Shown: piece after piece, positions 1 through 64,000 of the stretch
Position numbering within the stretch: the first letter of the stretch is position 1
Layout: every line of letters begins with the position of its first letter
Source of the DNA: Clostridiales bacterium
GTDB taxonomy: Bacteria > Bacillota > Clostridia > Oscillospirales > Oscillospiraceae
DNA: 64,000 nucleotides
NCBI GenBank assembly: GCA_022785125.1
Contig: JALFRA010000036.1
Span: 1 to 64,000 of the forward strand
Reading direction: 5' to 3'
Program-made: the position numbers and the translations under genes
The notes under the pieces: model-generated
What the model was told of the DNA's origin: nothing
The model's database searches: none
Seen by the model: only the letters and a program-made list of their open reading frames with translations

Positions 1-156
1 GTTTACCATGCACACTCGCGTTTGTCAAGCACTTTTTTCTGATCCTTTTTCAGAAGGCCGTCCGGGTTCCCCTCGGTTTCTTCCGCTTTTGGTCAGATTT
101 TCATGCCCTCTCGCAAGGCGCTCAGATAGAATACCACTCACACCCCCTTTTGTCAA
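1..156 (-). promoter_or_regulatory. Tandem sigma-A-like promoters firing leftward out of the window
   Basis: No gene is seen in 1-165. Read on the minus strand there are two promoter-like sites. P1 has TTGACA (156-151), a 17-bp spacer and TATTCT (133-128). P2 has TTGACA (28-23), a 17-bp spacer and TAAAC running off the window edge. A run of A residues (AAAAAAG) lies just upstream of P2. Closely spaced tandem strong promoters with A-rich upstream DNA are typical of stable RNA or other highly expressed operons. The target lies outside the window, so its identity is unknown. Confidence 0.5.
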
Positions 157-165
157 CACCTTTTT

Positions 166-786
166 TCACTTTTCTTCATTTTCTTTTTCCGTACCGGATT
201 TTTGGACAGTGGCTGCCAGATCTTCATAGGAGAAAAGCGCATTCAGTACCTCCAGCATGGCATTGGGAGACAGATGCCCCGGCAGCTCCAGCCGCTCCAT
301 CAAGGCCTGCCTGCGCTCGGCTGATCCAGCCCCTCCAGACAACCCCAACAGCATCAGATCCGCCTTGGTAATGGCTCGTCCACACCGCACCGGCGGTGCA
401 TCTTCCTCCAGAAAGGTAGCCCCCGCCCGTCGGAGCGCCTGTTCCAGTACTTGAGGACGCATCCCTTCCACGCCCAGCTTGCCCTCTTTTCCCGGCGTGC
501 GCTTCCGCCGCTCCTTGCCCAGGATATCAGGCACATAGGCGTGTTTCACCTGTTCCGGCGGAATGCTGCCCTTGAGAAAATTGCGGATGACAAAACCAGC
601 CCCATCCGGATCGGTGAGGATGATGAGGCCCCGCTCCGCCGCCAAGCGGCGGAACAGGGCCAGTTTTTCACTGTTTTTAAACACACCGAAGCCGGAGGTC
701 TCCACAATAATGGTATCCACCATCTGAGAGAGGGTATTCTTATCATAACGCCCCTCTACCACGATAGCCTCTTTGATCCGCAGCAT
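166..786 (-). CDS. rnmV: Ribonuclease M5 (5S rRNA maturation)
   Basis: This is a 206-aa Toprim-domain protein. It has the N-terminal VVEGRYD signature (about residues 8-15) and the acidic LTDPDGAGF motif (about 57-65), followed by the KAPPVRC-type C-terminal region of the RNase M5 family, here as EEDAPPVRCG. In Firmicutes this enzyme trims the 5S rRNA precursor with ribosomal protein L18 bound. Its length is slightly above the Bacillus protein (186 aa), mainly because of a charged tail. It follows a small membrane protein gene by 2 bp and is probably the last gene of the comEC-holA transcript. Strong promoters face away just downstream. Confidence 0.9.
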   Translation of the reverse strand: MLRIKEAIVVEGRYDKNTLSQMVDTIIVETSGFGVFKNSEKLALFRRLAAERGLIILTDPDGAGFVIRNFLKGSIPPEQVKHAYVPDILGKERRKRTPGKEGKLGVEGMRPQVLEQALRRAGATFLEEDAPPVRCGRAITKADLMLLGLSGGAGSAERRQALMERLELPGHLSPNAMLEVLNALFSYEDLAATVQKSGTEKENEEK

Positions 787-788
787 AC

Positions 789-1220
789 TCAGCTCCAGTG
801 CAGACAGGCGTATCCAACGTACCAGCCATCACCCAGGTTTTCCGTGTACAGAACGCCGGGCCGGGCACTGCCCCGCCAGGGCTGCTGATGGATATCCAGC
901 CGATTTAGTGGCTGATCGGACAGCCAGGCCCGTGCCGCACCGTTGCAGAGGCATACCGTCAGGGCCCCATCCTCCAGGCGGACCGCCTCCACCTCCAGGC
1001 CATTCAGCGGCTGGGTACTCAATCCCTCCGAAGGCAATTCCCCCGCCTGGGCCGCCTTCCGCAGAAGCTGCAGCTCGTCTCTCCGCACCGCCAGCAGCTT
1101 GCGGACCTGCTCACGGATGATCTCCATCTGATTCTTTCGGCGATTGGCGGTCAGATACCACCCCGCTGCGCCGGCGGCGGCAAGCGCCACACCAAAGATC
1201 GCACGCTTTTTCATGATCAT
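789..1220 (-). CDS. Small membrane-anchored protein of unknown function
   Basis: This predicted 143-aa protein has one N-terminal hydrophobic segment (about residues 7-24, AIFGVALAAAGAAGWYL) followed by a basic NRRKNQ stretch. A soluble C-terminal domain follows, which I do not recognise. The ATG at 1220 overlaps the holA stop codon as TGATG. A second in-frame ATG at 1214 has better spacing from the AAGGAG at 1230-1225, so the true start may be 1214. The tight coupling with holA and rnmV suggests one operon, but gives no function. Confidence 0.7.
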   Translation of the reverse strand: MIMKKRAIFGVALAAAGAAGWYLTANRRKNQMEIIREQVRKLLAVRRDELQLLRKAAQAGELPSEGLSTQPLNGLEVEAVRLEDGALTVCLCNGAARAWLSDQPLNRLDIHQQPWRGSARPGVLYTENLGDGWYVGYACLHWS

Positions 1221-2257
1221 CAGACTCCTTTCTTTACGGCCAGCTCCATCAGCAGGCCAGTCAACAGCTCTTCTCCATCCGCGCCGGTGGATTTCATAGC
1301 CAGATCGACCTCGCCACAGCGGATCACCGCCCGGCGACACCAGCCCAGAGAAAACCGCCGGGCCGACTGCATCATCCGTTCCGCCGGATAAGCCGAGCGC
1401 AGTCCCCACAGCTCCATCACATAGCGGCTTCCCTTCCTGTGTTCCAGGGCCAGCCGGGCCGTATAAAGCTGCCGCAGCTGCTTGCCCAGGGCCGCCAGCA
1501 GCTTGATGGGAGGCTCCTGCATATGATAGAGGTCCCCCAGCACCGAGGCCGCCTTGTCGAAATCGCCGGCGGAAATGGCATCAGTCATCTGGAACACCAC
1601 CGCGTCCAGCTGGGGTGTGGCCACCGCGTCGATATCCTGTCGGGTAACCCGCCGATGGGAGGCATAGGTGCCGATCTTGCCGATCTCCGAAATCAGAGTG
1701 TGCATCAGATCTCCACACAGGAAGATGAGATACTTGGCGTCCTCGGTACCGATATCATGGTCCATGGCCCGGAAGCGCCGGGCGATCCAGTCCACCAGAT
1801 CCCCCTGCTCCTGCCGGTTAAAGGGCACTACACTGCCCTTCTCCTTGATAACACCGGCCAGCTTGGTACGGGCATCTGATTTATATTCGATCAGGTCATA
1901 CACAAAGACCAGGCACACATAGTCGGGCAGATCCTTCAAAATGGCGGTAAGGCCCTCCTTGTCTCCCTTGAAGAGATCGTAATCATTGACTACGATCATG
2001 GTGCGGGGACTCATCATGGGTAGGCAGTCCACCGTCTGGGCCAGAGCCTTCAAATCAAACTCCTTACCCTGGATCACATGGTAGTTGAAGGCCTCCATTC
2101 CCGGAGGCAGCAATTTCTGCTTCATTTGTCCCAGATAGTAGTCCCGCAGATAGGCCTCCTCGCCATGAAACACATAGAGGCTGCCCAGTGTGCCGCTTTT
2201 CAGATCCTGTTTCAGCTTCTGATAGGCAGCAGTATCCGGTTTTCCCTTTGGCGGCAT
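1220..2257 (-). CDS. holA: DNA polymerase III delta subunit
   Basis: This 345-aa protein matches clamp-loader delta subunits: an N-terminal AAA+-like fold beginning KSGTLGSLYVFHGEEAYL, then FMxD-like helices, with a C-terminal collar domain. Delta opens the beta sliding clamp during loading. It lies 12 bp downstream of comEC on the same strand, an order common in Firmicutes (comEC-holA). AAGGAG precedes the ATG. No degeneration is seen. Confidence 0.93.
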   Translation of the reverse strand: MPPKGKPDTAAYQKLKQDLKSGTLGSLYVFHGEEAYLRDYYLGQMKQKLLPPGMEAFNYHVIQGKEFDLKALAQTVDCLPMMSPRTMIVVNDYDLFKGDKEGLTAILKDLPDYVCLVFVYDLIEYKSDARTKLAGVIKEKGSVVPFNRQEQGDLVDWIARRFRAMDHDIGTEDAKYLIFLCGDLMHTLISEIGKIGTYASHRRVTRQDIDAVATPQLDAVVFQMTDAISAGDFDKAASVLGDLYHMQEPPIKLLAALGKQLRQLYTARLALEHRKGSRYVMELWGLRSAYPAERMMQSARRFSLGWCRRAVIRCGEVDLAMKSTGADGEELLTGLLMELAVKKGV

Positions 2258-2269
2258 GGTATCTTCTCC

Positions 2270-4567
2270 TTATTCCGCAGTAATGGTAACGGTCCCCGAC
2301 CAGTCGGTGCGGTAGATCTGGCATCCGTGCTGGGACAGCCGGGCCAGAGTCTCCGCCGCCGGGTGACCGTAAGTATTGTATCCAACTGATATAACAGCCC
2401 ATTCCGGCTGAATGGCCTGGAGCAATTCGTCCGACGAGGCGTATTTGGAGCCGTGGTGGCCTGCTACCAGCAGCTCTGTGTCCGGCAGGTCTCCGTATTT
2501 CACCAGCCGTGCCTCCACCGTGGTATCCATATCCCCCGTGATCAGAACGTCAAAGTCCCCTGCGCTGCCCAACACCGACAGACCTTCTTCATTGCTGCCG
2601 CCGCCGCCCAGGGGCGGGTAGATCTTTAGACTCGTCTCTCCAAGCTCGGCGGTGGCCCCGTCGGTAATCAAGAGCATTTCCACTCCATGGGCTTGTGCGG
2701 CAGTCTCCACCTCTGCCCGCAGGGTACTGTCCGGCTCCACGTCAGGCAGGATCAGCAGTCCCACGTCCATCCGCTCCAGTAGTTGAGGAATTCCGGATGC
2801 GTGGTCGTCGTGATAGTGGGTGAGGATCACCAAGTCGATGTGGCTCAGGCCCAGGGACTGAAAGTAATCCGCAGCGGTATTTCCCGCGTCGTAGCCGCCG
2901 CAGTCAACCAGAGCGGTCTGCCCCTGGGAATAGAGGGCTACGCTGAGGCCCTGACCCACATCCAGCACCGATACGGTGAGCCTTCCGCCGGTGAGGGCGG
3001 CGGCCTGAAGGACCAGTGCGCCGCATAGGGTGGACATACTGAGACACAACGGTACCACCACCCGCCCTCTGGGGCCTCGCCAAAGCACCCACAGAAAGAT
3101 AAGTCCATAGGTCAGAGCCATCCACAGAATCAGATAGATGGAATGGACAGCCACCGAGGCAAAGGGCAGGCCCGCCAGGGCAGCGGTGAGCCACTGGAGA
3201 TACCATACCGGCAGGGAAACCACCCAGGCCATCACCGTGGCCACGGCAGGCAGCACAAGTCCCACCAGCGCCGTCACCAGTCCACCCAGGAAGGCATCGG
3301 ACACCGCCCACAGAGAGAGCAGATTGGCAAAGGGTGAGATGAGCGTTACACTGCCAAAATAGAAGGCCATCAGAGGCGTGGTGAACACAATAGCCCCCAA
3401 CGTGGTGGCAACAGTGGCGATCATCACCCGGGCCCCCCGGCAGCCCAGCCTGGGCCAGAAGCCCTTGGGCTTGCGGGGCAGTCTGCCCTCCCACTTCTCA
3501 CACAAAGGCCCGGTAAACAGAAAGATACCGGCCACGGCGGCAAAGGACAGCTGAAGCGATACACTGGCGGCAGCATAGGGATTGACTGCCAGCAGTATCA
3601 TCAGCACGGCGCTGAGGCTGGTAGGCGGATCATTCTCCCGGTCCACCAGCGGGGCAATCAGGAGCAGGGCCTGCATCAACGCCGCCCGCTGGACCGAGGG
3701 GGTGTTGCCCGCCACGGCGCTGAAAAAGAAGAGCAGGCAGATGCTCACCACCGCCGACAGCCGCCTGCGGCGGCCCAGTAGAGTGGTGATCAGTCCGGCC
3801 AGGAAGGAGACATGGAGGCCGGAGACCGCGATCACATGGGCCAGTCCGGACCGGCGCAGGGCGCTGTACACCGCCTCAGGCAATTCCGTCTTGTCTCCCG
3901 TCAGCAGCGCGGTAACCAAAGGCGCGGTGCTGTCCGGAACGGCCCGGTCCACGCTGTCCTTCAGTGCCCCGCTGAACAGGGCGGGCCAGCAGCCCACCGG
4001 AGCCCGTTCCGGCCGTTCCGCCGTCCATTCCTTGCCGCCGCTGCCGATGAGGAGTACCCCTTTGGCATAATAGTAGCTGGTGGCCTCCCCCGCCATAGTG
4101 TCCGCCATGCGGAAGGAGGCGGTCACTGTCAACCGGTCGCCGGGCCGCAAGTCCGCGGCCTCCTCCCCGTTCAGGTAGAGCAGGGTCTTGGCCGGACTTC
4201 CATCATTCCCATAGACCTCTGCCATAACAGAGGTGCTGTAACTATTCTCCTGAGGCCAATCGGTGACCAGAGCTGTAACCGTTGTCTCTGTGCCGTTCAG
4301 CCGCAGCGCAGGTACCCGTACCAGAGCGCAGTATACCCCCGTCCAGCACAGGCCCGCCGCCAAACCGAAGCAGATCAGCAGCGTCCGCAGGCGGACTTTG
4401 CCCCGAAGGAACAGTCCGGCCAGGGCCGCCAATCCACAGCACGCCCCCGCCGGTATCAGTACGGCCTCCGGCAGCAGATAAACCGCCAGAAACACCGCGC
4501 CGGAAAAGGCGGCGGCAAACCAGGCCAGCTTACGCATAGGGCATCTCAGCCAGGATGAACTGAACAT
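2270..4567 (-). CDS. comEC: ComEC/Rec2 family DNA-uptake channel with metallo-beta-lactamase domain
   Basis: This 765-aa multi-pass membrane protein has the ComEC layout: N-terminal membrane segments, a DUF4131-like extracellular region, the competence domain (around VIAVSGLHVSFLAG, residues about 245-480), and a C-terminal metallo-beta-lactamase fold with ILTHYHDDHASG. In competent bacteria ComEC transports single-stranded DNA across the membrane. The C-terminal domain is thought to act as a nuclease. The start is uncertain: 4567 has a GAAGGTGA-like site upstream, while an internal ATG at 4537 begins MRKLAWF. No other competence gene is in the window. Confidence 0.9.
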   Translation of the reverse strand: MFSSSWLRCPMRKLAWFAAAFSGAVFLAVYLLPEAVLIPAGACCGLAALAGLFLRGKVRLRTLLICFGLAAGLCWTGVYCALVRVPALRLNGTETTVTALVTDWPQENSYSTSVMAEVYGNDGSPAKTLLYLNGEEAADLRPGDRLTVTASFRMADTMAGEATSYYYAKGVLLIGSGGKEWTAERPERAPVGCWPALFSGALKDSVDRAVPDSTAPLVTALLTGDKTELPEAVYSALRRSGLAHVIAVSGLHVSFLAGLITTLLGRRRRLSAVVSICLLFFFSAVAGNTPSVQRAALMQALLLIAPLVDRENDPPTSLSAVLMILLAVNPYAAASVSLQLSFAAVAGIFLFTGPLCEKWEGRLPRKPKGFWPRLGCRGARVMIATVATTLGAIVFTTPLMAFYFGSVTLISPFANLLSLWAVSDAFLGGLVTALVGLVLPAVATVMAWVVSLPVWYLQWLTAALAGLPFASVAVHSIYLILWMALTYGLIFLWVLWRGPRGRVVVPLCLSMSTLCGALVLQAAALTGGRLTVSVLDVGQGLSVALYSQGQTALVDCGGYDAGNTAADYFQSLGLSHIDLVILTHYHDDHASGIPQLLERMDVGLLILPDVEPDSTLRAEVETAAQAHGVEMLLITDGATAELGETSLKIYPPLGGGGSNEEGLSVLGSAGDFDVLITGDMDTTVEARLVKYGDLPDTELLVAGHHGSKYASSDELLQAIQPEWAVISVGYNTYGHPAAETLARLSQHGCQIYRTDWSGTVTITAE

Positions 4568-4651
4568 ACATGGTCATCACCTTCTTCATGATACCAAACA
4601 GAGCCATGCAGTGCAAGATATGACCTCATAGGGAGTCACAAAAAATAGAGA

Positions 4652-4681
4652 ACAGCCCCCGCCTGGAAGGGCAGGGGCTGT
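4652..4681 (-). terminator. Rho-independent terminator after the DMT permease
   Basis: ACAGCCCC pairs with GGGGCTGT around a 14-nt loop. On the minus strand it is followed by a T-rich tract (TCTCTATTTTTT), placing it just after the permease stop codon. Confidence 0.8.
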
Positions 4682-4696
4682 CTATCTATTTGGGTC

Positions 4697-5596
4697 TTAT
4701 TTCTTCCGCAGGAAGGAGAACTTGGTCTCGGAGCAGATCACGCCCACAAAGATCAGGGCAAAACCCACCAGCATCAGGGCGGTAGGCTGCTCGTTGGCAA
4801 AGATCATGGAGAAAATTACGCCGAAGGGAGCCTCCAGAGACAGGAGGACCGCCGCGGTGGAGGGGGCGGTGTACTTCTGGCCGATATTCTGGAAAAGCAG
4901 TGCGCCGCAGGAGGCAAAGATCACCAGATAAGCAAGGCCAAAGATCAGATCGCCGTTGAACGCCTCGGGGCTTACCGAGGTTCCGGTGACCAGCACGCCG
5001 ATCCAGGAGAACACGGCAAAACTGGCAAACTGGAGGGTGGTCAGGATAAAGATATCCCGACCCTCGGAGAACTTGGACACAGCCACGATATGGGCGGCAA
5101 AGAAGAAGCCGCCGATGAGGGTAAGTACATCACCCATATTGAAAGCGGAGGCATTGTCGCCGGTAACCGACACCAGGCCGATGCCAATGATGCACAGCAA
5201 TGCGGCAATCACATTGAACTTGTCCGGCCGGCGCTTGGCCACAATCCAGTACAGGAAGGGGACGATGACGCAGTAGACCGCGGTGAGAAAGGCGTTTTTG
5301 CCGGGGGTGGTCTGTTCCAGGCCGTAGGTCTGGAACGCGTAGGCCACAAACAGGCAGAAGCCCATCACCGTACCGCCAATCAGGTAGTGGCGGTCCATCA
5401 CCTTCCATCGTTTGATAAAGACCACTGCCAGCACAAGGGCGGCAAAACTGAATCGAATGGCCAGCAGCCAGAAGGTGGGCAGCACATCCACGCTGCTCTT
5501 CATCACTACAAAGGAACTACCCCAAATAATCGTAGCGAGGATAATCAGCGGGGTGGCGAACTTGGCCAGGACACTGCTTTCATTGGTTTGGCTCAT
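4697..5596 (-). CDS. EamA/DMT-superfamily permease
   Basis: This 299-aa protein has ten predicted membrane helices in two EamA repeats (residues about 14-145 and 158-290), beginning LIILATIIWGSSFVVMKSSVD. The family exports or imports small metabolites and amino acids, and substrate cannot be read from sequence. AGGAGAGG precedes the ATG. It is transcribed alone, divergently from the DNA glycosylase 63 bp away. Confidence 0.88.
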   Translation of the reverse strand: MSQTNESSVLAKFATPLIILATIIWGSSFVVMKSSVDVLPTFWLLAIRFSFAALVLAVVFIKRWKVMDRHYLIGGTVMGFCLFVAYAFQTYGLEQTTPGKNAFLTAVYCVIVPFLYWIVAKRRPDKFNVIAALLCIIGIGLVSVTGDNASAFNMGDVLTLIGGFFFAAHIVAVSKFSEGRDIFILTTLQFASFAVFSWIGVLVTGTSVSPEAFNGDLIFGLAYLVIFASCGALLFQNIGQKYTAPSTAAVLLSLEAPFGVIFSMIFANEQPTALMLVGFALIFVGVICSETKFSFLRKK

Positions 5597-5659
5597 GGTT
5601 GTACCTCTCCTTTACCTATGGTAAAATAAAATGTAATCCCAACAAAGGGGGGCATCCAA

Positions 5660-6244
5660 ATGAAACCGCTGGATCGGACCTTTTTTGCCCGGGACACCTT
5701 GGATGTGGCCCGAGATCTGCTTGGAAAACACCTGGTCCGGATATGGAACGGGGAGACGCTGGTAGGGCGCATTACAGAGACCGAGGCCTACATCGGCAGG
5801 TGCGACAAGGCCTGCCACGCCTATGGCTACCGCCGCACCCCCCGGACCGAGACTCTCTTTGCCCCTCCGGGCACCGCGTATATCTACCTGATCTACGGAA
5901 TGTACCACTGTCTCAACTTCGTAACTGAGGCGGAAGGCGAGCCTGCCGCCGTCCTGCTGCGAGGTCTGGAACCGGTGGATGGGTTGGCTCGTATGAGCCT
6001 CAACCGCTTCGGCAAGATGCCGGGAGAGCTGACTTCCTATCAAAAGAAGCACTTTCTGGACGGACCGGGCAAGGTGTGCAAGGCCCTGGCTCTTACCCGG
6101 GCCCAAAACGGTCTGGACCTGTGCGGCCAGGAGCTTTTTCTCTGTGACGCGGGCGAAACGCCCTCTGTCATCCATACCGGCCCCCGCATCGGCATCGACT
6201 ACGCCGAGGAGGCCGTTCAATTCCCCTGGAGGTTTTATGTATGA
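5660..6244 (+). CDS. DNA-3-methyladenine glycosylase, AAG/MPG type
   Basis: This 194-aa protein matches the AAG family: the N-terminal LARDLLGKHLVR-type region, the catalytic segment ITETEAYIG with the active-site Glu, then the YGMYHCLNF motif and the GPGKVCKAL motif. It removes alkylated purines in base excision repair. Its length is normal for bacterial members. AAAGGGGGG lies upstream of the ATG. Its stop overlaps the next gene by 4 bp (ATGA), indicating translational coupling. Confidence 0.92.
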   Translation: MKPLDRTFFARDTLDVARDLLGKHLVRIWNGETLVGRITETEAYIGRCDKACHAYGYRRTPRTETLFAPPGTAYIYLIYGMYHCLNFVTEAEGEPAAVLLRGLEPVDGLARMSLNRFGKMPGELTSYQKKHFLDGPGKVCKALALTRAQNGLDLCGQELFLCDAGETPSVIHTGPRIGIDYAEEAVQFPWRFYV

Positions 6245-6873
6245 TCCTGTTTGACTTTGACGGCACCCTGGTGGACTCCAACGGCGTGTGGGAGGAGGTG
6301 GACAACACCTTCCTGGCCCGCCGGGGGCTGACCCCCACCCAGGAGTACAGCGAAACGGTAGGCCACTCCATCTTCCCTCTGGCCGCCCAATTCACCATCG
6401 ACTACTACCACCTGGACACCACGCCTCAGGCCATCATGGACGAGTGGACCCAGCTGGGCCGGGAGGCCTACCTGTCCCAAGTGCCCGCAAAGGAGGGTGC
6501 CCTGGCTTTTCTGGACCAGTGCCGGAGGCAGGGGCAGACCATGGTCCTGCTTACCGCCTGCGTGCCCGAATTCTGCCGGGAGGCTCTCAAACGGCTGCAT
6601 ATGGAGAACTACTTCTCCCAGCTCATCTTCGTTCAGGAACTGGGTATGCTGAAGAAGGACCCGGCCACTTTTGCCCATGTTCTGAAAGAGCTGGGATCCA
6701 CACCGGAGGAGAGTACCCTCTATGAGGACTCCCCCGGCGCCTGCGCCGCCGCCAAGAAGGCGGGGCTCACCGTAGTGGGGGTATACGACCCCTTCTATGC
6801 CCGGTACGAGGAAGAACTGAAAAGCCTCTGCCACCGGTATATCTACAGCTTTGCGGAATTGCTCCAGCCATAG
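6241..6873 (+). CDS. HAD-superfamily phosphatase (phosphoglycolate phosphatase-like)
   Basis: This 210-aa protein starts with HAD motif I (ILFDFDGTLVDSNG). Motif II Thr lies in VLLTAC (about residue 100), the motif III Lys region in MLKKDPATF, and the motif IV acidic pair in YEDSPGACAAAKKAG. A four-helix cap (about 17-85) places it in subfamily I. Substrate is unknown. It is translationally coupled to the upstream glycosylase. Confidence 0.88.
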   Translation: MILFDFDGTLVDSNGVWEEVDNTFLARRGLTPTQEYSETVGHSIFPLAAQFTIDYYHLDTTPQAIMDEWTQLGREAYLSQVPAKEGALAFLDQCRRQGQTMVLLTACVPEFCREALKRLHMENYFSQLIFVQELGMLKKDPATFAHVLKELGSTPEESTLYEDSPGACAAAKKAGLTVVGVYDPFYARYEEELKSLCHRYIYSFAELLQP

Positions 6874-6880
6874 CATTTCT

Positions 6881-6904
6881 CCGGGCCGCCTTCCGGCGGC
6901 CCGG
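6881..6904 (+). terminator. Terminator between the HAD gene and pcrA
   Basis: A perfect 10-bp stem CCGGGCCGCC / GGCGGCCCGG with a TTCC loop is followed by TTTTCTT on the plus strand. It lies between convergent genes and may also stop pcrA transcripts. Confidence 0.85.
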
Positions 6905-6909
6905 TTTTC

Positions 6910-9342
6910 TTATACCTTGTCCATATACTGGGAAGCGGATTTCAGCATCAGCTTTTTAGTGCCCACGCTGTCGAAGGCGATCTCCACCAGAGCGTCGCCG
7001 CCCATGGGGGTCACCTTGGTGATCAGGCCCTGACCAAAGGCCTTGTGCCGCACCGTATCGCCCATGCGGAAGGCTCCGCCGGACGGAGCGGCCTGTCTTG
7101 CCGCAGGCGCCGCAGCGGGCTGGGCCGCCGGAGCCGTATGGCCCAGGGAGAATCCGTGGTCGAAGGTACGGCGCACCGGCGTGGTCTTGCGGGCAGGCCG
7201 CTCCCCCTCACCCCGCTCGCCGTAGGGCAGGCGGCCGGACTTCTCCACCAGTTCCGGAGGGATCTCCCCCAAAAACCGGGAGGGACGGTTGGAGTTGGTG
7301 CGGCCGAAGAGCATACGCTGGGAGGCGCAGGTCATATACAGCTTTTCCTTGGCCCGGGTCATAGCCACGTAGCACAGCCGCCGCTCCTCCTCCATCTCAT
7401 CCGGCTCGCCAATAGCACGGATACCAGGGAAGATGCCCTCTTCCACGCCTATCACAAAGACCACCGGGAACTCCAGGCCCTTGGCGGAGTGCATGGTCAT
7501 CATGACCACACAGTCCTCGCTGGGATCGTGGCTGTCCAGGTCGGTATACAGGGCGATCTCATCCAAAAAGCCCGCCAGGGAGGGCTCCTCCACTACGTTG
7601 TCCAGGTAATTCTGGATAGAGGTGGCCAGCTCCCGCACATTTTCCAGTCGGGTGCGGTCCTCAATGGTCTTTTTCTGTTCCAGCATAACGGCATAGCCGG
7701 TGCGCTCCACCACCTCTTCGTAGAAGGCGGGCAGAGGCAGCTCCCGGGACAGCTTCCGCAGATCGTCCATCAGTTCCACAAACTGGCCCAGCTTGGGAGC
7801 CGCTTTCTGCAGCTCCGGCCAATCCTTGGCGTGGCTGATGACCTCCCACAGGGATCTGCCCTCAGTCTGGGCAATGTTCTGAGCCCGGTCCACGGTGGTG
7901 GCGCCAATACCCCGGGGCGGATTGTTGATGATACGGGAGAGCCGCAGATCGTCGCCGGGGTTGTTCACGGCGCTCAGGTAGGCCAGCATATCCTTGACCT
8001 CGGCACGGTCAAAGAACCGGATGCCGCCGATGATGCGGTAGGGAATACCGTTACGCTTAAAAGCCTGCTCAATCTGGTTGGACTGGGCGTTCATGCGGTA
8101 GAGCACCGCGTGATCTCTCCAGCCCCGCCCGGCGGAAAAGCCCGCCAGGATCTGGGCCGCTACATACTGGGCCTCGTCGTGCTCGTTCATGGCGGTATAG
8201 CACTGAATCTTCTCGCCCTCTTCGTGCTGGGTCCACAGCTCTTTGCCCTTGCGGCCCTCGTTGTTCTTGATGACCGCGTTGGAGGCCTCCAGAATGTTCT
8301 TGGTGGAGCGGTAGTTCTGCTCCAGCCGGATTACCCTGGCCCCCTTGTACTGATTCTCAAAGGAGAGAATGTTTTCAATGGTGGCGCCCCGGAAACGGTA
8401 AATGGACTGGTCATCGTCGCCCACCACGCAGATGTTCTCATAACCTCCCGCCAGAGTGGCGGCCAGCTGATACTGCAGGTTGTTGGTATCCTGATACTCG
8501 TCGATGAGGACGTAGCGGAACTTCTTCTGGTAGTAGGTCCGCACCTCCTCAAACCGCTGGAGCAGACGCACCGTGTCCAGAATGATGTCATCGAAATCCA
8601 GGGCGTTGGCTTCCTTCAGCCGCCGCTCGTACTCCACATAGATCTTGGCCATCTTCACCAGCCGGAAGTCTCCCGCCTTCTCGCACTGGGTCAGATAGTC
8701 CGCCCCGGACAGCATAGCGTCCTTGGCCCGGGACAGGTAGCCCAGCACCGTGCGGGCGGAGAAGGTCTTGTCGTCCAGGTTGAAGTCCTTCACAATATCC
8801 TTAATGACCCGCTCGGAGTCGGCGGTGTCATAAATGGTGAAGGAACTGGTAAATCCCAGCCGGTCGATGTCCCGCCGCAGGATACGCACACAGGCGGAGT
8901 GGAAGGTGGAGGCCCACACATCGTTGGCGGCGGGGCCCAGCATCCGCTCCAGCCGCTCTTTCAACTCCCCGGCGGCCTTATTGGTAAAGGTGATGGCAAG
9001 GATAGACCAGGGCACGGCCGGGTCCATGCGGCACAGCCGTTCCTGCTCCCCCTTCTTCTCCGGACCGGGATGAGCCACGTAATCTTCCAGAAAAGCCAGA
9101 TCCTCCGGCCTCACCCAGGCAGGCACCTCGTCGGAATCGGCGCCCCGGCCGTACTTCATCAGGTTGGCAATACGGTGGATGAGCACCGTGGTCTTTCCGC
9201 TGCCCGCTCCTGCCAGCAGCAGCAGGGGACCTTCGGTAGCCAGGGCGGCTTTCCGCTGTTCCGGATTCAGATTTTCAAACTCCAGTTCAATGGCGGCCCG
9301 CCGGGCTTTGCAAAAGCGCAGTTCCTCTTGGGTATTCAACAT
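6910..9342 (-). CDS. pcrA: UvrD/PcrA-family ATP-dependent DNA helicase
   Basis: This 810-aa superfamily 1A helicase has Walker A LLLLAGAGSGKTTVL, motif Ia ITFTNKAAGELKER, Walker B DEYQDTN, motif III VGDDDQSIYRFRGA, motif IV RLEQNYRS, and motifs V-VI (TMHSAKGLEFPVVF, VAMTRAKEKLY). The C-terminal tail (FRMGDTVRHKAFGQGLI) is the PcrA Tudor-like domain that binds RNA polymerase. The start at 9342 is preferred over an upstream frame extension because conserved sequence begins here and AGGA precedes it. It acts in replication, repair and plasmid replication. Confidence 0.93.
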   Translation of the reverse strand: MLNTQEELRFCKARRAAIELEFENLNPEQRKAALATEGPLLLLAGAGSGKTTVLIHRIANLMKYGRGADSDEVPAWVRPEDLAFLEDYVAHPGPEKKGEQERLCRMDPAVPWSILAITFTNKAAGELKERLERMLGPAANDVWASTFHSACVRILRRDIDRLGFTSSFTIYDTADSERVIKDIVKDFNLDDKTFSARTVLGYLSRAKDAMLSGADYLTQCEKAGDFRLVKMAKIYVEYERRLKEANALDFDDIILDTVRLLQRFEEVRTYYQKKFRYVLIDEYQDTNNLQYQLAATLAGGYENICVVGDDDQSIYRFRGATIENILSFENQYKGARVIRLEQNYRSTKNILEASNAVIKNNEGRKGKELWTQHEEGEKIQCYTAMNEHDEAQYVAAQILAGFSAGRGWRDHAVLYRMNAQSNQIEQAFKRNGIPYRIIGGIRFFDRAEVKDMLAYLSAVNNPGDDLRLSRIINNPPRGIGATTVDRAQNIAQTEGRSLWEVISHAKDWPELQKAAPKLGQFVELMDDLRKLSRELPLPAFYEEVVERTGYAVMLEQKKTIEDRTRLENVRELATSIQNYLDNVVEEPSLAGFLDEIALYTDLDSHDPSEDCVVMMTMHSAKGLEFPVVFVIGVEEGIFPGIRAIGEPDEMEEERRLCYVAMTRAKEKLYMTCASQRMLFGRTNSNRPSRFLGEIPPELVEKSGRLPYGERGEGERPARKTTPVRRTFDHGFSLGHTAPAAQPAAAPAARQAAPSGGAFRMGDTVRHKAFGQGLITKVTPMGGDALVEIAFDSVGTKKLMLKSASQYMDKV

Positions 9343-9519
9343 AGCGTTTTCCTGTCTCCTTGGCAATGGGAGAGCCGCCCACAGACGGACGGCTCCCTTT
9401 TTTGGTGCTTCTATTGTATCGAAAAGCGGCTTCCAGGTCAACCACCCCCCGGGGATTCTTTTTCCTGCGATACACTCTTTAAAGTGCTATAACTTTATAG
9501 TGCAAAAGTCCCCAGGATA

Positions 9520-9528
9520 TGATATAAT
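9520..9528 (+). promoter_or_regulatory. Extended -10 promoter for the GNAT gene
   Basis: TGATATAAT (TGn plus a consensus -10) lies about 40 bp upstream of the acetyltransferase start. The -35 region is weak, which is normal for extended -10 promoters. Confidence 0.55.
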
Positions 9529-9566
9529 GTGCCTCGCGTGCAGTGTATGGAAGGGAGAGGATTGGG

Positions 9567-10127
9567 ATGCGCCGTTTTGTTTTTCGTTCCCCCAGGCTGG
9601 GATTTCTGGCCTGCGATCCGGCGCTGGCAGATCCGGCGGCAGCGTTCTACCGGCGGAACCGGGCGGCTTTTGCCCCCTTTGACCCAGTCCAGCCCGAGGA
9701 ATTCTTTACGGCAGAGGGTCAGGCGGAGCGTCTGTCCTTTGACCTGGAGCAGGCAGAGGCGGGCCGCTGTTTCCGCTTCCTGCTGGTCCAGCCCCGGCAT
9801 CCCGGTAAAATCATCGGGCTGGCCGGGCTCAACGAGATCGTGCGCGGGGCTTTCCAGTCCTGCTTCATCTCCTACAAGCTGGATCACACTCTCTGGGGAC
9901 AGGGTTACGGCGCCGAGGCCATCTCCGCTCTGACCGAGTGGGGTTTCCACAACCTGGGACTTCACCGGGTGGAGGCGAACATCATGCCCCGCAATCTTCC
10001 CTCCCGCCGGGCGGCAGCCAGAGCCGGCTTTGAGGAGGAGGGACTGGCCAAACGCTACCTCAAAATCAACGGGGTATGGGAGGACCACATCCACATGGTA
10101 CGCAGAAATGAAGAGGAGGATCTCTGA
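9567..10127 (+). CDS. GNAT-family N-acetyltransferase (RimJ/RimL type)
   Basis: This 186-aa protein has the GNAT acetyl-CoA region, with LDHTLWGQGYGAEAISALTEWGF (Q/RxxGxG/A-like) and the typical VEANIMPRNLPSRRAAARAGFEEEG close. Family members acetylate N-terminal amines of proteins or small molecules, and the substrate is unknown. The start at 9567 is chosen because GGGAGAGG sits 6 bp upstream. An ATG at 9543 is possible. It ends immediately before the transporter gene. Confidence 0.85.
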   Translation: MRRFVFRSPRLGFLACDPALADPAAAFYRRNRAAFAPFDPVQPEEFFTAEGQAERLSFDLEQAEAGRCFRFLLVQPRHPGKIIGLAGLNEIVRGAFQSCFISYKLDHTLWGQGYGAEAISALTEWGFHNLGLHRVEANIMPRNLPSRRAAARAGFEEEGLAKRYLKINGVWEDHIHMVRRNEEEDL

Positions 10128-11444
10128 ATGGAACACAACAAATCCGGGGGTAAGTTTACCAGTTCCCTGGGCTTTGTCCTGGCGGCGGTAGGTTCTGCCG
10201 TTGGCATGGGCAACATCTGGCTTTTCCCCTATCGGGTGGGACAGTACGGCGGCGGCGCCTTCCTGGTCCCCTATTTCATCTTTGTGGCCCTGTTCAGCTA
10301 TGTGGGCCTGTCCGGCGAGTTTGCCCTGGGCCGGCTCACCGGCACCGGCGCCATGGGCTCTCTGGATTATGTCATGAAATCCCGGGGCAAGAAGGGCGGC
10401 AAACTGCTGGGTATCATTCCTCTGTTGGGCGTGCTGGGCATCGCCATCGGCTACTCGGTGGTGGTGGGCTGGGTCCTGCGGTATTCCATCGGGGCTGCCA
10501 CCGGCGCGATCCTGAACAGCGATGCACAGGGCTTCTTTGACACGCTGGCTGTGAACTTTGGCTCCATTCCCTGGCATCTGATCGCGGTGGTCTTTACGGT
10601 GGTCATTCTGATTTTTGGCGTTGCCTCCGGCATTGAGAAGCTGAGCAAGTTCATGATGCCCGCCTTCTTTATTCTGTTTCTCATTATCGCCGTCCGTGTG
10701 GCCTTCCTTCCCGGTGCGGCGGAGGGCTACCTCTACCTGCTCCAGCCCGACTGGAGCTACCTGCTCAAGCCGGAAACCTGGGTCATGGCCATGGGACAGG
10801 CCTTCTTCTCCCTGTCCATCAACGGCGCCGGTATGCTGATCTACGGCAGCTACATGAAGAAGGACGAGAGCATCCTGCGCCATGCGGGCATGACCGCCCT
10901 GCTGGACACCCTGGCCGCTCTGCTGGCGGGCTTTGCCATCATCCCCGCCGTCTTTGCCTTCGGCATCGACCCCACCAGCGGCCCCTCTCTCATGTTCGTC
11001 ACCCTGCCCCAGGTCTTTGGGCAAATGCCCGGCGGGCAGATCTTCGCCCTGTTCTTCTTCGTGTCTGTATTTTTTGCCGGCATTACCTCCCTCATGAATA
11101 TGCTGGAGGCCTGCGGCGAGGCTCTCAGTTCCACCGTCAAGCTTTCCCGGCGGACCGCCACCCTGATCGTGGGTGTGGTGACCTTTGTGCCCGGCCTGTT
11201 CCGGGAGTCCCTGGCCGGCATGGGCAGCTGGATGGACCTGATCACCATCTATGTCTCCCCCTTCGGCGCTCTGCTGGTAGCTGTGTTCCTCTACTTTGTC
11301 CTGCGGATGGACACCATCAAGGACGAGCTGGCTCTGGGTGGAAAGGGCCGTCCCGGCAAATTCTTTACCGTCACCGCCCGTTTCTACGTACTGGTGGCGG
11401 CGGCGGTATGGGCTCTGGGTATCTACTACGGCGGCATCGGCTGA
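10128..11444 (+). CDS. Sodium-dependent transporter, NSS (SNF) family
   Basis: This 438-aa protein has about 11-12 membrane helices in the LeuT fold. TM1 carries the signature LAAVGSAVGMGNIWLFPY with the unwound ion-binding segment, and TM6 carries AFFSLSINGAGMLIYGSY. The family imports amino acids or related compounds with Na+. It starts directly after the GNAT stop codon with GAGGAGG upstream, so the two genes are co-transcribed. Confidence 0.92.
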   Translation: MEHNKSGGKFTSSLGFVLAAVGSAVGMGNIWLFPYRVGQYGGGAFLVPYFIFVALFSYVGLSGEFALGRLTGTGAMGSLDYVMKSRGKKGGKLLGIIPLLGVLGIAIGYSVVVGWVLRYSIGAATGAILNSDAQGFFDTLAVNFGSIPWHLIAVVFTVVILIFGVASGIEKLSKFMMPAFFILFLIIAVRVAFLPGAAEGYLYLLQPDWSYLLKPETWVMAMGQAFFSLSINGAGMLIYGSYMKKDESILRHAGMTALLDTLAALLAGFAIIPAVFAFGIDPTSGPSLMFVTLPQVFGQMPGGQIFALFFFVSVFFAGITSLMNMLEACGEALSSTVKLSRRTATLIVGVVTFVPGLFRESLAGMGSWMDLITIYVSPFGALLVAVFLYFVLRMDTIKDELALGGKGRPGKFFTVTARFYVLVAAAVWALGIYYGGIG

Positions 11445-11455
11445 TTTCCACACAC

Positions 11456-11493
11456 AAAAAACAGGCCCAGCTATAAAGCCGGGCCTGTTTTTT
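11456..11493. terminator. Bidirectional terminator
   Basis: AACAGGCCC pairs with GGGCCTGTT, flanked by A and T runs on both sides. It lies between the convergent transporter and spoIIR genes. Confidence 0.88.
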
Positions 11494-12124
11494 ATCTGCC
11501 TGTGATCCAGTGCTGGAAGCCTTCCCACAGCTCAATGGCCTTGAACTTTACTACATATCCCTCATCCTCTCCGGTGATGAGAGACACCTGGTCCTGAGTA
11601 AAGCCGTCGCTGAGGGCTGTCTGGGCGGCCGTCTGGCTAACCGAGCCCAGGCACAGAGGCGGAAATACCACGCACCACCAGTTCTGGCCCTCTCCTTCGC
11701 CGATCACCACCCGCAAGGCAGTATACTCTCCGGCGGGCAGGGCAAAGTCTGTGTACTGCTTGGTGGGAAACCAGTAGTTGTCCTCCAGGGAGACCGTCAC
11801 CGGATACTGGTACCCCTCCTCGGCCACCTGAGCTGCTCCGGCGGCTGCTATGTCGGCCAAATGCTCTGTCAGGACCTCTCTGGTCTCTTCCAAGGTGGCA
11901 CCAGGCACAAAGTAATCAGATGCCGCGCCCAGCACCCGGTCCCGCACTTTCAGCTTCAGGGCCTGGTCAGCCTCCGAGTCGGAGTTGGCCAGCACGTGCA
12001 GCCGGATCACCTGGTCGGACAGGGCCGCCTGACTCCGGTCCAGCCAGACCCCTGCCAGAGCCGCAATGGCCACACCCAGCAAAAGAGCCAATTCCCATCG
12101 CCGCAGGGTCTTGCTCTGTTTCAT
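11492..12124 (-). CDS. spoIIR: Stage II sporulation protein R
   Basis: This 210-aa secreted protein has an N-terminal hydrophobic signal/anchor (about residues 10-27). The SpoIIR domain begins VIRLHVLANSDSEADQALKLKVRDRVL and contains NWWCVVFPPLC. In Bacillus, SpoIIR is made in the forespore under SigF and triggers processing of pro-SigE in the mother cell. Its presence marks this organism as a spore former, relevant to the split sigG at 18-25 kb. The RBS-like GGTGAT lies within the 3' arm of the upstream hairpin. Confidence 0.92.
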   Translation of the reverse strand: MKQSKTLRRWELALLLGVAIAALAGVWLDRSQAALSDQVIRLHVLANSDSEADQALKLKVRDRVLGAASDYFVPGATLEETREVLTEHLADIAAAGAAQVAEEGYQYPVTVSLEDNYWFPTKQYTDFALPAGEYTALRVVIGEGEGQNWWCVVFPPLCLGSVSQTAAQTALSDGFTQDQVSLITGEDEGYVVKFKAIELWEGFQHWITGR

Positions 12125-12126
12125 AA

Positions 12127-12173
12127 AAAATCACCGTCCACATTGGTTTGTCTCCATTGTGGACGGTGATTTT
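12127..12173 (-). terminator. Terminator after ispE, overlapping the spoIIR ribosome binding site
   Basis: AAAATCACCGTCCACA pairs with its complement around a 15-nt loop and ends in TTTTTT directly before the spoIIR ATG. The hairpin's 3' arm contains the only RBS-like sequence for spoIIR (GGTGAT). Confidence 0.75.
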
Positions 12174-12178
12174 CGATT

Positions 12179-13060
12179 TTATACCTGTTCCAGTAGATTT
12201 TCCACAGTCTGGGCCAGAAACGTCTCCTGGTACTGCTCCTTCAGCGCATTAAAAGCGCTTTGGGCCCGTTCCTCATCATCAAAGAGGCCAAACACAGTGG
12301 GGCCGGTGCCGCTCATGGAGGAGCCCAGGGCTCCATGCTGGATCATGACATTTTTGATGGAATCGATCTCCTGAGCACGGCGGCTGGGCAGAGCGTCCTC
12401 AAAGACGTTATACATCCGCCGGGCTACTCCGGGCAGATCGCCGCCCTTCAGCGCCGCAATCAATCCGGCGGTATCGGGCCGCCGGCGAATCCGGCAGCCG
12501 TCCAACGTACGGAACAGCTCCGGCGTGGACACTGAAAACGTCGGCTTGCACAGCACCACCAGACAGGACGGCAGAGGGGGCAGATCGGTGAGCACCTCTC
12601 CCCTGCCCTCCGCCAGGGCGGTGGTTCCCCGGACGCAGTAAGGCACATCAGAGCCCACCAGGGCTCCGATCTCCTCCAGACGCTCCCCGGAGAGGCCCAG
12701 GCCCAGCAGCTTGTTCAGCCCCCGGAGCACGGCGGCGGCGTCGGCGCTGCCGCCCGCCATGCCGGCACACACCGGGATGGTCTTGTCCAGCTTGATGGAC
12801 AGCCCGCCGTGGTCCACCCCCGCCGCTTCGCACAGCCGCAGGGCGGCGGCGGCGGCCAGATTGCTCTCGTCCGCCGGCAAAAAGCCCAGGTTGCTCTCCA
12901 TGCGCAGAGGCTGCCCGGTACCGGTCTCCAGACGGAGAGTGTCGGTAAGGCCTACCGTCTGCATCACCATGCGCATATCGTGATAGCCATCGGGGCGTTT
13001 CCCCAGCACATCCAGGGACAGATTCAGTTTGGCATAGGCCTTGACCTCCAGGACTGCCAT
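12179..13060 (-). CDS. ispE: 4-diphosphocytidyl-2-C-methyl-D-erythritol kinase
   Basis: This 293-aa GHMP kinase begins AYAKLNLSLDVLGKRPDGYHD and has the ATP-binding PVCAGMAGGSADAAAVLRGL glycine-rich loop and the C-terminal MSGTGPTVFGLF motif. It phosphorylates CDP-ME in the non-mevalonate isoprenoid pathway. AAGGAGGAG precedes the ATG. It lies 11 bp downstream of the DUF1015 gene, so it is probably in the same transcript. Confidence 0.93.
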   Translation of the reverse strand: MAVLEVKAYAKLNLSLDVLGKRPDGYHDMRMVMQTVGLTDTLRLETGTGQPLRMESNLGFLPADESNLAAAAALRLCEAAGVDHGGLSIKLDKTIPVCAGMAGGSADAAAVLRGLNKLLGLGLSGERLEEIGALVGSDVPYCVRGTTALAEGRGEVLTDLPPLPSCLVVLCKPTFSVSTPELFRTLDGCRIRRRPDTAGLIAALKGGDLPGVARRMYNVFEDALPSRRAQEIDSIKNVMIQHGALGSSMSGTGPTVFGLFDDEERAQSAFNALKEQYQETFLAQTVENLLEQV

Positions 13061-13071
13061 GAGACTCCTCC

Positions 13072-14346
13072 TTATCGGATCTTGCGCGCCTCCAGATAAA
13101 AGCGCTTGTCGTGGGCCTCGCCCATAGAGAAGGTCTTGCGGGGCAGGGCCCCGTCGTGGATCACAGTGGGGAACAGCTGATCCTTCCCCATGGCGGGCAG
13201 CAGGAAAGCCAGATTGCCCGGCCGGGCCGCCAGGGTACGAGCCACATCGGCCCCGTGGATGTAATCGATACGTCCCCCCTGTTCCTTCACATAGGCATCC
13301 AGGAAGGGCTGAAGGGTGCCCACCGCCATCTGGGCGGTGGGGTTGGGCACGGTAACCGCGCCCTGCCCGCCTGCGTGGACATAGCGGAGGACATGGCCCT
13401 CCCCCTCCCCCTGGAAAGCGCCGGGGAAGTTCTTTACCAGTGCATCCACCACCTGCTCCGGCTCCACGCCGAAGAGTACACGGTGGATGGCCTCAAATTC
13501 CAGGGCCGGATCGTGGAGGTTCACCAGCTCGCACAGGGCAAAGCGGGCAGGCAGGCGGTCCCACTGCTCCTTGGGGGTCAGTCGTTTCTGACGCTCATAG
13601 CACTCCTTGGCCGTGGCCAGGGAGTGGTTGCCGTCACCCACGGCGAATGCCATGACCTTCTCCGCGCCGTATTTGGCCCGGAAGGCGGCGGGATCAGCCA
13701 GAGCAGACAGGGCATGGGCCACCATGGCCACACTCTCCTCATCCAGCAGCCAGCCGGTGATGTGTCCCCCGCGCTCCATCAGATCAAAGTCATACACCAT
13801 CTGCATCCTGTCTTTCCGCTGGGCCAGAGGCTCGATGACCGTTTTCTGAGGATCGTCGGTCAGCAACATGGCGTGAGGCAGCTCCAGGGGGGCGTTCTTC
13901 CGCACCGCCACCCGGGGCGGAATGCGGGGCATAACGGTACCCTCGGTGGCCCGGACGGCAGCGCCGGAACCGGGCTCATAGTCGTACTGCTCCAGATCCA
14001 CCATGCCCACCAGGCCCCGGCGCACCTTCAGGTTGTCCAGCCGCCGCTCCACATAGATGAGGGCGGTGGGAAACTCCTGAAAGCGTTCCTCCCGCAGGTA
14101 GCGGGTCATGGTGTTGTTGACTTCCATAATATCGGTCTCTACATTGGGACCGTCCAGACAGCTCTCCGGCAGGATGAGCCGCAGGGCGGAAGGGGCGGAG
14201 CCCACATACTCCTCCACCCGCTGCCAGTAGTCCGGCTGGGAGGTATACTGATCGCAGGCCACCACCGACCACTTGCGGTATTCACAGTTCCGGGGCAGCA
14301 GGATATCGGCCGGCCGGAAGGCCAGTCCCTCAAATTGCCGCAGCAT
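13072..14346 (-). CDS. DUF1015 family protein
   Basis: This 424-aa protein belongs to the DUF1015 family: a FRPADILLPRN start, the IYVERRL and DGNHSLATAKECYE motifs, and the RIDYIHGAD C-terminal region. Its function is not established. Family members often sit beside serine-biosynthesis genes, and here it lies next to a ThrH-type phosphoserine phosphatase and an aminotransferase. That suggests, without proving, a link to serine or threonine metabolism. A GTG nine bases upstream (14355) is an alternative start. Confidence 0.85.
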   Translation of the reverse strand: MLRQFEGLAFRPADILLPRNCEYRKWSVVACDQYTSQPDYWQRVEEYVGSAPSALRLILPESCLDGPNVETDIMEVNNTMTRYLREERFQEFPTALIYVERRLDNLKVRRGLVGMVDLEQYDYEPGSGAAVRATEGTVMPRIPPRVAVRKNAPLELPHAMLLTDDPQKTVIEPLAQRKDRMQMVYDFDLMERGGHITGWLLDEESVAMVAHALSALADPAAFRAKYGAEKVMAFAVGDGNHSLATAKECYERQKRLTPKEQWDRLPARFALCELVNLHDPALEFEAIHRVLFGVEPEQVVDALVKNFPGAFQGEGEGHVLRYVHAGGQGAVTVPNPTAQMAVGTLQPFLDAYVKEQGGRIDYIHGADVARTLAARPGNLAFLLPAMGKDQLFPTVIHDGALPRKTFSMGEAHDKRFYLEARKIR

Positions 14347-14385
14347 ATTGCTCACTCACTTCCAGACATGAAGTTTGGGTGGTAC

Positions 14386-14988
14386 TCAGTCCATCGCGCT
14401 CCGGATCGCGGCCAGCAGATCGGGGAACTCCTCGTAGGCGGGCAGCTCCGGATGATCGGCCTTGATCTGCTCGGTGCTCTTAAAGAGGAAGCCCGCCTTG
14501 CTGGCCTGGATCATGCCCAGGTCGTTGAAACTATCCCCGGCGGCGATGGTTTCGTAGCCGATGGACTGGAGGGCCTTCACCGTGGTCAGCTTGGACTGGG
14601 GGCAGCGCATCCGGAAGCCGGTGATGGTTCCATCAGCGGCCACCTCCAGGGTGTTGCACATCAGGGTGGGCCAGCCCAGCTTCTTCATCAGGGGCTGGGC
14701 AAACTGTTCAAAGGTATCACTGAGGATAATCACCTGACTGAAGGAGCGCAGCTCGTCCAGAAATTCCTTGGCCCCGGGCAGGGGGTCGATGGTGGCAATG
14801 GTGTTCTGGATCTCCTTCAGGCCCAGTCCATGCTCTTTCAGAATATCCAGGCGGAACTGCATCAGCTTGTTGTAGTCAGGCTCATCCCGGGTGGTACGGC
14901 GCAGCTCGGGGATGCCGGTAGCCTCGGAAAAAGCGATCCAGATCTCAGGGACCAGAACGCCCTCCATATCCAGACAGGTGATATACAT
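14386..14988 (-). CDS. thrH: ThrH: phosphoserine phosphatase / homoserine phosphotransferase
   Basis: This 200-aa HAD phosphatase is very close in pattern to Pseudomonas ThrH. The start reads CLDMEGVLVPEIWIAFSEATG, where motif I is DMEGVL with Glu in place of the usual second Thr/Asp context, as in ThrH. VIILSDTFEQFAQPLMKKLG is motif II, and AAGDSFNDLGMI is motif IV. ThrH removes phosphate from phosphoserine and can transfer it to homoserine. GGAGGAGAGG precedes the ATG. It sits between DUF1015 and the aminotransferase on the same strand. Confidence 0.88.
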   Translation of the reverse strand: MYITCLDMEGVLVPEIWIAFSEATGIPELRRTTRDEPDYNKLMQFRLDILKEHGLGLKEIQNTIATIDPLPGAKEFLDELRSFSQVIILSDTFEQFAQPLMKKLGWPTLMCNTLEVAADGTITGFRMRCPQSKLTTVKALQSIGYETIAAGDSFNDLGMIQASKAGFLFKSTEQIKADHPELPAYEEFPDLLAAIRSAMD

Positions 14989-15005
14989 ATCCTCTCCTCC
15001 TTTTC

Positions 15006-16196
15006 TTATTCCTGCTCTCTGGCCTGCTTTTTCTTCAGGTTGGTCAGGAAGTTATCCAAACGGGTCAGGGCCTCGGCAATGTCCTTCATAGAGGTGGCGT
15101 AGCAGCAGCGGACAAAGCCCTCGCCGCCGGGGCCGAAGGCGGAACCAGCGATAACGGCCACCTTCTCCTCCATCAGGAAGCGCTCACAGAACTCGTCAGA
15201 GGTCAGACCGGTGCCCCGGATGTCGGGGAACACATAGAAGGCCCCTCTGGGCTCAAAGCAGGGCAGGCCGATGCGGCGCAGGCCCTCCACCAGATAGCGG
15301 CGGCGGCCGTCGTACTCGTCTCGCATATGCTCGATATCACCGTCGCCGTTGCGCATGGCCTCAATGGCGGCGTACTGGCTGACGGTGGGAGCAGACATGA
15401 TGCCGAACTGGTGGAGCTTCAGCATCTGCTTGATGACCGGGGCAGGCCCGCAGACGTAGCCCATTCGCCAGCCGGTCATGGCATGACTCTTGGAGAAGCC
15501 GTTGACCACGATGGTGCGGTCGTACATATCGGGCAGGTTGGCCATGGAGACATGGTGCTGGCCGTAGGTGAGCTCGGCGTAGATCTCGTCGGAGAGCACC
15601 ATGATGTTGGTGCCCCGCAGCACCTCGGCAATGGCCTCCAGGTCCTCCCGGCCCATGATGCCGCCGGTGGGGTTGGAGGGGAAGGGCAGCACCAGTACTT
15701 TGGTACGGGGGGTAATGGCGGCCTTCAGCTGCTCGGGGGTGAGACGGAACTCATTCTCCGCCTTCAGCTCCACATACACCGGGGTACCGCCGGCCATGGA
15801 GGCCAGAGGCCCGTAGCACACAAAAGAGGGCACGGGCACGATGACCTCGTCGCCGGGGTTGAGCAGGCAGCGCAGAGTAAGGTCAATGGCCTCGCTGCCG
15901 CCTACGGTGACTACGATCTGGCTGGCAAAGTCATAGTGCAGGTCGAACCGGCGGGCCAGATAGGCGGCAATCTCCCGCCGCAGCTCCGCCATGCCGGCGT
16001 TGCCGGTATATTTGGTAAAGCCCTTCTCCAGGGAGTAGATGCCGGCGTCCCGGATGTGCCAGGGAGTGACGAAGTCGGGCTCGCCGATACCCAGGGAGAT
16101 GGCGTCCTTCATCTCCTCCAGAATGTCAAAAAAGCGCCGGATGCCGGAGGGCTTCACATCCTGGATGCGCTTACACAGTATCTCGTCGTAGTTCAT
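15006..16196 (-). CDS. Class I/II PLP-dependent aminotransferase
   Basis: This 396-aa fold-type I aminotransferase has the LSDEIYAEL Asp/Tyr pair, the PLP-binding lysine in NGFSKSHAMTGWRMGY, the PFPSNPTGG motif, and the C-terminal arginine region GFVRCCYA. Substrate specificity (aromatic, aspartate or alanine type) cannot be fixed. The ATG at 16196 overlaps the upstream regulator stop (ATGA) and has AAGGAG upstream. A GTG at 16208 has poor spacing. Coupling to an Lrp-type regulator suggests control by an amino acid. Confidence 0.9.
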   Translation of the reverse strand: MNYDEILCKRIQDVKPSGIRRFFDILEEMKDAISLGIGEPDFVTPWHIRDAGIYSLEKGFTKYTGNAGMAELRREIAAYLARRFDLHYDFASQIVVTVGGSEAIDLTLRCLLNPGDEVIVPVPSFVCYGPLASMAGGTPVYVELKAENEFRLTPEQLKAAITPRTKVLVLPFPSNPTGGIMGREDLEAIAEVLRGTNIMVLSDEIYAELTYGQHHVSMANLPDMYDRTIVVNGFSKSHAMTGWRMGYVCGPAPVIKQMLKLHQFGIMSAPTVSQYAAIEAMRNGDGDIEHMRDEYDGRRRYLVEGLRRIGLPCFEPRGAFYVFPDIRGTGLTSDEFCERFLMEEKVAVIAGSAFGPGGEGFVRCCYATSMKDIAEALTRLDNFLTNLKKKQAREQE

Positions 16197-16669
16197 GAGA
16201 AAATCCACTCCTTCGGCTGCTTCTCCTGCTTTTCAAAAATCAGGTGCTTTTCCTTATATTTATGCAGGATAAAGTGAGTGGCGGTGCCGGTCACGTCCTC
16301 CAGAGTGGACAGGCGCTCCCCCACGAACTGGGCCACTTCCTTCAGGGTGCGGCCGGAGATGATAACGGTCAGATCAAAAGCGCCGCTCATCAGGTAGACG
16401 CTCTCCACCTCGTCGTACTGGTAGATCCGCTCGGCCACCCGGTCAAAGCCCTCGCCCCGCTGGGGGGTCACCTTGACCTCGATGAGGGCAGTGACCGCCT
16501 CCCGGTCGGTGCGGTCCCAGTCCACAATGGCTTTATAGCCCAGAATAATTTTTTCATCCTCGTACCGCTTGATGGCCGCTTTCACGTCCTCCACGGACAT
16601 ATCGGCCATAGATGCAAGCTGTTCGGGGGTCAGAGTGCAGTCTTGTTCCAAAAGCTGGAGCAATTTCAT
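16193..16669 (-). CDS. Lrp/AsnC-family transcriptional regulator
   Basis: This 158-aa protein has an N-terminal winged HTH (about residues 10-55) with the segment MSVEDVKAAIKRYEDEKIILGY, then a RAM/AsnC ligand-binding domain (about 65-150) containing VYLMSGAFDLTVII. Such proteins sense amino acids and regulate adjacent metabolic genes. It is translationally coupled to the aminotransferase, its probable target. GGAGGGAGC lies upstream. Confidence 0.9.
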   Translation of the reverse strand: MKLLQLLEQDCTLTPEQLASMADMSVEDVKAAIKRYEDEKIILGYKAIVDWDRTDREAVTALIEVKVTPQRGEGFDRVAERIYQYDEVESVYLMSGAFDLTVIISGRTLKEVAQFVGERLSTLEDVTGTATHFILHKYKEKHLIFEKQEKQPKEWIFS

Positions 16670-16820
16670 GGCTGTGCTCCCTCCTTCTTCCTATCAGCGA
16701 TTGGCACAGGCCTGTAAAAAGGCCTATTATATGATATTATATACTGGTGGTTTCGGAAATACAAGAGCACAGATGGAAACTTCACGGCCCGTCTGTCTGA
16801 CATTTCCATACAAACAGACA

Positions 16821-16848
16821 GGCCCCGGGGCTGAAAAGCCCCGGGGCC
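16821..16848 (-). terminator. GC-rich hairpin after the TIGR00300 gene
   Basis: A 12-bp perfect stem GGCCCCGGGGCT / AGCCCCGGGGCC has a GAAA loop. The T-tract on the minus side is weak (TGTCTGTTTG), so it may be an inefficient terminator. Confidence 0.65.
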
Positions 16849-16861
16849 TTATGCACTTGGG

Positions 16862-17944
16862 TTACAGCACGCCCTTGCGGACGTTGACCACAAAATCCTG
16901 CACGTTGGTGACGATGGTGCGTACCGACAGACTGCCCCGGTCCCGCAGCTTGTTCACCGCAAACTCGGAGATGTCCACCGAGTAGAAGTACACCGGGCGC
17001 ACCACCCCGTCCACCACCCGGTAGGAGGGGGTCATGTTGCCGGTGGCCACCGTATGGAGGGTGGAGGCCATGCAGATGACAGTGGTGGCATTTTTCACCA
17101 GAGCCCGCATGGCGTCCTGGCCCTCATACACGTTGCCGTACACCTCGGGCAGGGGACCGTCATCCCGGACGGAGCCCACCAGTACAAAGGGCACATTGTG
17201 GTTGACACATTCGTAGATGATGCCGTCTTTCACCTTGCCGGAATGGACAAAGGCGGCGGTGGACCCAGCCAGCCGGACGGCGTTGATGGTGTCAATGTGG
17301 TGATAGTGGCCGTTAGGCATACTCTTCTGGGTGTAGATGTCCTGACCCAGGGCAGTGCGGAGATAGCCCGCCTCCAGGTCGTGGGTGGCCAGGGCGTTGC
17401 CCGCCAGCAGGCCGTGGACATAGCCCCCCCGCACCAGAGCGGCGAAGGCGTCCCGGGCGTCATGGTCAAAGGCGCAGGCCGGGCCCATGACCCACAGGAT
17501 GCGCCCGTGGTCCTTCTCGTGGCGGAGCAGCTCATAGATGGAGTCGTAATCCATGGAGTAGGCGGTCTCCCGGGAGCGGCCCTGACGGAAGGAGAAGGTC
17601 TCCTGCTCCCCTTTTTCCGTCTCAAAGCCATCGGCGTGGATGTAGATACCCTCCGAGGCATCCTCCGTCCGGCCTACCACCACCGGCTCGCCCTCTTTCA
17701 GGTTGCGGAACTCCACCACGGCGATCTTGCCCTCCCGCAGGACGGCCACACAGTCCATGCGGCTCTCCTCGGCCAGCAGCCATTCTCCGTTGACCTTGAA
17801 ATACTCCGGGAAAATACTGGTGGCATGATAGCCTTCAGGCGCCACACCGGCCCGAGGGGCGGGGCAAAAGGTTACGCTGGGGGCGTTCTGGAACACGGGC
17901 TTGGTAAAATCAGGGGCATGATACTCAGGCAGCACAAAGCTCAT
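16862..17944 (-). CDS. TIGR00300 / LOR-SDH-domain protein (archaeal-type ornithine cyclodeaminase-like)
   Basis: This 360-aa protein matches the TIGR00300 family, related to the C-terminal part of cyanobacterial arginine-degrading enzymes and to a Methanococcus ornithine cyclodeaminase. Recognisable parts are the N-terminal YFKVNGEWLLAEESRMDC block, a central GPACAFDHDARDAFAALVRGGYV block, and a Rossmann-like C-terminal half with SMPNGHYHHIDTINAVR. Family assignment is firmer than the reaction. The start at 17944 has AAAGGAG upstream. It lies 74 bp past the sigG 3' fragment. Confidence 0.75.
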   Translation of the reverse strand: MSFVLPEYHAPDFTKPVFQNAPSVTFCPAPRAGVAPEGYHATSIFPEYFKVNGEWLLAEESRMDCVAVLREGKIAVVEFRNLKEGEPVVVGRTEDASEGIYIHADGFETEKGEQETFSFRQGRSRETAYSMDYDSIYELLRHEKDHGRILWVMGPACAFDHDARDAFAALVRGGYVHGLLAGNALATHDLEAGYLRTALGQDIYTQKSMPNGHYHHIDTINAVRLAGSTAAFVHSGKVKDGIIYECVNHNVPFVLVGSVRDDGPLPEVYGNVYEGQDAMRALVKNATTVICMASTLHTVATGNMTPSYRVVDGVVRPVYFYSVDISEFAVNKLRDRGSLSVRTIVTNVQDFVVNVRKGVL

Positions 17945-18018
17945 GGGGATCAGAACTCCTTTCCGTCGTTTTGTCCCCTTCATTGTATCATGACCGTTTC
18001 TTCTCCGCAATCGGTTCT

Positions 18019-18509
18019 TTAAAGATCCTTTTTCATGCGGTTAATTGCACTTTTTTCCAGCCTGGAGACCTGAGCCTGGGAGATCCCCACCTCGGCGGAT
18101 ACCTCCATCTGGGTCTTGCCCTCAAAAAAGCGCATCCGCAGAATCCGTTTCTCCCGGTCGGTGAGCCGCTCCATGGCCTCCTTCAGGGCAATGTGTTCCA
18201 GCCAGCTCTCGTCGGTGTTTTTGGAGTCCTTCACCTGGTCCATGACGCAGATGGTATCTCCACCGTGTTCGTACACCGGCTCGTAGAGGGACACCGGATC
18301 CACAATGGCGTCGAGAGCAAATACCACGTCCTCCCGCTTCAGTTCCAGCATCTTGGCGATCTCCTCCATACTGGGCTCCCGCTGGTGCTCGTTCATAAAC
18401 TTCTCCTTGGCCTGGAGCACCCGGTAGGCGGTGTCCCGCATGGACCGGGACACCCGGAGGGAGGAATTGTCCCGAAGATATCGGCGGATTTCCCCAACAA
18501 TCATCGGCA
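18019..18509 (-). CDS. sigG: sigG 3' fragment: SigG regions 3-4, detached from its N-terminus
   Basis: This frame encodes the C-terminal part of the forespore sigma factor SigG. It starts VGEIRRYLRDN (region 3.0), continues through RVSRSMRDTAYRVLQ and PVSLYEPVYEHGGD, and ends with the region 4 HTH (GKTQMEVSAEVGISQAQVSRLEK). It lacks region 2. The frame opens at an ATG (18510) at the junction with no properly spaced RBS, so it is probably not translated on its own. About 159 residues lie downstream of the junction repeat. Regions 1-2 lie 6.4 kb away at 24.9-25.2 kb in the same orientation. Excision of the intervening DNA would fuse the frames exactly. Confidence 0.93.
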
Positions 18510-18530
18510 TGATGCTGCCATTAGGGAAAA
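18480..18530 (-). repeat. attL-like junction: 10-bp core plus element left arm
   Basis: The 10-bp core TGCCGATGAT (minus strand; plus 18500-18509) is shared perfectly with 24907-24916. The next base on each side differs, so the repeat is exactly 10 bp. Outside lies sigG (TGTTGGGGAAATCC on the minus strand). Inside lies the element arm ending in GGGAAAA (plus 18524-18530), which reaches to within 5 bp of the recombinase stop codon. Confidence 0.85.
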
Positions 18531-18534
18531 TCCT

Positions 18535-19929
18535 CTATGAGTCCGCTTCGTGCTGCAAAAAGGTGTAGTAGATCTCCACTTTGGGTCCCTCCACCACAAT
18601 GCGCTCCACGCAGTCCCGGATCACCGCCTGCCGCTCCTCCGGGGTGAGATTGGGCCAGCTGTCTTTGATGCCGGCCGCCTGCTCCCGCAGGTCCTCCATC
18701 CGGGCGGCCCGGCGGCAGGTGGCCTGCTCGGTCTCATAGTCCTGCCGCAGGATCTCCAGCTGCCGGCGCACCTCCCGCACCTCGTCCAGCAACACCGGGT
18801 CCTCCCCCTCGGCAAAGAGCTGGTAGAGCCGCCGCAGCTTGCTCTCCAGCTTGTCCATCTCTCCCTCCAGCTGGGTCAGGGGATCGGGGACGGGGTCGGC
18901 CTCTTGCCCCAGCCGGGCGGACACCCGGAACAGGTCGTGAAGCACCTGCTCCTCCAGTTCCTCCGCCCACACCGCCTCGGCCTGGCAGTTGTCGCCCTTC
19001 TTCATGTGGGGCTTGGAGGGGTCCCGGCCATAGCAGCGCAGCTTATAGCCGTTCTTGCCCCAGCGGATGTATCGCATCCGGGCGCCGCAAGCGCCACAGT
19101 ACACCAGTCCGGTGAGCAGGTGGCCCCCTCCGGCGGCCCGGCGCCCAGAGGCCCGCTCCCTCATCCGGTCCTGCACCAGATAGAACAGTTCCTCGGGCAC
19201 GATGGGCTGGTGAAGGCCCTGGTACTCCTCCCCCTTGTAGGAGATGAGGCCGATGTTGCTCTTGCGGGTGAGGATCTGGGTCACCAGCTTGTCGTATTTC
19301 AGCCCCATTCTGTTTGCGATCCGCTGGGCGGACCACCCCTTCAGGTAGAGCTCGTACATCTGCCGTACCCGGGGGGCGTCTGCATTGGGTACCAGGATGC
19401 CGGTACTCCGGTCGTAGTCGTAGCCGAAGGGCACCCCGCCGCCCCCCATCCAGTAGCCCTGTCGTACCCGCTCCACCATGCCCATCCGGGTACGCAGGTA
19501 GATGTTTTCCCGCTCCAGCTGAGCAAAGGCGGACAGGATACCGATCATGGCCCGCCCGTAAGGGGTGGAGGTGTCAATGCTCTCATTAAGAGAAATAAAA
19601 TCCACTCCGTGGGGCAGAAATACGTCCTCAATGAGATAGAGGGTATCCTTCTGGCTCCTGGACAGCCGGTCCAGCTTGAACACCACCACCGTGGCCACCT
19701 GCCCGCCCCGGGCGTCGGCGATGAGCCTGGTCATCTCCGGCCGGTCCAGATTGCTGCCGCTGTAGCCGCCGTCGGTGTAACAGCGGTAGTTGTCCCACCC
19801 CATAGCCTTGCAGTAGGCCTCCAGCCGCTCGGTCTGAGCCTGGATGGAGTAGCCCTCCTCCGCCTGGGCCTCGGTGGACACCCGGATATAGAGGGCCCGC
19901 AGGGGCTGGTTTTCCACAAGTTCCGTCAT
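18535..19929 (-). CDS. Large serine recombinase of the sigG-intervening element
   Basis: This 464-aa protein has the SpoIVCA/phage-integrase layout. The catalytic resolvase domain begins ALYIRVSTEAQAEEGYSIQAQ (nucleophile Ser about residue 18, in RVST) with FKLDRLSRSQ and the FAQLERENI helix. A recombinase domain follows (PFGYDYDRST, about 150-240), then a zinc ribbon (CGACGARMRY plus later Cys residues), a coiled coil (about 355-425) and a short tail. The start at 19929 has CAGGAGAG upstream; a longer upstream frame lacks support. The stop codon lies about 25 bp from the core repeat. It is the obvious candidate enzyme for excision and integration at sigG. Confidence 0.93.
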   Translation of the reverse strand: MTELVENQPLRALYIRVSTEAQAEEGYSIQAQTERLEAYCKAMGWDNYRCYTDGGYSGSNLDRPEMTRLIADARGGQVATVVVFKLDRLSRSQKDTLYLIEDVFLPHGVDFISLNESIDTSTPYGRAMIGILSAFAQLERENIYLRTRMGMVERVRQGYWMGGGGVPFGYDYDRSTGILVPNADAPRVRQMYELYLKGWSAQRIANRMGLKYDKLVTQILTRKSNIGLISYKGEEYQGLHQPIVPEELFYLVQDRMRERASGRRAAGGGHLLTGLVYCGACGARMRYIRWGKNGYKLRCYGRDPSKPHMKKGDNCQAEAVWAEELEEQVLHDLFRVSARLGQEADPVPDPLTQLEGEMDKLESKLRRLYQLFAEGEDPVLLDEVREVRRQLEILRQDYETEQATCRRAARMEDLREQAAGIKDSWPNLTPEERQAVIRDCVERIVVEGPKVEIYYTFLQHEADS

Positions 19930-20005
19930 GTTTCTCTCCTGATGCTGTGTCATGGGGTCCATTGTACCGGATTGTCCCCGTCCGCCGCAATTCCTTTTTC
20001 TGGTA

Positions 20006-20131
20006 TTACCGTTTCCGTCCTCTGGCTCTGGCCTGTCGCAGCAGGCGGACCAGCACCGGATTTTCCACCTGCTGGGGCGGCAAATCCTTGCCGGATACCG
20101 GCTTGCCATTCACATAGCGTTGTACTTCCAT
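20006..20131 (-). CDS. 41-aa basic protein upstream of the recombinase (candidate directionality factor)
   Basis: This short frame begins MEVQRYVNGKPVSGKDL and ends in a strongly basic tail (RLLRQARARGRKR). A good GGAGG lies 8 bp before the ATG. It precedes the recombinase by 76 bp on the same strand, after the terminator of the cargo operon. I do not recognise a family. Its size, charge and position fit a recombination directionality factor or recombinase accessory protein, but that is inference from context. Confidence 0.65.
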   Translation of the reverse strand: MEVQRYVNGKPVSGKDLPPQQVENPVLVRLLRQARARGRKR

Positions 20132-20180
20132 AGTATCGCCTCCGCTTTCAGTGTGCCCGCTTTTGTCAGAAGGCAGACAA

Positions 20181-20210
20181 AAGGACCTGCCGTTTTCACA
20201 GCAGGTCCTT
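20181..20210 (-). terminator. Terminator of the AOR cargo operon
   Basis: A perfect 10-bp stem AAGGACCTGC / GCAGGTCCTT has a 10-nt loop. The minus strand continues TTTTGTC. It separates the thiF-like gene from the 41-aa gene and recombinase, so the latter probably have their own promoter in 20132-20180. Confidence 0.82.
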
Positions 20211-20213
20211 CCA

Positions 20214-20930
20214 TTAACATATTCCGCAGACGGGGCAGCCCGTGCCCCGCTCCACCGGCACACGATCCAGCTCCAGCCGCTTGCCGTCATAGAGCAACAT
20301 CTCTCCCGGAATGGGGTTGTGCCCCAGCAGCATCTGGAGGGCAACGGTAGCCATCAGGGAGGCCACCGCTCCGGTAACTGCCCCCAGGGCCTGACCGTCC
20401 TCCTCCGGCGCAGTCCCGGCATAGCAGCAGGCTAAACAGGGAGTTTTTCCAAACTCCACCGCCATCACCGAGCCGTACCAACCCTCTACCCCGCCGTTGA
20501 CCAACGGAATGCGCTTCTGAGCGCAGGCGGCATTGAGGGCCAATCGTGCAGGCAGGTTATCCACCGCCGCCACCGCCAGCTGGCAGTCCGCCAGCAGCTC
20601 TGCCCCCTTTTTCTCGTCCAGCCAGGCCTCCATCCCCTCCACCCGTAGGTCCGGGTTAAAGGTGGACAGCCGCCGGGCGGCCGCCGCCGCCTTGGGGCGG
20701 CCCAAGTCGGCCTGGTCAAAGAGGAACTGCCGGTTCAGGTTGCTGAGGGATACGATATCCCCGTCCACCACCACCAGCCGGCCCACTCCGGCACCAGCCA
20801 GGGCATAGAGCAGCGGGCCCCCCAGGCCCCCGGCTCCCACCACCAGCACCGAGGAGGACGCCAGCTTCCGCTGGCCCTCCGGTCCGATCTCCGGGATGGC
20901 CAGCTGCCGTCGGTATCGCTCCAGTTCCAC
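20214..20930 (-). CDS. HesA/MoeB/ThiF-family adenylyltransferase
   Basis: This 238-aa E1-like enzyme has the nucleotide-binding VVGAGGLGGPLLYALAGAGVG loop, the VDGDIVSLSNLNRQFLF motif and two CxxC-type zinc pairs (CLACC about 166, CPVCGIC at the C-terminus). It activates the C-terminal Gly-Gly of a ubiquitin-like sulfur carrier. The carrier gene (MoaD-like) lies 9 bp upstream, so this pair probably feeds sulfur to the pterin cofactor of the adjacent oxidoreductase. GGAGG precedes a GTG start. Confidence 0.88.
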   Translation of the reverse strand: MELERYRRQLAIPEIGPEGQRKLASSSVLVVGAGGLGGPLLYALAGAGVGRLVVVDGDIVSLSNLNRQFLFDQADLGRPKAAAAARRLSTFNPDLRVEGMEAWLDEKKGAELLADCQLAVAAVDNLPARLALNAACAQKRIPLVNGGVEGWYGSVMAVEFGKTPCLACCYAGTAPEEDGQALGAVTGAVASLMATVALQMLLGHNPIPGEMLLYDGKRLELDRVPVERGTGCPVCGIC

Positions 20931-20939
20931 AGCACCCTC

Positions 20940-21188
20940 CTAACCGCCGCCGCACACGGGGATAAACTCCACCACGCTGTCCGGTCCCGTGGGGGTGCGG
21001 AAGCCCTTCTCCGCCCCGGCGGAGCGTTTGTCCACAATGATGTGGCTCCGCTTGGCCAGCCGGTAGACCTCAGCTCCGCGGCGCTTTTTGATTTGATCCA
21101 GCAGCCGGGACACGTTGGTCCCGTCCATTGGTTCCTCCCGGCAGCCGGTAAGGTCTGCCAACCGGCCGTGATAGCGCACCAACGCCAT
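20940..21188 (-). CDS. MoaD/ThiS-family sulfur carrier protein
   Basis: This 82-aa beta-grasp protein ends in VEFIPVCGGG, the C-terminal Gly-Gly needed for adenylation and thiocarboxylation. It starts one base after the AOR stop codon, with GGAGGGG as RBS. MoaD-like proteins beside AOR genes are thought to serve tungstopterin synthesis. The downstream ThiF-like protein is its expected activating enzyme. Confidence 0.85.
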   Translation of the reverse strand: MALVRYHGRLADLTGCREEPMDGTNVSRLLDQIKKRRGAEVYRLAKRSHIIVDKRSAGAEKGFRTPTGPDSVVEFIPVCGGG

Positions 21189-21189
21189 A

Positions 21190-23088
21190 TTATCCCCCCT
21201 CCGGCAGGGGGATGCCCAGGTGCTTCAGCCGCTTGGCGGTGGGCACGCCGCGGGAATCCCAGCCCCGGACCTTGTAATATACCGGCAGCATCTTGTCCAG
21301 AGGCACCACGGTGTCCGGCCGTTCCGGGTCCTGAGGCGTCTTGGTGAGCCGTCCGGGCAGAGCGTCGTCCGCCGCCGTCAGACCCTCCCGCAGATTGTAC
21401 AGCCGCTCCACATTGTAGCTGCGCTCCCCCACGGTGAAGAATTTGCCGATGGTCATGGGCAGGCCGGTGACCAGAGAAATGGACTTGCTGTGGGGCACCA
21501 GCATACAGTTGATGGGCATGATCCAGGGCATAAACTTCCAGATTTGACCCAGCAGGGGCCGGGCGGACAGCATCACCTTGCCCGCCGCCCGGCAGGCAAA
21601 GCTGGCAGGTCCAAATTTGAACAGGATGCCGGGGATCATGGCCTGCATGGTGAACAGGCAGAACCCGGCGGCGGAGGCCGCTTCCATGCCGTTCTGGAAG
21701 AACACCGTTAGTTCCGGCTTGCCCTTGGGGGTCTGGGCGTCCATGCTGATGACGCCCACCGACTCCAACAGGGCCAGATAACCGCCATTCAGATGACAGC
21801 CGCCCCGGTTGGCAGTGGCGTAGCCCAGACCCATGCCTACGCTCTTCCGGGGCTCATAGGCCGCCAGCTCCAGCCCCTTGGCGTGGATGGCAAAGTCGAC
21901 TCCGCCGTACTTCTCGCTCAACACCTTGCTGCCCACCGCCAGTTCTCCGGCGGGGCCACGGCGATAGGCCACATCCTCCACTACTCGGGGCAAGTCGTCG
22001 GGCTGGCCCGGCTTCAGGCCGAAATCACCCATTCCCTTCTCCTGAAGTTCCATGGCAAAGGCGATGGTGCCCGCCAGGGAGATGGTGTCCATGCCCAGCA
22101 GGTCGCACTTGTAGTTGAGTTCATTGATGAGGTCCAGGTCCCGGTTCTCCAGGTTGGGTCCAAAGAGGCCCAATGTCTCGTACTCCGGCCCCTTGACCTC
22201 CTTGCCCTTTACCTTCACACGCCGCTCACAGCGGATGGGGCAGCTGACGCAGCCGCTGTTCCGGGTGAGCCTGGTGTCCGCCAGAGTCTCGCCGCTGACC
22301 TCCTCGTAGTGCTCGTACCGGCCCCGGGTGAAGTTATGGGTAGGCAGCACGCCGGAGGCGTTGGCCTTGCTCACCAGGCCCGCTGAGCCGTACCGGGGCA
22401 GACTGTCCCCGGTCATGGGGTGCTTTTTCAGCAGCTTGACCCACTTGCGGGTGTGGGCCTCGAAGCCCTCAGGGTTGTCCTTTACAACCTCCCGTGTGCC
22501 GAAGGCAATGACTGCTTTCAGATTCTTGCTGCCCATGACCGCCCCGGCGCCGCAGCGCCCGGCTACCCGCTCGCCGCTGGCGGCGCAGGCAAAGCGCACC
22601 CCGTTCTCTCCGGCGGGGCCGATGACCAGCTTGCCATACCGCTCCGGCAGCTCCTCCTGGGTGCGTTCGGTGTCCAGGCCCTGGAGCTGGGGGCAGGCCT
22701 CGATGCGGATCTTGCCGTCCTCCACCACCACCATACTCAGCTCCGGGGCCTTTCCGCACAGGATAAGCCCGTCAAAGCCCGCCTTTTTCAGCAGCATCCC
22801 GAAGGGTCCGCCGCAGTTGGAGGAGGCGATACCGCCGGTGAGGACGTTTTTAAAGGTCATATTGAACCGGCTGGAGCTGGGGGCGCCGGTGTCGTTCATG
22901 GGTCCGGTGTTGACGATGAGCACCGCCTCCCGGCTGAGGGGGTCCAGTCCCGCCGGGGTCAGATCGGTAAGCAGCCGGGCCCCCAGGGCCTTGCCTCCCA
23001 GATATTGCTCAAACAGTTTGGCGGAGATGGTACACTTCCGCCACCGCCCATTTGTCAGATCCACTTGGGCATAGACCGGCAGGATCAT
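21190..23088 (-). CDS. Aldehyde:ferredoxin oxidoreductase (tungsten-pterin enzyme)
   Basis: This 632-aa protein has the AOR N-terminal domain (ARLLTDLTPAGLDPLSREAVLIVNTGP, then the SSNCGGPFGMLLKKAGFDGLIL pterin-binding region). The 4Fe-4S motif CVSCPIRC lies in the middle, with a later Cys in ATANRGGCHLNGGY. AOR oxidises aldehydes to acids with ferredoxin, or runs in reverse. The start at 23088 overlaps the polyferredoxin stop (ATGA), so upstream frame extension is rejected. The expected aldehyde could come from the Fe-ADH upstream. Which aldehyde is used cannot be told. Confidence 0.9.
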   Translation of the reverse strand: MILPVYAQVDLTNGRWRKCTISAKLFEQYLGGKALGARLLTDLTPAGLDPLSREAVLIVNTGPMNDTGAPSSSRFNMTFKNVLTGGIASSNCGGPFGMLLKKAGFDGLILCGKAPELSMVVVEDGKIRIEACPQLQGLDTERTQEELPERYGKLVIGPAGENGVRFACAASGERVAGRCGAGAVMGSKNLKAVIAFGTREVVKDNPEGFEAHTRKWVKLLKKHPMTGDSLPRYGSAGLVSKANASGVLPTHNFTRGRYEHYEEVSGETLADTRLTRNSGCVSCPIRCERRVKVKGKEVKGPEYETLGLFGPNLENRDLDLINELNYKCDLLGMDTISLAGTIAFAMELQEKGMGDFGLKPGQPDDLPRVVEDVAYRRGPAGELAVGSKVLSEKYGGVDFAIHAKGLELAAYEPRKSVGMGLGYATANRGGCHLNGGYLALLESVGVISMDAQTPKGKPELTVFFQNGMEAASAAGFCLFTMQAMIPGILFKFGPASFACRAAGKVMLSARPLLGQIWKFMPWIMPINCMLVPHSKSISLVTGLPMTIGKFFTVGERSYNVERLYNLREGLTAADDALPGRLTKTPQDPERPDTVVPLDKMLPVYYKVRGWDSRGVPTAKRLKHLGIPLPEGG

Positions 23089-23513
23089 GCTCCCACCCCT
23101 TCCTTCATGGTGATGGCCCCAATGCCGCAGGCCCGGGCGCACAGACCGCAGCCCACGCATTTGTCCGGAGCGCTCAACTGGGCAAATACCTCCAGATCCC
23201 CTTTCTGCCGGGGCAGGCTGATGGACAGGCAGGAGAAGCCGCAGGCAAGCACGCACATGGAGCAGGCGGTACACAGCTTGGTGTCGATGATCGGTCTGGG
23301 CCACGTTTCCTTGGGCACCTTATGGCTGTAGAGGCCGGGCAGAGGCCCCTCAATGGCACCCCTGGGGCACACCCGGCCGCACACCCCGCACTGGGTACAG
23401 CGGACGGGATCGATGGTATGTACCTGCTTGACCGTTCCGGTGATGGCCCCCACCGGGCAGCTTTTGGCGCACAGGGTACAGCCCACGCAGTTTTCTGTGA
23501 TCTGGTACGGCAT
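23085..23513 (-). CDS. Polyferredoxin with four 4Fe-4S motifs
   Basis: This 142-aa protein contains four CxxCxxCxxxC motifs: CVGCTLCAKSC, CTQCGVCGRVC, CTACSMCVLAC and CVGCGLCARAC. It has no membrane segment. It is the likely electron acceptor/donor for the AOR encoded immediately downstream with a 4-bp overlap. AAGGAGG lies 8 bp before the ATG at 23513. The fusion-like doubling of a two-cluster ferredoxin is typical of AOR partner subunits. Confidence 0.9.
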   Translation of the reverse strand: MPYQITENCVGCTLCAKSCPVGAITGTVKQVHTIDPVRCTQCGVCGRVCPRGAIEGPLPGLYSHKVPKETWPRPIIDTKLCTACSMCVLACGFSCLSISLPRQKGDLEVFAQLSAPDKCVGCGLCARACGIGAITMKEGVGA

Positions 23514-23541
23514 CCAGATCCCTCCTTCCCGCATCATAGAA

Positions 23542-23569
23542 AAGCCCGCCCCGCAGCCGGGGCGGGCTT
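23542..23569 (-). terminator. Terminator after the Fe-ADH gene
   Basis: A 12-bp perfect stem AAGCCCGCCCCG / CGGGGCGGGCTT has a 4-nt loop and is followed by TTTTCT on the minus strand. Only 28 bp separate it from the polyferredoxin start, so downstream cargo genes depend on read-through or a promoter overlapping the hairpin. Confidence 0.82.
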
Positions 23570-23581
23570 GACTGCCTGAAC

Positions 23582-24784
23582 TCAGGCCTCTTCCTTGGCG
23601 CACACCGCCTCCATCAGCTTGCGGGCGTGCTCCCGGGTAAAGTACCGGGGCACAGGATAGGTGCCGTGGCACTCCTGGAAGGCCATGTCGATCACCTCCT
23701 CGATGGCGGAGGCGGGGAACTTTTCAAACCGGGTGGGAATGCCCATCTGCCGGTTGAGCTTGTAGAGCAGCTTCACAAAGCGGGTGGCCTTGATCTGGTC
23801 GCTGTCCCCCGGCATCCCCAGCTTGAGCATCCGGCCCAACTCGGCAAACTGCTTACTACATACAGGCAGGTAGTAGCGCATGATGTGGGGCAGCAGCACC
23901 GCGTTGGCCAGACCGTGGGGCACGCCAAACTTGCCGCCGATGGTATGGGCAAAGGCGTGGACGTAGCCCACATAAGTACGGGTAAAGGCCATACCCGCGA
24001 AGAAGGAGGCGGTGAGCAGGGCCTCCCGGCCCTCCAGATCGGCGGGGTCCTCCTGGACCTTGGGCAGGTACTGGAAAATGAGCCCGACGGCAATGCGGGC
24101 CTGGCGGTCGGTCTCCTCGTCAGCATAGCCCGCCACATAAGCCTCCAGGGCGTGGGTCAGGGCGTCCAGAGCGGTGTGGGCGGTGGTGTGCTTGGGCAGG
24201 CCCACCGTCAGCTCCGGGTCCAGAATGGCGAACATGGGCACCAGCTTGGGGTCAAGCAGCTGCTTTTTGCTGTGTGTGGCGGAGTCCGAGATGATGGCGG
24301 CCACGGTGGTCTCGCTGCCGGTACCGGCGGTGGTGGGCACCGCGATGAGGGGCAGGGGCCGGCGGCGCACCTTCAGCATCCCGGCCAGGGCCTCGGCGCT
24401 GGTGTGGTTGGCCACGGCGGCGGCTACTGCCTTGGCGGTGTCCATCACCGATCCGCCGCCCACCGCCACCACCGCGTCGCAGCCGGAGCAGGCCTTTTTG
24501 GCCTCAGCCACGATGGCAAAGGTTGGATCGGGCTGCACCCCGTCATACACAACATGGTCCACGCCCGCGCTCCGGATGCTCTCCTCCACCCCGTCCAGCA
24601 GGCCGGACTGGTGGAGGAAGGAATCTGTGATCACCAGCGCCTTCTTGGCGCCCAGCATGCCCAACAGGCGGCCAGTTTCCCTGGCCCGGCCCGGCCCAAT
24701 GTAGGTCACAGGTGTAGGTTTGCTGACAATTTTGATGACCGGTTTGCGCACGGCCACGCTCAGCTTTGACATGGTGGTATTCAT
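23582..24784 (-). CDS. Iron-containing alcohol dehydrogenase
   Basis: This 400-aa protein of the Fe-ADH family has the NAD-binding VAVGGGSVMDTAKAVAAAVAN motif and the metal-ligand region HAFAHTIGGKFGVPHGLANAVLLPHIM with spaced histidines. It interconverts alcohols and aldehydes. With the downstream AOR and ferredoxin it would form an alcohol-aldehyde-acid route linked to NAD(P)H and ferredoxin. GGAGGAGAGG precedes the ATG. It is the first cargo gene after the right end of the element and has its own sigma-A promoter. Confidence 0.92.
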   Translation of the reverse strand: MNTTMSKLSVAVRKPVIKIVSKPTPVTYIGPGRARETGRLLGMLGAKKALVITDSFLHQSGLLDGVEESIRSAGVDHVVYDGVQPDPTFAIVAEAKKACSGCDAVVAVGGGSVMDTAKAVAAAVANHTSAEALAGMLKVRRRPLPLIAVPTTAGTGSETTVAAIISDSATHSKKQLLDPKLVPMFAILDPELTVGLPKHTTAHTALDALTHALEAYVAGYADEETDRQARIAVGLIFQYLPKVQEDPADLEGREALLTASFFAGMAFTRTYVGYVHAFAHTIGGKFGVPHGLANAVLLPHIMRYYLPVCSKQFAELGRMLKLGMPGDSDQIKATRFVKLLYKLNRQMGIPTRFEKFPASAIEEVIDMAFQECHGTYPVPRYFTREHARKLMEAVCAKEEA

Positions 24785-24831
24785 AAGGTCCTCTCCTCCC
24801 GACCGCCCACGCTCCGCGGTTTGTTTTCTTT

Positions 24832-24860
24832 ATTTTACCACCAACCTACTCAAGAATCAA
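24832..24860 (-). promoter_or_regulatory. Sigma-A promoter for the element's Fe-ADH
   Basis: TTGATT (24860-24855), a 17-bp spacer and TAAAAT (24837-24832) lie 48 bp before the Fe-ADH start. The site is inside the element's right end, so cargo expression does not depend on sigG transcription. Confidence 0.7.
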
Positions 24861-25196
24861 GATTCTGAAACCTGGAGTTTGAATTTTAGTTTTCCCCAAA
24901 ATGCCTATCATCGGCACGCCGTAGGTGGAAAAACGCACGTCCAGATCGGTGTTAAAATTATCAATGGCTTTGATGAGTCCGATACACCCCACCTGGAACA
25001 GATCGTCGGCGTTCTCCCCCCGACCGGAAAACTTCTGGATCACCGACAGCACCAGGCGCAGGTTGCCTGCGATGAGCTGCTCCCGGGCCTCCATGTCCCC
25101 CTGTTTCACCCGCCGGAGCAGTTCCATGGTCTCCTCGTTTTTCAGTACCTTCAGCTTTGCCGTATTGACGCCGCAGATCTCAACCTTTCCCTGCAT
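24846..25196 (-). CDS. sigG: sigG 5' fragment: SigG regions 1-2 with a 19-aa element-encoded tail
   Basis: This 116-aa frame starts MQGKVEICGVNTAKLKVL, a typical SigG N-terminus, with AAGGAGG 8 bp upstream. It contains intact region 2 (NLRLVLSVIQKFSGRGENADDLFQVGCIGLIKAIDNF, then VRFSTYGVPMI). At residue 97 the homology stops and 19 residues encoded by the element follow before a stop codon. Without regions 3-4 this product cannot recognise promoters as a full sigma. Residues 1-97 plus the 159 residues of the other fragment give 256 aa, close to the 260 aa of B. subtilis SigG. No frameshift or stop is seen in either half. Confidence 0.93.
   Translation of the reverse strand: MQGKVEICGVNTAKLKVLKNEETMELLRRVKQGDMEAREQLIAGNLRLVLSVIQKFSGRGENADDLFQVGCIGLIKAIDNFNTDLDVRFSTYGVPMIGILGKTKIQTPGFRILILE
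24890..24935 (-). repeat. attR-like junction: 10-bp core plus element right arm
   Basis: The core TGCCGATGAT (minus; plus 24907-24916) is identical to 18500-18509. Outside is sigG coding for FSTYGV. Inside is the element arm AGGCATTTTGGGGAAAAC (minus strand). The arm's GGGAAAA mirrors the TTTTCCC of the other element end, as expected for attP half-sites. Confidence 0.85.
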
Positions 25197-25226
25197 GGCC
25201 CCTGCCTCCTTCTCTTTGTCTGTGTT

Positions 25227-25255
25227 CAGTATGTCCCCGGCGGTTTCTTTCATAC
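25227..25255 (-). promoter_or_regulatory. Forespore (SigF/SigG-type) promoter of sigG
   Basis: GTATG (25255-25251), a 17-bp spacer and CATACTG (25233-25227) fit the SigG consensus GHATR-N17/18-CATnHTA with one mismatch. GGACATACTG also fits the SigF -10 consensus GGnnAnAmTR. The site is about 30 bp before the sigG start codon. B. subtilis sigG is transcribed by SigF and autoregulated by SigG, so position and sequence agree. Confidence 0.6.
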
Positions 25256-25315
25256 GGCGGCCCCACCGTCAATCTTTTTTATCGTGGGACCTCTTTCGAT
25301 GGACTTCGGTGCCTC

Positions 25316-25344
25316 TTGTACTCTGACCTTATTTCCATTATACT
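25316..25344 (+). promoter_or_regulatory. Sigma-A promoter for the MocR gene
   Basis: TTGTAC (25316-25321), a 17-bp spacer and TATACT (25339-25344) lie 38 bp before the MocR start codon, divergent from sigG. Confidence 0.6.
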
Positions 25345-25382
25345 GAGCAAAAAGAAGAATCAGGTCAGACAGGAGGATCTCT

Positions 25383-26783
25383 ATGCTCACGCCTATTTTG
25401 GACAGCAGCGCTTCCATGCCCTTGTATGAGCAGCTCTACCGCCACATCCGTGGGGAAATCGAGGCCGGGCGGCTGGCCGCCGGAGAGCGGCTGCCCTCCA
25501 AGCGGTCTCTGGCCGCCCACCTGAAAATCAGCGTGGTAACGGTAGAGGGAGCCTATAATCAGCTTCTGGCGGAAGGCTACCTCCGCTCCCAGCCCAAACG
25601 GGGCTTCTTTGTGCAGGCGGCGGAGGCCACGCCTGCCAGGACCTCCACCGCCCCTCTGCCCCCGCCGGAGGAGCCCACCCGGCCCACCTTCCGCTACAAC
25701 TTCTCCACCAGCGCCGTGGACACCGCCCTGTTTCCCTTTGCCACCTGGGCCAAGCTGATGCGGGAGGTGCTGTCTCAGCAGGAGGACACCCTGCTCAACA
25801 CCCCCCATCCCCAGGGGGTACCAGAGCTGCGGGAGGCCATTGCCGCCCACCTCTACCGCTTCCGGGGCATCCGGGCGGACCCTGCTCAGATCGTGGTAGG
25901 CGCCGGGTCGGAAGTGCTCACCAGCTTACTGGTCCAGCTGCTGGGCCGGGAGGGCCGCTACGGGGTGGAAAACCCCGGCTACACCAAGACCCACCGCATT
26001 CTGGGCAGCTGCGGGGTGCAGGTAGAACCCATCCCCCTGGACGACCAGGGCCTGGTGGTGGAGGAGCTGGACCGGCACAAGGTTCAGGTGGTCCACGTCA
26101 CTCCCTCTCACCACTTTCCGCTGGGCATCATCATGCCGGTGACCCGGCGGCAGGCCCTGCTGCGCTGGGCTGCCCAGCAGCCGGGGCGCTATATCATGGA
26201 GGACGACTACGACAGTGAGTTCCGCTTCTCCGGCCGGCCCATTCCGGCCCTGCAGAGTCTGGACAACGGGGAGCGGGTCATCTACCTCAATACCTTTGCC
26301 AAAAGTCTGGCTCCCTCCCTGCGCATCAGCTACATGGTGCTGCCCCCCCACCTGCTGGAGCGGTGGCGGCGGGAGTTCTGGTTCTACTCCTCCACCGTCC
26401 CCTCCTTTGAGCAGTATGCCCTGGCCCGGTTTATGGACCGGGGCCACTTTGAGCGCCACCTGAACCGCACCCGCACCCGGTACAAAGCCCGGCGGGAGGC
26501 CCTGCTGGCTGCCGCCCGGGACACCGGCTTGACCCAGGTGGGTTCCTTTGACGGAGGAGACGCCGGCCTTCACCTGCTGCTGTGGATGGACCAGCGGTGG
26601 AACGAACAGGAGCTGGCTGCCCGGGCAGCGGAGGTGGGTGTTGGAGTGTCTCCCCTGTCCATCTGTGATCTGACCCCGCCCCCTATAGACCGGCCGCCCG
26701 CCCTCATCTTGGGCTATACCAGGGTAGCTGCCGAGGACATGGCCCCCGCCCTGTCCCTGCTGAAATCCGCCTGGGGTTTTTAA
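25383..26783 (+). CDS. MocR/PdxR-type regulator (GntR HTH fused to aminotransferase domain)
   Basis: This 466-aa protein has an N-terminal GntR winged helix (about residues 10-75: LYEQLYRHIRGEIEAGRLAAGERLPSKRSLAAHL). A class I aminotransferase-like domain follows, with EDDYDSEFRF and the PLP-lysine segment NTFAKSLAPSLRISYMVLP. MocR proteins use PLP or its adducts as effector and often control PLP or amino-acid genes. No obvious target lies beside it. A strong terminator follows directly. Confidence 0.9.
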   Translation: MLTPILDSSASMPLYEQLYRHIRGEIEAGRLAAGERLPSKRSLAAHLKISVVTVEGAYNQLLAEGYLRSQPKRGFFVQAAEATPARTSTAPLPPPEEPTRPTFRYNFSTSAVDTALFPFATWAKLMREVLSQQEDTLLNTPHPQGVPELREAIAAHLYRFRGIRADPAQIVVGAGSEVLTSLLVQLLGREGRYGVENPGYTKTHRILGSCGVQVEPIPLDDQGLVVEELDRHKVQVVHVTPSHHFPLGIIMPVTRRQALLRWAAQQPGRYIMEDDYDSEFRFSGRPIPALQSLDNGERVIYLNTFAKSLAPSLRISYMVLPPHLLERWRREFWFYSSTVPSFEQYALARFMDRGHFERHLNRTRTRYKARREALLAAARDTGLTQVGSFDGGDAGLHLLLWMDQRWNEQELAARAAEVGVGVSPLSICDLTPPPIDRPPALILGYTRVAAEDMAPALSLLKSAWGF

Positions 26784-26827
26784 TAAGGAAAGGACGCATT
26801 GCCTGAGCAATGCGTCCTTTCCTTATT
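26782..26827. terminator. Bidirectional terminator between MocR and greA
   Basis: A perfect 21-bp inverted repeat with a CTGA loop has AATAAGG/CCTTATT ends that supply A and T tracts in both directions. It overlaps the last bases of both convergent genes. Confidence 0.9.
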
Positions 26828-27329
26828 AAAATCCGGTCAATGGGGCGGAGCCGTCGTCCTCTCCCTTTTCAATGGCCAACACCTTGGCGTCATAACCGTA
26901 GCTGTCGTTGACCTGGATGCGGAAGGTCTCCCCCACCTTACGGCCCAGCAGGGCCCTGCCCATGGGCGACTCCTTGCTGATGAGCCCATGGAGGGCATCC
27001 TGCCGCATGGTGGTGACGATCTGGTAGGTCTCGGTGTCCCCCTCGTCCTCCAGAAAGACGGTCACCTTGTCATAGAGCCCCACCCCGTCGCCCGTGGGCT
27101 CATCGGGCAGTACCTTGGCAGTGCGGATCATGTTCTCCAGGTAGCGGATGCGGCTCTCGTTCCGGTTTTTCTCCTGCTTGGCGGCCTTGTACTCAAAGTT
27201 CTCACTGAGGTCACCAAAGGCACGGGCCTCCTTCACCGCCTCCAGCAACTGGGGACGCAGCTGGATACGGCGGTAATCCAGCTCCTCCCGCATCATCTGA
27301 ATATCCTTTTTGGTCAGCTCGTTGTGCAC
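26826..27329 (-). CDS. greA: Transcription elongation factor GreA family
   Basis: This 167-aa protein has the N-terminal coiled-coil domain with the acidic tip (EARAFGDLSENFEYKAAKQEKNRNESRI) that enters the RNA polymerase secondary channel. The FKBP-like C-terminal domain contains SPMGRALLGRKVGETF. It rescues backtracked polymerase by RNA cleavage. The GTG at 27329 is chosen because it follows the upstream stop (TGAcGTG) and GGGGAGGAAGG, and family homology starts there. Confidence 0.9.
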   Translation of the reverse strand: MHNELTKKDIQMMREELDYRRIQLRPQLLEAVKEARAFGDLSENFEYKAAKQEKNRNESRIRYLENMIRTAKVLPDEPTGDGVGLYDKVTVFLEDEGDTETYQIVTTMRQDALHGLISKESPMGRALLGRKVGETFRIQVNDSYGYDAKVLAIEKGEDDGSAPLTGF

Positions 27330-27330
27330 G

Positions 27331-27741
27331 TCAGTTCCCTTCCTCCCCAGATGACTGCCCGGCGTGGGCTCCCTGACCCTGGGCAATGGCCTGCCGTTCC
27401 TGGACCAGTTCAGCGTGGAGGGCCACTGAGTTCCAGGTCCGGTTGGTGGGAGTCAGCACTGCTTTGAGGTAGACCGCCGGGATCTTGTTCCGCCGGAAGC
27501 CCTGGAGGAATCGGTCCAGCAGAGGGCCGGTGCAGTTGACCAGCACCAGCATCTCTTCCCCAAAGGCCTCCCCGGTCCAGGGCGTCTCCGGTACGGCGCC
27601 CTCCACCAGATCACCCAGAGGCAGGCCATACTCCTCCGGCGTCACCAGCCGGGTCCGCAGACCCAGAGGCAGGCACATCCGCCGGATCTTGGCCCCCTTG
27701 GGGGTATCCAAATTATAAAGCAGAATGAGAGGCATATTCAT
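27331..27741 (-). CDS. DUF3783 family protein
   Basis: This 136-aa protein ends its conserved part with the DUF3783 pattern IPAVYLKAVLTPTNRTWNS and begins ILLYNLDTPKGAKIRRMCLPLG. Function is unknown. It is coupled to greA, whose start codon begins immediately after its stop. The C-terminal 25 residues are low-complexity and Gln/Gly rich. Confidence 0.8.
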   Translation of the reverse strand: MNMPLILLYNLDTPKGAKIRRMCLPLGLRTRLVTPEEYGLPLGDLVEGAVPETPWTGEAFGEEMLVLVNCTGPLLDRFLQGFRRNKIPAVYLKAVLTPTNRTWNSVALHAELVQERQAIAQGQGAHAGQSSGEEGN

Positions 27742-27834
27742 ACGGTTCTTCCCCTTTCGTTCTTTTTATTGTACTCACATCCGCTTCCGCCGTCAACCCG
27801 CATCTCCCTCCGCCATACATTGGAAAGAAGGGAG

Positions 27835-28059
27835 ATGAGGCCTGTGTATACACCGCCTTCCGGAGAGACCCTGCTGGCCGCCGCCGCGCTGGCCGCCGCC
27901 CGGCTGGCCCACAATCGCTCCGCCGAGGAGCTTGCCGTTCTGTCCGCTTTTTTCTGCACTCTGGGGGACGGCCTGGCGCTGATCGCCGCCCGCCGGGACA
28001 TGGATGAGGCTTGTAAAGCTTCTGTAAATCCCTCTGATAATGCTGCGGAAATCGCATAA
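27835..28059 (+). CDS. Small conserved hypothetical protein (74 aa)
   Basis: The sequence MRPVYTPPSGETLLAAAALA is followed by RLAHNRSAEELAVLSAFFCTLGDGLALIAA, an Ala/Leu-rich helical protein. It resembles small proteins common in Oscillospiraceae that carry a similar LSAFFxxLGDxLALIA core, possibly DUF6774; this is from memory. A GGAAAGAAGGGAG purine run lies directly upstream of the ATG. It ends 31 bp before ppx. Confidence 0.6.
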   Translation: MRPVYTPPSGETLLAAAALAAARLAHNRSAEELAVLSAFFCTLGDGLALIAARRDMDEACKASVNPSDNAAEIA

Positions 28060-28090
28060 ACTAGATTTCCAAAGAGAGGTGCATCATCAC

Positions 28091-29005
28091 ATGAAATGCG
28101 GGATCGTGGATGTGGGCTCCAACACCATCCGCCTGTCTATCTATCATTGTGAGGGGCAGAAATTCAAGCTCCTCATGAATAAAAAGGAGATGGCCGGTCT
28201 GGCCAGCTACATCAAAGACGGTCTGCTCTCCGACAGCGGCATTCTGGTGGCCTGCCGGGTACTGGCTGGTTTCAAGGATCTGCTGCGCAATTTCGACATC
28301 GCTGACCTCTATGTATTTGGCACCGCCTCCCTGCGCAACATCGTCAACACCGAGGAGGCTCTGGAGGCCATCGAGGCGGTGACCGGCATCAAAGTAGAGG
28401 TGCTGTCAGGGACCGATGAAGCCGCCTTCTCCTTCCTGGGCGCCACCGTGGGCGGCGGCGCGCCGGGCTCCGGGATGCTGGCCGACGTGGGCGGCGGCTC
28501 CACCGAACTGGTGGCCTACCGGGACGGGGCAATCACCTCAGGCTGTTCCCTGCCCATGGGTTCCCTGTCCCTCTTCACCAAACACGTCTCCGGCCTCTTC
28601 CCCACCAAGGAGGAGCGGAAAGCCATCCGCTCCGACGTGAAAAAGGAACTGGAAAAGGCCAAAACCGCCGGCCTGCGATACAGCCACCTGACCGGCGTGG
28701 GCGGCACCTTCCGGGCCGCCGCCAAACTGTGCAACGACCTGTCCGGCGCCGATCCGGACAATCGGATCATCCCCGCCGAAGAGATCCACGCCCTCTATAA
28801 GGGTTTGAAAAAAGGCAATCAGGATACCCTGCGGCAGATCCTGCGCTCGGCGCCTGACCGGGCCCACACCATTCTGTCCGGCCTGGCCATCCTCACCGCC
28901 ATTCTGGACGCCTATGAGGTATCCACCGTATTGGTCAGCGCCTGCGGCGTCCGGGAGGGCTATCTGCTCCGCCGGGTGATGGAGGGAACCAGCCATGACC
29001 AATAA
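28091..29005 (+). CDS. ppx: Ppx/GppA exopolyphosphatase family protein
   Basis: This 304-aa actin-fold phosphatase has IVDVGSNTIRLSIY (phosphate 1 loop), ADVGGGSTELVAY (phosphate 2) and the SGTDEAAFSFLGA catalytic region. It degrades polyphosphate or (p)ppGpp 5'-phosphate. Members near 300 aa are the short form without the C-terminal HD domain. AGAGGTG precedes the ATG at 28091. It overlaps ppk1 by 11 bp, pairing polyphosphate synthesis and breakdown in one operon. Confidence 0.9.
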   Translation: MKCGIVDVGSNTIRLSIYHCEGQKFKLLMNKKEMAGLASYIKDGLLSDSGILVACRVLAGFKDLLRNFDIADLYVFGTASLRNIVNTEEALEAIEAVTGIKVEVLSGTDEAAFSFLGATVGGGAPGSGMLADVGGGSTELVAYRDGAITSGCSLPMGSLSLFTKHVSGLFPTKEERKAIRSDVKKELEKAKTAGLRYSHLTGVGGTFRAAAKLCNDLSGADPDNRIIPAEEIHALYKGLKKGNQDTLRQILRSAPDRAHTILSGLAILTAILDAYEVSTVLVSACGVREGYLLRRVMEGTSHDQ

Positions 29006-31139
29006 GAAAATCGACACACGCTACACCCAGGAGCGGGAGTTATCCTGGCTGCGCTTCAACGAGCGGGTTCTGGAGGAGGCCAAGGACGAGAGCGTCCCGC
29101 TCTTCGAGCGGTTGAAATTTGCCGCTATTTTCACCAGCAACCTGGACGAGTTCTTCATGATCCGGGTTGGGTCCATCTACGACATGACCCTGTCCAAGCA
29201 GACCCATGCGGACAACAAGAGCGGCCTCACCCCCACCGAGCAGCTTCAGGCTATCTTCAAGGCGGTGCCCGCCCTGTACAAGCAGAAGGACAAGATCCTC
29301 TCCCAGCTGGAAAAGCGGCTGCGGACCTGCAACATCTGTAATTTGACCCCCGGCGAGCTGGACAGTAAGGAGCGCAAGCTGGTGGAGCGGTGGTTCCGGG
29401 ACCATGTGCAGCCCATCCTGTCTCCCATGGTGGTGGACAGCCACCACCCCTTCCCCCACCTGCCCTCCAACAGCCTGACCATTGCCCTCACCCTGCGGCT
29501 GGGCAACACCCGCTGCTTCGGTCTGGTGCCCATCCCCAAGGCCCTTTCTCCCTACTTTCAGCTGGAGGAACAGGGCCTGCGTTACCTGCTCACCGAGCAG
29601 GTGATCCTTCACTTTGCCGATCAGCTTTTTGAGACCTATCAGGTGGAGGAAAAGTGCGTCATTTCGGTCACCCGCAACGCCGACATCAGCCCCGAGGACG
29701 AAGACTACGATGTGGGCGAGGACTTCCGGGCCCATATGCAGAAGGTCTTAAAGAAGCGAGCCCGGCTGGCCCCCGTGCGGCTGGAGATCCAGGGGGAGGC
29801 CTCCGCAGCGCTCCAGCAATTCCTCTGCCAGCGGCTCAATCTCACGGCTCAACAGGTGTTCCGGTCCAAAAGTCCCCTCATTATGGGCTACGTCTACGCT
29901 CTGGAGGGCAAGCTGCCTGAGGAGAGTGCCGCCGCTCTGTGTTATCCCCCCTATATCCCCCAGTGGCCAACCGGTCTGGTCAAGGGGGAGAAGCTGATCC
30001 CTCAGATCCTGCGGCGGGATATGCTGCTCTTCTACCCCTTCCACTCCATGGAGCCCTTCCTCCAGCTGGTACGGGAGGCCGCCAACGATCCGGCGGTGCT
30101 GTCCATCAAAATCACCATCTACCGGCTGGCCTCCACCGCCAAGCTGGTGGAGTACCTGGCGGCGGCGGCGGAAAACGGCAAGGACGTAACCGTGCTCATG
30201 GAGCTGCGGGCCCGGTTCGACGAGCAGAACAACATTGCCTGGGCACAGCGGCTGGAGGAGGCAGGCTGTACCATCCTCTACGGTTTTGAGCACTACAAGG
30301 TCCACTCCAAGATCTGCCTCATCACCCGCCGGGACAAAGGCCGCATCCAGTACATCACCCAGATCGGCACCGGCAACTACAACGAAAAGACAGCCAGGCT
30401 GTACACCGATTTCTGCCTGATGACCGCCAGCCCCGCCATCGGCGGCGACGGAGTAGCTTTCTTCCAGAATATGTCCACCTCCAACCTTCATGGCGAGTAT
30501 CACCAGCTGCTGGTGGCTCCTCACAGCCTGAAAAATCGCATTCTGGCCCTGATGGACCGGGAAATCGAGAAGGCCCGTCAGGGCCAGCCCGCCCGCATTT
30601 TCTTCAAGGTCAACTCGGTCACCGACCGGGAGCTCATCGACAAACTGGCCCAGGCCAGCCAGGCCGGCGTACCTGTGACCCTTAACGTGCGTGGCATCTG
30701 CTGCCTGCGCCCCGGTGTGCCCGGCCTCACCGACCGTATCCGGGTCTTTTCCATCGTGGGCCGCTATCTGGAGCACCCCCGGATCTATGCCTTCGGCGTG
30801 GGAGAGGGTACCCGACTCTACATCGGCTCCGCCGACCTGATGACCCGCAACACCGAGCGCCGGGTGGAGATCGCCTGCCCGGTGGCGGCCCCAGACGTAC
30901 GCCGTCAGATCCGACAGTATGTGGAGCTGTTCTGCTCCGACAATGTAAAGGCCCGCAACATGGGTCCCGACGGCAGCTACACACTGGTGCCCCGTCAGGA
31001 AGGCGCCCCCGCCGTCAATGCCCAGGCAGCACTGATGAAGCAGGCGGTGCGTGAGGCCCGGGCCGTGGCCAGCGCCCCGGCTCCGCAAGAGAAGCGCGGT
31101 GGCTTTTTCCACCGTCTTTTCCACCGGAAATCCCGCTGA
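28995..31139 (+). CDS. ppk1: Polyphosphate kinase 1
   Basis: This 714-aa protein has the PPK1 domains in order: N-terminal helices (RELSWLRFNERVLEEAKD), the middle domain, and two PLD-like catalytic domains with the phosphohistidine segment YKVHSKICLITRR (autophosphorylated His) and a second motif near YIGSADLMTRNTERRVE. It reversibly makes polyphosphate from ATP. An about 30-aa Ala-rich, basic tail follows the conserved part. A strong terminator follows. Confidence 0.94.
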   Translation: MTNKKIDTRYTQERELSWLRFNERVLEEAKDESVPLFERLKFAAIFTSNLDEFFMIRVGSIYDMTLSKQTHADNKSGLTPTEQLQAIFKAVPALYKQKDKILSQLEKRLRTCNICNLTPGELDSKERKLVERWFRDHVQPILSPMVVDSHHPFPHLPSNSLTIALTLRLGNTRCFGLVPIPKALSPYFQLEEQGLRYLLTEQVILHFADQLFETYQVEEKCVISVTRNADISPEDEDYDVGEDFRAHMQKVLKKRARLAPVRLEIQGEASAALQQFLCQRLNLTAQQVFRSKSPLIMGYVYALEGKLPEESAAALCYPPYIPQWPTGLVKGEKLIPQILRRDMLLFYPFHSMEPFLQLVREAANDPAVLSIKITIYRLASTAKLVEYLAAAAENGKDVTVLMELRARFDEQNNIAWAQRLEEAGCTILYGFEHYKVHSKICLITRRDKGRIQYITQIGTGNYNEKTARLYTDFCLMTASPAIGGDGVAFFQNMSTSNLHGEYHQLLVAPHSLKNRILALMDREIEKARQGQPARIFFKVNSVTDRELIDKLAQASQAGVPVTLNVRGICCLRPGVPGLTDRIRVFSIVGRYLEHPRIYAFGVGEGTRLYIGSADLMTRNTERRVEIACPVAAPDVRRQIRQYVELFCSDNVKARNMGPDGSYTLVPRQEGAPAVNAQAALMKQAVREARAVASAPAPQEKRGGFFHRLFHRKSR

Positions 31140-31158
31140 TCCACCCTGATCGTTACAC

Positions 31159-31188
31159 AAAAAGGCCGCCCTGCCGGGCGGCCTTTTT
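31159..31188. terminator. Bidirectional terminator after ppk1
   Basis: AAAAAGGCCGCCC pairs with GGGCGGCCTTTTT around a 4-nt loop. It serves convergent ppk1 and the zinc-ribbon membrane protein gene. Confidence 0.92.
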
Positions 31189-31200
31189 GCATATTTGAAT

Positions 31201-31905
31201 TCAGGTATGGAACCGGCGGCGCACCTCTTCCCGGACGGCAGGGATGCGGCGGATGATCACCAGGGGGATCACGGTACACACGCAGATAGTGAGCACCACC
31301 AGAGACCAGGATGGGTCCCACTGCCCGGTAAGCCAGCGGTCGATGAAAAACTCCACACCCAGGAGAAAAACGCCCAGACTGCCGATGAGGATGGTGATGG
31401 TGCTGATAACAGAGCGGTGGTACACCCGCAGCATCAGGGACAGCAGCAGCCATACCGCACCTCCCCACAGGATGATGGGTACCGCCAGCCCCAGGTACCA
31501 GTCCCGGCCATTCAGATCCACTGATATCAGATAGACATACAGGGCCACTGCCGCCACATTGATGACGCTGCGAACCAGCAGGGGCAGGCGCCTAAAAATA
31601 AGGGGCAGCACGATCCACAGCCACAGCATAATGGTGGCTCCGATGACATACAGGGACCAGGCCCGCCCCGGCTTGAGAAACAGGTTGAGCAGGCCGCATC
31701 CCACCGCCACACAGGCCAGCATAGCGGTGATGGCTGCCGCCACCGCCCCTTTGTGGATGGGGGGCACCTCCCCTCGCTGGGTGGGAAAGGGTTTGGGGGA
31801 GGTGGTGTCGGGCGGACGGCCCGGGTCCATTACCTTCGTCTGGCACAGCGGGCAAACCGTGGCGGTGGCGTCCAGTTCCACTCCACAATGAACACAATAA
31901 GACAT
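31201..31905 (-). CDS. Zinc-ribbon membrane protein (DUF6320-like)
   Basis: This 234-aa protein has an N-terminal zinc ribbon (CVHCGVELDATATVCPLCQTKV) and a Pro-rich linker, then about six membrane helices (residues about 52-215) with no recognised catalytic motif. Such zinc-ribbon membrane proteins are common in Clostridia and uncharacterised. It lies 12 bp downstream of a condensation-domain-like gene, with AAGGAGG as RBS, so the two probably work together. Confidence 0.75.
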   Translation of the reverse strand: MSYCVHCGVELDATATVCPLCQTKVMDPGRPPDTTSPKPFPTQRGEVPPIHKGAVAAAITAMLACVAVGCGLLNLFLKPGRAWSLYVIGATIMLWLWIVLPLIFRRLPLLVRSVINVAAVALYVYLISVDLNGRDWYLGLAVPIILWGGAVWLLLSLMLRVYHRSVISTITILIGSLGVFLLGVEFFIDRWLTGQWDPSWSLVVLTICVCTVIPLVIIRRIPAVREEVRRRFHT

Positions 31906-31917
31906 GGCGTTTCCTCC

Positions 31918-33210
31918 TTATTGGGCACGGTTGCTCTCCACCTTAACGTGGATGCCATCCCGCACCAAGAAGCGGAAAAACTCCCGCTCGGTGTCCGATT
32001 CCTTTTGGGTCCCTGCGAAGGTGATCTCCATCTCGTCACCGTAACTGATGGAGGCACAGTGGACCCGGGGCATGGTGGCCTGCCCCAGGATCACCTCCAT
32101 CCGCCGGATGTGAGGCCGCATCTCCTCCGGCACCTGGAAGGGGCCTGGATTGGTGTAAGTCCCCGAGTAGGGCCTCACGCCCGCCATCCAGTAGCCGAAT
32201 GCCACCAGGGGATTTTTTAAAACCACGGGAAAAATCTGAATCAGCTTGTTTCGGGCGAATTTCACGTTCCCTGCCAGCTCCGCCTGCATCTGCTGCCGGT
32301 TGATGTTCAGACGCAGATAGTGGTGGACCTGACTGATGATCTCATCAAAGGTGTACTCCCCCAAACTTGGGTCAATACAGGGGCGCACCGTAAGGATAAA
32401 GTTACGCAGGCTCTCGCTGGGAAACCAGGAGCGCAGATTGATGGGTATGGCCAGCGCCACCGGCAGTTCCTTCTTGGGGCCCTCCCGGTGCTGCTTGTCC
32501 ACCAGCACCTTCAGCAGCACCGCCGTCAGGTATTCGGTGATGGAAGCTCCGTGCTCCTTGGCCTTTTCCTTCAGCTGCCGCACCGAGCAAAAGCCCATGG
32601 TTACATTTAATGTATAGAAAGGCTCCGCTGTTCCCCGGTTCTGATAGGCCTTCTTCAGCGTTGTAAAGCTTCTGGCTTTTACCGTGGCATACCGGGCATA
32701 GGCATCCTCCAGCTCCTCCGGCCTGGGTGACTGATCCACATCCAGCACACCGCAGGTGTTGGGAATCTGATGGCCCAGCTCCCGCAGGTAGACCGCCAGC
32801 AGGGTACGCAGCAGATAGACCGCGCCGCCGCCGTCGCTGATGGCGTGGAACACCTCCATGGAGATTCGCCGTTCATAGTAGTAAAAGCGCACCAGCCAGC
32901 CGTCGTCCTGATCAAAGCGCACCGGCTGGCAAGGGTTGGCAATGTCCTTCTTCACAAAGGGACCAGGGGCATCGTTAAATTCCGAGTAGTACCAGAACAG
33001 TCCCTGTTTGATGCGTACCCGGAAGCCGGGAAAACGGGGCATGGTTTTGTCCACCGCCCGCTGAAGGGCATCCGGGTCCACCGGCTGGTCCATTACGGCG
33101 GAAAATCGGTACACCGCCGAATAGTTCTCCTTTTGGATGGCGGCATACACCACGGCGGCATTATCCAGCCGGTACCATTCCTTATGCTTCTTCTCCCGTT
33201 TCTGGGCCAT
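31918..33210 (-). CDS. Condensation-domain-like acyltransferase (alcohol acetyltransferase-like)
   Basis: This 430-aa protein has the CoA-dependent acyltransferase/condensation fold, with the HxxxDG-type active-site motif FHAISDGGGAVYLLRTLL (about residue 128). A second conserved region is NLRSWFPSESLRNFI. It resembles proteins annotated as alcohol acetyltransferases that sit with DUF6320 membrane proteins and alpha/beta hydrolases, and exactly those neighbours occur here. The acyl donor and acceptor are unknown. The start at 33210 has GGGGGGAG upstream. Confidence 0.75.
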   Translation of the reverse strand: MAQKREKKHKEWYRLDNAAVVYAAIQKENYSAVYRFSAVMDQPVDPDALQRAVDKTMPRFPGFRVRIKQGLFWYYSEFNDAPGPFVKKDIANPCQPVRFDQDDGWLVRFYYYERRISMEVFHAISDGGGAVYLLRTLLAVYLRELGHQIPNTCGVLDVDQSPRPEELEDAYARYATVKARSFTTLKKAYQNRGTAEPFYTLNVTMGFCSVRQLKEKAKEHGASITEYLTAVLLKVLVDKQHREGPKKELPVALAIPINLRSWFPSESLRNFILTVRPCIDPSLGEYTFDEIISQVHHYLRLNINRQQMQAELAGNVKFARNKLIQIFPVVLKNPLVAFGYWMAGVRPYSGTYTNPGPFQVPEEMRPHIRRMEVILGQATMPRVHCASISYGDEMEITFAGTQKESDTEREFFRFLVRDGIHVKVESNRAQ

Positions 33211-33352
33211 GGCGCTCCCCCCTGTTCTGAAAAAAGGATACCACATTCCTCTGTCGCCCACAAGAGAAAGAGGGGCCCCACAGCTCCACTTTTCTTTTGT
33301 GGAGGGCTATGGTATAATGAAGTCAACCATCCAAAGAAAGAGGAGTGGCTCC

Positions 33353-34297
33353 ATGAAACACCACAGAAGGCGAGAGGATCTGGCCGGACAGCGCGCGGAA
33401 AAACAGCGCCTGGCGCCTTTTATGCGCGCACTGAAGGCGATCCACAGCGCCGCCACCCCCGAAGTCATGAATGTGGAAGATCTGGCTCGTCAGCGGAAAA
33501 GCCAGGAGCTGCTGGGCCGACTGGTGGCCCCTATGGGCGGCATGAGTTGGGAGCCTTTTTCCCTGGGAGAAATGAACTGTGCCTGGATCAGGCCTCACCG
33601 AAGCTATGACCGCAGGAAGGCTATTCTCTATTGCCACGGCGGCGGCTATACCAGCGGCACCCTGGGCTACTCCCGCATCCTGGGCTCCAAGCTGTCCCTG
33701 GTCACCGGCTTGCAGGTCATGAGCTTTGAGTACCGTCTGGCCCCTGAACACCCCTACCCTGCCGCTGTGGAGGACGCCCTCCAGGCCTGGGACCACCTGA
33801 TGTATCTGGGCTACGGCGCCCGGGATATCGTTGTAGCGGGCGATTCCGCGGGCGGTAACCTGGCGCTGGTGCTTACCCACAAGCTGAAAGAGGCGGGCCG
33901 GCTGCTCCCCCGGGCGCTGCTTCTCTTCTCCCCCTGGACCGACATGACGGCCAGCGGCAAATCCTATCAGGAGCGAGCAGGTATCGATCCTGTGCTCACC
34001 CTCAACTATATCTACGCTTCCCGGGACGCCTACGCCCGGGGTGAGGATCTGACCGACCCCTGTCTGTCTCCCCTGTTCGCGGACCTCACCGGATTCCCTC
34101 CCACCCTGATCCAGGCAGGCACCAATGAACTGCTGCTCTCCGACTCGGTCCGCCTGCGCAACCGGATGCTCAAGGCCTCCGTGCCCTGCAAACTGGAAGT
34201 GTGGGACAAGATGTGGCACGTCTTTCAGACCTTCCCCATGAAGAAGGCCAACGAGGCTATGGAACACGCTTCCAGTTTCCTGATGGGCGGACTGTAA
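33353..34297 (+). CDS. Alpha/beta hydrolase, hormone-sensitive lipase (HSL) family
   Basis: This 314-aa esterase has the oxyanion motif YCHGGGYTSG, the nucleophile elbow VAGDSAGGNLAL, and catalytic Asp and His candidates near DSVRLRNRML and KMWHVFQ. It probably hydrolyses short acyl esters. It is divergent from the acyltransferase-like gene 142 bp away, suggesting a small lipid or ester locus. AAAGAGGAG precedes the ATG. Confidence 0.88.
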   Translation: MKHHRRREDLAGQRAEKQRLAPFMRALKAIHSAATPEVMNVEDLARQRKSQELLGRLVAPMGGMSWEPFSLGEMNCAWIRPHRSYDRRKAILYCHGGGYTSGTLGYSRILGSKLSLVTGLQVMSFEYRLAPEHPYPAAVEDALQAWDHLMYLGYGARDIVVAGDSAGGNLALVLTHKLKEAGRLLPRALLLFSPWTDMTASGKSYQERAGIDPVLTLNYIYASRDAYARGEDLTDPCLSPLFADLTGFPPTLIQAGTNELLLSDSVRLRNRMLKASVPCKLEVWDKMWHVFQTFPMKKANEAMEHASSFLMGGL

Positions 34298-34678
34298 CGA
34301 TCTCAACCACCAACCCGCTTGGTCGCTGTCATCCTATATGAGCGGATACCATGCGGCGAGACTCTTCTTCTCTGAGGTTGGTGGTATTCGCTTTCTCCAA
34401 AGATATTGTCTGTGGTTGCATCAGCATACAAAGCACCTCATCTATCATATTTCTAATACTTCATAGCCATTCTCACCCCATTCCGCTTATTCTTTAGCGC
34501 TCTTTTAACCCTTCGTTTTCGCACGTTCCGAACGGCGCTGCGGTTGAAATGTGTTCTGGGCAAAGTAACAGGAGAACCTTTGTACAGCTCTCATTCCCGT
34601 TTCACAAGATGATTTTAGTACAGGGACAACAAAGATGGAGCAACTGTAAAGTGCGCGGTGATTTCACCCACTATATGC
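34298..34678. other. Noncoding stretch after the esterase
   Basis: No convincing gene or RNA is seen. CAACCACCAA (near 34310) and TTGGTGGT (near 34378) could pair over a long loop. The stretch is AT-richer than its neighbours and leads into the decayed VOC gene, consistent with a region of past insertion and loss. Confidence 0.5.
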
Positions 34679-34728
34679 AAAAAGCCTTGGAAAGACAATG
34701 CTTGGCAGATGTCTTTCCAGGGCTTTTT
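34679..34728. terminator. Imperfect terminator hairpin
   Basis: AAAAAGCCTTGGAAAGACA pairs imperfectly with TGTCTTTCCAGGGCTTTTT. It is positioned just after the decayed VOC gene on the minus strand, and T runs occur on both strands. Confidence 0.65.
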
Positions 34729-34731
34729 GAT

Positions 34732-34925
34732 TCAAAGGGACTGTAACAACTCCAGTGCAATGCTCTCCGGGTTGGGCAGAAATTCCACACCCGCCTCTTT
34801 GAGACGCCGGTATTCCCGGCCAATATCCTCTTCAGAAAAGCAGATGCGTGAAACAGATTCCCAGCCTGCCGCTCCGATTTCCGCTTCACAAATTGAATCA
34901 ACTCCACCGGCGTCGTCCCCATTAC
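34732..34925 (-). pseudogene. Remnant of a VOC/glyoxalase-family gene
   Basis: One minus-strand frame gives GTTPVELIQFV, a VOC-like phrase. A shifted frame then gives VSRICFSEEDIGREYRRL followed by EAGVEFLPNPE and a stop at 34732. Both pieces look like glyoxalase/bleomycin-resistance-fold sequence, but they are in different frames, short and lack an upstream start. I read this as a truncated, frameshifted remnant. Confidence 0.5.
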
Positions 34926-35055
34926 CGTTGTTTTGTTATCATACTATCAGGTGTATGAGCACGCAAAATATTTGCAAATATATGTTCAGATTTTCCGACA
35001 TTTCGAACGTCATAATCGTATTCTGAGTGAAGGGGAAAGGAGGTGGCGTCCCCCG

Positions 35056-35550
35056 ATGGAGCGTTCTTTGTTGCGTACGGACAAAGAAATTACCCAATTT
35101 TATGAAACTTATGTGGATATGGTGTACCGGTTATGTTTTACAATTCTCAAAAACCGATTTGACACAGAGGATGCGGTGCAGAATACCTTTATTAAACTCA
35201 TGCACCACACAAAGTCATTTGACAGCCCGGAACACGAAAAGGCCTGGCTTATCGTCACAGCTTCTAATACATGTAAAGACACGCTTCGGCGTGCCAGCCG
35301 CCGAGAGGAGCCGCTGGATCTGCAGGCAGAGCTTCCAGCCCCAGCTGATGCGGACCCGGCCTCCAGCACAGTTCTGGATGCCGTGCTTGCCCTCCCCTTG
35401 AAATATAGAGTTCCAGTTTATCTCTATTACTATGAGGGATATTCCGGGGCAGAAATCGCGGCTATGCTGCACAAGCCAGCCTCTACCATTCGCAACCATC
35501 TTCGTGAAGCGCGTCAAACCCTGAAGAAACAGTTAGGTGGTGATTTTTGA
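35056..35550 (+). CDS. ECF-family RNA polymerase sigma factor
   Basis: This 164-aa protein has sigma region 2 (ITQFYETYVDMVYRLCFTILKNRFDTEDAVQNTFIKL) and region 4 (VLALPLKYRVPVYLYYYEGYSGAEIAAMLHKPASTIRNHLREAR). The start at 35056 has AAAGGAGG about 12 bp upstream. It overlaps the next gene, which has the form of a cognate anti-sigma factor. The expected regulon includes this operon and perhaps the SLH gene downstream. Confidence 0.88.
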   Translation: MERSLLRTDKEITQFYETYVDMVYRLCFTILKNRFDTEDAVQNTFIKLMHHTKSFDSPEHEKAWLIVTASNTCKDTLRRASRREEPLDLQAELPAPADADPASSTVLDAVLALPLKYRVPVYLYYYEGYSGAEIAAMLHKPASTIRNHLREARQTLKKQLGGDF

Positions 35551-36482
35551 TGCGGGATGACCGCTTTATTCAGGCCTATGAGTCGGTAAGTCCCACTCCG
35601 GCGTCCCGAGCGTCCATGCTTTCCCATATCCTGGAGTCCAAAGAGGTATTATTACAAAGCAACCGCAAGAAACCCACCATTTCTTTTCGCCTGTTTCTGC
35701 CCGCCGCCTGTGCAGCAGCGGTATTGCTTTGTGTGCTCACGGTTCCACAGTGTTCTCCGTTGGAGGAGGCTCCTATTGTTATACAGCAGGTGGCTCCAGG
35801 GGCAGACAGCTCAAACGGTATGCGGAAGATGATGAACTATGACGGCTTTCGCTATGTGTTTTTGGAAAACGGAGCAGCCTATTCCCTGGCTCCCTCTGTT
35901 TTGTCCCAGCCTCTCGGGATATTGTGCTACGACATCCAGCAGGACCCGGAAGCATACGCTTTTGCAGACTGTGCCACCAGCTTTGCCGTGGGCGGAACGG
36001 TCTATCGGATTGACGGCTACGATCCCACATTCCGCCTGGCGGTGGAGTGGGATGGGCAATACTATATTGCTCAATGTGTAGACACTCTGGACGGCACTCC
36101 CTTGGAACTCAGCAGCTATTTTGAGACAGCAAACCTGCCGGACAGGACGGAGCAAATTCAAATCTGTGACCACACCGGGCAGAATATGCTTTGCGCTGTT
36201 ACCGGCGACGATAAGGAAAAACTGTGCTCCCTCCTGGCCCAGGCCGCCCCAGTGGAGCTTACCGATGAGGAATACCAGGAAATATCCACCGTCCAGCGAA
36301 ACGGCGGGTCCTATCAGTTGATTTTCAGACTGGAGGACAGCACCTCCTATACCATGTATGTAATCCCAACCTTGTCCATTGTGTCAGCGGGAGACTCGCG
36401 CTATCAAATACCCCGTGAGTATGTACAGGAACTGCAAGATCTGTTTTCCGGCCTTCAAAAGGTACCGCTGCCCACGGGGTAA
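35550..36482 (+). CDS. Putative membrane anti-sigma factor with extracytoplasmic domain
   Basis: This 310-aa protein has a cytoplasmic N-terminus (about 1-45), one membrane helix (about 46-66, FRLFLPAACAAAVLLCVLTV) and an about 240-aa outer domain of unrecognised fold. The ATG overlaps the ECF sigma stop (TGATG), the usual arrangement for a sigma/anti-sigma pair. The N-terminal part is short and lacks a zinc-binding HxxxCxxC motif, so the anti-sigma role rests on context. Confidence 0.7.
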   Translation: MRDDRFIQAYESVSPTPASRASMLSHILESKEVLLQSNRKKPTISFRLFLPAACAAAVLLCVLTVPQCSPLEEAPIVIQQVAPGADSSNGMRKMMNYDGFRYVFLENGAAYSLAPSVLSQPLGILCYDIQQDPEAYAFADCATSFAVGGTVYRIDGYDPTFRLAVEWDGQYYIAQCVDTLDGTPLELSSYFETANLPDRTEQIQICDHTGQNMLCAVTGDDKEKLCSLLAQAAPVELTDEEYQEISTVQRNGGSYQLIFRLEDSTSYTMYVIPTLSIVSAGDSRYQIPREYVQELQDLFSGLQKVPLPTG

Positions 36483-36583
36483 CGGATTTGTAGGAAGGCA
36501 TTTTTTAGCGACCCCTTTGATCTAATCAGATGAAGCAAAGAAATTTACACACATTTTCAACAGAACAAAAAGGAGCGAATCGC

Positions 36584-37690
36584 ATGAACAAGAAACTGAC
36601 CGGATTGATCCTTGCCGGGGCGCTGGCTTGTGCCATGACTCTGCCCGCTATGGCCACCGAGACTAGGATCACCCCCATCTCCACACCGATTTCTGCGGAT
36701 AAATCAGCTTCTCTGCCGGACAGTGTGCTGTACTATGGCACCGCGCAGAAGATCGTGAAGGACGCCAATGGTAATATCACCCAGCTCCATATGACTTCTG
36801 AGCGCTATGGCGAGTATGTTATGAACATCACCGCTCAAACGGTCTGGATCGACAGTGGCCGCCGCATGGCCTCTGATCCCTCCACCCTGCAGGAGGGAGA
36901 GAGCCTCTATGTGTTTCACAGCGCCGTGGAAACCCGTTCCCTTCCACCCCAGTCCGCTGCCTTTGCCGTAGTGCGAAACATCCCTATGGACGCAGACTGC
37001 GCCCACTACCACCAGGTAGAAGCGGTTTTTTCAGAGAATGGTCAACTCAAGATTACCACTGACAGTGGCAGGCTGTATATCCTGACCGGCGAGAATACCA
37101 CCCTGTCATGCTATGGCTCTGATGAGGCTGCCGCTCAGGAAGATATTCAGCCTGGCATCTATGTAATGGTCTGGTATGAGGGCTACGCTGCCGTTTATCC
37201 AGACCAGACCTACGCCGCCCATCTGATGCTGCTGCCCGGTGAAGTTCAGCCCCAAGAGGGTTCCCTGACCCGTGGGCAGTTGGCTGTGATGCTGTATGAG
37301 CAGGCTGGCAAGCCCTCCACGGACTTTGTCATGGACTATACTGATGTAGCCGGTGATGCCATGTATACAGAAGCAGTTCGCTGGGCTGCAAGCGAAGGCT
37401 ATATGAGCGGATACGGCAATGGCGCATTCGGCCCCGAAGATGTGGTAAGCCGTGAGCAGCTGGCGACGATCCTGTGGCGCTATGCAGGCAGTCCCATGCT
37501 GATGGACTATCCTGCCCTGACGCAGTTCGCCGATGTGGGCGAGATCTCCCGTTTTGCTCAGCCTGCTTTCACTTGGGCGCATCAAAAGGGCCTGATCTCC
37601 GCAGAAAAGGACGGGCTTCTGCACCCCCAGGCGGATATGAGCGCGGAACTGGCCGAAGCTATTTTGAATGAGTTTTCTTCCCAGAAGTAA
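36584..37690 (+). CDS. Secreted SLH-domain protein
   Basis: This 368-aa protein has a signal peptide (KKLTGLILAGALACAMTLPAMA, cleavage about residue 24). An N-terminal region of unknown fold (about 35-225) follows. The C-terminus holds surface-layer-homology repeats, with RGQLAVMLYEQAG, the strongest repeat [16 protein letters not shown], and a weak last repeat. SLH domains bind secondary cell-wall polymers. AGGAG lies 8 bp before the ATG. It lies 102 bp downstream of the anti-sigma gene on the same strand and may be regulated by the ECF factor. Confidence 0.82.
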   Translation: MNKKLTGLILAGALACAMTLPAMATETRITPISTPISADKSASLPDSVLYYGTAQKIVKDANGNITQLHMTSERYGEYVMNITAQTVWIDSGRRMASDPSTLQEGESLYVFHSAVETRSLPPQSAAFAVVRNIPMDADCAHYHQVEAVFSENGQLKITTDSGRLYILTGENTTLSCYGSDEAAAQEDIQPGIYVMVWYEGYAAVYPDQTYAAHLMLLPGEVQPQEGSLTRGQLAVMLYEQAGKPSTDFVMDYTDVAGDAMYTEAVRWAASEGYMSGYGNGAFGPEDVVSREQLATILWRYAGSPMLMDYPALTQFADVGEISRFAQPAFTWAHQKGLISAEKDGLLHPQADMSAELAEAILNEFSSQK

Positions 37691-37828
37691 TTGATTCGTT
37701 GGGTTAACAGGGCTTATCTTGCCAAGCCCTGTTGCAAAATAGCTATTTTGCATGAATCTGTCATTGCAGACCGGCGCGCATACTGGCGCGGCAATCCGTT
37801 TCTGGCTCAAAGGAGACAGACTCCCACG

Positions 37829-37858
37829 AAAAATGGCCGTCAGGAGGCGGCCATTTTT
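37829..37858 (+). terminator. Terminator downstream of the SLH gene
   Basis: AAAAATGGCCG pairs with CGGCCATTTTT and is followed by TG. It lies about 140 bp past the SLH stop codon. The rest of 37691-38013 shows no gene. Confidence 0.75.
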
Positions 37859-37971
37859 TGTGAAATGATAGAGCGGCTGCACAATTCAAGCGTTTTGCAA
37901 CAGGCCCTTTTCTTTGTATACGGCAGAGAGCAATCAAAATCACCGGCACAGCCAGTGGTCTTCGCTTACAA

Positions 37972-38011
37972 AAAGATCAGGGGTGCAGCGGATCGCCGCC
38001 CCCTGATCTTT
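37972..38011 (-). terminator. Terminator of the SLH-GH25 gene
   Basis: AAAGATCAGGGG pairs with CCCCTGATCTTT, and the minus strand continues with a T run. It directly follows the lysozyme stop codon. Confidence 0.85.
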
Positions 38012-38013
38012 GA

Positions 38014-39555
38014 CTATTTTCTGTTGGTCCGCTTCAGATCCACCAGGCAGATGTTCAAATCCACCCGTCCTTTGATCCCGCTCACGGTCCCACTGCTGGA
38101 ATACTGCCACATATCATAGTAATACGGGAATGTGGTGGGCTTCCAGCCAGCGGTATAGTGAGCCAGCCAGAAGGGATACTCCTGGAGTTGGGAGAGGTCG
38201 AACCCCTTGTTTACCAGGTTAGGATTGCTGTAGGCCATAGGCTGATATCCCTCCCGCTGGATCACCTTGTTAAAGGCCTTGGTACAGTCAATGATCTCCT
38301 GGTAGGTCATGTTGTATGTACGACTGCTGCTGTCGCTGACGTACTCCCAGTCAAATACCACCGGATAGGTCACGTTATATCCCTCGATCCACTCCAGGGT
38401 CTGATAGGCCTCCTCCCTGGCCTCCTCCTCGTTCACTGCCTGGGAGAAGAAGTAGACTCCCACATCAATGCCTGCCCGGATGGCATTTTCCATGTTGTAA
38501 GCGAAGTAAGGGTCCTGTACGATCTTGCCCACAGTATATCCTCGGTATCCAGCCCGGATGATGGCAAATTCCACTCCGGATTCCGCTACCAGGTCCCAGT
38601 CGATCTTGCCCTGGTGAGAGGACACATCGATGCCCACATGGCTCTCCGCGCCTCCACTGTAGCTGAGGAAACCGTCCTCATTGATATAAAATGCCTCGCT
38701 GTCATAGGGATTGGACGGAATGGGCAGCGGCGTAGGAGTAGGCGTCGGCTCTGGCGTTTCGCTGGGGGTAGGTTCAGGCGTAAGTGTCGGCGTGGGGATT
38801 GGAGTCGGTGTTGGGGTCGGCGTAGGTGTAGGAGTTGGGGTAGGTGTGGGAGTAGGAGTAGGCGTCGGGGTAGGCGTGGGAGTCGGCGTAGGCGTCGGGG
38901 TAGGCGTCGGCTCCGGTTCCGGCTGGCTGTTCTGGTCGTAGCGGGTCAGAATAACCGCCGTCTCTGCCCGGGTCGCCTGACCGGAGGGATCAAAGCAATT
39001 TCCCGGCTTTCCACTGATGACCTGTTCCGCCTGGGCCCAGTCCACCGCCGGGGTCGCCCAGGACGAGATCTCGTCCGCATCGGCATAGGGTGTGCCGGCG
39101 CTGGCTATCGGGCTGCCTGCGTACCGCCACAAAATGGTGGCCACCTGTTCCCGGGTCACCGGATCGTTCGTTCCGAAGGTGTGGCCGCTGTACCCGGTCA
39201 CATAGCCGTTCTGCTGGGCCCACAGTACCGCGTCGGAGTACCAGGCGTCGTTCTCTGTATCGGTAAAGTTGTCCTTACCGCTCACTGCTGGGCTGCCCGC
39301 CATCCGGTAGAGCACAGTGGCCAGCATGGCCCGGCTCATAGACAGTTCCGGCGCAAACATATTGCCGGAGACACCGCTCATCAAACCGTTATCATACACA
39401 TAGGATACTGCGCCGGCATACCATGCGCCGGGAACCACATCAGTAAAGGTTCCGCCGCTCCCCGCGGCCTGGACCGTTCCGCCAAAGGGCAGAGGAATCA
39501 TGGCTGCCAGCAGTGCGCCTGCCAGCAACCCGGATACTGCTTTCTTTCTAACCAT
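38014..39555 (-). CDS. SLH-anchored GH25 lysozyme with Pro-Thr linker
   Basis: This 513-aa secreted protein has a signal peptide (about 1-30) and three SLH repeats (about 35-205; [15 protein letters not shown] and [11 protein letters not shown] are clear). An extended PT-repeat linker (about 212-280) and a C-terminal GH25 muramidase domain follow, starting [17 protein letters not shown] with the catalytic acidic pair region [11 protein letters not shown]25 enzymes cleave peptidoglycan between MurNAc and GlcNAc. The SLH part would fix it to the cell's own wall, so remodelling is likelier than attack on competitors. AAAGGAAC precedes the ATG at 39555. Confidence 0.88.
38728..38920. repeat. Degenerate hexamer tandem repeat encoding the PT linker
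   Basis: Repeats of the GGCGTAGGAGTAGG type with third-position drift encode (Thr-Pro)n on the minus strand. Such arrays can change length by slippage in multiples of 6 bp without breaking the frame. Confidence 0.85.
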
Positions 39556-39736
39556 GGATGTTCCTTTCCGCGTTGGACTCATTGCTGTCTGGGTAATACG
39601 ATTGATAATAGCATAACAGAAATCCAACTGTTCGACAAGTTTTGATTCAAAATTTTATGATATTTGCCATTTTGCTTTTTTTCTGCCAAAGATAGTTCCA
39701 AGCAGTATACATAAGTTTTGTAAGGCTTTCTGCGCA

Positions 39737-39769
39737 AAAAGGCTCCCGCCGGTTTGGCGGGAGCCTTTT
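39737..39769 (-). terminator. Terminator of the CMD-cupin operon
   Basis: AAAAGGCTCCCGCC pairs with GGCGGGAGCCTTTT around a 5-nt loop, followed by TTTTTGC on the minus strand. It lies 13 bp past the cupin gene. Confidence 0.9.
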
Positions 39770-39782
39770 CATACGATAAAAA

Positions 39783-40535
39783 TCAACCCAATTTACTATA
39801 CCCTGTTTCGGAAACTGCCTCCAACCACTCATTGGAGCAGTTCTCACCGGGCACCTCCAAAGCAAGATGGGAGAACCAGCTGTCTGCTGTGGCGCCGTGC
39901 CAGTGCTTGACGCCGGTGGGAATGTTGACCACATCGCCGGGATGCAGCGCCCTGGCCTCCTTCCCCCACTCCTGATACCAGCCCCGACCAGCCACGCAGA
40001 TTAAAATCTGCCCGCCGCCCTTATCGGCGCGATGAACGTGCCAGTTGTTGCGGCAGCCCGGTTCAAATGTCACGTTATATACTCCCACCTGATCGGTAGA
40101 AAGGGGCTGCAAATAGCTCTGCCCCACAAAGTATTGGGCAAACCCGTCATTGGACGCCCCGATGGGAAATACCATTTCCTTCTGGTGCATAGCCTTACCG
40201 TCCTCACCGGCCTCCTCGGTCCACACCTCCTTGGCCATGCGGAAGGCCGCCCAGGCCTTGGGCCAGCCTGCGTAAAAGGCAGCGTGCGTCAAGATCTCCG
40301 CGATCTCCTGGCGGGTAATGCCGTTTTGTTTGGCGGTGGTCAGGTGGTACTGGAAGGAGCTGTCCACCAGTCCCTGCGCCATCAGGGCCACCACTGTGAC
40401 CAGAGAGCGGTCCCGCAGCGAAAGCTTATCCTCCCGGCTCCACACCTGTCCAAACAACACATCGTCATTCAACTCCGCAAATTTCGGGGCAAACTCCCCC
40501 AGCGCATCTCTGCCCGCCGTCTGCTTTACTGCCAT
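39783..40535 (-). CDS. Carboxymuconolactone decarboxylase-like / cupin fusion protein
   Basis: This 250-aa protein is a two-domain fusion. The N-terminal CMD/AhpD-like domain (about 15-105: SLRDRSLVTVVALMAQG, then LTHAAFYAGWPKAWAAF) lacks the CxxC of true AhpD. The C-terminal cupin (about 135-235) has metal-ligand histidines in NNWHVHRADKGGGQIL and GVKHWHGA. Such fusions are frequent in LysR-linked accessory operons and have no proven reaction. It is the last gene of a four-gene operon; TTAGGAGG precedes it. Confidence 0.85.
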   Translation of the reverse strand: MAVKQTAGRDALGEFAPKFAELNDDVLFGQVWSREDKLSLRDRSLVTVVALMAQGLVDSSFQYHLTTAKQNGITRQEIAEILTHAAFYAGWPKAWAAFRMAKEVWTEEAGEDGKAMHQKEMVFPIGASNDGFAQYFVGQSYLQPLSTDQVGVYNVTFEPGCRNNWHVHRADKGGGQILICVAGRGWYQEWGKEARALHPGDVVNIPTGVKHWHGATADSWFSHLALEVPGENCSNEWLEAVSETGYSKLG

Positions 40536-40547
40536 TGCGAATACCTC

Positions 40548-41015
40548 CTAACCCAGAGAAAATGTAACCTGGACCCTTCCCTTTCCCAGCTTTGATTGCA
40601 GATCGGTGGGATCATCGATCTTTGCAAGCCGGGTGAAGTTCCAGGTGTTGGAACCATAGTAAATCGTAATTTGATTGCCTTGATAAAGGATCACATCCCC
40701 CGGCTCCGTGGTGATCCGCTGGTCGTTCCGGGTCAGCGTGACACCCAACGGGCCCACCTTTTCAAAGCCGCCGTAATCCTCCATCTCGATGGTCACCGGC
40801 CCCTTTGCCAGCAGCTCCCGAAATTCACGGGCCGAGCTGTTGTCCTCCAAGGTAGCCGTCAGTTCCTCATCGCCTACTGTGATCTTCAAAGCTATTTCCT
40901 CCTGACCGGATACCGCCTCTGCGGACTGGCTCTCTTCCGGAACATGACCGCCGCCGCAGGCCGACAGTCCCAATATGGCAAGCACGATACAGAGCCACTT
41001 TCCCGCGGCTCTCAT
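40548..41015 (-). CDS. Lipoprotein with cyclophilin-like domain
   Basis: This 155-aa protein has a lipoprotein signal (LAILGLSACGGG, lipobox LSAC, Cys about 20). A cyclophilin-like beta-barrel follows (LTATLEDNSSAREFRELLAKGPVTIEMEDYGGFEKVGPLG), with the YQGNQITIYYG motif near the end. The family is uncharacterised as an enzyme. Its ATG overlaps the upstream stop (ATGA). Confidence 0.82.
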   Translation of the reverse strand: MRAAGKWLCIVLAILGLSACGGGHVPEESQSAEAVSGQEEIALKITVGDEELTATLEDNSSAREFRELLAKGPVTIEMEDYGGFEKVGPLGVTLTRNDQRITTEPGDVILYQGNQITIYYGSNTWNFTRLAKIDDPTDLQSKLGKGRVQVTFSLG

Positions 41016-41554
41016 ACCCCCTTGCCCATCTCATAGGCCTCCGTCAGTTTTTTGGTCAGACGGGCCATATCGCCCGGGTCATTGACGCCGCCGCCCCGCA
41101 CCACACCGGCCAGCCGGGCCTTTTCAAAGCAGGCGATCCAACCATTCAGGCCGTTGACAGGGCCGTCAGAGGCGCTGTCCTCCTCCTCGGCGGAGGCGGT
41201 GAGTAAGTAGATATCCCGGAAGGCGTAGTCGAAGGCGTACAGGGAATTGGCCCGGTCCAGCAGCGTTTTCATCTGACCGGACATCTCATAGTAGTACACC
41301 GGGGTGGCAAAGCAGATCACGTCCGCCGCCCCCATTTTTTCCACAATAGCGTTGGCGTCATCCTGAATCACGCACCGGGACTGCTTCAAACAGGCCAGAC
41401 AGCCTCTGCAAAAGTGCAGTTCCTTCCCCTGCAGGGAAACCAGTTCCGCCTGATGACCAGCCTCCTGAGCGCCCTTGACAAACTGCCGGGCCAGCAGATC
41501 AGAATTGCTGTTGTGGCGCAGACTGGTAGAAATCACCAAAACCTTCTTGCTCAT
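41012..41554 (-). CDS. Flavodoxin-fold NAD(P)H-dependent oxidoreductase
   Basis: This 180-aa protein of the FMN-reductase family begins [25 protein letters not shown] (FMN phosphate loop). It has [18 protein letters not shown] and the [20 protein letters not shown] motif. It probably reduces flavins, quinones or iron-sulfur proteins. Its start overlaps the acetyltransferase stop codon, showing coupling in the operon. Confidence 0.88.
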
Positions 41555-42132
41555 GCTTCGTCCTCCTCACTGATGGTTCGTATGACTTTTGCAGGCACGC
41601 CGCCTACCACGGTATTTTCCGGCACGTCCCTGTTCACCACTGCACCGGCAGCCACAATGGCGCCGTCCCCGATGGTCACGCCGGACAGAATGGTGGCATT
41701 GGCGCCGATCCACACGTTCTTCCCAATTCGGATCGGCGCGGGGATCATGCTGCTCCGATTTTCGGGAGAAGCGGCGTGGTTGAGGGTAGCCAACACTACG
41801 TTGTGTCCGATGAGAGCGCCATCCTCAATAAAAATACCGCCCTGGTCCTGAAACTTACACCCCATATTGATAAACACATTTTTCCCGATGTGTATGTTCT
41901 TTCCGCAGTCGGTGTAAAAGGGTGGGAACAGCCCAAAGCTCTCATCCACCGGTTTGCCGATCAGCCGGGAAAACAGTTCACGCAGCTGCGCCGGCTCATG
42001 GTAACTCCCGTTGATCTCTGCGGTGATCTGCAAGGCCTCCTGGCTGACGCCGTGCATGAATTGGTGAACCTCGCTTCCGCCCCGCACCAGCCTACCGCTG
42101 TTTAGCTCGTCCAAAAATCCGTCTAAATCCAT
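41551..42132 (-). CDS. Hexapeptide-repeat O-acetyltransferase (maltose/galactoside acetyltransferase-like)
   Basis: This 193-aa left-handed beta-helix protein has the [18 protein letters not shown] segment, the catalytic His region [15 protein letters not shown], and [36 protein letters not shown]. It transfers acetyl from acetyl-CoA to a sugar-like acceptor. TTAGGAG precedes the ATG. It is the first gene of the operon divergent from the LysR gene. Confidence 0.88.
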
Positions 42133-42221
42133 GTTACGCTCCTAATGCTTCAGGTATTTGGTTTTATTGTATCACCGGCTAATTCAGATAGCAAATACCT
42201 ATATAGAATATGTTACTATGC

Positions 42222-42250
42222 TTGAAACCTATAGCTAAACCATGTTATCA
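42222..42250 (+). promoter_or_regulatory. Candidate promoter of the LysR gene and divergent control region
   Basis: TTGAAA, a 17-bp spacer and TTATCA lie 20 bp before the LysR start. Just upstream, the ATAG-N7-CTAT dyad near 42189-42203 (T-N11-A type) could be a LysR site controlling the divergent operon. Confidence 0.4.
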
Positions 42251-42270
42251 TCCATACAGAGGTGAGCGCT

Positions 42271-43167
42271 ATGGAATTGAGAGTGCTGCAATATTTTCTT
42301 GCTGTGGCACGGGAACAAAATATCTCCGCGGCGGCTCAGTCCCTTCATCTGACACAGCCCACCCTCTCCAGGCAGCTCAAGGAGCTGGAGGAGGAGCTGG
42401 GCAAGCGGCTGATGATCCGGGGCAACCGGAAGATCACGCTGACCGAGGACGGTATGCTGCTGCGGAAACGGGCGGAGGAGATCCTGGAGTTGGTGGACCG
42501 GACGGAGAAAGAGGTCATACAGTCCGGCAATACGGTGAACGGAGATATCTATATCGGCGCCGGTGAGACCGACGGTGTACGCCAGATCGTCGGGGCCGCC
42601 AAGCAGCTGCGGGAGCGCTATCCGGGCATCCATTTCCACATCGTCAGCGGCGACGCCGTGGACGTATGTGAGCGGCTGGACAAGGGTCTGCTGGATTTCG
42701 GCGTTCTTTTAGGGGACATGGACAAAACACGGTACCACTACATGGAGCTGCCCATGAAGGACACCTGGGGGGTACTGATGCGGCGGGACAGTCCTCTGGC
42801 CCGGCAGGACACCGTTTCCCCCCGTGATCTGTGGGACAAGCCTCTGATCCTCTCCCGGCAGGTGGATAATAAAAGCGGCCTGTACCGCTGGCTCAGAAAA
42901 GAGCCCTCAGAGCTCCACACCGTTGCCACCTATAACCTGATCTACAACGCCTCCTTGATGGTGAACGAAGGGCTTGGGTACGCCTTTACTCTGGACAAAC
43001 TGGTAAACACCACAGGCAGCAACCTGTGCTTCCGGCACCTGAATCCAAAGCTGGAGCTGGGGATGCACCTGGTCTGGAAAAAATCCCAGACGTTTTCCAA
43101 GGCGGCAGAGTTGTTCTGCGAATATTTACAGGCCAATCTGACCTCTTTCCAGACAAAAACCGTGTAA
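42271..43167 (+). CDS. LysR-family transcriptional regulator
   Basis: This 298-aa protein has the N-terminal HTH (ELRVLQYFLAVAREQNISAAAQSLHLTQPTLSRQLKELEEELG) and a LysR substrate domain (about 90-290). GAGGTG lies 7 bp before the ATG. It is divergent from the acetyltransferase/oxidoreductase/cupin operon 138 bp away, its likely target. Effector unknown. Confidence 0.9.
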   Translation: MELRVLQYFLAVAREQNISAAAQSLHLTQPTLSRQLKELEEELGKRLMIRGNRKITLTEDGMLLRKRAEEILELVDRTEKEVIQSGNTVNGDIYIGAGETDGVRQIVGAAKQLRERYPGIHFHIVSGDAVDVCERLDKGLLDFGVLLGDMDKTRYHYMELPMKDTWGVLMRRDSPLARQDTVSPRDLWDKPLILSRQVDNKSGLYRWLRKEPSELHTVATYNLIYNASLMVNEGLGYAFTLDKLVNTTGSNLCFRHLNPKLELGMHLVWKKSQTFSKAAELFCEYLQANLTSFQTKTV

Positions 43168-43177
43168 AACAGCAAAT

Positions 43178-43212
43178 GCGTCAGGCCTCCGGAAAAACCG
43201 GAGGCCTGACGC
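43178..43212. terminator. Hairpin between LysR and MATE genes
   Basis: A 15-bp perfect stem GCGTCAGGCCTCCGG with an AAAAA loop lies between convergent genes. Tails are only moderately T-rich. Confidence 0.75.
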
Positions 43213-43227
43213 TTCAAGCGTTTCTTT

Positions 43228-44604
43228 TTATGACGACGCAAATTCAGCTACCGCCTTTTGCATTCTTTCCTGCTCCGGCTGCAGCATTTTAAACGCAATA
43301 ACGCACAGGATAATCTGTACCGTGGAAGAAATGGGCGTCCCAAGCCCGATATGGAACAAAGTGGCGGACTCCAGATGACTCACAAGAAAAACCACCGGAA
43401 TCCTGACGCAAAAGGCTCCCACGATACCCTGTATCATGACAAATGCGGTCTTGCCGCAGCCGTTAAAGTAGCCCACAAAACAGAACAAGACCGCTGTTAA
43501 CAGGCAATCGATGGCGTAGGCTTTCAGGTAGGAATGGGAATTGGCAATCACCAGCGGCTCATTGGAGAATATGCTGGCCAAGTGTGCGCCTCCAAAAAAG
43601 GCCAGCGCACCCATGGCAGCTCCCGCCACCAGCGCGGTCTTGATTCCATAATACAGCGCCTGCCGGGAGCGCTCAAACCGCCCGGCTCCGTTGTTCTGGG
43701 CAACAAAGGCAGATATGGCCTGCATATAGGCGGAAGCCACCAGCATTAAAAACACGCACACCTTTTCTGCCACTCCCACTGCCGCCGACTGGGCCACACC
43801 CATTCCGTTAACGACTACCTGGATGAACAGAAATGAGAACTGTACCAGCATCTCCTGAAGCGCAATCGGAACTCCGATCAGCATAATTCGCCTTGCAGCC
43901 CTTCCGTCTATACGAATGTACTTGAGTGAAAAGTCAAAGGGCAGCTTCTTTTTACAAATAAAGTATAATGAGCACAGCACACTGACCGCCTGTGCAGTCA
44001 CAGTGGCGATGGCTGCCCCGGCAGCGCCCATACCAAATACAGCAACCAGAAGCAAATCTCCAAAAATGTTGATAACGCAGGCTATGGCGACCGTAAACAA
44101 CGGGGTTTTGGAGTCTCCGATCCCCCGGAAAACCGCCCCAATGACATTGTAGGCAGCAATAAAGACCATACCCATACCACAGATACGCACATAATCTCTG
44201 GTCTGAGAGAACGCCTGAGCCGGTGCGTGCATCCACTCTGCCAATTGGTTGCTGAAAGGAACGACGATCACAGTCACCAAGACTGCCACGATAGAAAAAA
44301 TGGCTATGCCGCAGCCAACACCCTGGCCGGCCCGTTTCCTTCTGCCTGAACCAATGGCCTCTCCCACAAATACGGTAACACCCATCGTCAGTCCGGTAAT
44401 AACCATGGTAATCATGTTGAATAATTGACTTCCGGACGCCACTCCGGACTGCTCATTGGTACCGGCAAATTGTCCCACAATGATAAGATCGGCAGCTCCG
44501 TACATGGCCTGCAAAAAGAGTGCCAGCAGCACAGGAAAAGCAAAGGCAACAAGCGCATGCAAAATATTCCCCTGAACCAGGCTTCGTTCCGTTCTCTTCT
44601 TCAT
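43228..44604 (-). CDS. MATE-family multidrug efflux transporter
   Basis: This 458-aa protein has twelve predicted helices in two MatE halves. It begins ALVAFAFPVLLALFLQAMYGAADLIIVGQFAG and has the mid-protein repeat IGVPIALQEMLVQFSFLFIQVVVNGMG. It exports cationic drugs or metabolites using Na+ or H+. RBS AAGGAGCGGG precedes the ATG. A long leader with a terminator-like hairpin lies upstream, suggesting attenuation control. Confidence 0.9.
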   Translation of the reverse strand: MKKRTERSLVQGNILHALVAFAFPVLLALFLQAMYGAADLIIVGQFAGTNEQSGVASGSQLFNMITMVITGLTMGVTVFVGEAIGSGRRKRAGQGVGCGIAIFSIVAVLVTVIVVPFSNQLAEWMHAPAQAFSQTRDYVRICGMGMVFIAAYNVIGAVFRGIGDSKTPLFTVAIACVINIFGDLLLVAVFGMGAAGAAIATVTAQAVSVLCSLYFICKKKLPFDFSLKYIRIDGRAARRIMLIGVPIALQEMLVQFSFLFIQVVVNGMGVAQSAAVGVAEKVCVFLMLVASAYMQAISAFVAQNNGAGRFERSRQALYYGIKTALVAGAAMGALAFFGGAHLASIFSNEPLVIANSHSYLKAYAIDCLLTAVLFCFVGYFNGCGKTAFVMIQGIVGAFCVRIPVVFLVSHLESATLFHIGLGTPISSTVQIILCVIAFKMLQPEQERMQKAVAEFASS

Positions 44605-44659
44605 CTTCCCGCTCCTTATGATTCAAACCACAATGATATTCCCTGCATTTCCTTTCAAA

Positions 44660-44779
44660 AAAAGAACTGGATAAGAAAACGGGAATCTCACCCGTCATCT
44701 TATCCAGCTCGCAACTTCTATGGTTGCTCACCCTCCGATGAACGAAGGGATTATAGCAGAGGTTGACCACTCTTGTCAA
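44660..44779 (-). promoter_or_regulatory. MATE promoter and leader with attenuator-like hairpin
   Basis: The promoter is TTGACA (44779-44774), an 18-bp spacer and TATAAT (44755-44750). The leader then contains GGAGGGTGAGCAACC, a GCAAC/GTTGC hairpin, and GGATAAG with inner ACGGG pairing with CCCGT and CTTATCC (44705-44669), followed by a run of seven T residues. The stem plus T-tract is a terminator about 65 bp before the MATE start codon. The GGAGGG and GTG suggest a translated leader, but that is uncertain. Confidence 0.7.
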
Positions 44780-44786
44780 TATCTAC

Positions 44787-44814
44787 TTGACCACGGAGCA
44801 GTCCATGGTATGAT
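44787..44814 (+). promoter_or_regulatory. Candidate promoter for the first acetyltransferase
   Basis: TTGACC, a 16-bp spacer and TATGAT lie about 225 bp before the acetyltransferase start, leaving a long untranslated leader (44815-45039) in which I see no known riboswitch. Confidence 0.45.
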
Positions 44815-45039
44815 GGGGGTATCAACTCAATAAATCCGTCCAGTCAGCGTAAATCTCTGTTTTACTCAGGACTGTTGTGCGGCTGAAGTTGTGGTCTGAG
44901 AAAACAATGGTTGGATGGGTACCTCAATCCATCGTTACAGGAGTGTACTGGAATGAACGAAATCAGGAAAAAACGGGCGGTGTCCACCATAGTATACTGG
45001 AGAAAGGAAGTGATATAAAGCAAAGAAAGGACGATAGCG

Positions 45040-45702
45040 ATGTATCAGATACCAGACCCCAACCAGGTCTTTCCCAATGAATATAAGACCTCTTGCTTCA
45101 TCAAAAATGTGGTCAAGGCTCCCAATATCTCCATTGGGGACTACACCTATTATGACGACGCCGCAGATCCCACCGGCTTTGAAAAAAATAACGTGCTGTT
45201 CAATTACCCGGAGTTTGGCGACCATCTCATCATCGGAAAATTCTGTGCCATCGCCTCCGGCACAAAATTCATTATGGGACCTGCCAACCACCGCATCAGC
45301 AGCATTACCACCTATCCGTTCCATGTGTTCGGCGGAGCCTGGCAGGAAAATACCCCTCCTCATCTGGATCAGCTTCCCCGAAAAGGCGACATTGTGGTTG
45401 GAAACGATGTCTGGATCGGGCGGGAGTGCGTCATCATGCCGGGCGTCAAAATTGGTGACGGCGCCATTGTAGCCGCCTGCTCTGTTGTGGTCAATGATAT
45501 CCCTCCCTACACGGTGTTCGGGGGCAATCCGGCGCAGTTTATCAAGCAGCGCTTTGATGAAGCGCTGACCGACCTGCTGCTGCGATTCCGTTGGTGGGAT
45601 TTGGAGCCGGAGGCACTGGTGGAGCTCCTTCCACTGCTGTGCGATCCGGATCTGGCGAAAGTAAAGCAGGCAATCAAAACAAGACTCATAGAATCCAAAT
45701 AA
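45040..45702 (+). CDS. CatB/Vat-type xenobiotic O-acetyltransferase
   Basis: This 220-aa hexapeptide-repeat protein has the XAT/Vat pattern: NISIGDYTYYDDAADPTG, LIIGKFCAIASGTKFIMGPANHRISSITTYPF (catalytic His in NHR), then [27 protein letters not shown] and NPAQFIKQRF. Relatives acetylate chloramphenicol or streptogramins, and many have no resistance role. It resembles the second XAT at 47.6-48.2 kb. AAAGGACGATAGCG precedes the ATG. Confidence 0.85.
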   Translation: MYQIPDPNQVFPNEYKTSCFIKNVVKAPNISIGDYTYYDDAADPTGFEKNNVLFNYPEFGDHLIIGKFCAIASGTKFIMGPANHRISSITTYPFHVFGGAWQENTPPHLDQLPRKGDIVVGNDVWIGRECVIMPGVKIGDGAIVAACSVVVNDIPPYTVFGGNPAQFIKQRFDEALTDLLLRFRWWDLEPEALVELLPLLCDPDLAKVKQAIKTRLIESK

Positions 45703-45773
45703 ATTTGTCGCCCATCAGGCAGCCTTGCCTGAATCGGTATTCATTCCGAGCATCATCGGCAGCATAAAAGACA

Positions 45774-45804
45774 CCCTGAGTTTCTGAAGCATCAAAACTC
45801 AGGG
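45774..45804. terminator. Terminator shared by the XAT and DUF5714 genes
   Basis: CCCTGAGTTT pairs with AAACTCAGGG and is followed by CGTTTTA on the plus strand. The last codons and stop of the convergent DUF5714 gene are inside the hairpin. Confidence 0.7.
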
Positions 45805-46571
45805 CGTTTTACGTCAGGTTTTTTAACTGTCTTAATGCGCCTAACAGGACGCAGCACCTGCAGTCCAGCGTCTTTTCCACCATTGGCGACTGAGAAAGGA
45901 CAGCGCTTACCGATGCACTGGTTATTCCGGCTGCTGTAGGAGCAGACGGGGACGGTCCGCTTCATCTCCACTCCCAGATGCTCCCGGACAAAGTCCACGG
46001 CAGCCAGGATGGCCAGAAAAGAATCCCGCTTACAGCACCGGGGCCCCCCTGCTTTTCCGATGCTCTCCAAGGCCCGTGCGGTCATCTGATTGCTCAGGCC
46101 CCAGGGTTCCTGCGCCAAAGGCGTAGACTGGGTGACGATGGCCAGAAACTGCCCTGTGGCGATCCCCGCTCCGCAGGCGCCCCAAAAACCGCAGGCCCCG
46201 CCGGGAACAGCCTTGCCCCGGCTGTACATCTCCTGAAGGGCTTTCTCCAGTTCCAAGTTGCCACCGGCGTTTTTGTAGGCGGTAAGCAGGGCCGCACCCA
46301 CCATCACATGGTGCTCCGGACCGTGCATATGGCAAAAGGGCAGCTCCATCATACGGCGGAGAATCGTCACGGGATCTGTGGAAGTCGCAGAGAGACACAG
46401 GCCAAAGATACTGTCCATACCCTGAGTATGGCAGTCATTGCAGACATAGTGTCCCTTCACACAACGGGTTTTGCTGGACTCCTTCTTATGGCAGATGGCG
46501 CACTCCATGACCTCATCCTGAGTCAGATATTCCAGAGACGCCTTGCAAATCAGACATTCTTCCCTGTTCAA
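45792..46571 (-). CDS. DUF5714-like cysteine-rich protein
   Basis: This protein of about 259 aa has an N-terminal Cys-rich module (CLICKASLEYLTQDEVMECAICHKKESSKTRCVKGHYVCNDCH) and a C-terminal helical part with CGFWGACGAGIATGQFLAI and CCKRDSFLAI. It matches the DUF5714 family as I know it; function is unknown. I choose the TTG at 46571 because GGGAGGAG sits 6-8 bp before it and it overlaps the upstream TGA. ATG 46589 and GTG 46595 are alternatives. Confidence 0.72.
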   Translation of the reverse strand: MNREECLICKASLEYLTQDEVMECAICHKKESSKTRCVKGHYVCNDCHTQGMDSIFGLCLSATSTDPVTILRRMMELPFCHMHGPEHHVMVGAALLTAYKNAGGNLELEKALQEMYSRGKAVPGGACGFWGACGAGIATGQFLAIVTQSTPLAQEPWGLSNQMTARALESIGKAGGPRCCKRDSFLAILAAVDFVREHLGVEMKRTVPVCSYSSRNNQCIGKRCPFSVANGGKDAGLQVLRPVRRIKTVKKPDVKRPEF

Positions 46572-47086
46572 GTCTCCGTCTCCTCCCATTCCCACATGGC
46601 ATTCACCCGCTCCAGTCCCGTTCCAAGCCCCTCAAAGCCCACGCACCGGCTGGGTTTTGTATTGACGGCGTGGTCCAGCAGAGGCTGGGTCTGGCGATCC
46701 GTGTCCAGGCACAGATCCAATGCCAGCACATCCTCCCAGGCCCGGTTGAGAAAGGCCACCTCCCGGCGGCCGTGGGTACGGGTAATTGCAATCTCGCCCG
46801 CCTGCCGCAGATACGTTTCCACCTGATCCTCAGTAAATCCAGCGGCGATAAGGCTCTCTGCCAGCCCCTCCCGGAACAAGCCGGGAAGGACCATCCACTG
46901 AAGAGGCGTTACATCGTAGCGGACGAAGGTGTACCGGCTGTGGCAGTGGACGGCCAGCAGGCACTTGCGCCCCCGCAGATCGATGATATGGAGGTCCCAG
47001 CAGTAACGCCGTTCAGTCTGCGTGCCGTAGGCCGGCGTTTTCATTTTTAAAAACCGCTGGAGCGGGAAAGTAAGTCCCAGTTCCAT
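46568..47086 (-). CDS. DUF6933-like hypothetical protein
   Basis: This 172-aa soluble protein contains WDLHIIDLRGRKCLLAVHCHSRYTFVRYDV, resembling DUF6933 proteins (YfcE-neighbour type) that bear a similar strand-rich core. No catalytic motif is seen. The ATG at 47086 overlaps the phosphoesterase stop (TGATG), and its own stop overlaps the next gene's start. A coupled three-gene unit is therefore likely. Confidence 0.65.
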   Translation of the reverse strand: MELGLTFPLQRFLKMKTPAYGTQTERRYCWDLHIIDLRGRKCLLAVHCHSRYTFVRYDVTPLQWMVLPGLFREGLAESLIAAGFTEDQVETYLRQAGEIAITRTHGRREVAFLNRAWEDVLALDLCLDTDRQTQPLLDHAVNTKPSRCVGFEGLGTGLERVNAMWEWEETET

Positions 47087-47544
47087 CACTTTGCCTCGTG
47101 GGGAATGGAGATCTTCTCCACCTGGAGCTTCCCTTCCTCTACCTCCGCCATCATCATCGTGATCTCCTGATGGAACCGCCGGGGGCCGCAGGAACCGGGG
47201 TTGAGCCACAAAACACCGTCCTTGTCCTCCTGGACATACTTGTGGGAGTGGCCGCACACTACCACATCCACAGCGTCAAGCGTTGCGGGAAGCTCCTTCT
47301 TGTTGTGGACCATATAGAAGGTCACACCGCCCAAAGTAACGGTCAGGTCATGGGGGATATCTTCTGCCCACTCCTTATCGTTGTTGCCCCGGACGACATA
47401 GAGCGGGGCGTACTGCCTCAGCTGGTCTACGATACTCTGTTTATTGATATCGCCGCCATGAAGAATAGCATCGGCAGTTTTCAGACGCTCCACCACCTCC
47501 GGCCGCAGCAGACCGTGGGTGTCTGAGAGAATGGCAAGCTTCAT
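47086..47544 (-). CDS. YfcE-family metallophosphoesterase
   Basis: This 152-aa protein has the calcineurin-like motifs LAILSDTHG (DxH), ILHGGDI (GDx), VVRGNNDKE (GNxD), VVCGHSHK (GHxH) and a final NPGSCGPRR. It is a small metal-dependent phosphodiesterase of unknown natural substrate. GGAGG lies 7 bp before the ATG at 47544. Confidence 0.9.
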   Translation of the reverse strand: MKLAILSDTHGLLRPEVVERLKTADAILHGGDINKQSIVDQLRQYAPLYVVRGNNDKEWAEDIPHDLTVTLGGVTFYMVHNKKELPATLDAVDVVVCGHSHKYVQEDKDGVLWLNPGSCGPRRFHQEITMMMAEVEEGKLQVEKISIPHEAK

Positions 47545-47557
47545 ATGGTTTCCTCCA

Positions 47558-48196
47558 TTACAACTCAATGCGGCAAATTTGCTCCAGATCACCGCTGCAC
47601 AGTGCTTCCAGGTTGCGGAAAATCTTTTCCGCCTCCCAGTCCCACCACCGCAGCTTCAGCAGGTACTCCGTCAGCTCCTGGCCAAACCGGGGCCGGACTA
47701 CACGGCAGGGGTTTCCCGCCGCCACAGCATAGGGCGGGATATGGCCTGCCACTACAGAATTGGCCCCGATAATGGCGCCGTCGCCAATGTGCACGCCGGG
47801 CAGGACCGTAACATTCTGCCCTATCCACACATCATTGCCCACCACCGTATTTCCTTTAAAGGGCAGCTGGTCCAATGAGGGCGTACACTTCTCCCAGCCG
47901 TGGGCGAAGATATTAAAAGGATATGTGGTGACCGATTCCATACGGTGGTTAGCCCCGTTCATCACAAACTCCACGCCTTTACCAATGGCGCAGAACTTTC
48001 CGATGATCAGCTTGTCCCCGATGAAGCTATAGTGGTGGGTCACATGGGCCTCAAAATCCTCCCCACCGGTGACAGCGTCGTCATAGTAGGTATAGTCCCC
48101 CACCTCAATGTTGGGGCGGGTGATGACATTTTTGATATAACAGACGCTGGGGATGTTCTTGTTGGGGTGGACAGCATTCGGGTCTGGTCCAAACAT
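47558..48196 (-). CDS. Second CatB/Vat-type xenobiotic O-acetyltransferase
   Basis: This 212-aa protein is homologous to the 45.0-kb gene: NIEVGDYTYYDDAVTG, LIIGKFCAIGKGVEFVMNGANHRMESVTTYPFNIF, then VWIGQNVTVLPGVHIGDGAIIGANSVVAG. It shows the Vat-like signature MNGANHRM more closely than its paralogue. The ATG at 48196 has AAGGAGGTCACATT upstream. It starts the operon that runs into yfcE and the two DUF genes. Confidence 0.87.
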   Translation of the reverse strand: MFGPDPNAVHPNKNIPSVCYIKNVITRPNIEVGDYTYYDDAVTGGEDFEAHVTHHYSFIGDKLIIGKFCAIGKGVEFVMNGANHRMESVTTYPFNIFAHGWEKCTPSLDQLPFKGNTVVGNDVWIGQNVTVLPGVHIGDGAIIGANSVVAGHIPPYAVAAGNPCRVVRPRFGQELTEYLLKLRWWDWEAEKIFRNLEALCSGDLEQICRIEL

Positions 48197-48323
48197 AATG
48201 TGACCTCCTTTTCCATTCCTGCTGTCCCAGTATAGCAGATTTTTAAGTTGGCCGGAAGAAGGATATTTTCCTCTTGACTTTGACGCTCCGTCAACTGTTA
48301 CACTATCCACAAGGAGGGATAGC

Positions 48324-49082
48324 ATGGAATATTCCATTCAGGAACTGTCGCGCCTGTCCGGGGTGACCACCCGCACTCTGCGCTGGTACGACCAGATCGG
48401 GCTTCTGAAGCCCAGCCGGGTAGCGGAGAGCGGCTACCGCTATTACGGCAAGGCAGAGGTCGACCGACTGCAAGACATCCTCTATTACCGTGCCCTCGGG
48501 GTGGAGTTGGCCCGGATCAAGGAATGTCTGGACGACCCCTCCTTCGACCGTCTGGCCGTTCTGCGAAACCACCTGGCCGCTTTGGAGGCGGAGCAGGCGC
48601 GGCTGGAGACACTGATCCGATCGGTAAAAGCCACCATCGGAGCGGAAGAAAGGAATGAAATCATGAGCGACGACCAAAAATTTGAAGCCTTTAAACAACA
48701 GGCTGTAGCCCATAATGAAGAAACATACGGGGCGGAGCTCCGCGCCAAATATGGCGATGCACAGGTAGACGAGGCCAACGCCGCAGTGATGAATTTGACC
48801 CAGGCGCAGTACCTGGAATGGACCGACCTGGGCCAGGAGATTCAGAGACGCCTGGAAGCCGCCGTTCAGTCCGGACTGTCCCCGGAAAGTGCGGAGGGAA
48901 AGGAGATCAGCGCCCTCCACCGCCGGTGGCTCACCATCACCGGGACCCGGTATGCCCCGGCCAAGCACCGAGGCATTGCAGAGCTCTATGTAATGGATGC
49001 ACGCTTTGCCGCCTATTATGACAAGCAAGTCCCAGGCTGTGCCCGCTTTCTGCGGGATGCCGTAGTCCACTGGGTAAACTAA
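48324..49082 (+). CDS. MerR-family regulator with TipAS antibiotic-recognition domain
   Basis: This 252-aa protein has a MerR HTH (YSIQELSRLSGVTTRTLRWYDQIGLLKPSRVAESGYRYYG), a dimerisation coil (about 75-112), and a TipAS-like C-terminal helical domain (about 140-245, with ISALHRRWLTITGTRYAPAKHRGIAELYVMDARF). TipA-type proteins bind thiopeptide-like ligands. It is divergent from the XAT gene 127 bp away, suggesting a drug-responsive locus. Confidence 0.88.
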   Translation: MEYSIQELSRLSGVTTRTLRWYDQIGLLKPSRVAESGYRYYGKAEVDRLQDILYYRALGVELARIKECLDDPSFDRLAVLRNHLAALEAEQARLETLIRSVKATIGAEERNEIMSDDQKFEAFKQQAVAHNEETYGAELRAKYGDAQVDEANAAVMNLTQAQYLEWTDLGQEIQRRLEAAVQSGLSPESAEGKEISALHRRWLTITGTRYAPAKHRGIAELYVMDARFAAYYDKQVPGCARFLRDAVVHWVN

Positions 49083-49086
49083 ATGC

Positions 49087-49120
49087 CAAGACCGCCTGGG
49101 CGTCAGCTCAGGCGGTCTTG
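49087..49120. terminator. Terminator between MerR and flavodoxin genes
   Basis: CAAGACCGCCTG pairs with CAGGCGGTCTTG around a 10-nt loop that contains the flavodoxin stop codon. It serves the plus-strand MerR gene. Confidence 0.75.
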
Positions 49121-49555
49121 TATCTGTCTAAAAAAACTACGGGCGTTCTGTAAGTCCTGATGATTGGGGCGGCCTTTGGCAATGCCGCCCACCAGCTTGA
49201 AGGGGCCGAAGGTGTCGTAACCCTTGCAGGAAAACTCCCCCAGTACCTGGCAGTTCTTCTCCTGCGCAATCTCTGCCACAGCCTTGGCCCCGCCGCCCTT
49301 GGCGCCGCCGTAGGTATAGACGAAAAACACCGGCTTGCCCTGAGGCAGGTGCTGCCGGGCAAACTCCGCCACGGCCTTTTGGAATTCAAAGCCGTAGATG
49401 CCGGAGGCAAAGCCGACACAGTCATACTCCTCCAGCTGAACAGTCTGGTGGGCGGTGACATCGATCAGGTCCACATCCCCCTCACCCACCATGGCCTTCA
49501 AAACTTTCAGTGTGTTCCCGTGGTGGCGGGAGTAGTAGCAGATAGCAGTTTTCAC
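49103..49555 (-). CDS. Flavodoxin-family protein
   Basis: This 150-aa protein begins ICYYSRHHGNTLKVLKAM, with an FMN phosphate-loop-like SRHHGNT, and continues VGFASGIYGFEFQKAVAEFA and VYTYGGAKGGGAKA. It probably carries electrons or reduces a small substrate. The GTG start overlaps the SDR stop codon (GTGA), with AAGGAGG upstream. Confidence 0.85.
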   Translation of the reverse strand: MKTAICYYSRHHGNTLKVLKAMVGEGDVDLIDVTAHQTVQLEEYDCVGFASGIYGFEFQKAVAEFARQHLPQGKPVFFVYTYGGAKGGGAKAVAEIAQEKNCQVLGEFSCKGYDTFGPFKLVGGIAKGRPNHQDLQNARSFFRQIQDRLS

Positions 49556-50268
49556 AGTTCGTTTCCTCCTTGCAGGGTCCAGCCAAAGTCGTTGTGGTAG
49601 ATCATCTGGCGGGTCATGCCGCCGTCAATGCAGATGTTCTCCCCTGTAATAAAGCCCGCCTTGTCCGAGCATAGGTAGAGCACCATATTGGCAATGTCCA
49701 GGGGATTGCCAACCCGGCCTGCAGGCTGCTGAATGGCATCCGGGCCGTCATAAACAGTATAGTCCGCGTCGATCCAACCGGGAGAGATGGAATTTACCCG
49801 CACCTTACCGGCCAGGCTCACCGCCAGAGCGTGAGTCAGGGCGGAGATACCGCCCTTGGCCGCCGAGTAGCTCTCGGTCTGGGGCTGGCTCATCCGGTCC
49901 CGTGAAGAGGAGATATTTACAATAGCCCCGCCGGGAGCAAAACAGGGTGCAAACAGCTTGGCAAGGTAAAAGGGCGCGGTGACTCCCACCCGCAGGGCAT
50001 AGTTAAATTCCTGGTAACTGCACGCGTCAATGCCCTTCATCAGGGGCAGGGCATTGTTGATTAAAAAGTCCACATGGCCATAGTCGGCGATCACCTTACG
50101 GGCAAAGTCCTCCAGAACAGTCTGGTCGGCCAGATCACCCACAAAGTAATCGTTGGGAAGCAGGTCAATCACGCATACTTTGGCGCCTGCCTTCCGGAAT
50201 TCCTCCGCAATCGCCTTACCGATGCCCTTTGCTCCACCGGTGACCACAGCAACTTTATGTTCAAACAC
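49552..50268 (-). CDS. Short-chain dehydrogenase/reductase
   Basis: This 238-aa Rossmann protein has VAVVTGGAKGIGKAIAEEF (TGxxxGxG), INNALPLM in place of the usual NNAG, the catalytic triad in ISSSRDRMS...YSAAKGG, and the ISPGWID motif. A GTG start has AGGTG upstream. It is co-directional with def and flavodoxin genes. Substrate unknown. Confidence 0.87.
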   Translation of the reverse strand: MFEHKVAVVTGGAKGIGKAIAEEFRKAGAKVCVIDLLPNDYFVGDLADQTVLEDFARKVIADYGHVDFLINNALPLMKGIDACSYQEFNYALRVGVTAPFYLAKLFAPCFAPGGAIVNISSSRDRMSQPQTESYSAAKGGISALTHALAVSLAGKVRVNSISPGWIDADYTVYDGPDAIQQPAGRVGNPLDIANMVLYLCSDKAGFITGENICIDGGMTRQMIYHNDFGWTLQGGNEL

Positions 50269-50320
50269 AGCGTTTTCACCTCAGTCCTCGTCCGAAGCGC
50301 GCGACAATGATCTTATACTT

Positions 50321-50731
50321 TTATATGATGATACCCTCACAGTGGTCGATTTCGTGCTGGATGATCTGAGCCGTCCAGCCGGTGAAAGTTTTCAGCCGCA
50401 CCTGGAACTGCTCATTCTGCCAACGCACCTTAATGGACTTCCACCGCTTGGCGGTCCGGATGCCGGTAAGGGAGAGGCATCCTTCTTCCGCGTCATATGG
50501 CTCGGATTTTTTGATGATCTCCGGATTGAACATGACCATATAGGCACCCTCATTATCGAAGACGATGACGCGCTTATTCACCCCGATCATGTTAGCCGCC
50601 ATACCCACACAGCCGTCCTTGTGGTGTTCCAGCGTCTCCAGCAAGTCGGCAGCCACCTGAATATCGTCCGGTGTAGCAGGCTCCGCTTTCTGGGCCAGGA
50701 ACGTCTCATCTTTACAGATATCTCGAATCAT
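50321..50731 (-). CDS. Peptide deformylase-like protein with altered motif I
   Basis: This 136-aa protein keeps the metal-binding motifs EEGCLSL (Cys) and QHEIDHCEG (HExxH). Motif I reads VGMAANMIG, with Met where deformylases have the conserved Gln of GxGxAAxQ. Deformylases remove N-formyl groups from new proteins. This protein is on the short side and probably a paralogue of the housekeeping enzyme. Activity is therefore uncertain. It heads an operon with the SDR and flavodoxin genes. Confidence 0.82.
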   Translation of the reverse strand: MIRDICKDETFLAQKAEPATPDDIQVAADLLETLEHHKDGCVGMAANMIGVNKRVIVFDNEGAYMVMFNPEIIKKSEPYDAEEGCLSLTGIRTAKRWKSIKVRWQNEQFQVRLKTFTGWTAQIIQHEIDHCEGIII

Positions 50732-51196
50732 CGCTCTTTCTACTCCTACTCTTGAATGACTGCCGCAATGGGCTCCGCTGCGACGCGGAAGCCCCATCCA
50801 CAGGAATGAAGACTATCATCACCGCAAAGCGCTTGGGTGTAAGCCGGTTTATAAAGCCACCATCTCACCTCAGGTGCGCCGGGCAGCCTCTGCCGGCCAG
50901 CCAATCAATATCCGGAGCTCATGATTGGCAAAAGTGAAACTGTTGCCCAGCATGAAAATCCTCATGACTTGTTCGCCGTGCTCCATGGCTATGTCAGCCC
51001 CTTCTCTCCCGGCTTGTCAGAGGTATTATAGCACGCCAACAAAGGAAATACCATGAAAACACCATGAAATTGCCATGAAATTGCCGCCTGTTTTATGCCG
51101 CCGGAAAAGAGTAGCAAAACAGCGACGGCCAGCACTTCCTTAAAAAATCTCTATCCCATCCAACCCCATGTGTTTATCCGAAGCTTTATTTTTCTC
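50732..51196. other. Noncoding gap before the restriction-modification genes
   Basis: No gene is supported. Around 51051-51086 the phrase CCATGAAA recurs three times at 10-12 bp spacing as a tiny tandem repeat. Base composition shifts to AT-rich DNA toward the mod promoter, which suggests that the restriction system was inserted here. Confidence 0.5.
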
Positions 51197-51224
51197 TTGC
51201 ATGGATCGTGATTGTTGTTATAAT
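51197..51224 (+). promoter_or_regulatory. Promoter of the type III restriction-modification genes
   Basis: TTGCAT, a 16-bp spacer and a consensus TATAAT lie about 120 bp before the mod start codon. Confidence 0.65.
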
Positions 51225-51346
51225 TAGGATTGCTTTTGTCCCATCGGTGTGTCATACGCTCAAAAAAGTCGTATGCGGCGTTTCTGAGGCAGGCCAGAGC
51301 CTGCATGGCTCAGGCGGTTTGTACTGTAAGGAAAGGACGAATTACT

Positions 51347-53278
51347 ATGATCAAAGATATTATGGCTGCAAATGAATCCATCGCACCCAACAGCCGCGAA
51401 ATAGATGTTCTGAGAGAACATTTCCCCTCTTGCTTTCACAGCGACGGAAGCTTTGACCTACTCCGCTTCCAAGCGTTTCTCAGCGACAAGGTCGCCGTGA
51501 CTCACGAGGGACATGAACTGAAATTCCTTGGAAAAAACTATGCCCGCTTGCTGGCATCCCAGAACACCACAACAGTGATTGTGCCCGATGAAGCCCACAA
51601 CAGCAAGCCCGAGAATGCACACAGTCAGAATATATATATCAGCGGCGACAATTTGGATGCCATCAAGCATTTACAGAAAGCGTATCCATACGGCATAAAG
51701 TGCATTATCATCGATCCACCCTATAATACCGGATCAGATGGCTTTATTTATAAGGATCACTTCCACTTTACGGAAAGTGAGCTGGCGGACAAATTAAGTA
51801 TCAGCCTGGAGCAGGCGCAGAGGATTCTGGATCTGACAAAGCGGGGAAGCGCCTCCCATTCAGCATGGTTGATGTTCATGTATGCCCGTTTGCTGAATAC
51901 CCGTGATTTGCTGGCAAAAGACGGCGCTATTTTTATTACCATCGATGATAATGAGTATGCCAATCTCAAGCTGCTTTGTGACGATGTGTTTGGAGAGCAC
52001 AATTTCCTGGGGTCATTTATCTGGCACAAGAAGCTGACTGGAGGATATGACAATGACGCAGTCAATACTCAGCACGACTATATCTTGACATATGCACGAA
52101 ACGCAGAACTTTTTTCTGTCAATCTACGCTCAGAAGATAGCAAATATAAACTGGTGGATGAAAAGACCGGAAAAAAGTACAAATGGGACAGCCTGTGGAA
52201 TGTAGGCGGACTGACCTATTCCGCTTCCCTGGATTATCCGATTGAGGCCCCTGACGGAAGCGAAATATGGCCCATCGGGCAACGCGGCGTTGCTTTTTGG
52301 CTTTGGAGCAAAGAGCGCGTAAAGGCAGAACGGGACAGCTTGAAATTTACCAAGGGAAAAGACGGCCAGTGGAAGGTATACAAGAAAGTATATGCTTCCG
52401 ACGGCTTGATTCCCGGCACCATCACTCTGTTGGAGAAAAAGGAAGTGGGCGGAAATACCAACGCCTCTGATGAGATCAAGGATTTGTTTGACAATCATAA
52501 AGTATTTGATTATCCAAAGCCTACGTCGCTGTTGAAGAAACTAATTGATCGTATTGTTGTGGATGGGGACACTGTACTGGATTATTTTTCCGGGTCAGCT
52601 TCTACCGCAGACGCCGTCATGCAGCTGGCAAATGAATCCGACTATAAAAATTTGCACTATATCATGGTTCAGATCCCCGAAAAAATATACGAAGTCAAAG
52701 ACGGGGCGGAAGTCCCGCTCCAAAAAAAAGCTGCTGTAGCCGCGTTCAAACTGGGCTTTAGAACGATCGACCAGATTGGTCAGGAAAGAATTGTCCGCGC
52801 AGCCGCCAAAATTCGAAAGCTGTACCCTGAAACTGAAGTGGATTTGGGATTTCGCCATTTTACCCTGGCAGAGCCCTCTACCGCCACTTTGGACAAGCTG
52901 GAAAAGTTTTCACCGGATGACAGTGAGATTTATGTTACCAATACCATTTTACAGGATTTTGGCGTATCAACCGTTCTGACCACCTGGCTTGTGCGAGATG
53001 GATATGGTTTCACCGCCCCTGTTGAAAGCATTGATTTTGCCGGATACACGGGCTATTACATGGATAAGCATTTATACCTCATCCATCCAGCGCTGAGCAA
53101 CGAGGCCATTGCCGCCATTACAGAAAAATACGAAGCTGACGGAGCGTTCAATCCAGAAAATGTCGTCTTATTTGGTTACAGCTTCAGATGGACTGAGATG
53201 GAATCCCTGAAAACCAATCTTGCCCGCCTGAGGGATACAGAAAAGAATTTACGCATCAACTTGGATATTCGCTATTAA
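51347..53278 (+). CDS. Type III restriction-modification system, methyltransferase (Mod) subunit
   Basis: This 643-aa DNA adenine methyltransferase of the beta class has catalytic DPPYNTGSDGFIYKDHF (about residue 125) and downstream SAM-binding VLDYFSGSASTADAVMQLA. It lacks the early FxGxG, matching the beta-class order. The variable middle region (about 240-400) should hold the target-recognition domain. AAAGGACGAATTACT precedes the ATG. It lies 14 bp before the res gene. Confidence 0.93.
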   Translation: MIKDIMAANESIAPNSREIDVLREHFPSCFHSDGSFDLLRFQAFLSDKVAVTHEGHELKFLGKNYARLLASQNTTTVIVPDEAHNSKPENAHSQNIYISGDNLDAIKHLQKAYPYGIKCIIIDPPYNTGSDGFIYKDHFHFTESELADKLSISLEQAQRILDLTKRGSASHSAWLMFMYARLLNTRDLLAKDGAIFITIDDNEYANLKLLCDDVFGEHNFLGSFIWHKKLTGGYDNDAVNTQHDYILTYARNAELFSVNLRSEDSKYKLVDEKTGKKYKWDSLWNVGGLTYSASLDYPIEAPDGSEIWPIGQRGVAFWLWSKERVKAERDSLKFTKGKDGQWKVYKKVYASDGLIPGTITLLEKKEVGGNTNASDEIKDLFDNHKVFDYPKPTSLLKKLIDRIVVDGDTVLDYFSGSASTADAVMQLANESDYKNLHYIMVQIPEKIYEVKDGAEVPLQKKAAVAAFKLGFRTIDQIGQERIVRAAAKIRKLYPETEVDLGFRHFTLAEPSTATLDKLEKFSPDDSEIYVTNTILQDFGVSTVLTTWLVRDGYGFTAPVESIDFAGYTGYYMDKHLYLIHPALSNEAIAAITEKYEADGAFNPENVVLFGYSFRWTEMESLKTNLARLRDTEKNLRINLDIRY

Positions 53279-53292
53279 GGAGGAGCAGTATT

Positions 53293-56271
53293 ATGGAATT
53301 GATCCTCCAGCAAAGCTTACCCCATCAGCAAAAAGCAATCGATGCGGTATGTGCCGTGTTGGATGGCGTGACGATTACACCACCCGCTCAATTTTATGAA
53401 AACCCACAGATCGATTTGGAGGACCGCAGACTAGCCGCTAACTTGCACAGCGCGCAAAGCGCAGTCCCTGCAGAATATCGGAACCCCGCCCCCATTGGTT
53501 CATGTCTAAATCTAGATGTCAAGATGGAGACCGGAACCGGCAAAACATATGTATATACCAAAACCATTTATGAGCTTCACAGGCGGTATGGCATCAATAA
53601 ATTTATCATTGCCGTTCCATCTCTGGCCATTAAAGCTGGTACTGAGCAGTTTATACAGGACGAATATTCACGCAAGCACTTTACCGACAGCTGCGGATAT
53701 GGTACCGAAATTGAGCTTGGCGTACTTGAGGCGCCTAAAAAGAAGAAAAAAGGGCGCAGCTACTTCCCCAGCGTAGTGAGTGATTTCGTGAAAGGAAGCT
53801 GTCAGAACACCAAAAAAATTTACGTTCTTCTGGTGAATATGCAGCTTTTGACCAGCAACACGAAACGCAATGGCAGAGACACCGGTTTATTGTGGCGCGA
53901 TGATTACGACTATGACGTGGAGGGTTTTTATCGCCCATTTGACGCGCTCCGTGCAACAAAACCCGTGGTCATCATCGATGAACCGCACCGGTTTTCCCGT
54001 GATCTGAAAGCATTCCAAGTCATTATGGATGAAATCAGGCCGCAGAGTATCATCCGTTATGGAGCTACATTTCCCGAAATCACGACCGGACGCGGCAAAA
54101 GTAAAATTATAACAAAGGATTACCAAAACCTTCTATATGATCTCAATGCCTGTGAGTCTTTTAATCAAGGGCTGATCAAAGGTGTGGCGAAGGAGCATTT
54201 TGAGCCTCTGTCCAAGCAGAACGAGAAGGTAAAAATTCTTTCCATCAACAGCAAGGATTCTGTCACTTTTCAGCGAAAAAAAGCTGGTGAAGGCACAAAA
54301 TCTTTTGTACTGAAAACCGGTGATTCCCTTGCCCTCATCTCCGATTCATTTGAAGGCATTACGATCGCAGCCATTACCTCCAATACAGTCGAGTTCTCCA
54401 ATGGCGTGAGCAAAAGCGCCGGCGAAGAAATGGATGTGGACATCTATATGTCCTCTTACCAGACTCAAATGCTTCGTCTGGCCCTGGACCGGCATTTTGA
54501 AACAGAGCGAGAGAATTTTTGTAACCGCTCCTTTAAAATCAAGACACTGGCCTTGTTCTTCATTGACGATATTTCTTCTTATCGCCCCGATGACACTGGA
54601 AAAGCCCCCTATCTCTTGACAGCATTTGAAACACTGCTGAAAGAAAAAATAGAGCACACCCTCTCCGCTCTTACCGAACACGACTCGGAATATCGGGCCT
54701 ATTTGGAAGCGTCTCTTGCAAACATTCCAGCTTGCCATGCCGGCTATTTTTCTCAGGATAACAGCGACTCCGATGAAGAAATTGCCAAGGAAGTCAACGC
54801 AATTCTCAACGGCAAAAAACAACTGCTGTCTTTCCGCAACGCCAATGGTTCATATAATACTTTGCGTTTCCTGTTTTCAAAATGGACGCTGAAAGAGGGC
54901 TGGGATAACCCGAATGTATTTACGATCGCAAAACTGCGCTCCAGCGGCAGCGAAAACAGCAAGCTCCAGGAAGTGGGCAGAGGGCTGCGGCTGCCTGTAG
55001 ACGAAAACGGAAACCGCATCTCCAATGAAGAGTTCCAGTTGAACTATATTGTGGACTTTACAGAGGCAGATTTTGCACAGCGGTTGGTTGATCAGATCAA
55101 TGCTGAAATTCCACAGGCATCCGTGATTACTGAGGAGCGCCTGGCTCAGGTCGCACAGAAGCTGGGCATGAGCAGCGACGATCTGTTCGATGATTTATAT
55201 CGTAAGGGATACATTGACCGGCACAACCAGATCCGCCCAGAAGCCAAGGCACAATTCTTTGAAGTGTATCCTGCATTTGCTTCCGGCCTGAAGGGCGGCA
55301 AAATCAAAGACAGAAACCACGACAAGCCAAAGCCCATTAAAATCCGTAAAGCTGTTTATCAGGAACTGCGGGAATTCTGGGAGAAAATCAACCAACGTTA
55401 CCTGCTGTTTTATGACGCCACTCTGGATACAGATATGGAAAAGGTTGTGCTTTCCATCTTTGAAACGCCCGGTGTGTTCACCGACATCATTATGCGCAGC
55501 AGCCGCGCACTCGTCCAGAGTGAAGGCGGACAAATGAATACTGCCGTTGGAGAAGGTATGCAGTACAAGGTCACGCGCCCCATTCCATATGGCACATTTT
55601 TAACCCGCATCATGCGTGCCACCAGCCTTCCCATTGCGGTACTGCATAACTGCATGGTCACCTACAGCAAAAAGCATGGAGCTGTTGATGCCAAATATAT
55701 CAACGAAAATTCTGTAAGCGTATTCTGCGCGGAGTTCCAGAACTGGAAACTCAAAACATTACCGGGGCGTTTCCAGTACGTTAAAAGCAGTCTGCCCTGC
55801 GGAGCTACCGCCCTGACCTATGCAGACGGTACCCCAAAAGAAGAAATTTCACAAGGACGGATCGGAACAAAGCTTGTCCCCGGGACACCCGGCGAGAAGT
55901 ATTTATACGACACCTATGCGTACGATTCACCGTTAGAAAAAGACAATATGACCGCAAACATCGACGAAGTGGTTGTATTTGGAAAAATCCCCCGCAACAG
56001 CATTGCGATTCCAACCATTACAGGCAGTATGTATAGCCCTGACTTTATGTATGTGGTAAAAAAGTCCTCCGGCGAGAAAGAACTTAACATCGTAGTGGAA
56101 ACCAAAGACGTGGAAGGAAAGGATATGCTTCGGGGAGCTGAATTGGCTAAAATTGAATGTGCCCGAGTATTCTTCCAGTTCCTTTCTGAAGATGGATACA
56201 CCGTTCATTTCCGGGATCAGCTCAAAAATAAACAGATGGCGCAAATTATCAACGAGGTTCTGGCCCGATAA
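53293..56271 (+). CDS. Type III restriction endonuclease (Res) subunit
   Basis: This 992-aa protein has an SF2 helicase N-terminus, with LDVKMETGTGKTYVYTKTI (Walker A) and PVVIIDEPHRF (DExH-like box). Motif VI-like LQEVGRGLRLPVDENGNR follows. The C-terminal endonuclease domain carries a PD-(D/E)xK-like core at SPDFMYVVKKSSG and IVVETKDVEGKD. It cuts DNA after ATP-driven sliding when two unmethylated sites meet. It appears intact. Confidence 0.93.
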   Translation: MELILQQSLPHQQKAIDAVCAVLDGVTITPPAQFYENPQIDLEDRRLAANLHSAQSAVPAEYRNPAPIGSCLNLDVKMETGTGKTYVYTKTIYELHRRYGINKFIIAVPSLAIKAGTEQFIQDEYSRKHFTDSCGYGTEIELGVLEAPKKKKKGRSYFPSVVSDFVKGSCQNTKKIYVLLVNMQLLTSNTKRNGRDTGLLWRDDYDYDVEGFYRPFDALRATKPVVIIDEPHRFSRDLKAFQVIMDEIRPQSIIRYGATFPEITTGRGKSKIITKDYQNLLYDLNACESFNQGLIKGVAKEHFEPLSKQNEKVKILSINSKDSVTFQRKKAGEGTKSFVLKTGDSLALISDSFEGITIAAITSNTVEFSNGVSKSAGEEMDVDIYMSSYQTQMLRLALDRHFETERENFCNRSFKIKTLALFFIDDISSYRPDDTGKAPYLLTAFETLLKEKIEHTLSALTEHDSEYRAYLEASLANIPACHAGYFSQDNSDSDEEIAKEVNAILNGKKQLLSFRNANGSYNTLRFLFSKWTLKEGWDNPNVFTIAKLRSSGSENSKLQEVGRGLRLPVDENGNRISNEEFQLNYIVDFTEADFAQRLVDQINAEIPQASVITEERLAQVAQKLGMSSDDLFDDLYRKGYIDRHNQIRPEAKAQFFEVYPAFASGLKGGKIKDRNHDKPKPIKIRKAVYQELREFWEKINQRYLLFYDATLDTDMEKVVLSIFETPGVFTDIIMRSSRALVQSEGGQMNTAVGEGMQYKVTRPIPYGTFLTRIMRATSLPIAVLHNCMVTYSKKHGAVDAKYINENSVSVFCAEFQNWKLKTLPGRFQYVKSSLPCGATALTYADGTPKEEISQGRIGTKLVPGTPGEKYLYDTYAYDSPLEKDNMTANIDEVVVFGKIPRNSIAIPTITGSMYSPDFMYVVKKSSGEKELNIVVETKDVEGKDMLRGAELAKIECARVFFQFLSEDGYTVHFRDQLKNKQMAQIINEVLAR

Positions 56272-56310
56272 TAACCTCACAGTAACATCCCCTATCATCC
56301 AAATAACGGA

Positions 56311-56341
56311 AAACAGGCGCTGCCAACGGCAGCGCCTGTTT
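56311..56341. terminator. Terminator between res and folD
   Basis: AAACAGGCGCTGCC pairs with GGCAGCGCCTGTTT around an AAC loop, between convergent genes. Confidence 0.85.
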
Positions 56342-56344
56342 CTG

Positions 56345-57193
56345 TTATCTGGCTTGTTCCGCAGCCTGGATCACATGGGCCGCCAGCACCGAGGTGGTCA
56401 CGGCCCCCACGCCGCCGGGCACCGGCGTCACCGCGCCGACGATCTCATCGGCGGCCGCAAAGTCCACGTCCCCCACCAGATTACCGTTCTCGTCCACGTT
56501 GATGCCCACATCCAGCACCAACTGGCCGGTAGCCAGGTGGTCACGGCCTATCATGTTGGCCCGTCCGGCAGCGGCGATGAGCACCTCCGCCCGGCGGCAC
56601 TCAGCGGCCAGATCGGCGGTGCGGGTATGGCAGAGGGTGACGGTAGCGTTTTTCCCCAGCAGCAGCATGGACAGAGGCTTGCCCACTACCAGGCTTCGGC
56701 CCACCACCACCGCCCGCTTGCCGGTGAGGTCGCAGCCGTAGTAGTCCAAAATCTCCATGCAGGCCTGGGCGGTACAGGGCGGGTAACCTGTACCGCTGCC
56801 GGTGAACACCGACGCCAGCGAACCGGCGGTGATGCCGTCCACGTCCTTGGCCGGGTCCAGGGCGGCACAGATGGCCTCCTCGTCCATGTGGGCGGGCAAA
56901 GGCCGGAAGAGCAGGCAGCCGTGGATCTCCCGATCTGCGTTGATCTGCTGGATGACCTCCAGCAGATCTCCATGGCTGGCTTCCTTCGGCAAGGTAAACT
57001 GCTTGACACAGATACCCACCTTCTCACACCGCTTCAGGGCGCCCCGCTCATAGGACAGATCCTCGGGCCGCTCCCCCACCCGCACAATGGCCAGGGTGGG
57101 GACGATCCCCCGGGCCTTCAGTTCATCAGCCCGGGCGGCCAGCCGCTCTGTCAGGGCCTGGGCCACCGGGGCCCCCTTCCAATGCTCCGCCAT
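56345..57193 (-). CDS. folD: Methylenetetrahydrofolate dehydrogenase / cyclohydrolase
   Basis: This 282-aa protein has the FolD pattern: SYERGALKRCEKVGI with the catalytic Lys region nearby, HGCLLFRPLPAHMDEEAICAALDPAKDVDG, and the Rossmann GKRAVVVGRSLVVGKPLSMLLL with PGGVGAVTTSVL. It interconverts methylene-, methenyl- and formyl-THF. It is the third gene of the fhs-fchA-folD operon, its start overlapping the fchA stop codon by 1 bp. Confidence 0.94.
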   Translation of the reverse strand: MAEHWKGAPVAQALTERLAARADELKARGIVPTLAIVRVGERPEDLSYERGALKRCEKVGICVKQFTLPKEASHGDLLEVIQQINADREIHGCLLFRPLPAHMDEEAICAALDPAKDVDGITAGSLASVFTGSGTGYPPCTAQACMEILDYYGCDLTGKRAVVVGRSLVVGKPLSMLLLGKNATVTLCHTRTADLAAECRRAEVLIAAAGRANMIGRDHLATGQLVLDVGINVDENGNLVGDVDFAAADEIVGAVTPVPGGVGAVTTSVLAAHVIQAAEQAR

Positions 57194-57810
57194 CAGGCAA
57201 ACCTCCCCAAAACTGCTTCATAGACCCGCTCCGCGATCTTCCAATACCGCCCCACCAGAGCATCCACCTCGTCATTCATGGCCTTGGCATAAGCCCGGTC
57301 GGCCATGCTCTTGGTATTGACCTTCACATTGAGGGCGGCGCCGTACAGAGCACTCCAGCAGAAGATCACCCCGGTACCCACGTCGGAGAGCATCATGACA
57401 CTCCCCTTCTCCAGCATCTCACTGTGAAGGTCGATCGCCTCACAGCTCAGCCGCAGGATCTCCATGGGGGTAGCTGCGGCATTCCGGAGGCACTTTTCCA
57501 TGACCTGCTCCCGATTGGGGTCCTCCTTGGGAATGGCGTAGGCCTTGGACAGGGGCTCAAAGGCGGCGGCGTCAGCGTCCACCAGAGCCAGCAGGCGAGC
57601 GCGCAGGTCCTCCGCTTGGGCCATCAGGGCCTTTACGTCCTCCTCCACCTCGGCGTACTTCTTTTTGCCTACGGTGTAGTTGCCCACCATGGTACACAGG
57701 GCAACCCCCAGGGCGCCCACCAGGGCGGAGGCGCCGCCGCCGCCGGGGACCGGGGCCTTGGAGGCCAGGGCGTCCAGGAAGCCGCGGCAGGTCTGGTTGG
57801 CGGTATTCAT
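57193..57810 (-). CDS. fchA: Cyclodeaminase/cyclohydrolase family protein (FchA)
   Basis: This 205-aa helical protein has FLDALASKAPVPGGGGASALVGALGVALCTMVGNYTVGKKKY, the signature of the formiminotransferase-cyclodeaminase family. In one-carbon operons it acts as methenyl-THF cyclohydrolase or formimino-THF cyclodeaminase. The ATG at 57810 has AAGGAG 10 bp upstream. The folate ligase and FolD flank it. Confidence 0.9.
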   Translation of the reverse strand: MNTANQTCRGFLDALASKAPVPGGGGASALVGALGVALCTMVGNYTVGKKKYAEVEEDVKALMAQAEDLRARLLALVDADAAAFEPLSKAYAIPKEDPNREQVMEKCLRNAAATPMEILRLSCEAIDLHSEMLEKGSVMMLSDVGTGVIFCWSALYGAALNVKVNTKSMADRAYAKAMNDEVDALVGRYWKIAERVYEAVLGRFA

Positions 57811-57865
57811 CGCAATCAACTCCTTATTACAGCGGGCGGGTGTCACCACCCGCCCGCCTTTTCTT

Positions 57866-57945
57866 TTAGAACAGGCCGGAGATCTTGCCGTTCTCGTCCA
57901 CGTCCACCTTCTCGGCGGCGGGGACCTTGGGCAGGCCCGGCATGG
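57866..57945 (-). pseudogene. Stranded 3' end of a second fhs allele
   Basis: The last 80 bp match the fhs 3' end (58082-58161) at 72 of 80 positions. The encoded peptide ([18 protein letters not shown] then KISGLF and stop) is identical, so all eight differences are synonymous. It has no start. It lies between a hairpin-rich spacer and fchA. Confidence 0.85.
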
Positions 57946-58081
57946 CTCCCCACGGGATTAGTCCCGTGGGGGCCCCTGTTTTTTCATCTGCTCGGGCGGA
58001 ATGAATCCGCCCGGCATCAAGGTTTTGGCTGTGCCAAAACGCTTGTTACGTCGCACTTGCGGCGGGCATGACCATGCCGGT
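57946..58081. repeat. 136-bp hairpin-rich segment between fhs and its stranded 3' copy
   Basis: Three clear inverted repeats occur in a row: CCCCACGGGA/TCCCGTGGGG (57948-57971), GGGCGGAT-type GGGCGGA/TCCGCCC (57994-58012) and TTTTGGC/GCCAAAA (58023-58039). A CTGTTTTTTC tract lies between. It may act as the fhs terminator. Its density of palindromes suggests a small dispersed intergenic repeat, which cannot be tested here. Confidence 0.6.
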
Positions 58082-59752
58082 TTAGAACAGGCCGGAGATC
58101 TTGCCGTTCTCGTCCACGTCCACCTTTTCGGCGGCAGGCACTTTTGGCAATCCAGGCATGGTCATGATATCGCCGGTGAGGGCCACCAGGAATCCGGCGC
58201 CGGCAGACACCTTGATATTGCGCACCGTGACAGTAAAGCCCTCGGGGGCGCCCAGCAGGTTCTGGTCGTCAGAGAAAGAATACTGGGTCTTGGCCATACA
58301 GATGGGCAGGCCGCCGAAGCCCAGGGCGGTGAGTTCCGCCGCCTGCTTCTTGGCTGCGGGAGTAAGCACCACGCCGTCGCCGTGGTACACCTTCTTCACG
58401 ATATCGGCCAGCTTGGCCTCGATGGGCTGGTCCAGCTCATAGGCGTAGGAGAAGTGGTTGGGCTCTTCGCACAGGCGGATCACTTCCCGGGCCAGAGCAA
58501 TGCCGCCCTCGCCGCCCTTGCCCCACACCTCGCTGAGCGCCACATTGACGCCCAGCTCCTTGCACTTGTCCTCCACCAGCTTGAGCTCGGCCTCGGTATC
58601 GGTGGGGAACCGATTGATGGCCACCACGCAGGGCAGACCATAAACGGTCGTGATGTTCTCCACATGGCGCAGCAGGTTGGGCAGACCCCTCTCCAGCGCC
58701 TCCAGGTTTTCGTTGTTCAGATCAGCCTTGGCCACACCGCCGTGATGCTTCAGGGCCCGGACAGTAGCCACCACCACTACAGCGGAGGGCTTCAGCCCGG
58801 CCAGGCGGCACTTGATGTCCAGGAACTTCTCCGCGCCCAGGTCAGCACCGAAGCCAGCCTCGGTGATGGCGTAATCTCCCATCTTCATAGCCACCCGGGT
58901 AGCCATGACGGAGTTGCAGCCGTGGGCAATGTTGGCAAAGGGACCGCCGTGGATGAAGGCGGGAGTACCCTCCAGAGTCTGGACCAGGTTGGGCTTGATG
59001 GCATCCTTCAGCAGGGCGGCCATAGCGCCCTCGGCCTTCAGGTCATGGGCGGTGATGGGAGCGCCGGAGCGGGAATAGCCCACCACCATGCGGCCCAGCC
59101 GGGCCTTCAGGTCGCTCAGCCCGGTGGCCAGGCAGAGCACCGCCATGATCTCAGAGGCCACAGTGATATCGAAACCGTCCTCACGGGGCACGCCCTGCAT
59201 CCGTCCGCCCAGACCGCACACGATGTTGCGCAGCTGGCGGTCGTTCATATCCACACACCGCTTCCAGGTGATGCGCTTGACGTCAATGTCCAGCTCATTT
59301 CCCTGCTGGATATGGTTGTCCAGCATAGCGGCCAGCAGGTTGTTGGCCGCGCCGATAGCGTGGAAATCGCCGGTAAAGTGGAGATTGATGTCCTCCATAG
59401 GCACCACCTGGGCATAGCCGCCGCCGGCAGCGCCGCCCTTGACGCCGAACACGGGGCCCAGGGAGGGCTCCCGCAGGGCCACCACGGTGTTTTTGCCCAG
59501 CCGCCGCATTCCGTCGGCCAGACCCACAGTAGTGGTGGTTTTCCCCTCGCCCGCGGGGGTGGGGTTGATGGCGGTGACCAGCACCAGCTTGCCGTCGGGC
59601 CTGCCTTCCCGATCAGCCAGCAGCTTCAGGTCGATCTTGGCCTTGTACTTGCCGTAGTACTCCAGATACTCCTCATCCACACCGGCCAGGGCCGCCACCT
59701 CTCGAATGGGACGCATTTCACAGGCCTGAGCGATCTCGATATCCGTTTTCAT
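58082..59752 (-). CDS. fhs: Formate-tetrahydrofolate ligase
   Basis: This 556-aa protein has the ATP-binding [28 protein letters not shown] loop, [23 protein letters not shown], the [13 protein letters not shown] motif and [13 protein letters not shown]. It makes 10-formyl-THF from formate and ATP, the entry to the folate one-carbon pathway and to the methyl branch of acetogenesis. Length is normal. It leads the operon with fchA and folD. GGATGAAGGAG lies upstream. Confidence 0.95.
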
Positions 59753-59856
59753 GGTCCTTCACTCCTTCATCCTTCCGCTTACCAACGAAAATGCGCCGGC
59801 TCAGCCATGCTTGGCAAACCGGCGTTTTACTTCATTTCCGCTGTTTCATCCTTTAA

Positions 59857-59885
59857 AATGTACCATTCTTTCCCCGGCTTGTCAA
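59857..59885 (-). promoter_or_regulatory. Sigma-A promoter of the fhs operon with structured leader
   Basis: TTGACA (59885-59880), a 17-bp spacer and TACATT (59862-59857). The leader of about 95 nt to the ATG holds a hairpin with GCCGG arms (near 59790-59825). It does not match the tetrahydrofolate riboswitch as I remember it. Confidence 0.65.
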
Positions 59886-59927
59886 CGGAAATGAAAAAGA
59901 GCAGACCGACACGCGCCTTGTAATATT

Positions 59928-59987
59928 AAATGCGAAAGAACAAACACCACGTCGAATGACGGGTGAAAGTTCTATCGCATTTATTTT
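59928..59987 (+). terminator. Imperfect hairpin at the edge of the right-hand gene island
   Basis: AAATGCGAAAGAAC pairs imperfectly with GTTCTATCGCATTT and is followed by a run of T residues. It separates the fhs promoter from the run of small genes. Confidence 0.5.
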
Positions 59988-60027
59988 TTTACCATAACAG
60001 AGCCGGAAATACAAGGGAGGAACCGAC

Positions 60028-60837
60028 ATGACGCACGTTTCTTTTGAAGAGTACGAGGCCGCGAAAGCGGAAATCATCGGTGGAGTTCATTACAAAGAAA
60101 AATCCACATTGGAGGGGAACGTGATCCGAAAGACCTATGTAACGGAAGAGAATGGGACGTTCTACGAGGTGAACGACGGCGGGCGCATCGAGTTTTGGAG
60201 CGACAAGCACCCGGATAGCCGGATTTACGACGAAAACGAGCGGGCGGACCTCCCGGAGAATGTGGGGGCAGTTCCCGGATATGGTGACTTGCTGGCCGAG
60301 AAAATCAGGGAAACGGCGGATTTCGCAAATCTGAAACCGTTTGAAAAATTCGTGCTGGATAACGGATATTTGTACGATTCGAGCGACGCGCTAAAAGCTG
60401 GCTATGACCGGGCGTGGAAAGCACAACACGGAATCACCCTGACAGAAGAAGAGTTTGCGGCGGAGGTTATGAGCCGCGGGAAGCTGGTTGACGCGTCGGG
60501 GCTTTACGAGGCGGTCATGGAACACGTGAACGCGGGGCGGCTGACTGCGGGCGACGTTATGCAGTACGCGCATTACAGATGGTGCGTGAATAGACCGGAA
60601 GCGGTTATTGCGTATCAAGTGGGCCGCGAGAAATGGGAGGTCAATAACTGTTCCGAAGAGATCACCGAAGAGGCCGCGCGGATTGAAGTTTGCGAGGAAT
60701 TCGGGTTCGAGGCAAGCCGGGTAAAAATCATCGGGACCCCGTACTATGACGCGACGGACTGGAACTTCATCCGCTTTAACTGTTCGGGGCGGGCGTGGCT
60801 GATGAAAAACGGCGAGATTTATCAAGTTTACGAATGA
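60028..60837 (+). CDS. Hypothetical protein of the right-hand mobile island (269 aa)
   Basis: This soluble protein begins HVSFEEYEAAKAEIIGG. I do not recognise the family. It has no signal peptide or membrane helix. The central part (VLDNGYLYDSSDALKAGYDRAW) is helical, and the C-terminus is strand-rich and acidic. GGGAGGAACCGAC precedes the ATG. It is the first gene after the core chromosome and starts a densely packed plus-strand array. Confidence 0.7.
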   Translation: MTHVSFEEYEAAKAEIIGGVHYKEKSTLEGNVIRKTYVTEENGTFYEVNDGGRIEFWSDKHPDSRIYDENERADLPENVGAVPGYGDLLAEKIRETADFANLKPFEKFVLDNGYLYDSSDALKAGYDRAWKAQHGITLTEEEFAAEVMSRGKLVDASGLYEAVMEHVNAGRLTAGDVMQYAHYRWCVNRPEAVIAYQVGREKWEVNNCSEEITEEAARIEVCEEFGFEASRVKIIGTPYYDATDWNFIRFNCSGRAWLMKNGEIYQVYE

Positions 60838-60902
60838 AAGGCCGTGGGCGCGGTGTACCACAACCGCGCCCACGGGAAGCAGAAACAGAACGGGGGTGAA
60901 AT

Positions 60903-61181
60903 GTGGTGCGGCAGTACAGATACATAGACTTTCGGGACCGAGAGCAGATCGCCGCCCGATACCTGAACGGGGACCGCGTGGCCGACATTGCCGCAGGGCT
61001 TGGCGTGACAACGGCGACGGTCTACCGCGAATTGAAGCGCGGCGAAACGGGAGAACTTGACCGCAACCAGCGGCGGGAATACAACCCCGTTCTTGCACAA
61101 CAGAGGGTGCAGGCCAGTTTTAAGCGGCGCGGGAAGCCCGCGGCGGTGAGTTCACAAGGAGGTGTGCAGATTGGCAACTAA
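60903..61181 (+). CDS. Small IS30-like helix-turn-helix protein
   Basis: This 92-aa protein contains IAARYLNGDRVADIAAGLGVTTATVYRELKRG, an HTH like the N-terminal domain of IS30 transposases, plus a basic tail (QASFKRRGKPA). It lacks any catalytic domain, so it is probably a small DNA-binding regulator. A GTG start follows GGGGGTGAA; the next GTG (60906) is equally possible. Confidence 0.68.
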   Translation: MVRQYRYIDFRDREQIAARYLNGDRVADIAAGLGVTTATVYRELKRGETGELDRNQRREYNPVLAQQRVQASFKRRGKPAAVSSQGGVQIGN

Positions 61182-61398
61182 TTTTGAAGAGATCGCCAGA
61201 ACCCCGGAAACGCTGGCCGCATTCCTGCGGAGCCTGCCCGTTCTGGATGGACCGTGGGACGAAGAATTCCAGCGGCAGTATTGCGCCGGGTGCGGAAAGG
61301 TGAGTTGCGACGACGGGAGCGGTTGCCCCTACGAAGAAAAGCGGAATAGCCACGGCTGGTGGCTGGGGCTTGAAGCTGGGACGGCGGGGGCGGTCTAA
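61171..61398 (+). CDS. Small cysteine-containing hypothetical protein (75 aa)
   Basis: AAGGAGG lies 8 bp before the TTG at 61171, giving ATNFEEIARTPETLAAFLRS. CAGCGKVSCDDGSGCP could bind zinc. A GTG at 61162 is possible but too close to the RBS. Its stop overlaps the next gene. The family resembles small phage/ICE proteins, with function unknown. Confidence 0.65.
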   Translation: MATNFEEIARTPETLAAFLRSLPVLDGPWDEEFQRQYCAGCGKVSCDDGSGCPYEEKRNSHGWWLGLEAGTAGAV

Positions 61399-61847
61399 TG
61401 CTTGAAGTTGTACCTATAACCCTACGGGAAGCAAACGCGTTCGTGGAGCAGAACCACAGACACCACGGGCCGACAGTGGGGCATAAATTTTCCATCGGGC
61501 TTTCCGATGGCGAAAAGATCGTGGGCGTTGCCATTGTGGGCCGTCCGGTGGCGCGGCATTTAGACGACGGCTGGACGCTGGAAGTCAACAGGCTTTGCAC
61601 AGACGGGACCCGGAACGCCTGTTCAATGCTTTATGCCGCCGCATGGAGAACCGCCCGCGCTATGGGGTATAAACGGCTGGTGACATACATTCTGGAAAGC
61701 GAAAACGGGGCAAGCCTGCGGGCCGCTGGCTGGAAGTGTGTTGGACAGGCGGGCGGCTTGCGGTGGACCGGAAAAAGACGGCCAGAAGTTGACCTTTACC
61801 CGGCACAAATGAAAATCCGATTCGAGCGGGAGGCGGAAAAGCCATGA
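61398..61847 (+). CDS. XF1762-family protein (GNAT-like, phage-associated)
   Basis: This 149-aa protein contains FVEQNHRHHGPTVGHKFSIGL, VGRPVARHLDDGWTLEVNRLCTDGTRNACSMLYAAAW and MGYKRLVTYILESENGASLRAAGW, the pattern of the XF1762 family. The fold is acetyltransferase-like. Such proteins are common in phages and integrative elements and uncharacterised. It overlaps its downstream neighbour by 4 bp. Confidence 0.82.
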   Translation: MLEVVPITLREANAFVEQNHRHHGPTVGHKFSIGLSDGEKIVGVAIVGRPVARHLDDGWTLEVNRLCTDGTRNACSMLYAAAWRTARAMGYKRLVTYILESENGASLRAAGWKCVGQAGGLRWTGKRRPEVDLYPAQMKIRFEREAEKP

Positions 61848-62233
61848 CGAAGAAAAACAGTTACCCCGGCGGCGTGAAGCTGACGGCCACGAAAGCCCGC
61901 GCCGTGGCAATGCAAGAATTCGGGACCACAAAGGGCCTGACAAAAGAAGAAACCGCAATGCCCGGCTACTTCAAAATGAGGTTGGGGAACCTGTTCATTC
62001 GCATTCACCCGGACACCTACGACGGAACAGGGTGCATTGTGGTTTCGGCTGAACTGGCGTTTGCCACGGGTCAAACCCTGAAATTCCTGAACCCGGACAC
62101 CCTGCAAGACGATTACAACGCGCTGGAACGGTATTGCAAGCGCGCCCAGCGGGACGACCTGAAAGACTGGGTGCTAACCAACGGGGTGGACTACTGTTGC
62201 GAGGAAGTCAAGCGGATTTGGGAAAGAGGGTGA
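61844..62233 (+). CDS. Hypothetical protein (129 aa)
   Basis: This protein starts MTKKNSYPGGVKLTATKARA and includes FKMRLGNLFIRIHPDTYDGTGCIVV. I recognise no domain. It is translationally coupled (ATGA) to the XF1762 gene and is basic at the N-terminus. Confidence 0.65.
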   Translation: MTKKNSYPGGVKLTATKARAVAMQEFGTTKGLTKEETAMPGYFKMRLGNLFIRIHPDTYDGTGCIVVSAELAFATGQTLKFLNPDTLQDDYNALERYCKRAQRDDLKDWVLTNGVDYCCEEVKRIWERG

Positions 62234-62237
62234 CGGC

Positions 62238-62417
62238 GTGAAAATCCGAATCACCCGCGATACAAAAATTCCGCTTGTTGAGAAAGGCCGGGTTTTCTAC
62301 GTGCAAGGAGTATCGACGACCGGGGACGGCGAAACAGTCTATTTCGTCCACCACGGCGGGAACTATTTGGGAATCTGCGCCGGGGATTGCGAAGTGATCG
62401 AGAGGGAATCGAAATGA
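62238..62417 (+). CDS. Hypothetical protein (59 aa)
   Basis: A GTG start (AGAGGGTGACGGC upstream) gives VKIRITRDTKIPLVEKGRVF, then YVQGVSTTGDGETVYFVHHGG and a stop that overlaps the next ATG (ATGA). It is a small beta-rich protein. The overlap on the 3' side supports real translation. Confidence 0.6.
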   Translation: MKIRITRDTKIPLVEKGRVFYVQGVSTTGDGETVYFVHHGGNYLGICAGDCEVIERESK

Positions 62418-62689
62418 AGAACGTAGCGCGAGAGGCCACAAACGGCGTGATCTACGGAGAATCCGGCGAGATCGTGAAAAATAGCTTACGTGTTGTCTGT
62501 CCCCATTGCGGAGAAATCGGACTTTTCCACGACCGCGGCGGAAGTGTGAATATCTGGACCGTGGGGGCAATCGAGCGGCGGGAATGTACGAAATGCCGTA
62601 AGCAGTTTCACACAATCAGTTTGACCGTTCTGGCGGACATGACCCCGGAGGAATTCTATTTGAAAATCAAAGAGGGGGTGAAGCTGTGA
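62414..62689 (+). CDS. Zinc-ribbon-like hypothetical protein (91 aa)
   Basis: Two CxxC pairs (CPHCGEIGLFHDRGG and CTKCRKQFHT) about 35 residues apart suggest a zinc ribbon. It starts at the ATG overlapping the previous stop and ends overlapping the next GTG. It may bind nucleic acid. The family is not identified. Confidence 0.65.
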   Translation: MKNVAREATNGVIYGESGEIVKNSLRVVCPHCGEIGLFHDRGGSVNIWTVGAIERRECTKCRKQFHTISLTVLADMTPEEFYLKIKEGVKL

Positions 62690-62865
62690 AGCGTCAATTC
62701 TGCTTGCCCTGCTTCCTCGAACTGAAAAAGGCCGGGAAGCACGACATAACCCGCATAGCTGGCGGAAAGAACCTGAAAATCACCTGTTGGCGGTGCAAAC
62801 GCCGCCGCTACGGGGCAGAATACGAGATTTCCCGGAAAGGCGGTGCGCGCCGTGACAGTGAATGA
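62686..62865 (+). CDS. Small Cys-rich basic protein (59 aa)
   Basis: A GTG start overlaps the previous stop (GTGA). The sequence has CLPC near the start and CWRCKRRRY, a likely zinc knuckle with a basic patch. Such Cys-pair proteins are frequent in phage early regions. Confidence 0.58.
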   Translation: MKRQFCLPCFLELKKAGKHDITRIAGGKNLKITCWRCKRRRYGAEYEISRKGGARRDSE

Positions 62866-63094
62866 ATTGAAGCGGGCTTTTCTGGATGAACACCCGGTTG
62901 CGTTCGGCGGTATTACCTATCAAAAAATAACGGCGGTGATTTACCGAAAGACCCCGGACGGGAAAGGACTTCACGTGCAAGGCGAACTGCTGGACCGGAA
63001 CGGGCGCGCCGTTGCAATCGCGGCGGCGGACCGAATCACGTTGCCAAAAGGAGCGGGAGAAGATGACCCCGGAAGAACCGAACGAACGGGTTAA
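62852..63094 (+). CDS. Hypothetical protein (80 aa)
   Basis: It reads VTVNELKRAFLDEHPVAFGG and continues as a strand-rich protein ending near LPKGAGEDD. The start is a GTG (62852; alternatives 62843 and 62858) inside the preceding gene. It overlaps the next gene by 32 bp in another frame. Function unknown. Confidence 0.52.
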   Translation: MTVNELKRAFLDEHPVAFGGITYQKITAVIYRKTPDGKGLHVQGELLDRNGRAVAIAAADRITLPKGAGEDDPGRTERTG

Positions 63095-63260
63095 AAGTCT
63101 GATCGCAGACATGGAGAAAATCGGAGCGCGCCCGGCGTACCTGCGGGGCGGAAGTTACAACGACTATTTGGAGTACGGCAGATTGAAAGACCTGATTGCT
63201 AAAGAGTGCATAGAAGCATTCAAGGCCGGGTTCAGATTCGAGAAAGAGGCGACACCATGA
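63063..63260 (+). CDS. Hypothetical protein (65 aa)
   Basis: AAAGGAGCGGGAGAAG precedes the ATG. The protein starts MTPEEPNERVKSLIADMEKI and is helical and charged (YNDYLEYGRLKDLIAKECIEAF). Its stop overlaps the next ATG by 4 bp. Confidence 0.6.
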   Translation: MTPEEPNERVKSLIADMEKIGARPAYLRGGSYNDYLEYGRLKDLIAKECIEAFKAGFRFEKEATP

Positions 63261-63580
63261 CGCAGGAAATCAGAACAATCACCATTGGAGCGGGACAAGC
63301 CCGCCCGCGGCGGCGGAGCCAGAAGCACACCCGGCGGCGCGTTCGGCTGAACGGCTGGACCGTGGCGAAATATGCGGCCCTGACCGTGGCCGGGGTCCTG
63401 CTGTTTCGAGCGGGTGCGGCCTACGCCCTGACAGAACGGGGATATAAGGCGATCGGCGGCGAAGTTTTCGCCCTCTTCCTCCCCGTGTTCTACTACACAA
63501 TTTCCGCAACGGTGCGGGACTATATCAAGGAAATCAAATCTATTTTTCGGGAGGAAAAGGACCATGAAAAAACTTGCTGA
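63257..63580 (+). CDS. Small membrane protein (107 aa)
   Basis: A basic N-terminus (ARPRRRSQKHTRRRVR) is followed by two hydrophobic segments (VAKYAALTVAGVLLFRAG and GEVFALFLPVFYY) and a charged C-terminal tail. It is coupled to the previous gene. It could be a phage or conjugation membrane protein, and nothing more specific is visible. Confidence 0.6.
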   Translation: MTQEIRTITIGAGQARPRRRSQKHTRRRVRLNGWTVAKYAALTVAGVLLFRAGAAYALTERGYKAIGGEVFALFLPVFYYTISATVRDYIKEIKSIFREEKDHEKTC

Positions 63581-64000
63581 ACTGAAACCGGGCGATCGCT
63601 TCATGTACGGCGGCGTTGAGTGGGTCAAATTCGAGGACATCGGCGCGGGAACGCTTTGTCTGGCGGCGGAGCCTGTTTTTCGCCGGGCGTTCGATGAAGA
63701 GAACTGCAACGACTGGCGGAAATCCTCTTTGCGCCGTGAACTGAACGGGGCGTTCCTTGACGCATTGGTTGCAGAGGGCGCAGACCGGGCCGCGTTCCTC
63801 GATTGGGAAAGCGACTTGACCGCCGACGACGGAATGACCGATTACGGAACCGCCGTGGACAAGATCGCTTTGCGGTCCGACGCGCTTTGCCGCAAGTATC
63901 GGGAGATCACCCCGCCCGTGGACGAATGGTGCTGGAACCTGACCCCGTGGACGTGTGACGCGTCGCATTCGTACAGCGTCCGCAGCGTCCATTCCTCCGG
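63564..64000 (+). CDS. DUF6273-like protein, cut by the window edge
   Basis: The frame is open to the edge (at least 145 aa). It starts KKLAELKPGDRFMYGGVEWV and contains DWRKSSLRRELNGAFLDAL, which resembles DUF6273 proteins of phages and mobile elements. The C-terminal part is missing. GGGAGGAAAAGG precedes the ATG, which lies inside the previous gene. Confidence 0.68.
   Translation, partial: MKKLAELKPGDRFMYGGVEWVKFEDIGAGTLCLAAEPVFRRAFDEENCNDWRKSSLRRELNGAFLDALVAEGADRAAFLDWESDLTADDGMTDYGTAVDKIALRSDALCRKYREITPPVDEWCWNLTPWTCDASHSYSVRSVHSS

Follow-up and report, generated by a model that had tools for sequence, protein, structure and literature searches.

Sporulation genes are known to be interrupted by intervening elements. 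The skin element of C. difficile is excised only with a directionality factor, which integration does not require (PMC5025042). In B. subtilis, the phage serine recombinase of SP-beta restores the split sporulation gene spsM (PMC4191935); a further element, vrin, intervenes in the sporulation gene spoVR (PMC4191935). The elements gin, vfbin, and yin occupy gerE, spoVFB, and yabG, respectively, and gin carries no phage genes (PMC5595907, PMC10747680). Regulated excision in a non-terminal cell, i.e., active lysogeny, is represented by the comK prophage of Listeria (PMC5025042). According to the published rationale, such elements occupy mother-cell genes because the genome of that cell is discarded (PMC4191935, PMC5025042). 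The original prediction held that the described targets are mother-cell genes and that sigG would be a new class of target; the articles consulted agree, giving sigK, spsM, spoVFB, spoVR, gerE, and yabG as mother-cell genes, mother-cell-rearranged, or SigK-controlled (PMC5595907, PMC5025042, PMC10747680, PMC4191935). Searches of PMC, together with PMC5595907, PMC5025042, PMC10083194, PMC8270828, PMC10747680, and PMC4191935, yielded no description of sigG being interrupted, a scope outside which lie most subscription journals and all preprints.

The window, i.e., the whole stretch of 64,000 nucleotides that was analyzed, comes from the Flavonifractor group, and its sigG is interrupted at the Pro95 codon by an element of 6,407 bp. 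SigG is the forespore sigma factor. The features of the locus are as follows.

25226–25255, minus strand: promoter-like element of sigG, GTATGA-N16-CATACTGA; conserved, common to split and intact species
24912–25196, minus strand: sigG exon 1, codons 1–95, ending STYGVP; dN/dS 0.043 over 11 genomes
24890–24933, minus strand: exon-1-side attachment site, central CC at 24914–24913
23582–24784, minus strand: iron-containing alcohol dehydrogenase (cargo); Pfam Fe-ADH
23085–23534, minus strand: 4Fe-4S ferredoxin (cargo); Pfam Fer4
21190–23088, minus strand: aldehyde ferredoxin oxidoreductase (cargo); Pfam AFOR_N, AFOR_C
20940–21188, minus strand: MoaD/ThiS-family sulfur carrier (cargo); Pfam ThiS, 9.6e-7
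20214–20930, minus strand: MoeB/ThiF-family adenylyltransferase (cargo); Pfam ThiF, 7e-67
20148–20178, minus strand: promoter-like element upstream of the microprotein gene, GTCTG-N18-CACACTGA; conserved, weak statistical support
20006–20131, minus strand: gene of a 41-aa RY(I/V)NG microprotein, directly upstream of the recombinase; from alignment
18535–19953, minus strand: large serine recombinase; Pfam Resolvase (1e-40), Zn_ribbon_recom, Recombinase
18488–18530, minus strand: exon-2-side attachment site, central CC at 18507–18506
18019–18504, minus strand: sigG exon 2, 161 codons plus stop, MIVGEIRRYLRDN...KKDL; dN/dS 0.047 over 11 genomes

The exon coordinates and the product read across the join (YGV-P-MIVGEIRRY, 256 aa) bear out the prediction that sigG is split by a 6.4-kb element and that its halves can be restored in frame. 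The recombinase does end beside one junction, its stop codon (18537–18535) lying about 25 bp from the repeat. The 10-bp repeat TGCCGATGAT predicted at the break is present at both junctions (24916–24907 and 18509–18500), 6,407 bp apart, but it is not the recombination core. A second intact sigG, which had been named in advance as evidence against the proposal, was not found in a whole-genome search of the organism's own 99.8%-complete genome. The next best match is only 33% identical over 158 residues, and a single other short match shows 47% identity over 59 residues; neither was retained as a spare sigG. Across 19 aligned upstream sequences (11 from split and 8 from intact genes), the promoter region of sigG is kept between split and intact species, and its promoter-like element is presumably of the sigma-F/sigma-G type, as judged from the consensus.

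Both junctions could be paired in 56 genomes, in all of which codon 95 reads CCN at the exon-1 junction and an in-phase CCN-ATG stands at the exon-2 junction; removal of the element would accordingly be precise and restore the reading frame in 56/56 pairs. The central CC is the sole part of the repeat common to all of these genomes, the third base of codon 95 agreeing between the two sides in 44, and the remainder of the 10-bp repeat reflects the att arms. The sites consist of a short core with inverted repeats, and their element-side arms match at 13.38/20 positions within genomes versus 10.61/20 when cross-paired (sd 0.26, maximum 11.52 of 500). This better match within than between genomes fits paired att sites.

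The prediction had called for related genomes to be compared for the same insertion or an uninterrupted gene, and sigG proved to be split at the same Pro95 codon in 11 of the 20 genomes of the genus. A related recombinase (E <= 1e-60) is found in 11/11 split and 0/9 intact genomes, and in the sigG tree the bipartition that sets the 11 split genomes apart from the rest (9 intact, 4 outgroup) has an ultrafast bootstrap of 100. Isolates with the split include Flavonifractor sp. An112, An82, and AGMB03687, and Pseudoflavonifractor phocaeensis An507 represents the inverted type. As judged from these comparisons, the split has been maintained vertically within the genus. Since the same codon is split in 11/20 genomes and the phase is kept in 56/56 pairs, chance is excluded, and the comparative data support a putative skin-like element in sigG with in-frame restoration.

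Many genomes from other groups show the same break. Of 80 related recombinases in Clostridia, 60 terminate no more than 100 bp from a sigG half; for 10, the fetched flank contains no sigG half. Both halves were located in 43 of 50 genomes outside the genus set, exon 1 not being found in six (G150, G151, G158, G162, G174, and G195) and exon 2 in one (G198). No exon 1 was findable in G064 and G069 either; the G064 recombinase contains an internal stop. An extra, partial exon-2 match occurs in G153. Outside the genus, G058 has a split sigG with no related recombinase at E <= 1e-60, and in G183 and G197 the recombinase adjoins neither half. A related recombinase accompanies an intact sigG in G351, and G354 has neither a split nor an intact sigG at the cut-off. 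G020 gave the appearance of a contig broken inside sigG, but its two contig ends overlap imperfectly, with few-base differences by eye; this case was set aside, the gene being read as intact and the differences as variation among strains.

The arrangement of the halves also varies. In the congeners G006, G010, and G011, i.e., 3 of the 11 split genus genomes, the halves lie in opposite orientation around the recombinase, so that inversion of a segment of about 3.7 kb would restore the gene in each, whereas the recombination sites of the window are direct. In Agathobaculum sp. Marseille-P7918, a distance of at least 256 kb separates the halves; in A. massiliense, the distance is 112 kb, and exon 2 comes before exon 1. 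Phage contigs L206–L209 bear palindromic sites beside related recombinases; these contigs carry an attP matching the sigG site, and phages aim there too. On viral contigs, sigG halves occur at 1 of 49 loci (L205), and in G181 (Lachnospiraceae) a 170-kb prophage lies within sigG. Inverted halves, far-apart halves, and phages at the same site go beyond what the original prediction had described.

The recombinase carries its invariant serine in an RVST motif by alignment, and the solved structures that match it include the integrases of TP901-1 and of A118, the latter of which we take to be the comK phage. Its translation may begin at the ATG at 19929, which an SD sequence precedes. A microprotein ORF similar to that of the window lies upstream of the recombinase at 39/66 genome loci versus 1/35 viral loci examined and was not found there at the other 27 genome loci; it is a candidate recombination directionality factor. 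Another candidate for this role, a protein that starts MTRKQ and lies at the opposite att end, was considered and rejected: it gave one sub-threshold Pfam match (HNH_repeat), no match in NCBIfam, and nothing useful in PHROGs, and no such protein is among the ORFs listed for the element in the window. In the eight direct-type genus genomes, conserved blocks lie at a constant position ahead of the microprotein gene. A B. subtilis-type sigma-F consensus is matched at 11/12 positions or more upstream of the microprotein in 3/48 cases (shuffled 1.0%), upstream of sigG exon 1 in 17/48 (shuffled 0.9%), and inside the recombinase gene in 0/48, and a looser regular expression finds 5/48 upstream of the microprotein versus a shuffled mean of 0.9 and maximum of 3, which is only suggestive of a sigma-F-type promoter there. 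A Pfam scan of seven ORFs of the element matched no phage structural family. Among the cargo genes, that of aldehyde ferredoxin oxidoreductase has a dN/dS of 0.075 over 7 genomes.

The best reading of these data, and a likely one, is a skin-like restoration of sigG controlled by the recombinase. That the locus is an assembly error has a practically negligible probability: the assemblies are drafts, but the identical break is seen in dozens of independent assemblies with differing inserts. There is likewise only a very slight chance that the insertion has decayed in lineages that no longer sporulate. Such decay would agree with the exon-1 half missing from the search of six genomes and with the internal stop in one recombinase, whereas in the genus the listed dN/dS values show strong purifying selection on both exons, no in-frame stop occurs in 11/11 split genomes, and the SASP family is retained in 20/20 genus genomes.

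SigO/RsoA is a pair of proteins that forms one sigma factor, and the halves of SigG could similarly be translated separately and assemble while the DNA stays unjoined; the conservation of both halves even at long distance and an ATG just before the break at 39/76 exon-2 junctions speak for this. We nevertheless regard it as highly improbable, given that a ribosome site precedes exon 2 in only 3/76 cases against 44/61 for exon 1 (shuffled 1.8%), that the exon-1 extensions beyond the break vary freely, that the att arms of both sides co-vary, and that a related recombinase accompanies every split in the genus. An unlikely but more serious rival is a random phase switch, in which stochastic, low-frequency joining or inversion in growing cells would leave few of them sporulation-competent, with no developmental timing. 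The invertible arrangement of three genomes, the lack of a rejoined form in the assemblies, and the weak promoter evidence for sporulation control all favor it. A free-running switch need not be found broken in all 11 split genus genomes and 43 of the 50 others, although a minority form could hide in consensus assemblies, and the conserved blocks fixed before the microprotein gene in the direct-type genomes also argue against it.

For the skin-like restoration, we infer recombination in vivo, together with its timing, its cell, the role of the microprotein, and reinsertion of the circle. The 6.4-kb segment would be a relative of phage-type integrating elements that is resident and passed on vertically, with a recombinase aimed at sigG Pro95. 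In growing cells, the division of the gene into two pieces would keep sigG off. In the course of sporulation, the recombinase, probably assisted by the microprotein as directionality factor, would recombine the two att sites at the central CC, free a circle of 6,407 bp, and rejoin sigG in frame to encode the 256-aa sigma factor; in the three inverted congeners, this reaction would invert a stretch of about 3.7 kb and lose no DNA. Assemblies holding both halves contain no rejoined sigG, a form that would be hidden in them if rare, and the circle junction was searched for with a single pattern within the fetched loci. Many gut Clostridia have sigG in two pieces, each bordered by one half of a matched recombinase target site, and so would probably need to excise and rejoin part of their own genome in the future spore. 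Because the forespore is where sigG acts, it is the inherited genome that would have to be rearranged, and excision there without reinsertion would cost the germline the element; its long vertical persistence would then imply retention of the circle in the spore, followed by reinsertion. For such recombinases, attP x attB recombination needs no partner.

A broader proposal, to which we give somewhat less than an even chance, is that in several families of Clostridia sigG is broken during growth, rebuilt in the founder cell of the next generation, and broken again after germination. This would constitute a reversible germline switch, using a recombinase common to large phages, and would proceed by excision, inversion, or chromosome-scale rearrangement (e.g., in Agathobaculum), depending on the lineage. 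A conserved split of sigG would break the mother-cell-only rule and makes it possible to ask whether bacteria can, once in each spore cycle, rearrange and then restore the genome that they pass on. Such a split could partly explain why some gut Clostridia that have sporulation genes rarely sporulate in culture, and it may point to a sporulation-gated phage latency. It also makes available many natural integrase/attB pairs, with a candidate directionality factor.

Compared with the known systems, the element resembles skin, which likewise splits a sporulation sigma gene, sigK of B. subtilis and C. difficile, in frame and by means of a serine recombinase, here encoded by the element itself. However, sigK is a mother-cell gene and its excision is confined to a terminal cell, whereas the target here is, by sequence, SigG, which acts in the forespore, and some relatives have inverted or far-apart halves. 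Because sigG is used in the forespore, the element would work like skin but is not classed as a skin element. SP-beta in spsM finds its likeness in the prophage of G181, but it is excised only in the mother cell and stays in the spore genome, whereas the use of sigG needs the spore genome itself to be rearranged. Unlike sigG, the targets of gin, vfbin, vrin, and yin are other genes, with mother-cell or SigK-controlled expression, and yin is described as unique to one strain, whereas a split sigG is found in many genera. Active lysogeny at comK involves a prophage, such as that of G181, whereas the window element is 6.4 kb long without a phage structural family, and its target is a developmental sigma gene. 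Finally, the three inverted congeners are similar to serine-recombinase inversion switches in their opposed halves around a recombinase. The usual inversion switches flip promoters; the sigG arrangement differs in its large serine recombinase and in attL/attR-type sites that lie inside coding sequence.

The interruption of sigG proposed in the original prediction is borne out by the exon ends, their shared strand and the spacing of the repeat at the break. The two halves read as follows:

25196..24912, same strand as exon 2: sigG exon 1, C-terminal residues STYGVP
18504..18019, same strand as exon 1: sigG exon 2, N-terminal residues MIVGEIRRY

The break is marked by the repeat TGCCGATGAT at 24916..24907 and 18509..18500, a spacing of 6,407 bp. 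The accompanying check for a spare intact sigG came back clear, since none was found in the genome itself (2.97 Mb, 99.76% complete), where the next best match is 33% identical. The intervening element encodes a large serine recombinase (Pfam Resolvase, Recombinase and Zn_ribbon_recom) together with a 41-aa ORF, MoeB/ThiF, MoaD/ThiS, an aldehyde ferredoxin oxidoreductase, a ferredoxin and an iron alcohol dehydrogenase. Downstream of sigG, at 16862-18010, lies a gene matching the nickel-pincer-nucleotide-dependent ornithine cyclodeaminase model NF052526.

Within the genus, sigG is split at the same codon in 11 of 20 genomes and intact in nine, and a related recombinase (E <= 1e-60) is present in 11/11 split versus 0/9 intact genomes. 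The halves are co-directional in eight split genomes, the present one included; seven of these hold a cassette of ~6.4 kb, and the eighth (G016) holds the alcohol dehydrogenase, the microprotein (the 41-aa ORF) and the recombinase only. In the other three (G006, G010 and G011), the strand of exon 1 is reversed; a GntR-type gene and the recombinase separate the two exons, and the exon-1 break adjoins sequence that is found beyond gntR in G018. Thus, inverting a segment of ~3.7 kb would both make sigG whole and give back the G018 gene order. Genome G003 carries a second full-length sigG-like gene (C167:2787-3551, 80% identical) beside its intact 89% copy, reflecting contamination or a paralogue. 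Four split congeners also carry a second recombinase elsewhere, ~40% identical to that of the window: G004 (C12, L056), G005 (C57, L054 and L077), G007 (C47, L055) and G016 (C27, L057).

Beyond the genus, a recombinase-alignment scan with one genome per species confirmed 192 relatives, of which the best 80 were kept; a sigG half lies in the fetched flank of 70 of these 80, and the recombinase ends within 100 bp of the sigG break in 60. Their record titles include Flavonifractor, Agathobaculum, Butyricicoccus, Lachnospiraceae, Defluviitaleaceae and Oscillospiraceae. When 50 genomes behind the recombinase loci were searched whole, 43 contained both halves and no intact copy, exon 1 was not found in six and exon 2 was not found in one. 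In 21 further genomes, the match is to an exon-2 half that begins at residue 88-94 in 17 and to an exon-1 half only in two; G351 has an intact sigG and G354 neither form. An even sample of the class, which seems to share some genomes with the recombinase scan, gave a sigG match (E <= 1e-50) in 120/156 genomes, beginning at the break codon in six of the 120 (the present genome included).

Both junctions could be read in 56 genomes: the 11 split members of the genus, 43 from the set of 50 searched whole, G023 and G058. The halves stand in excisable order on one contig in 15, with inserts of 0.4 kb to 170 kb, are inverted in three and lie on different contigs in 37; for these 37, the smallest possible distance between the halves, whichever route is taken, is more than 50 kb in ten, going up to 256 kb in G161, and is only 0.2 kb in G058. 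In Agathobaculum massiliense (G165), exon 2 precedes exon 1 by 112 kb on a 3.2-Mb contig; this stretch has no N runs and, on a reading of its ORFs, looks like ordinary chromosome. The same ORF, of the MLFCNIDLLDE type and probably an amidohydrolase, follows the exon-1 break at 12 loci (L295, L255, L256, L258, L261, L265, L267, L268, L269, L292, L297 and L300), which suggests that the Agathobaculum/Butyricicoccus group has had its distant arrangement for a long time. There is a fair chance that inversion and wide separation of the halves merit a separate class. In G183 (L262), sigG is split by a ~0.4-kb insert without a long ORF, and this genome has a related recombinase at a separate locus (L178); the insert is perhaps a mini-element served in trans.

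Across the 11 split genomes, sigG has a median dN/dS of 0.043 for exon 1 and 0.047 for exon 2, and the corresponding parts give 0.055 and 0.119 in the nine intact ones; the medians are 0.164 for the recombinase (n=11), 0.135 for the alcohol dehydrogenase (n=8), 0.075 for the aldehyde oxidoreductase (n=7) and 0.186 for the microprotein (n=7), and no in-frame stops were found in the genes compared. In a tree of 11 split, nine intact and four outgroup genomes, the split sigG sequences form one group (ultrafast bootstrap 100). The SASP family, one gene of which is controlled by SigG in B. subtilis (PMC8270828), is present in 20/20 genus genomes. The low dN/dS, lack of stops, single split clade and retained SASP indicate, at the level of sequence, that sigG is in use and that the split is old. 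A ribosome-binding motif precedes exon 2 at 3/76 distinct junctions and exon 1 at 44/61, with exon-1 starts picked near the aligned first residue, against 1.8% in shuffled sequence; the halves do not appear to be two separate proteins.

Codon 95 reads CCN at the exon-1 side of all 56 junction pairs, and the exon-2 side reads CCN-ATG; the arms on the element side are imperfect inverted repeats of each other, centred on CC. Arms pair within a genome at a mean of 13.38 of 20 positions and across genomes at 10.61 (sd 0.26, maximum 11.52 in 500 shuffles), a conservative test because genome relatedness raises the cross-genome value. In viral contigs L206-L209 (63-148 kb), a palindrome of the attachment-site type directly follows a related recombinase, with 14 to 20 of 20 positions paired; that of the 114-kb phage contig L207 (about 3410-3460) is near-perfect, with 20/20 positions around the centre, and an MTRK-type ORF, identified by eye, comes after it. 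The 170-kb sigG insert of G181 has PHROGs matches to terminase, tape measure, tail proteins, DNA polymerase and integrase. The sigG site is thus used by phages, and the window element is best regarded as a resident relative.

Directly upstream of the window recombinase lies the microprotein, with the start M..(R/K)(Y/F)(I/V/L)N(G/N). A similar ORF was recorded at 41/101 loci in a first, looser pass, which included a spurious ORF at L189, where the true microprotein was found on later inspection; a stricter pass placed it upstream of the recombinase at 39/66 genome loci and 1/35 viral loci (L204). Promoter-like blocks upstream of it are conserved, though a test against the promoter consensus gives them weak support. 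Proteins of ~160-225 aa starting with MTRKQ (L188:8874-9428, L301:1916-2530, L284, L290 and L260), from several genera and with a weak HNH_repeat match only, begin at the attachment site on the side opposite the recombinase. The 2.5-kb element of G187 encodes an MTRKQ-type protein, the microprotein and the recombinase, with no further sizeable ORF by inspection. We infer that the microprotein is likely the directionality factor of the window element.

Searches of PMC turned up no account of a split sigG, and the described targets that came to light are mother-cell genes or SigK-controlled. The authors of PMC4191935 explain the choice of mother-cell genes by the mother-cell genome being discarded. 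For sigG, we propose the following cycle: the gene would be kept broken in growing cells; the directionality factor would be produced during sporulation, whereupon the attachment sites would recombine at CC and turn sigG on; and after germination, the recombinase without its partner would break sigG again. This cycle is modelled on the recombinase and directionality factor of the skin element of C. difficile, in which integration is carried out by the recombinase alone and excision requires the directionality factor (PMC5025042).
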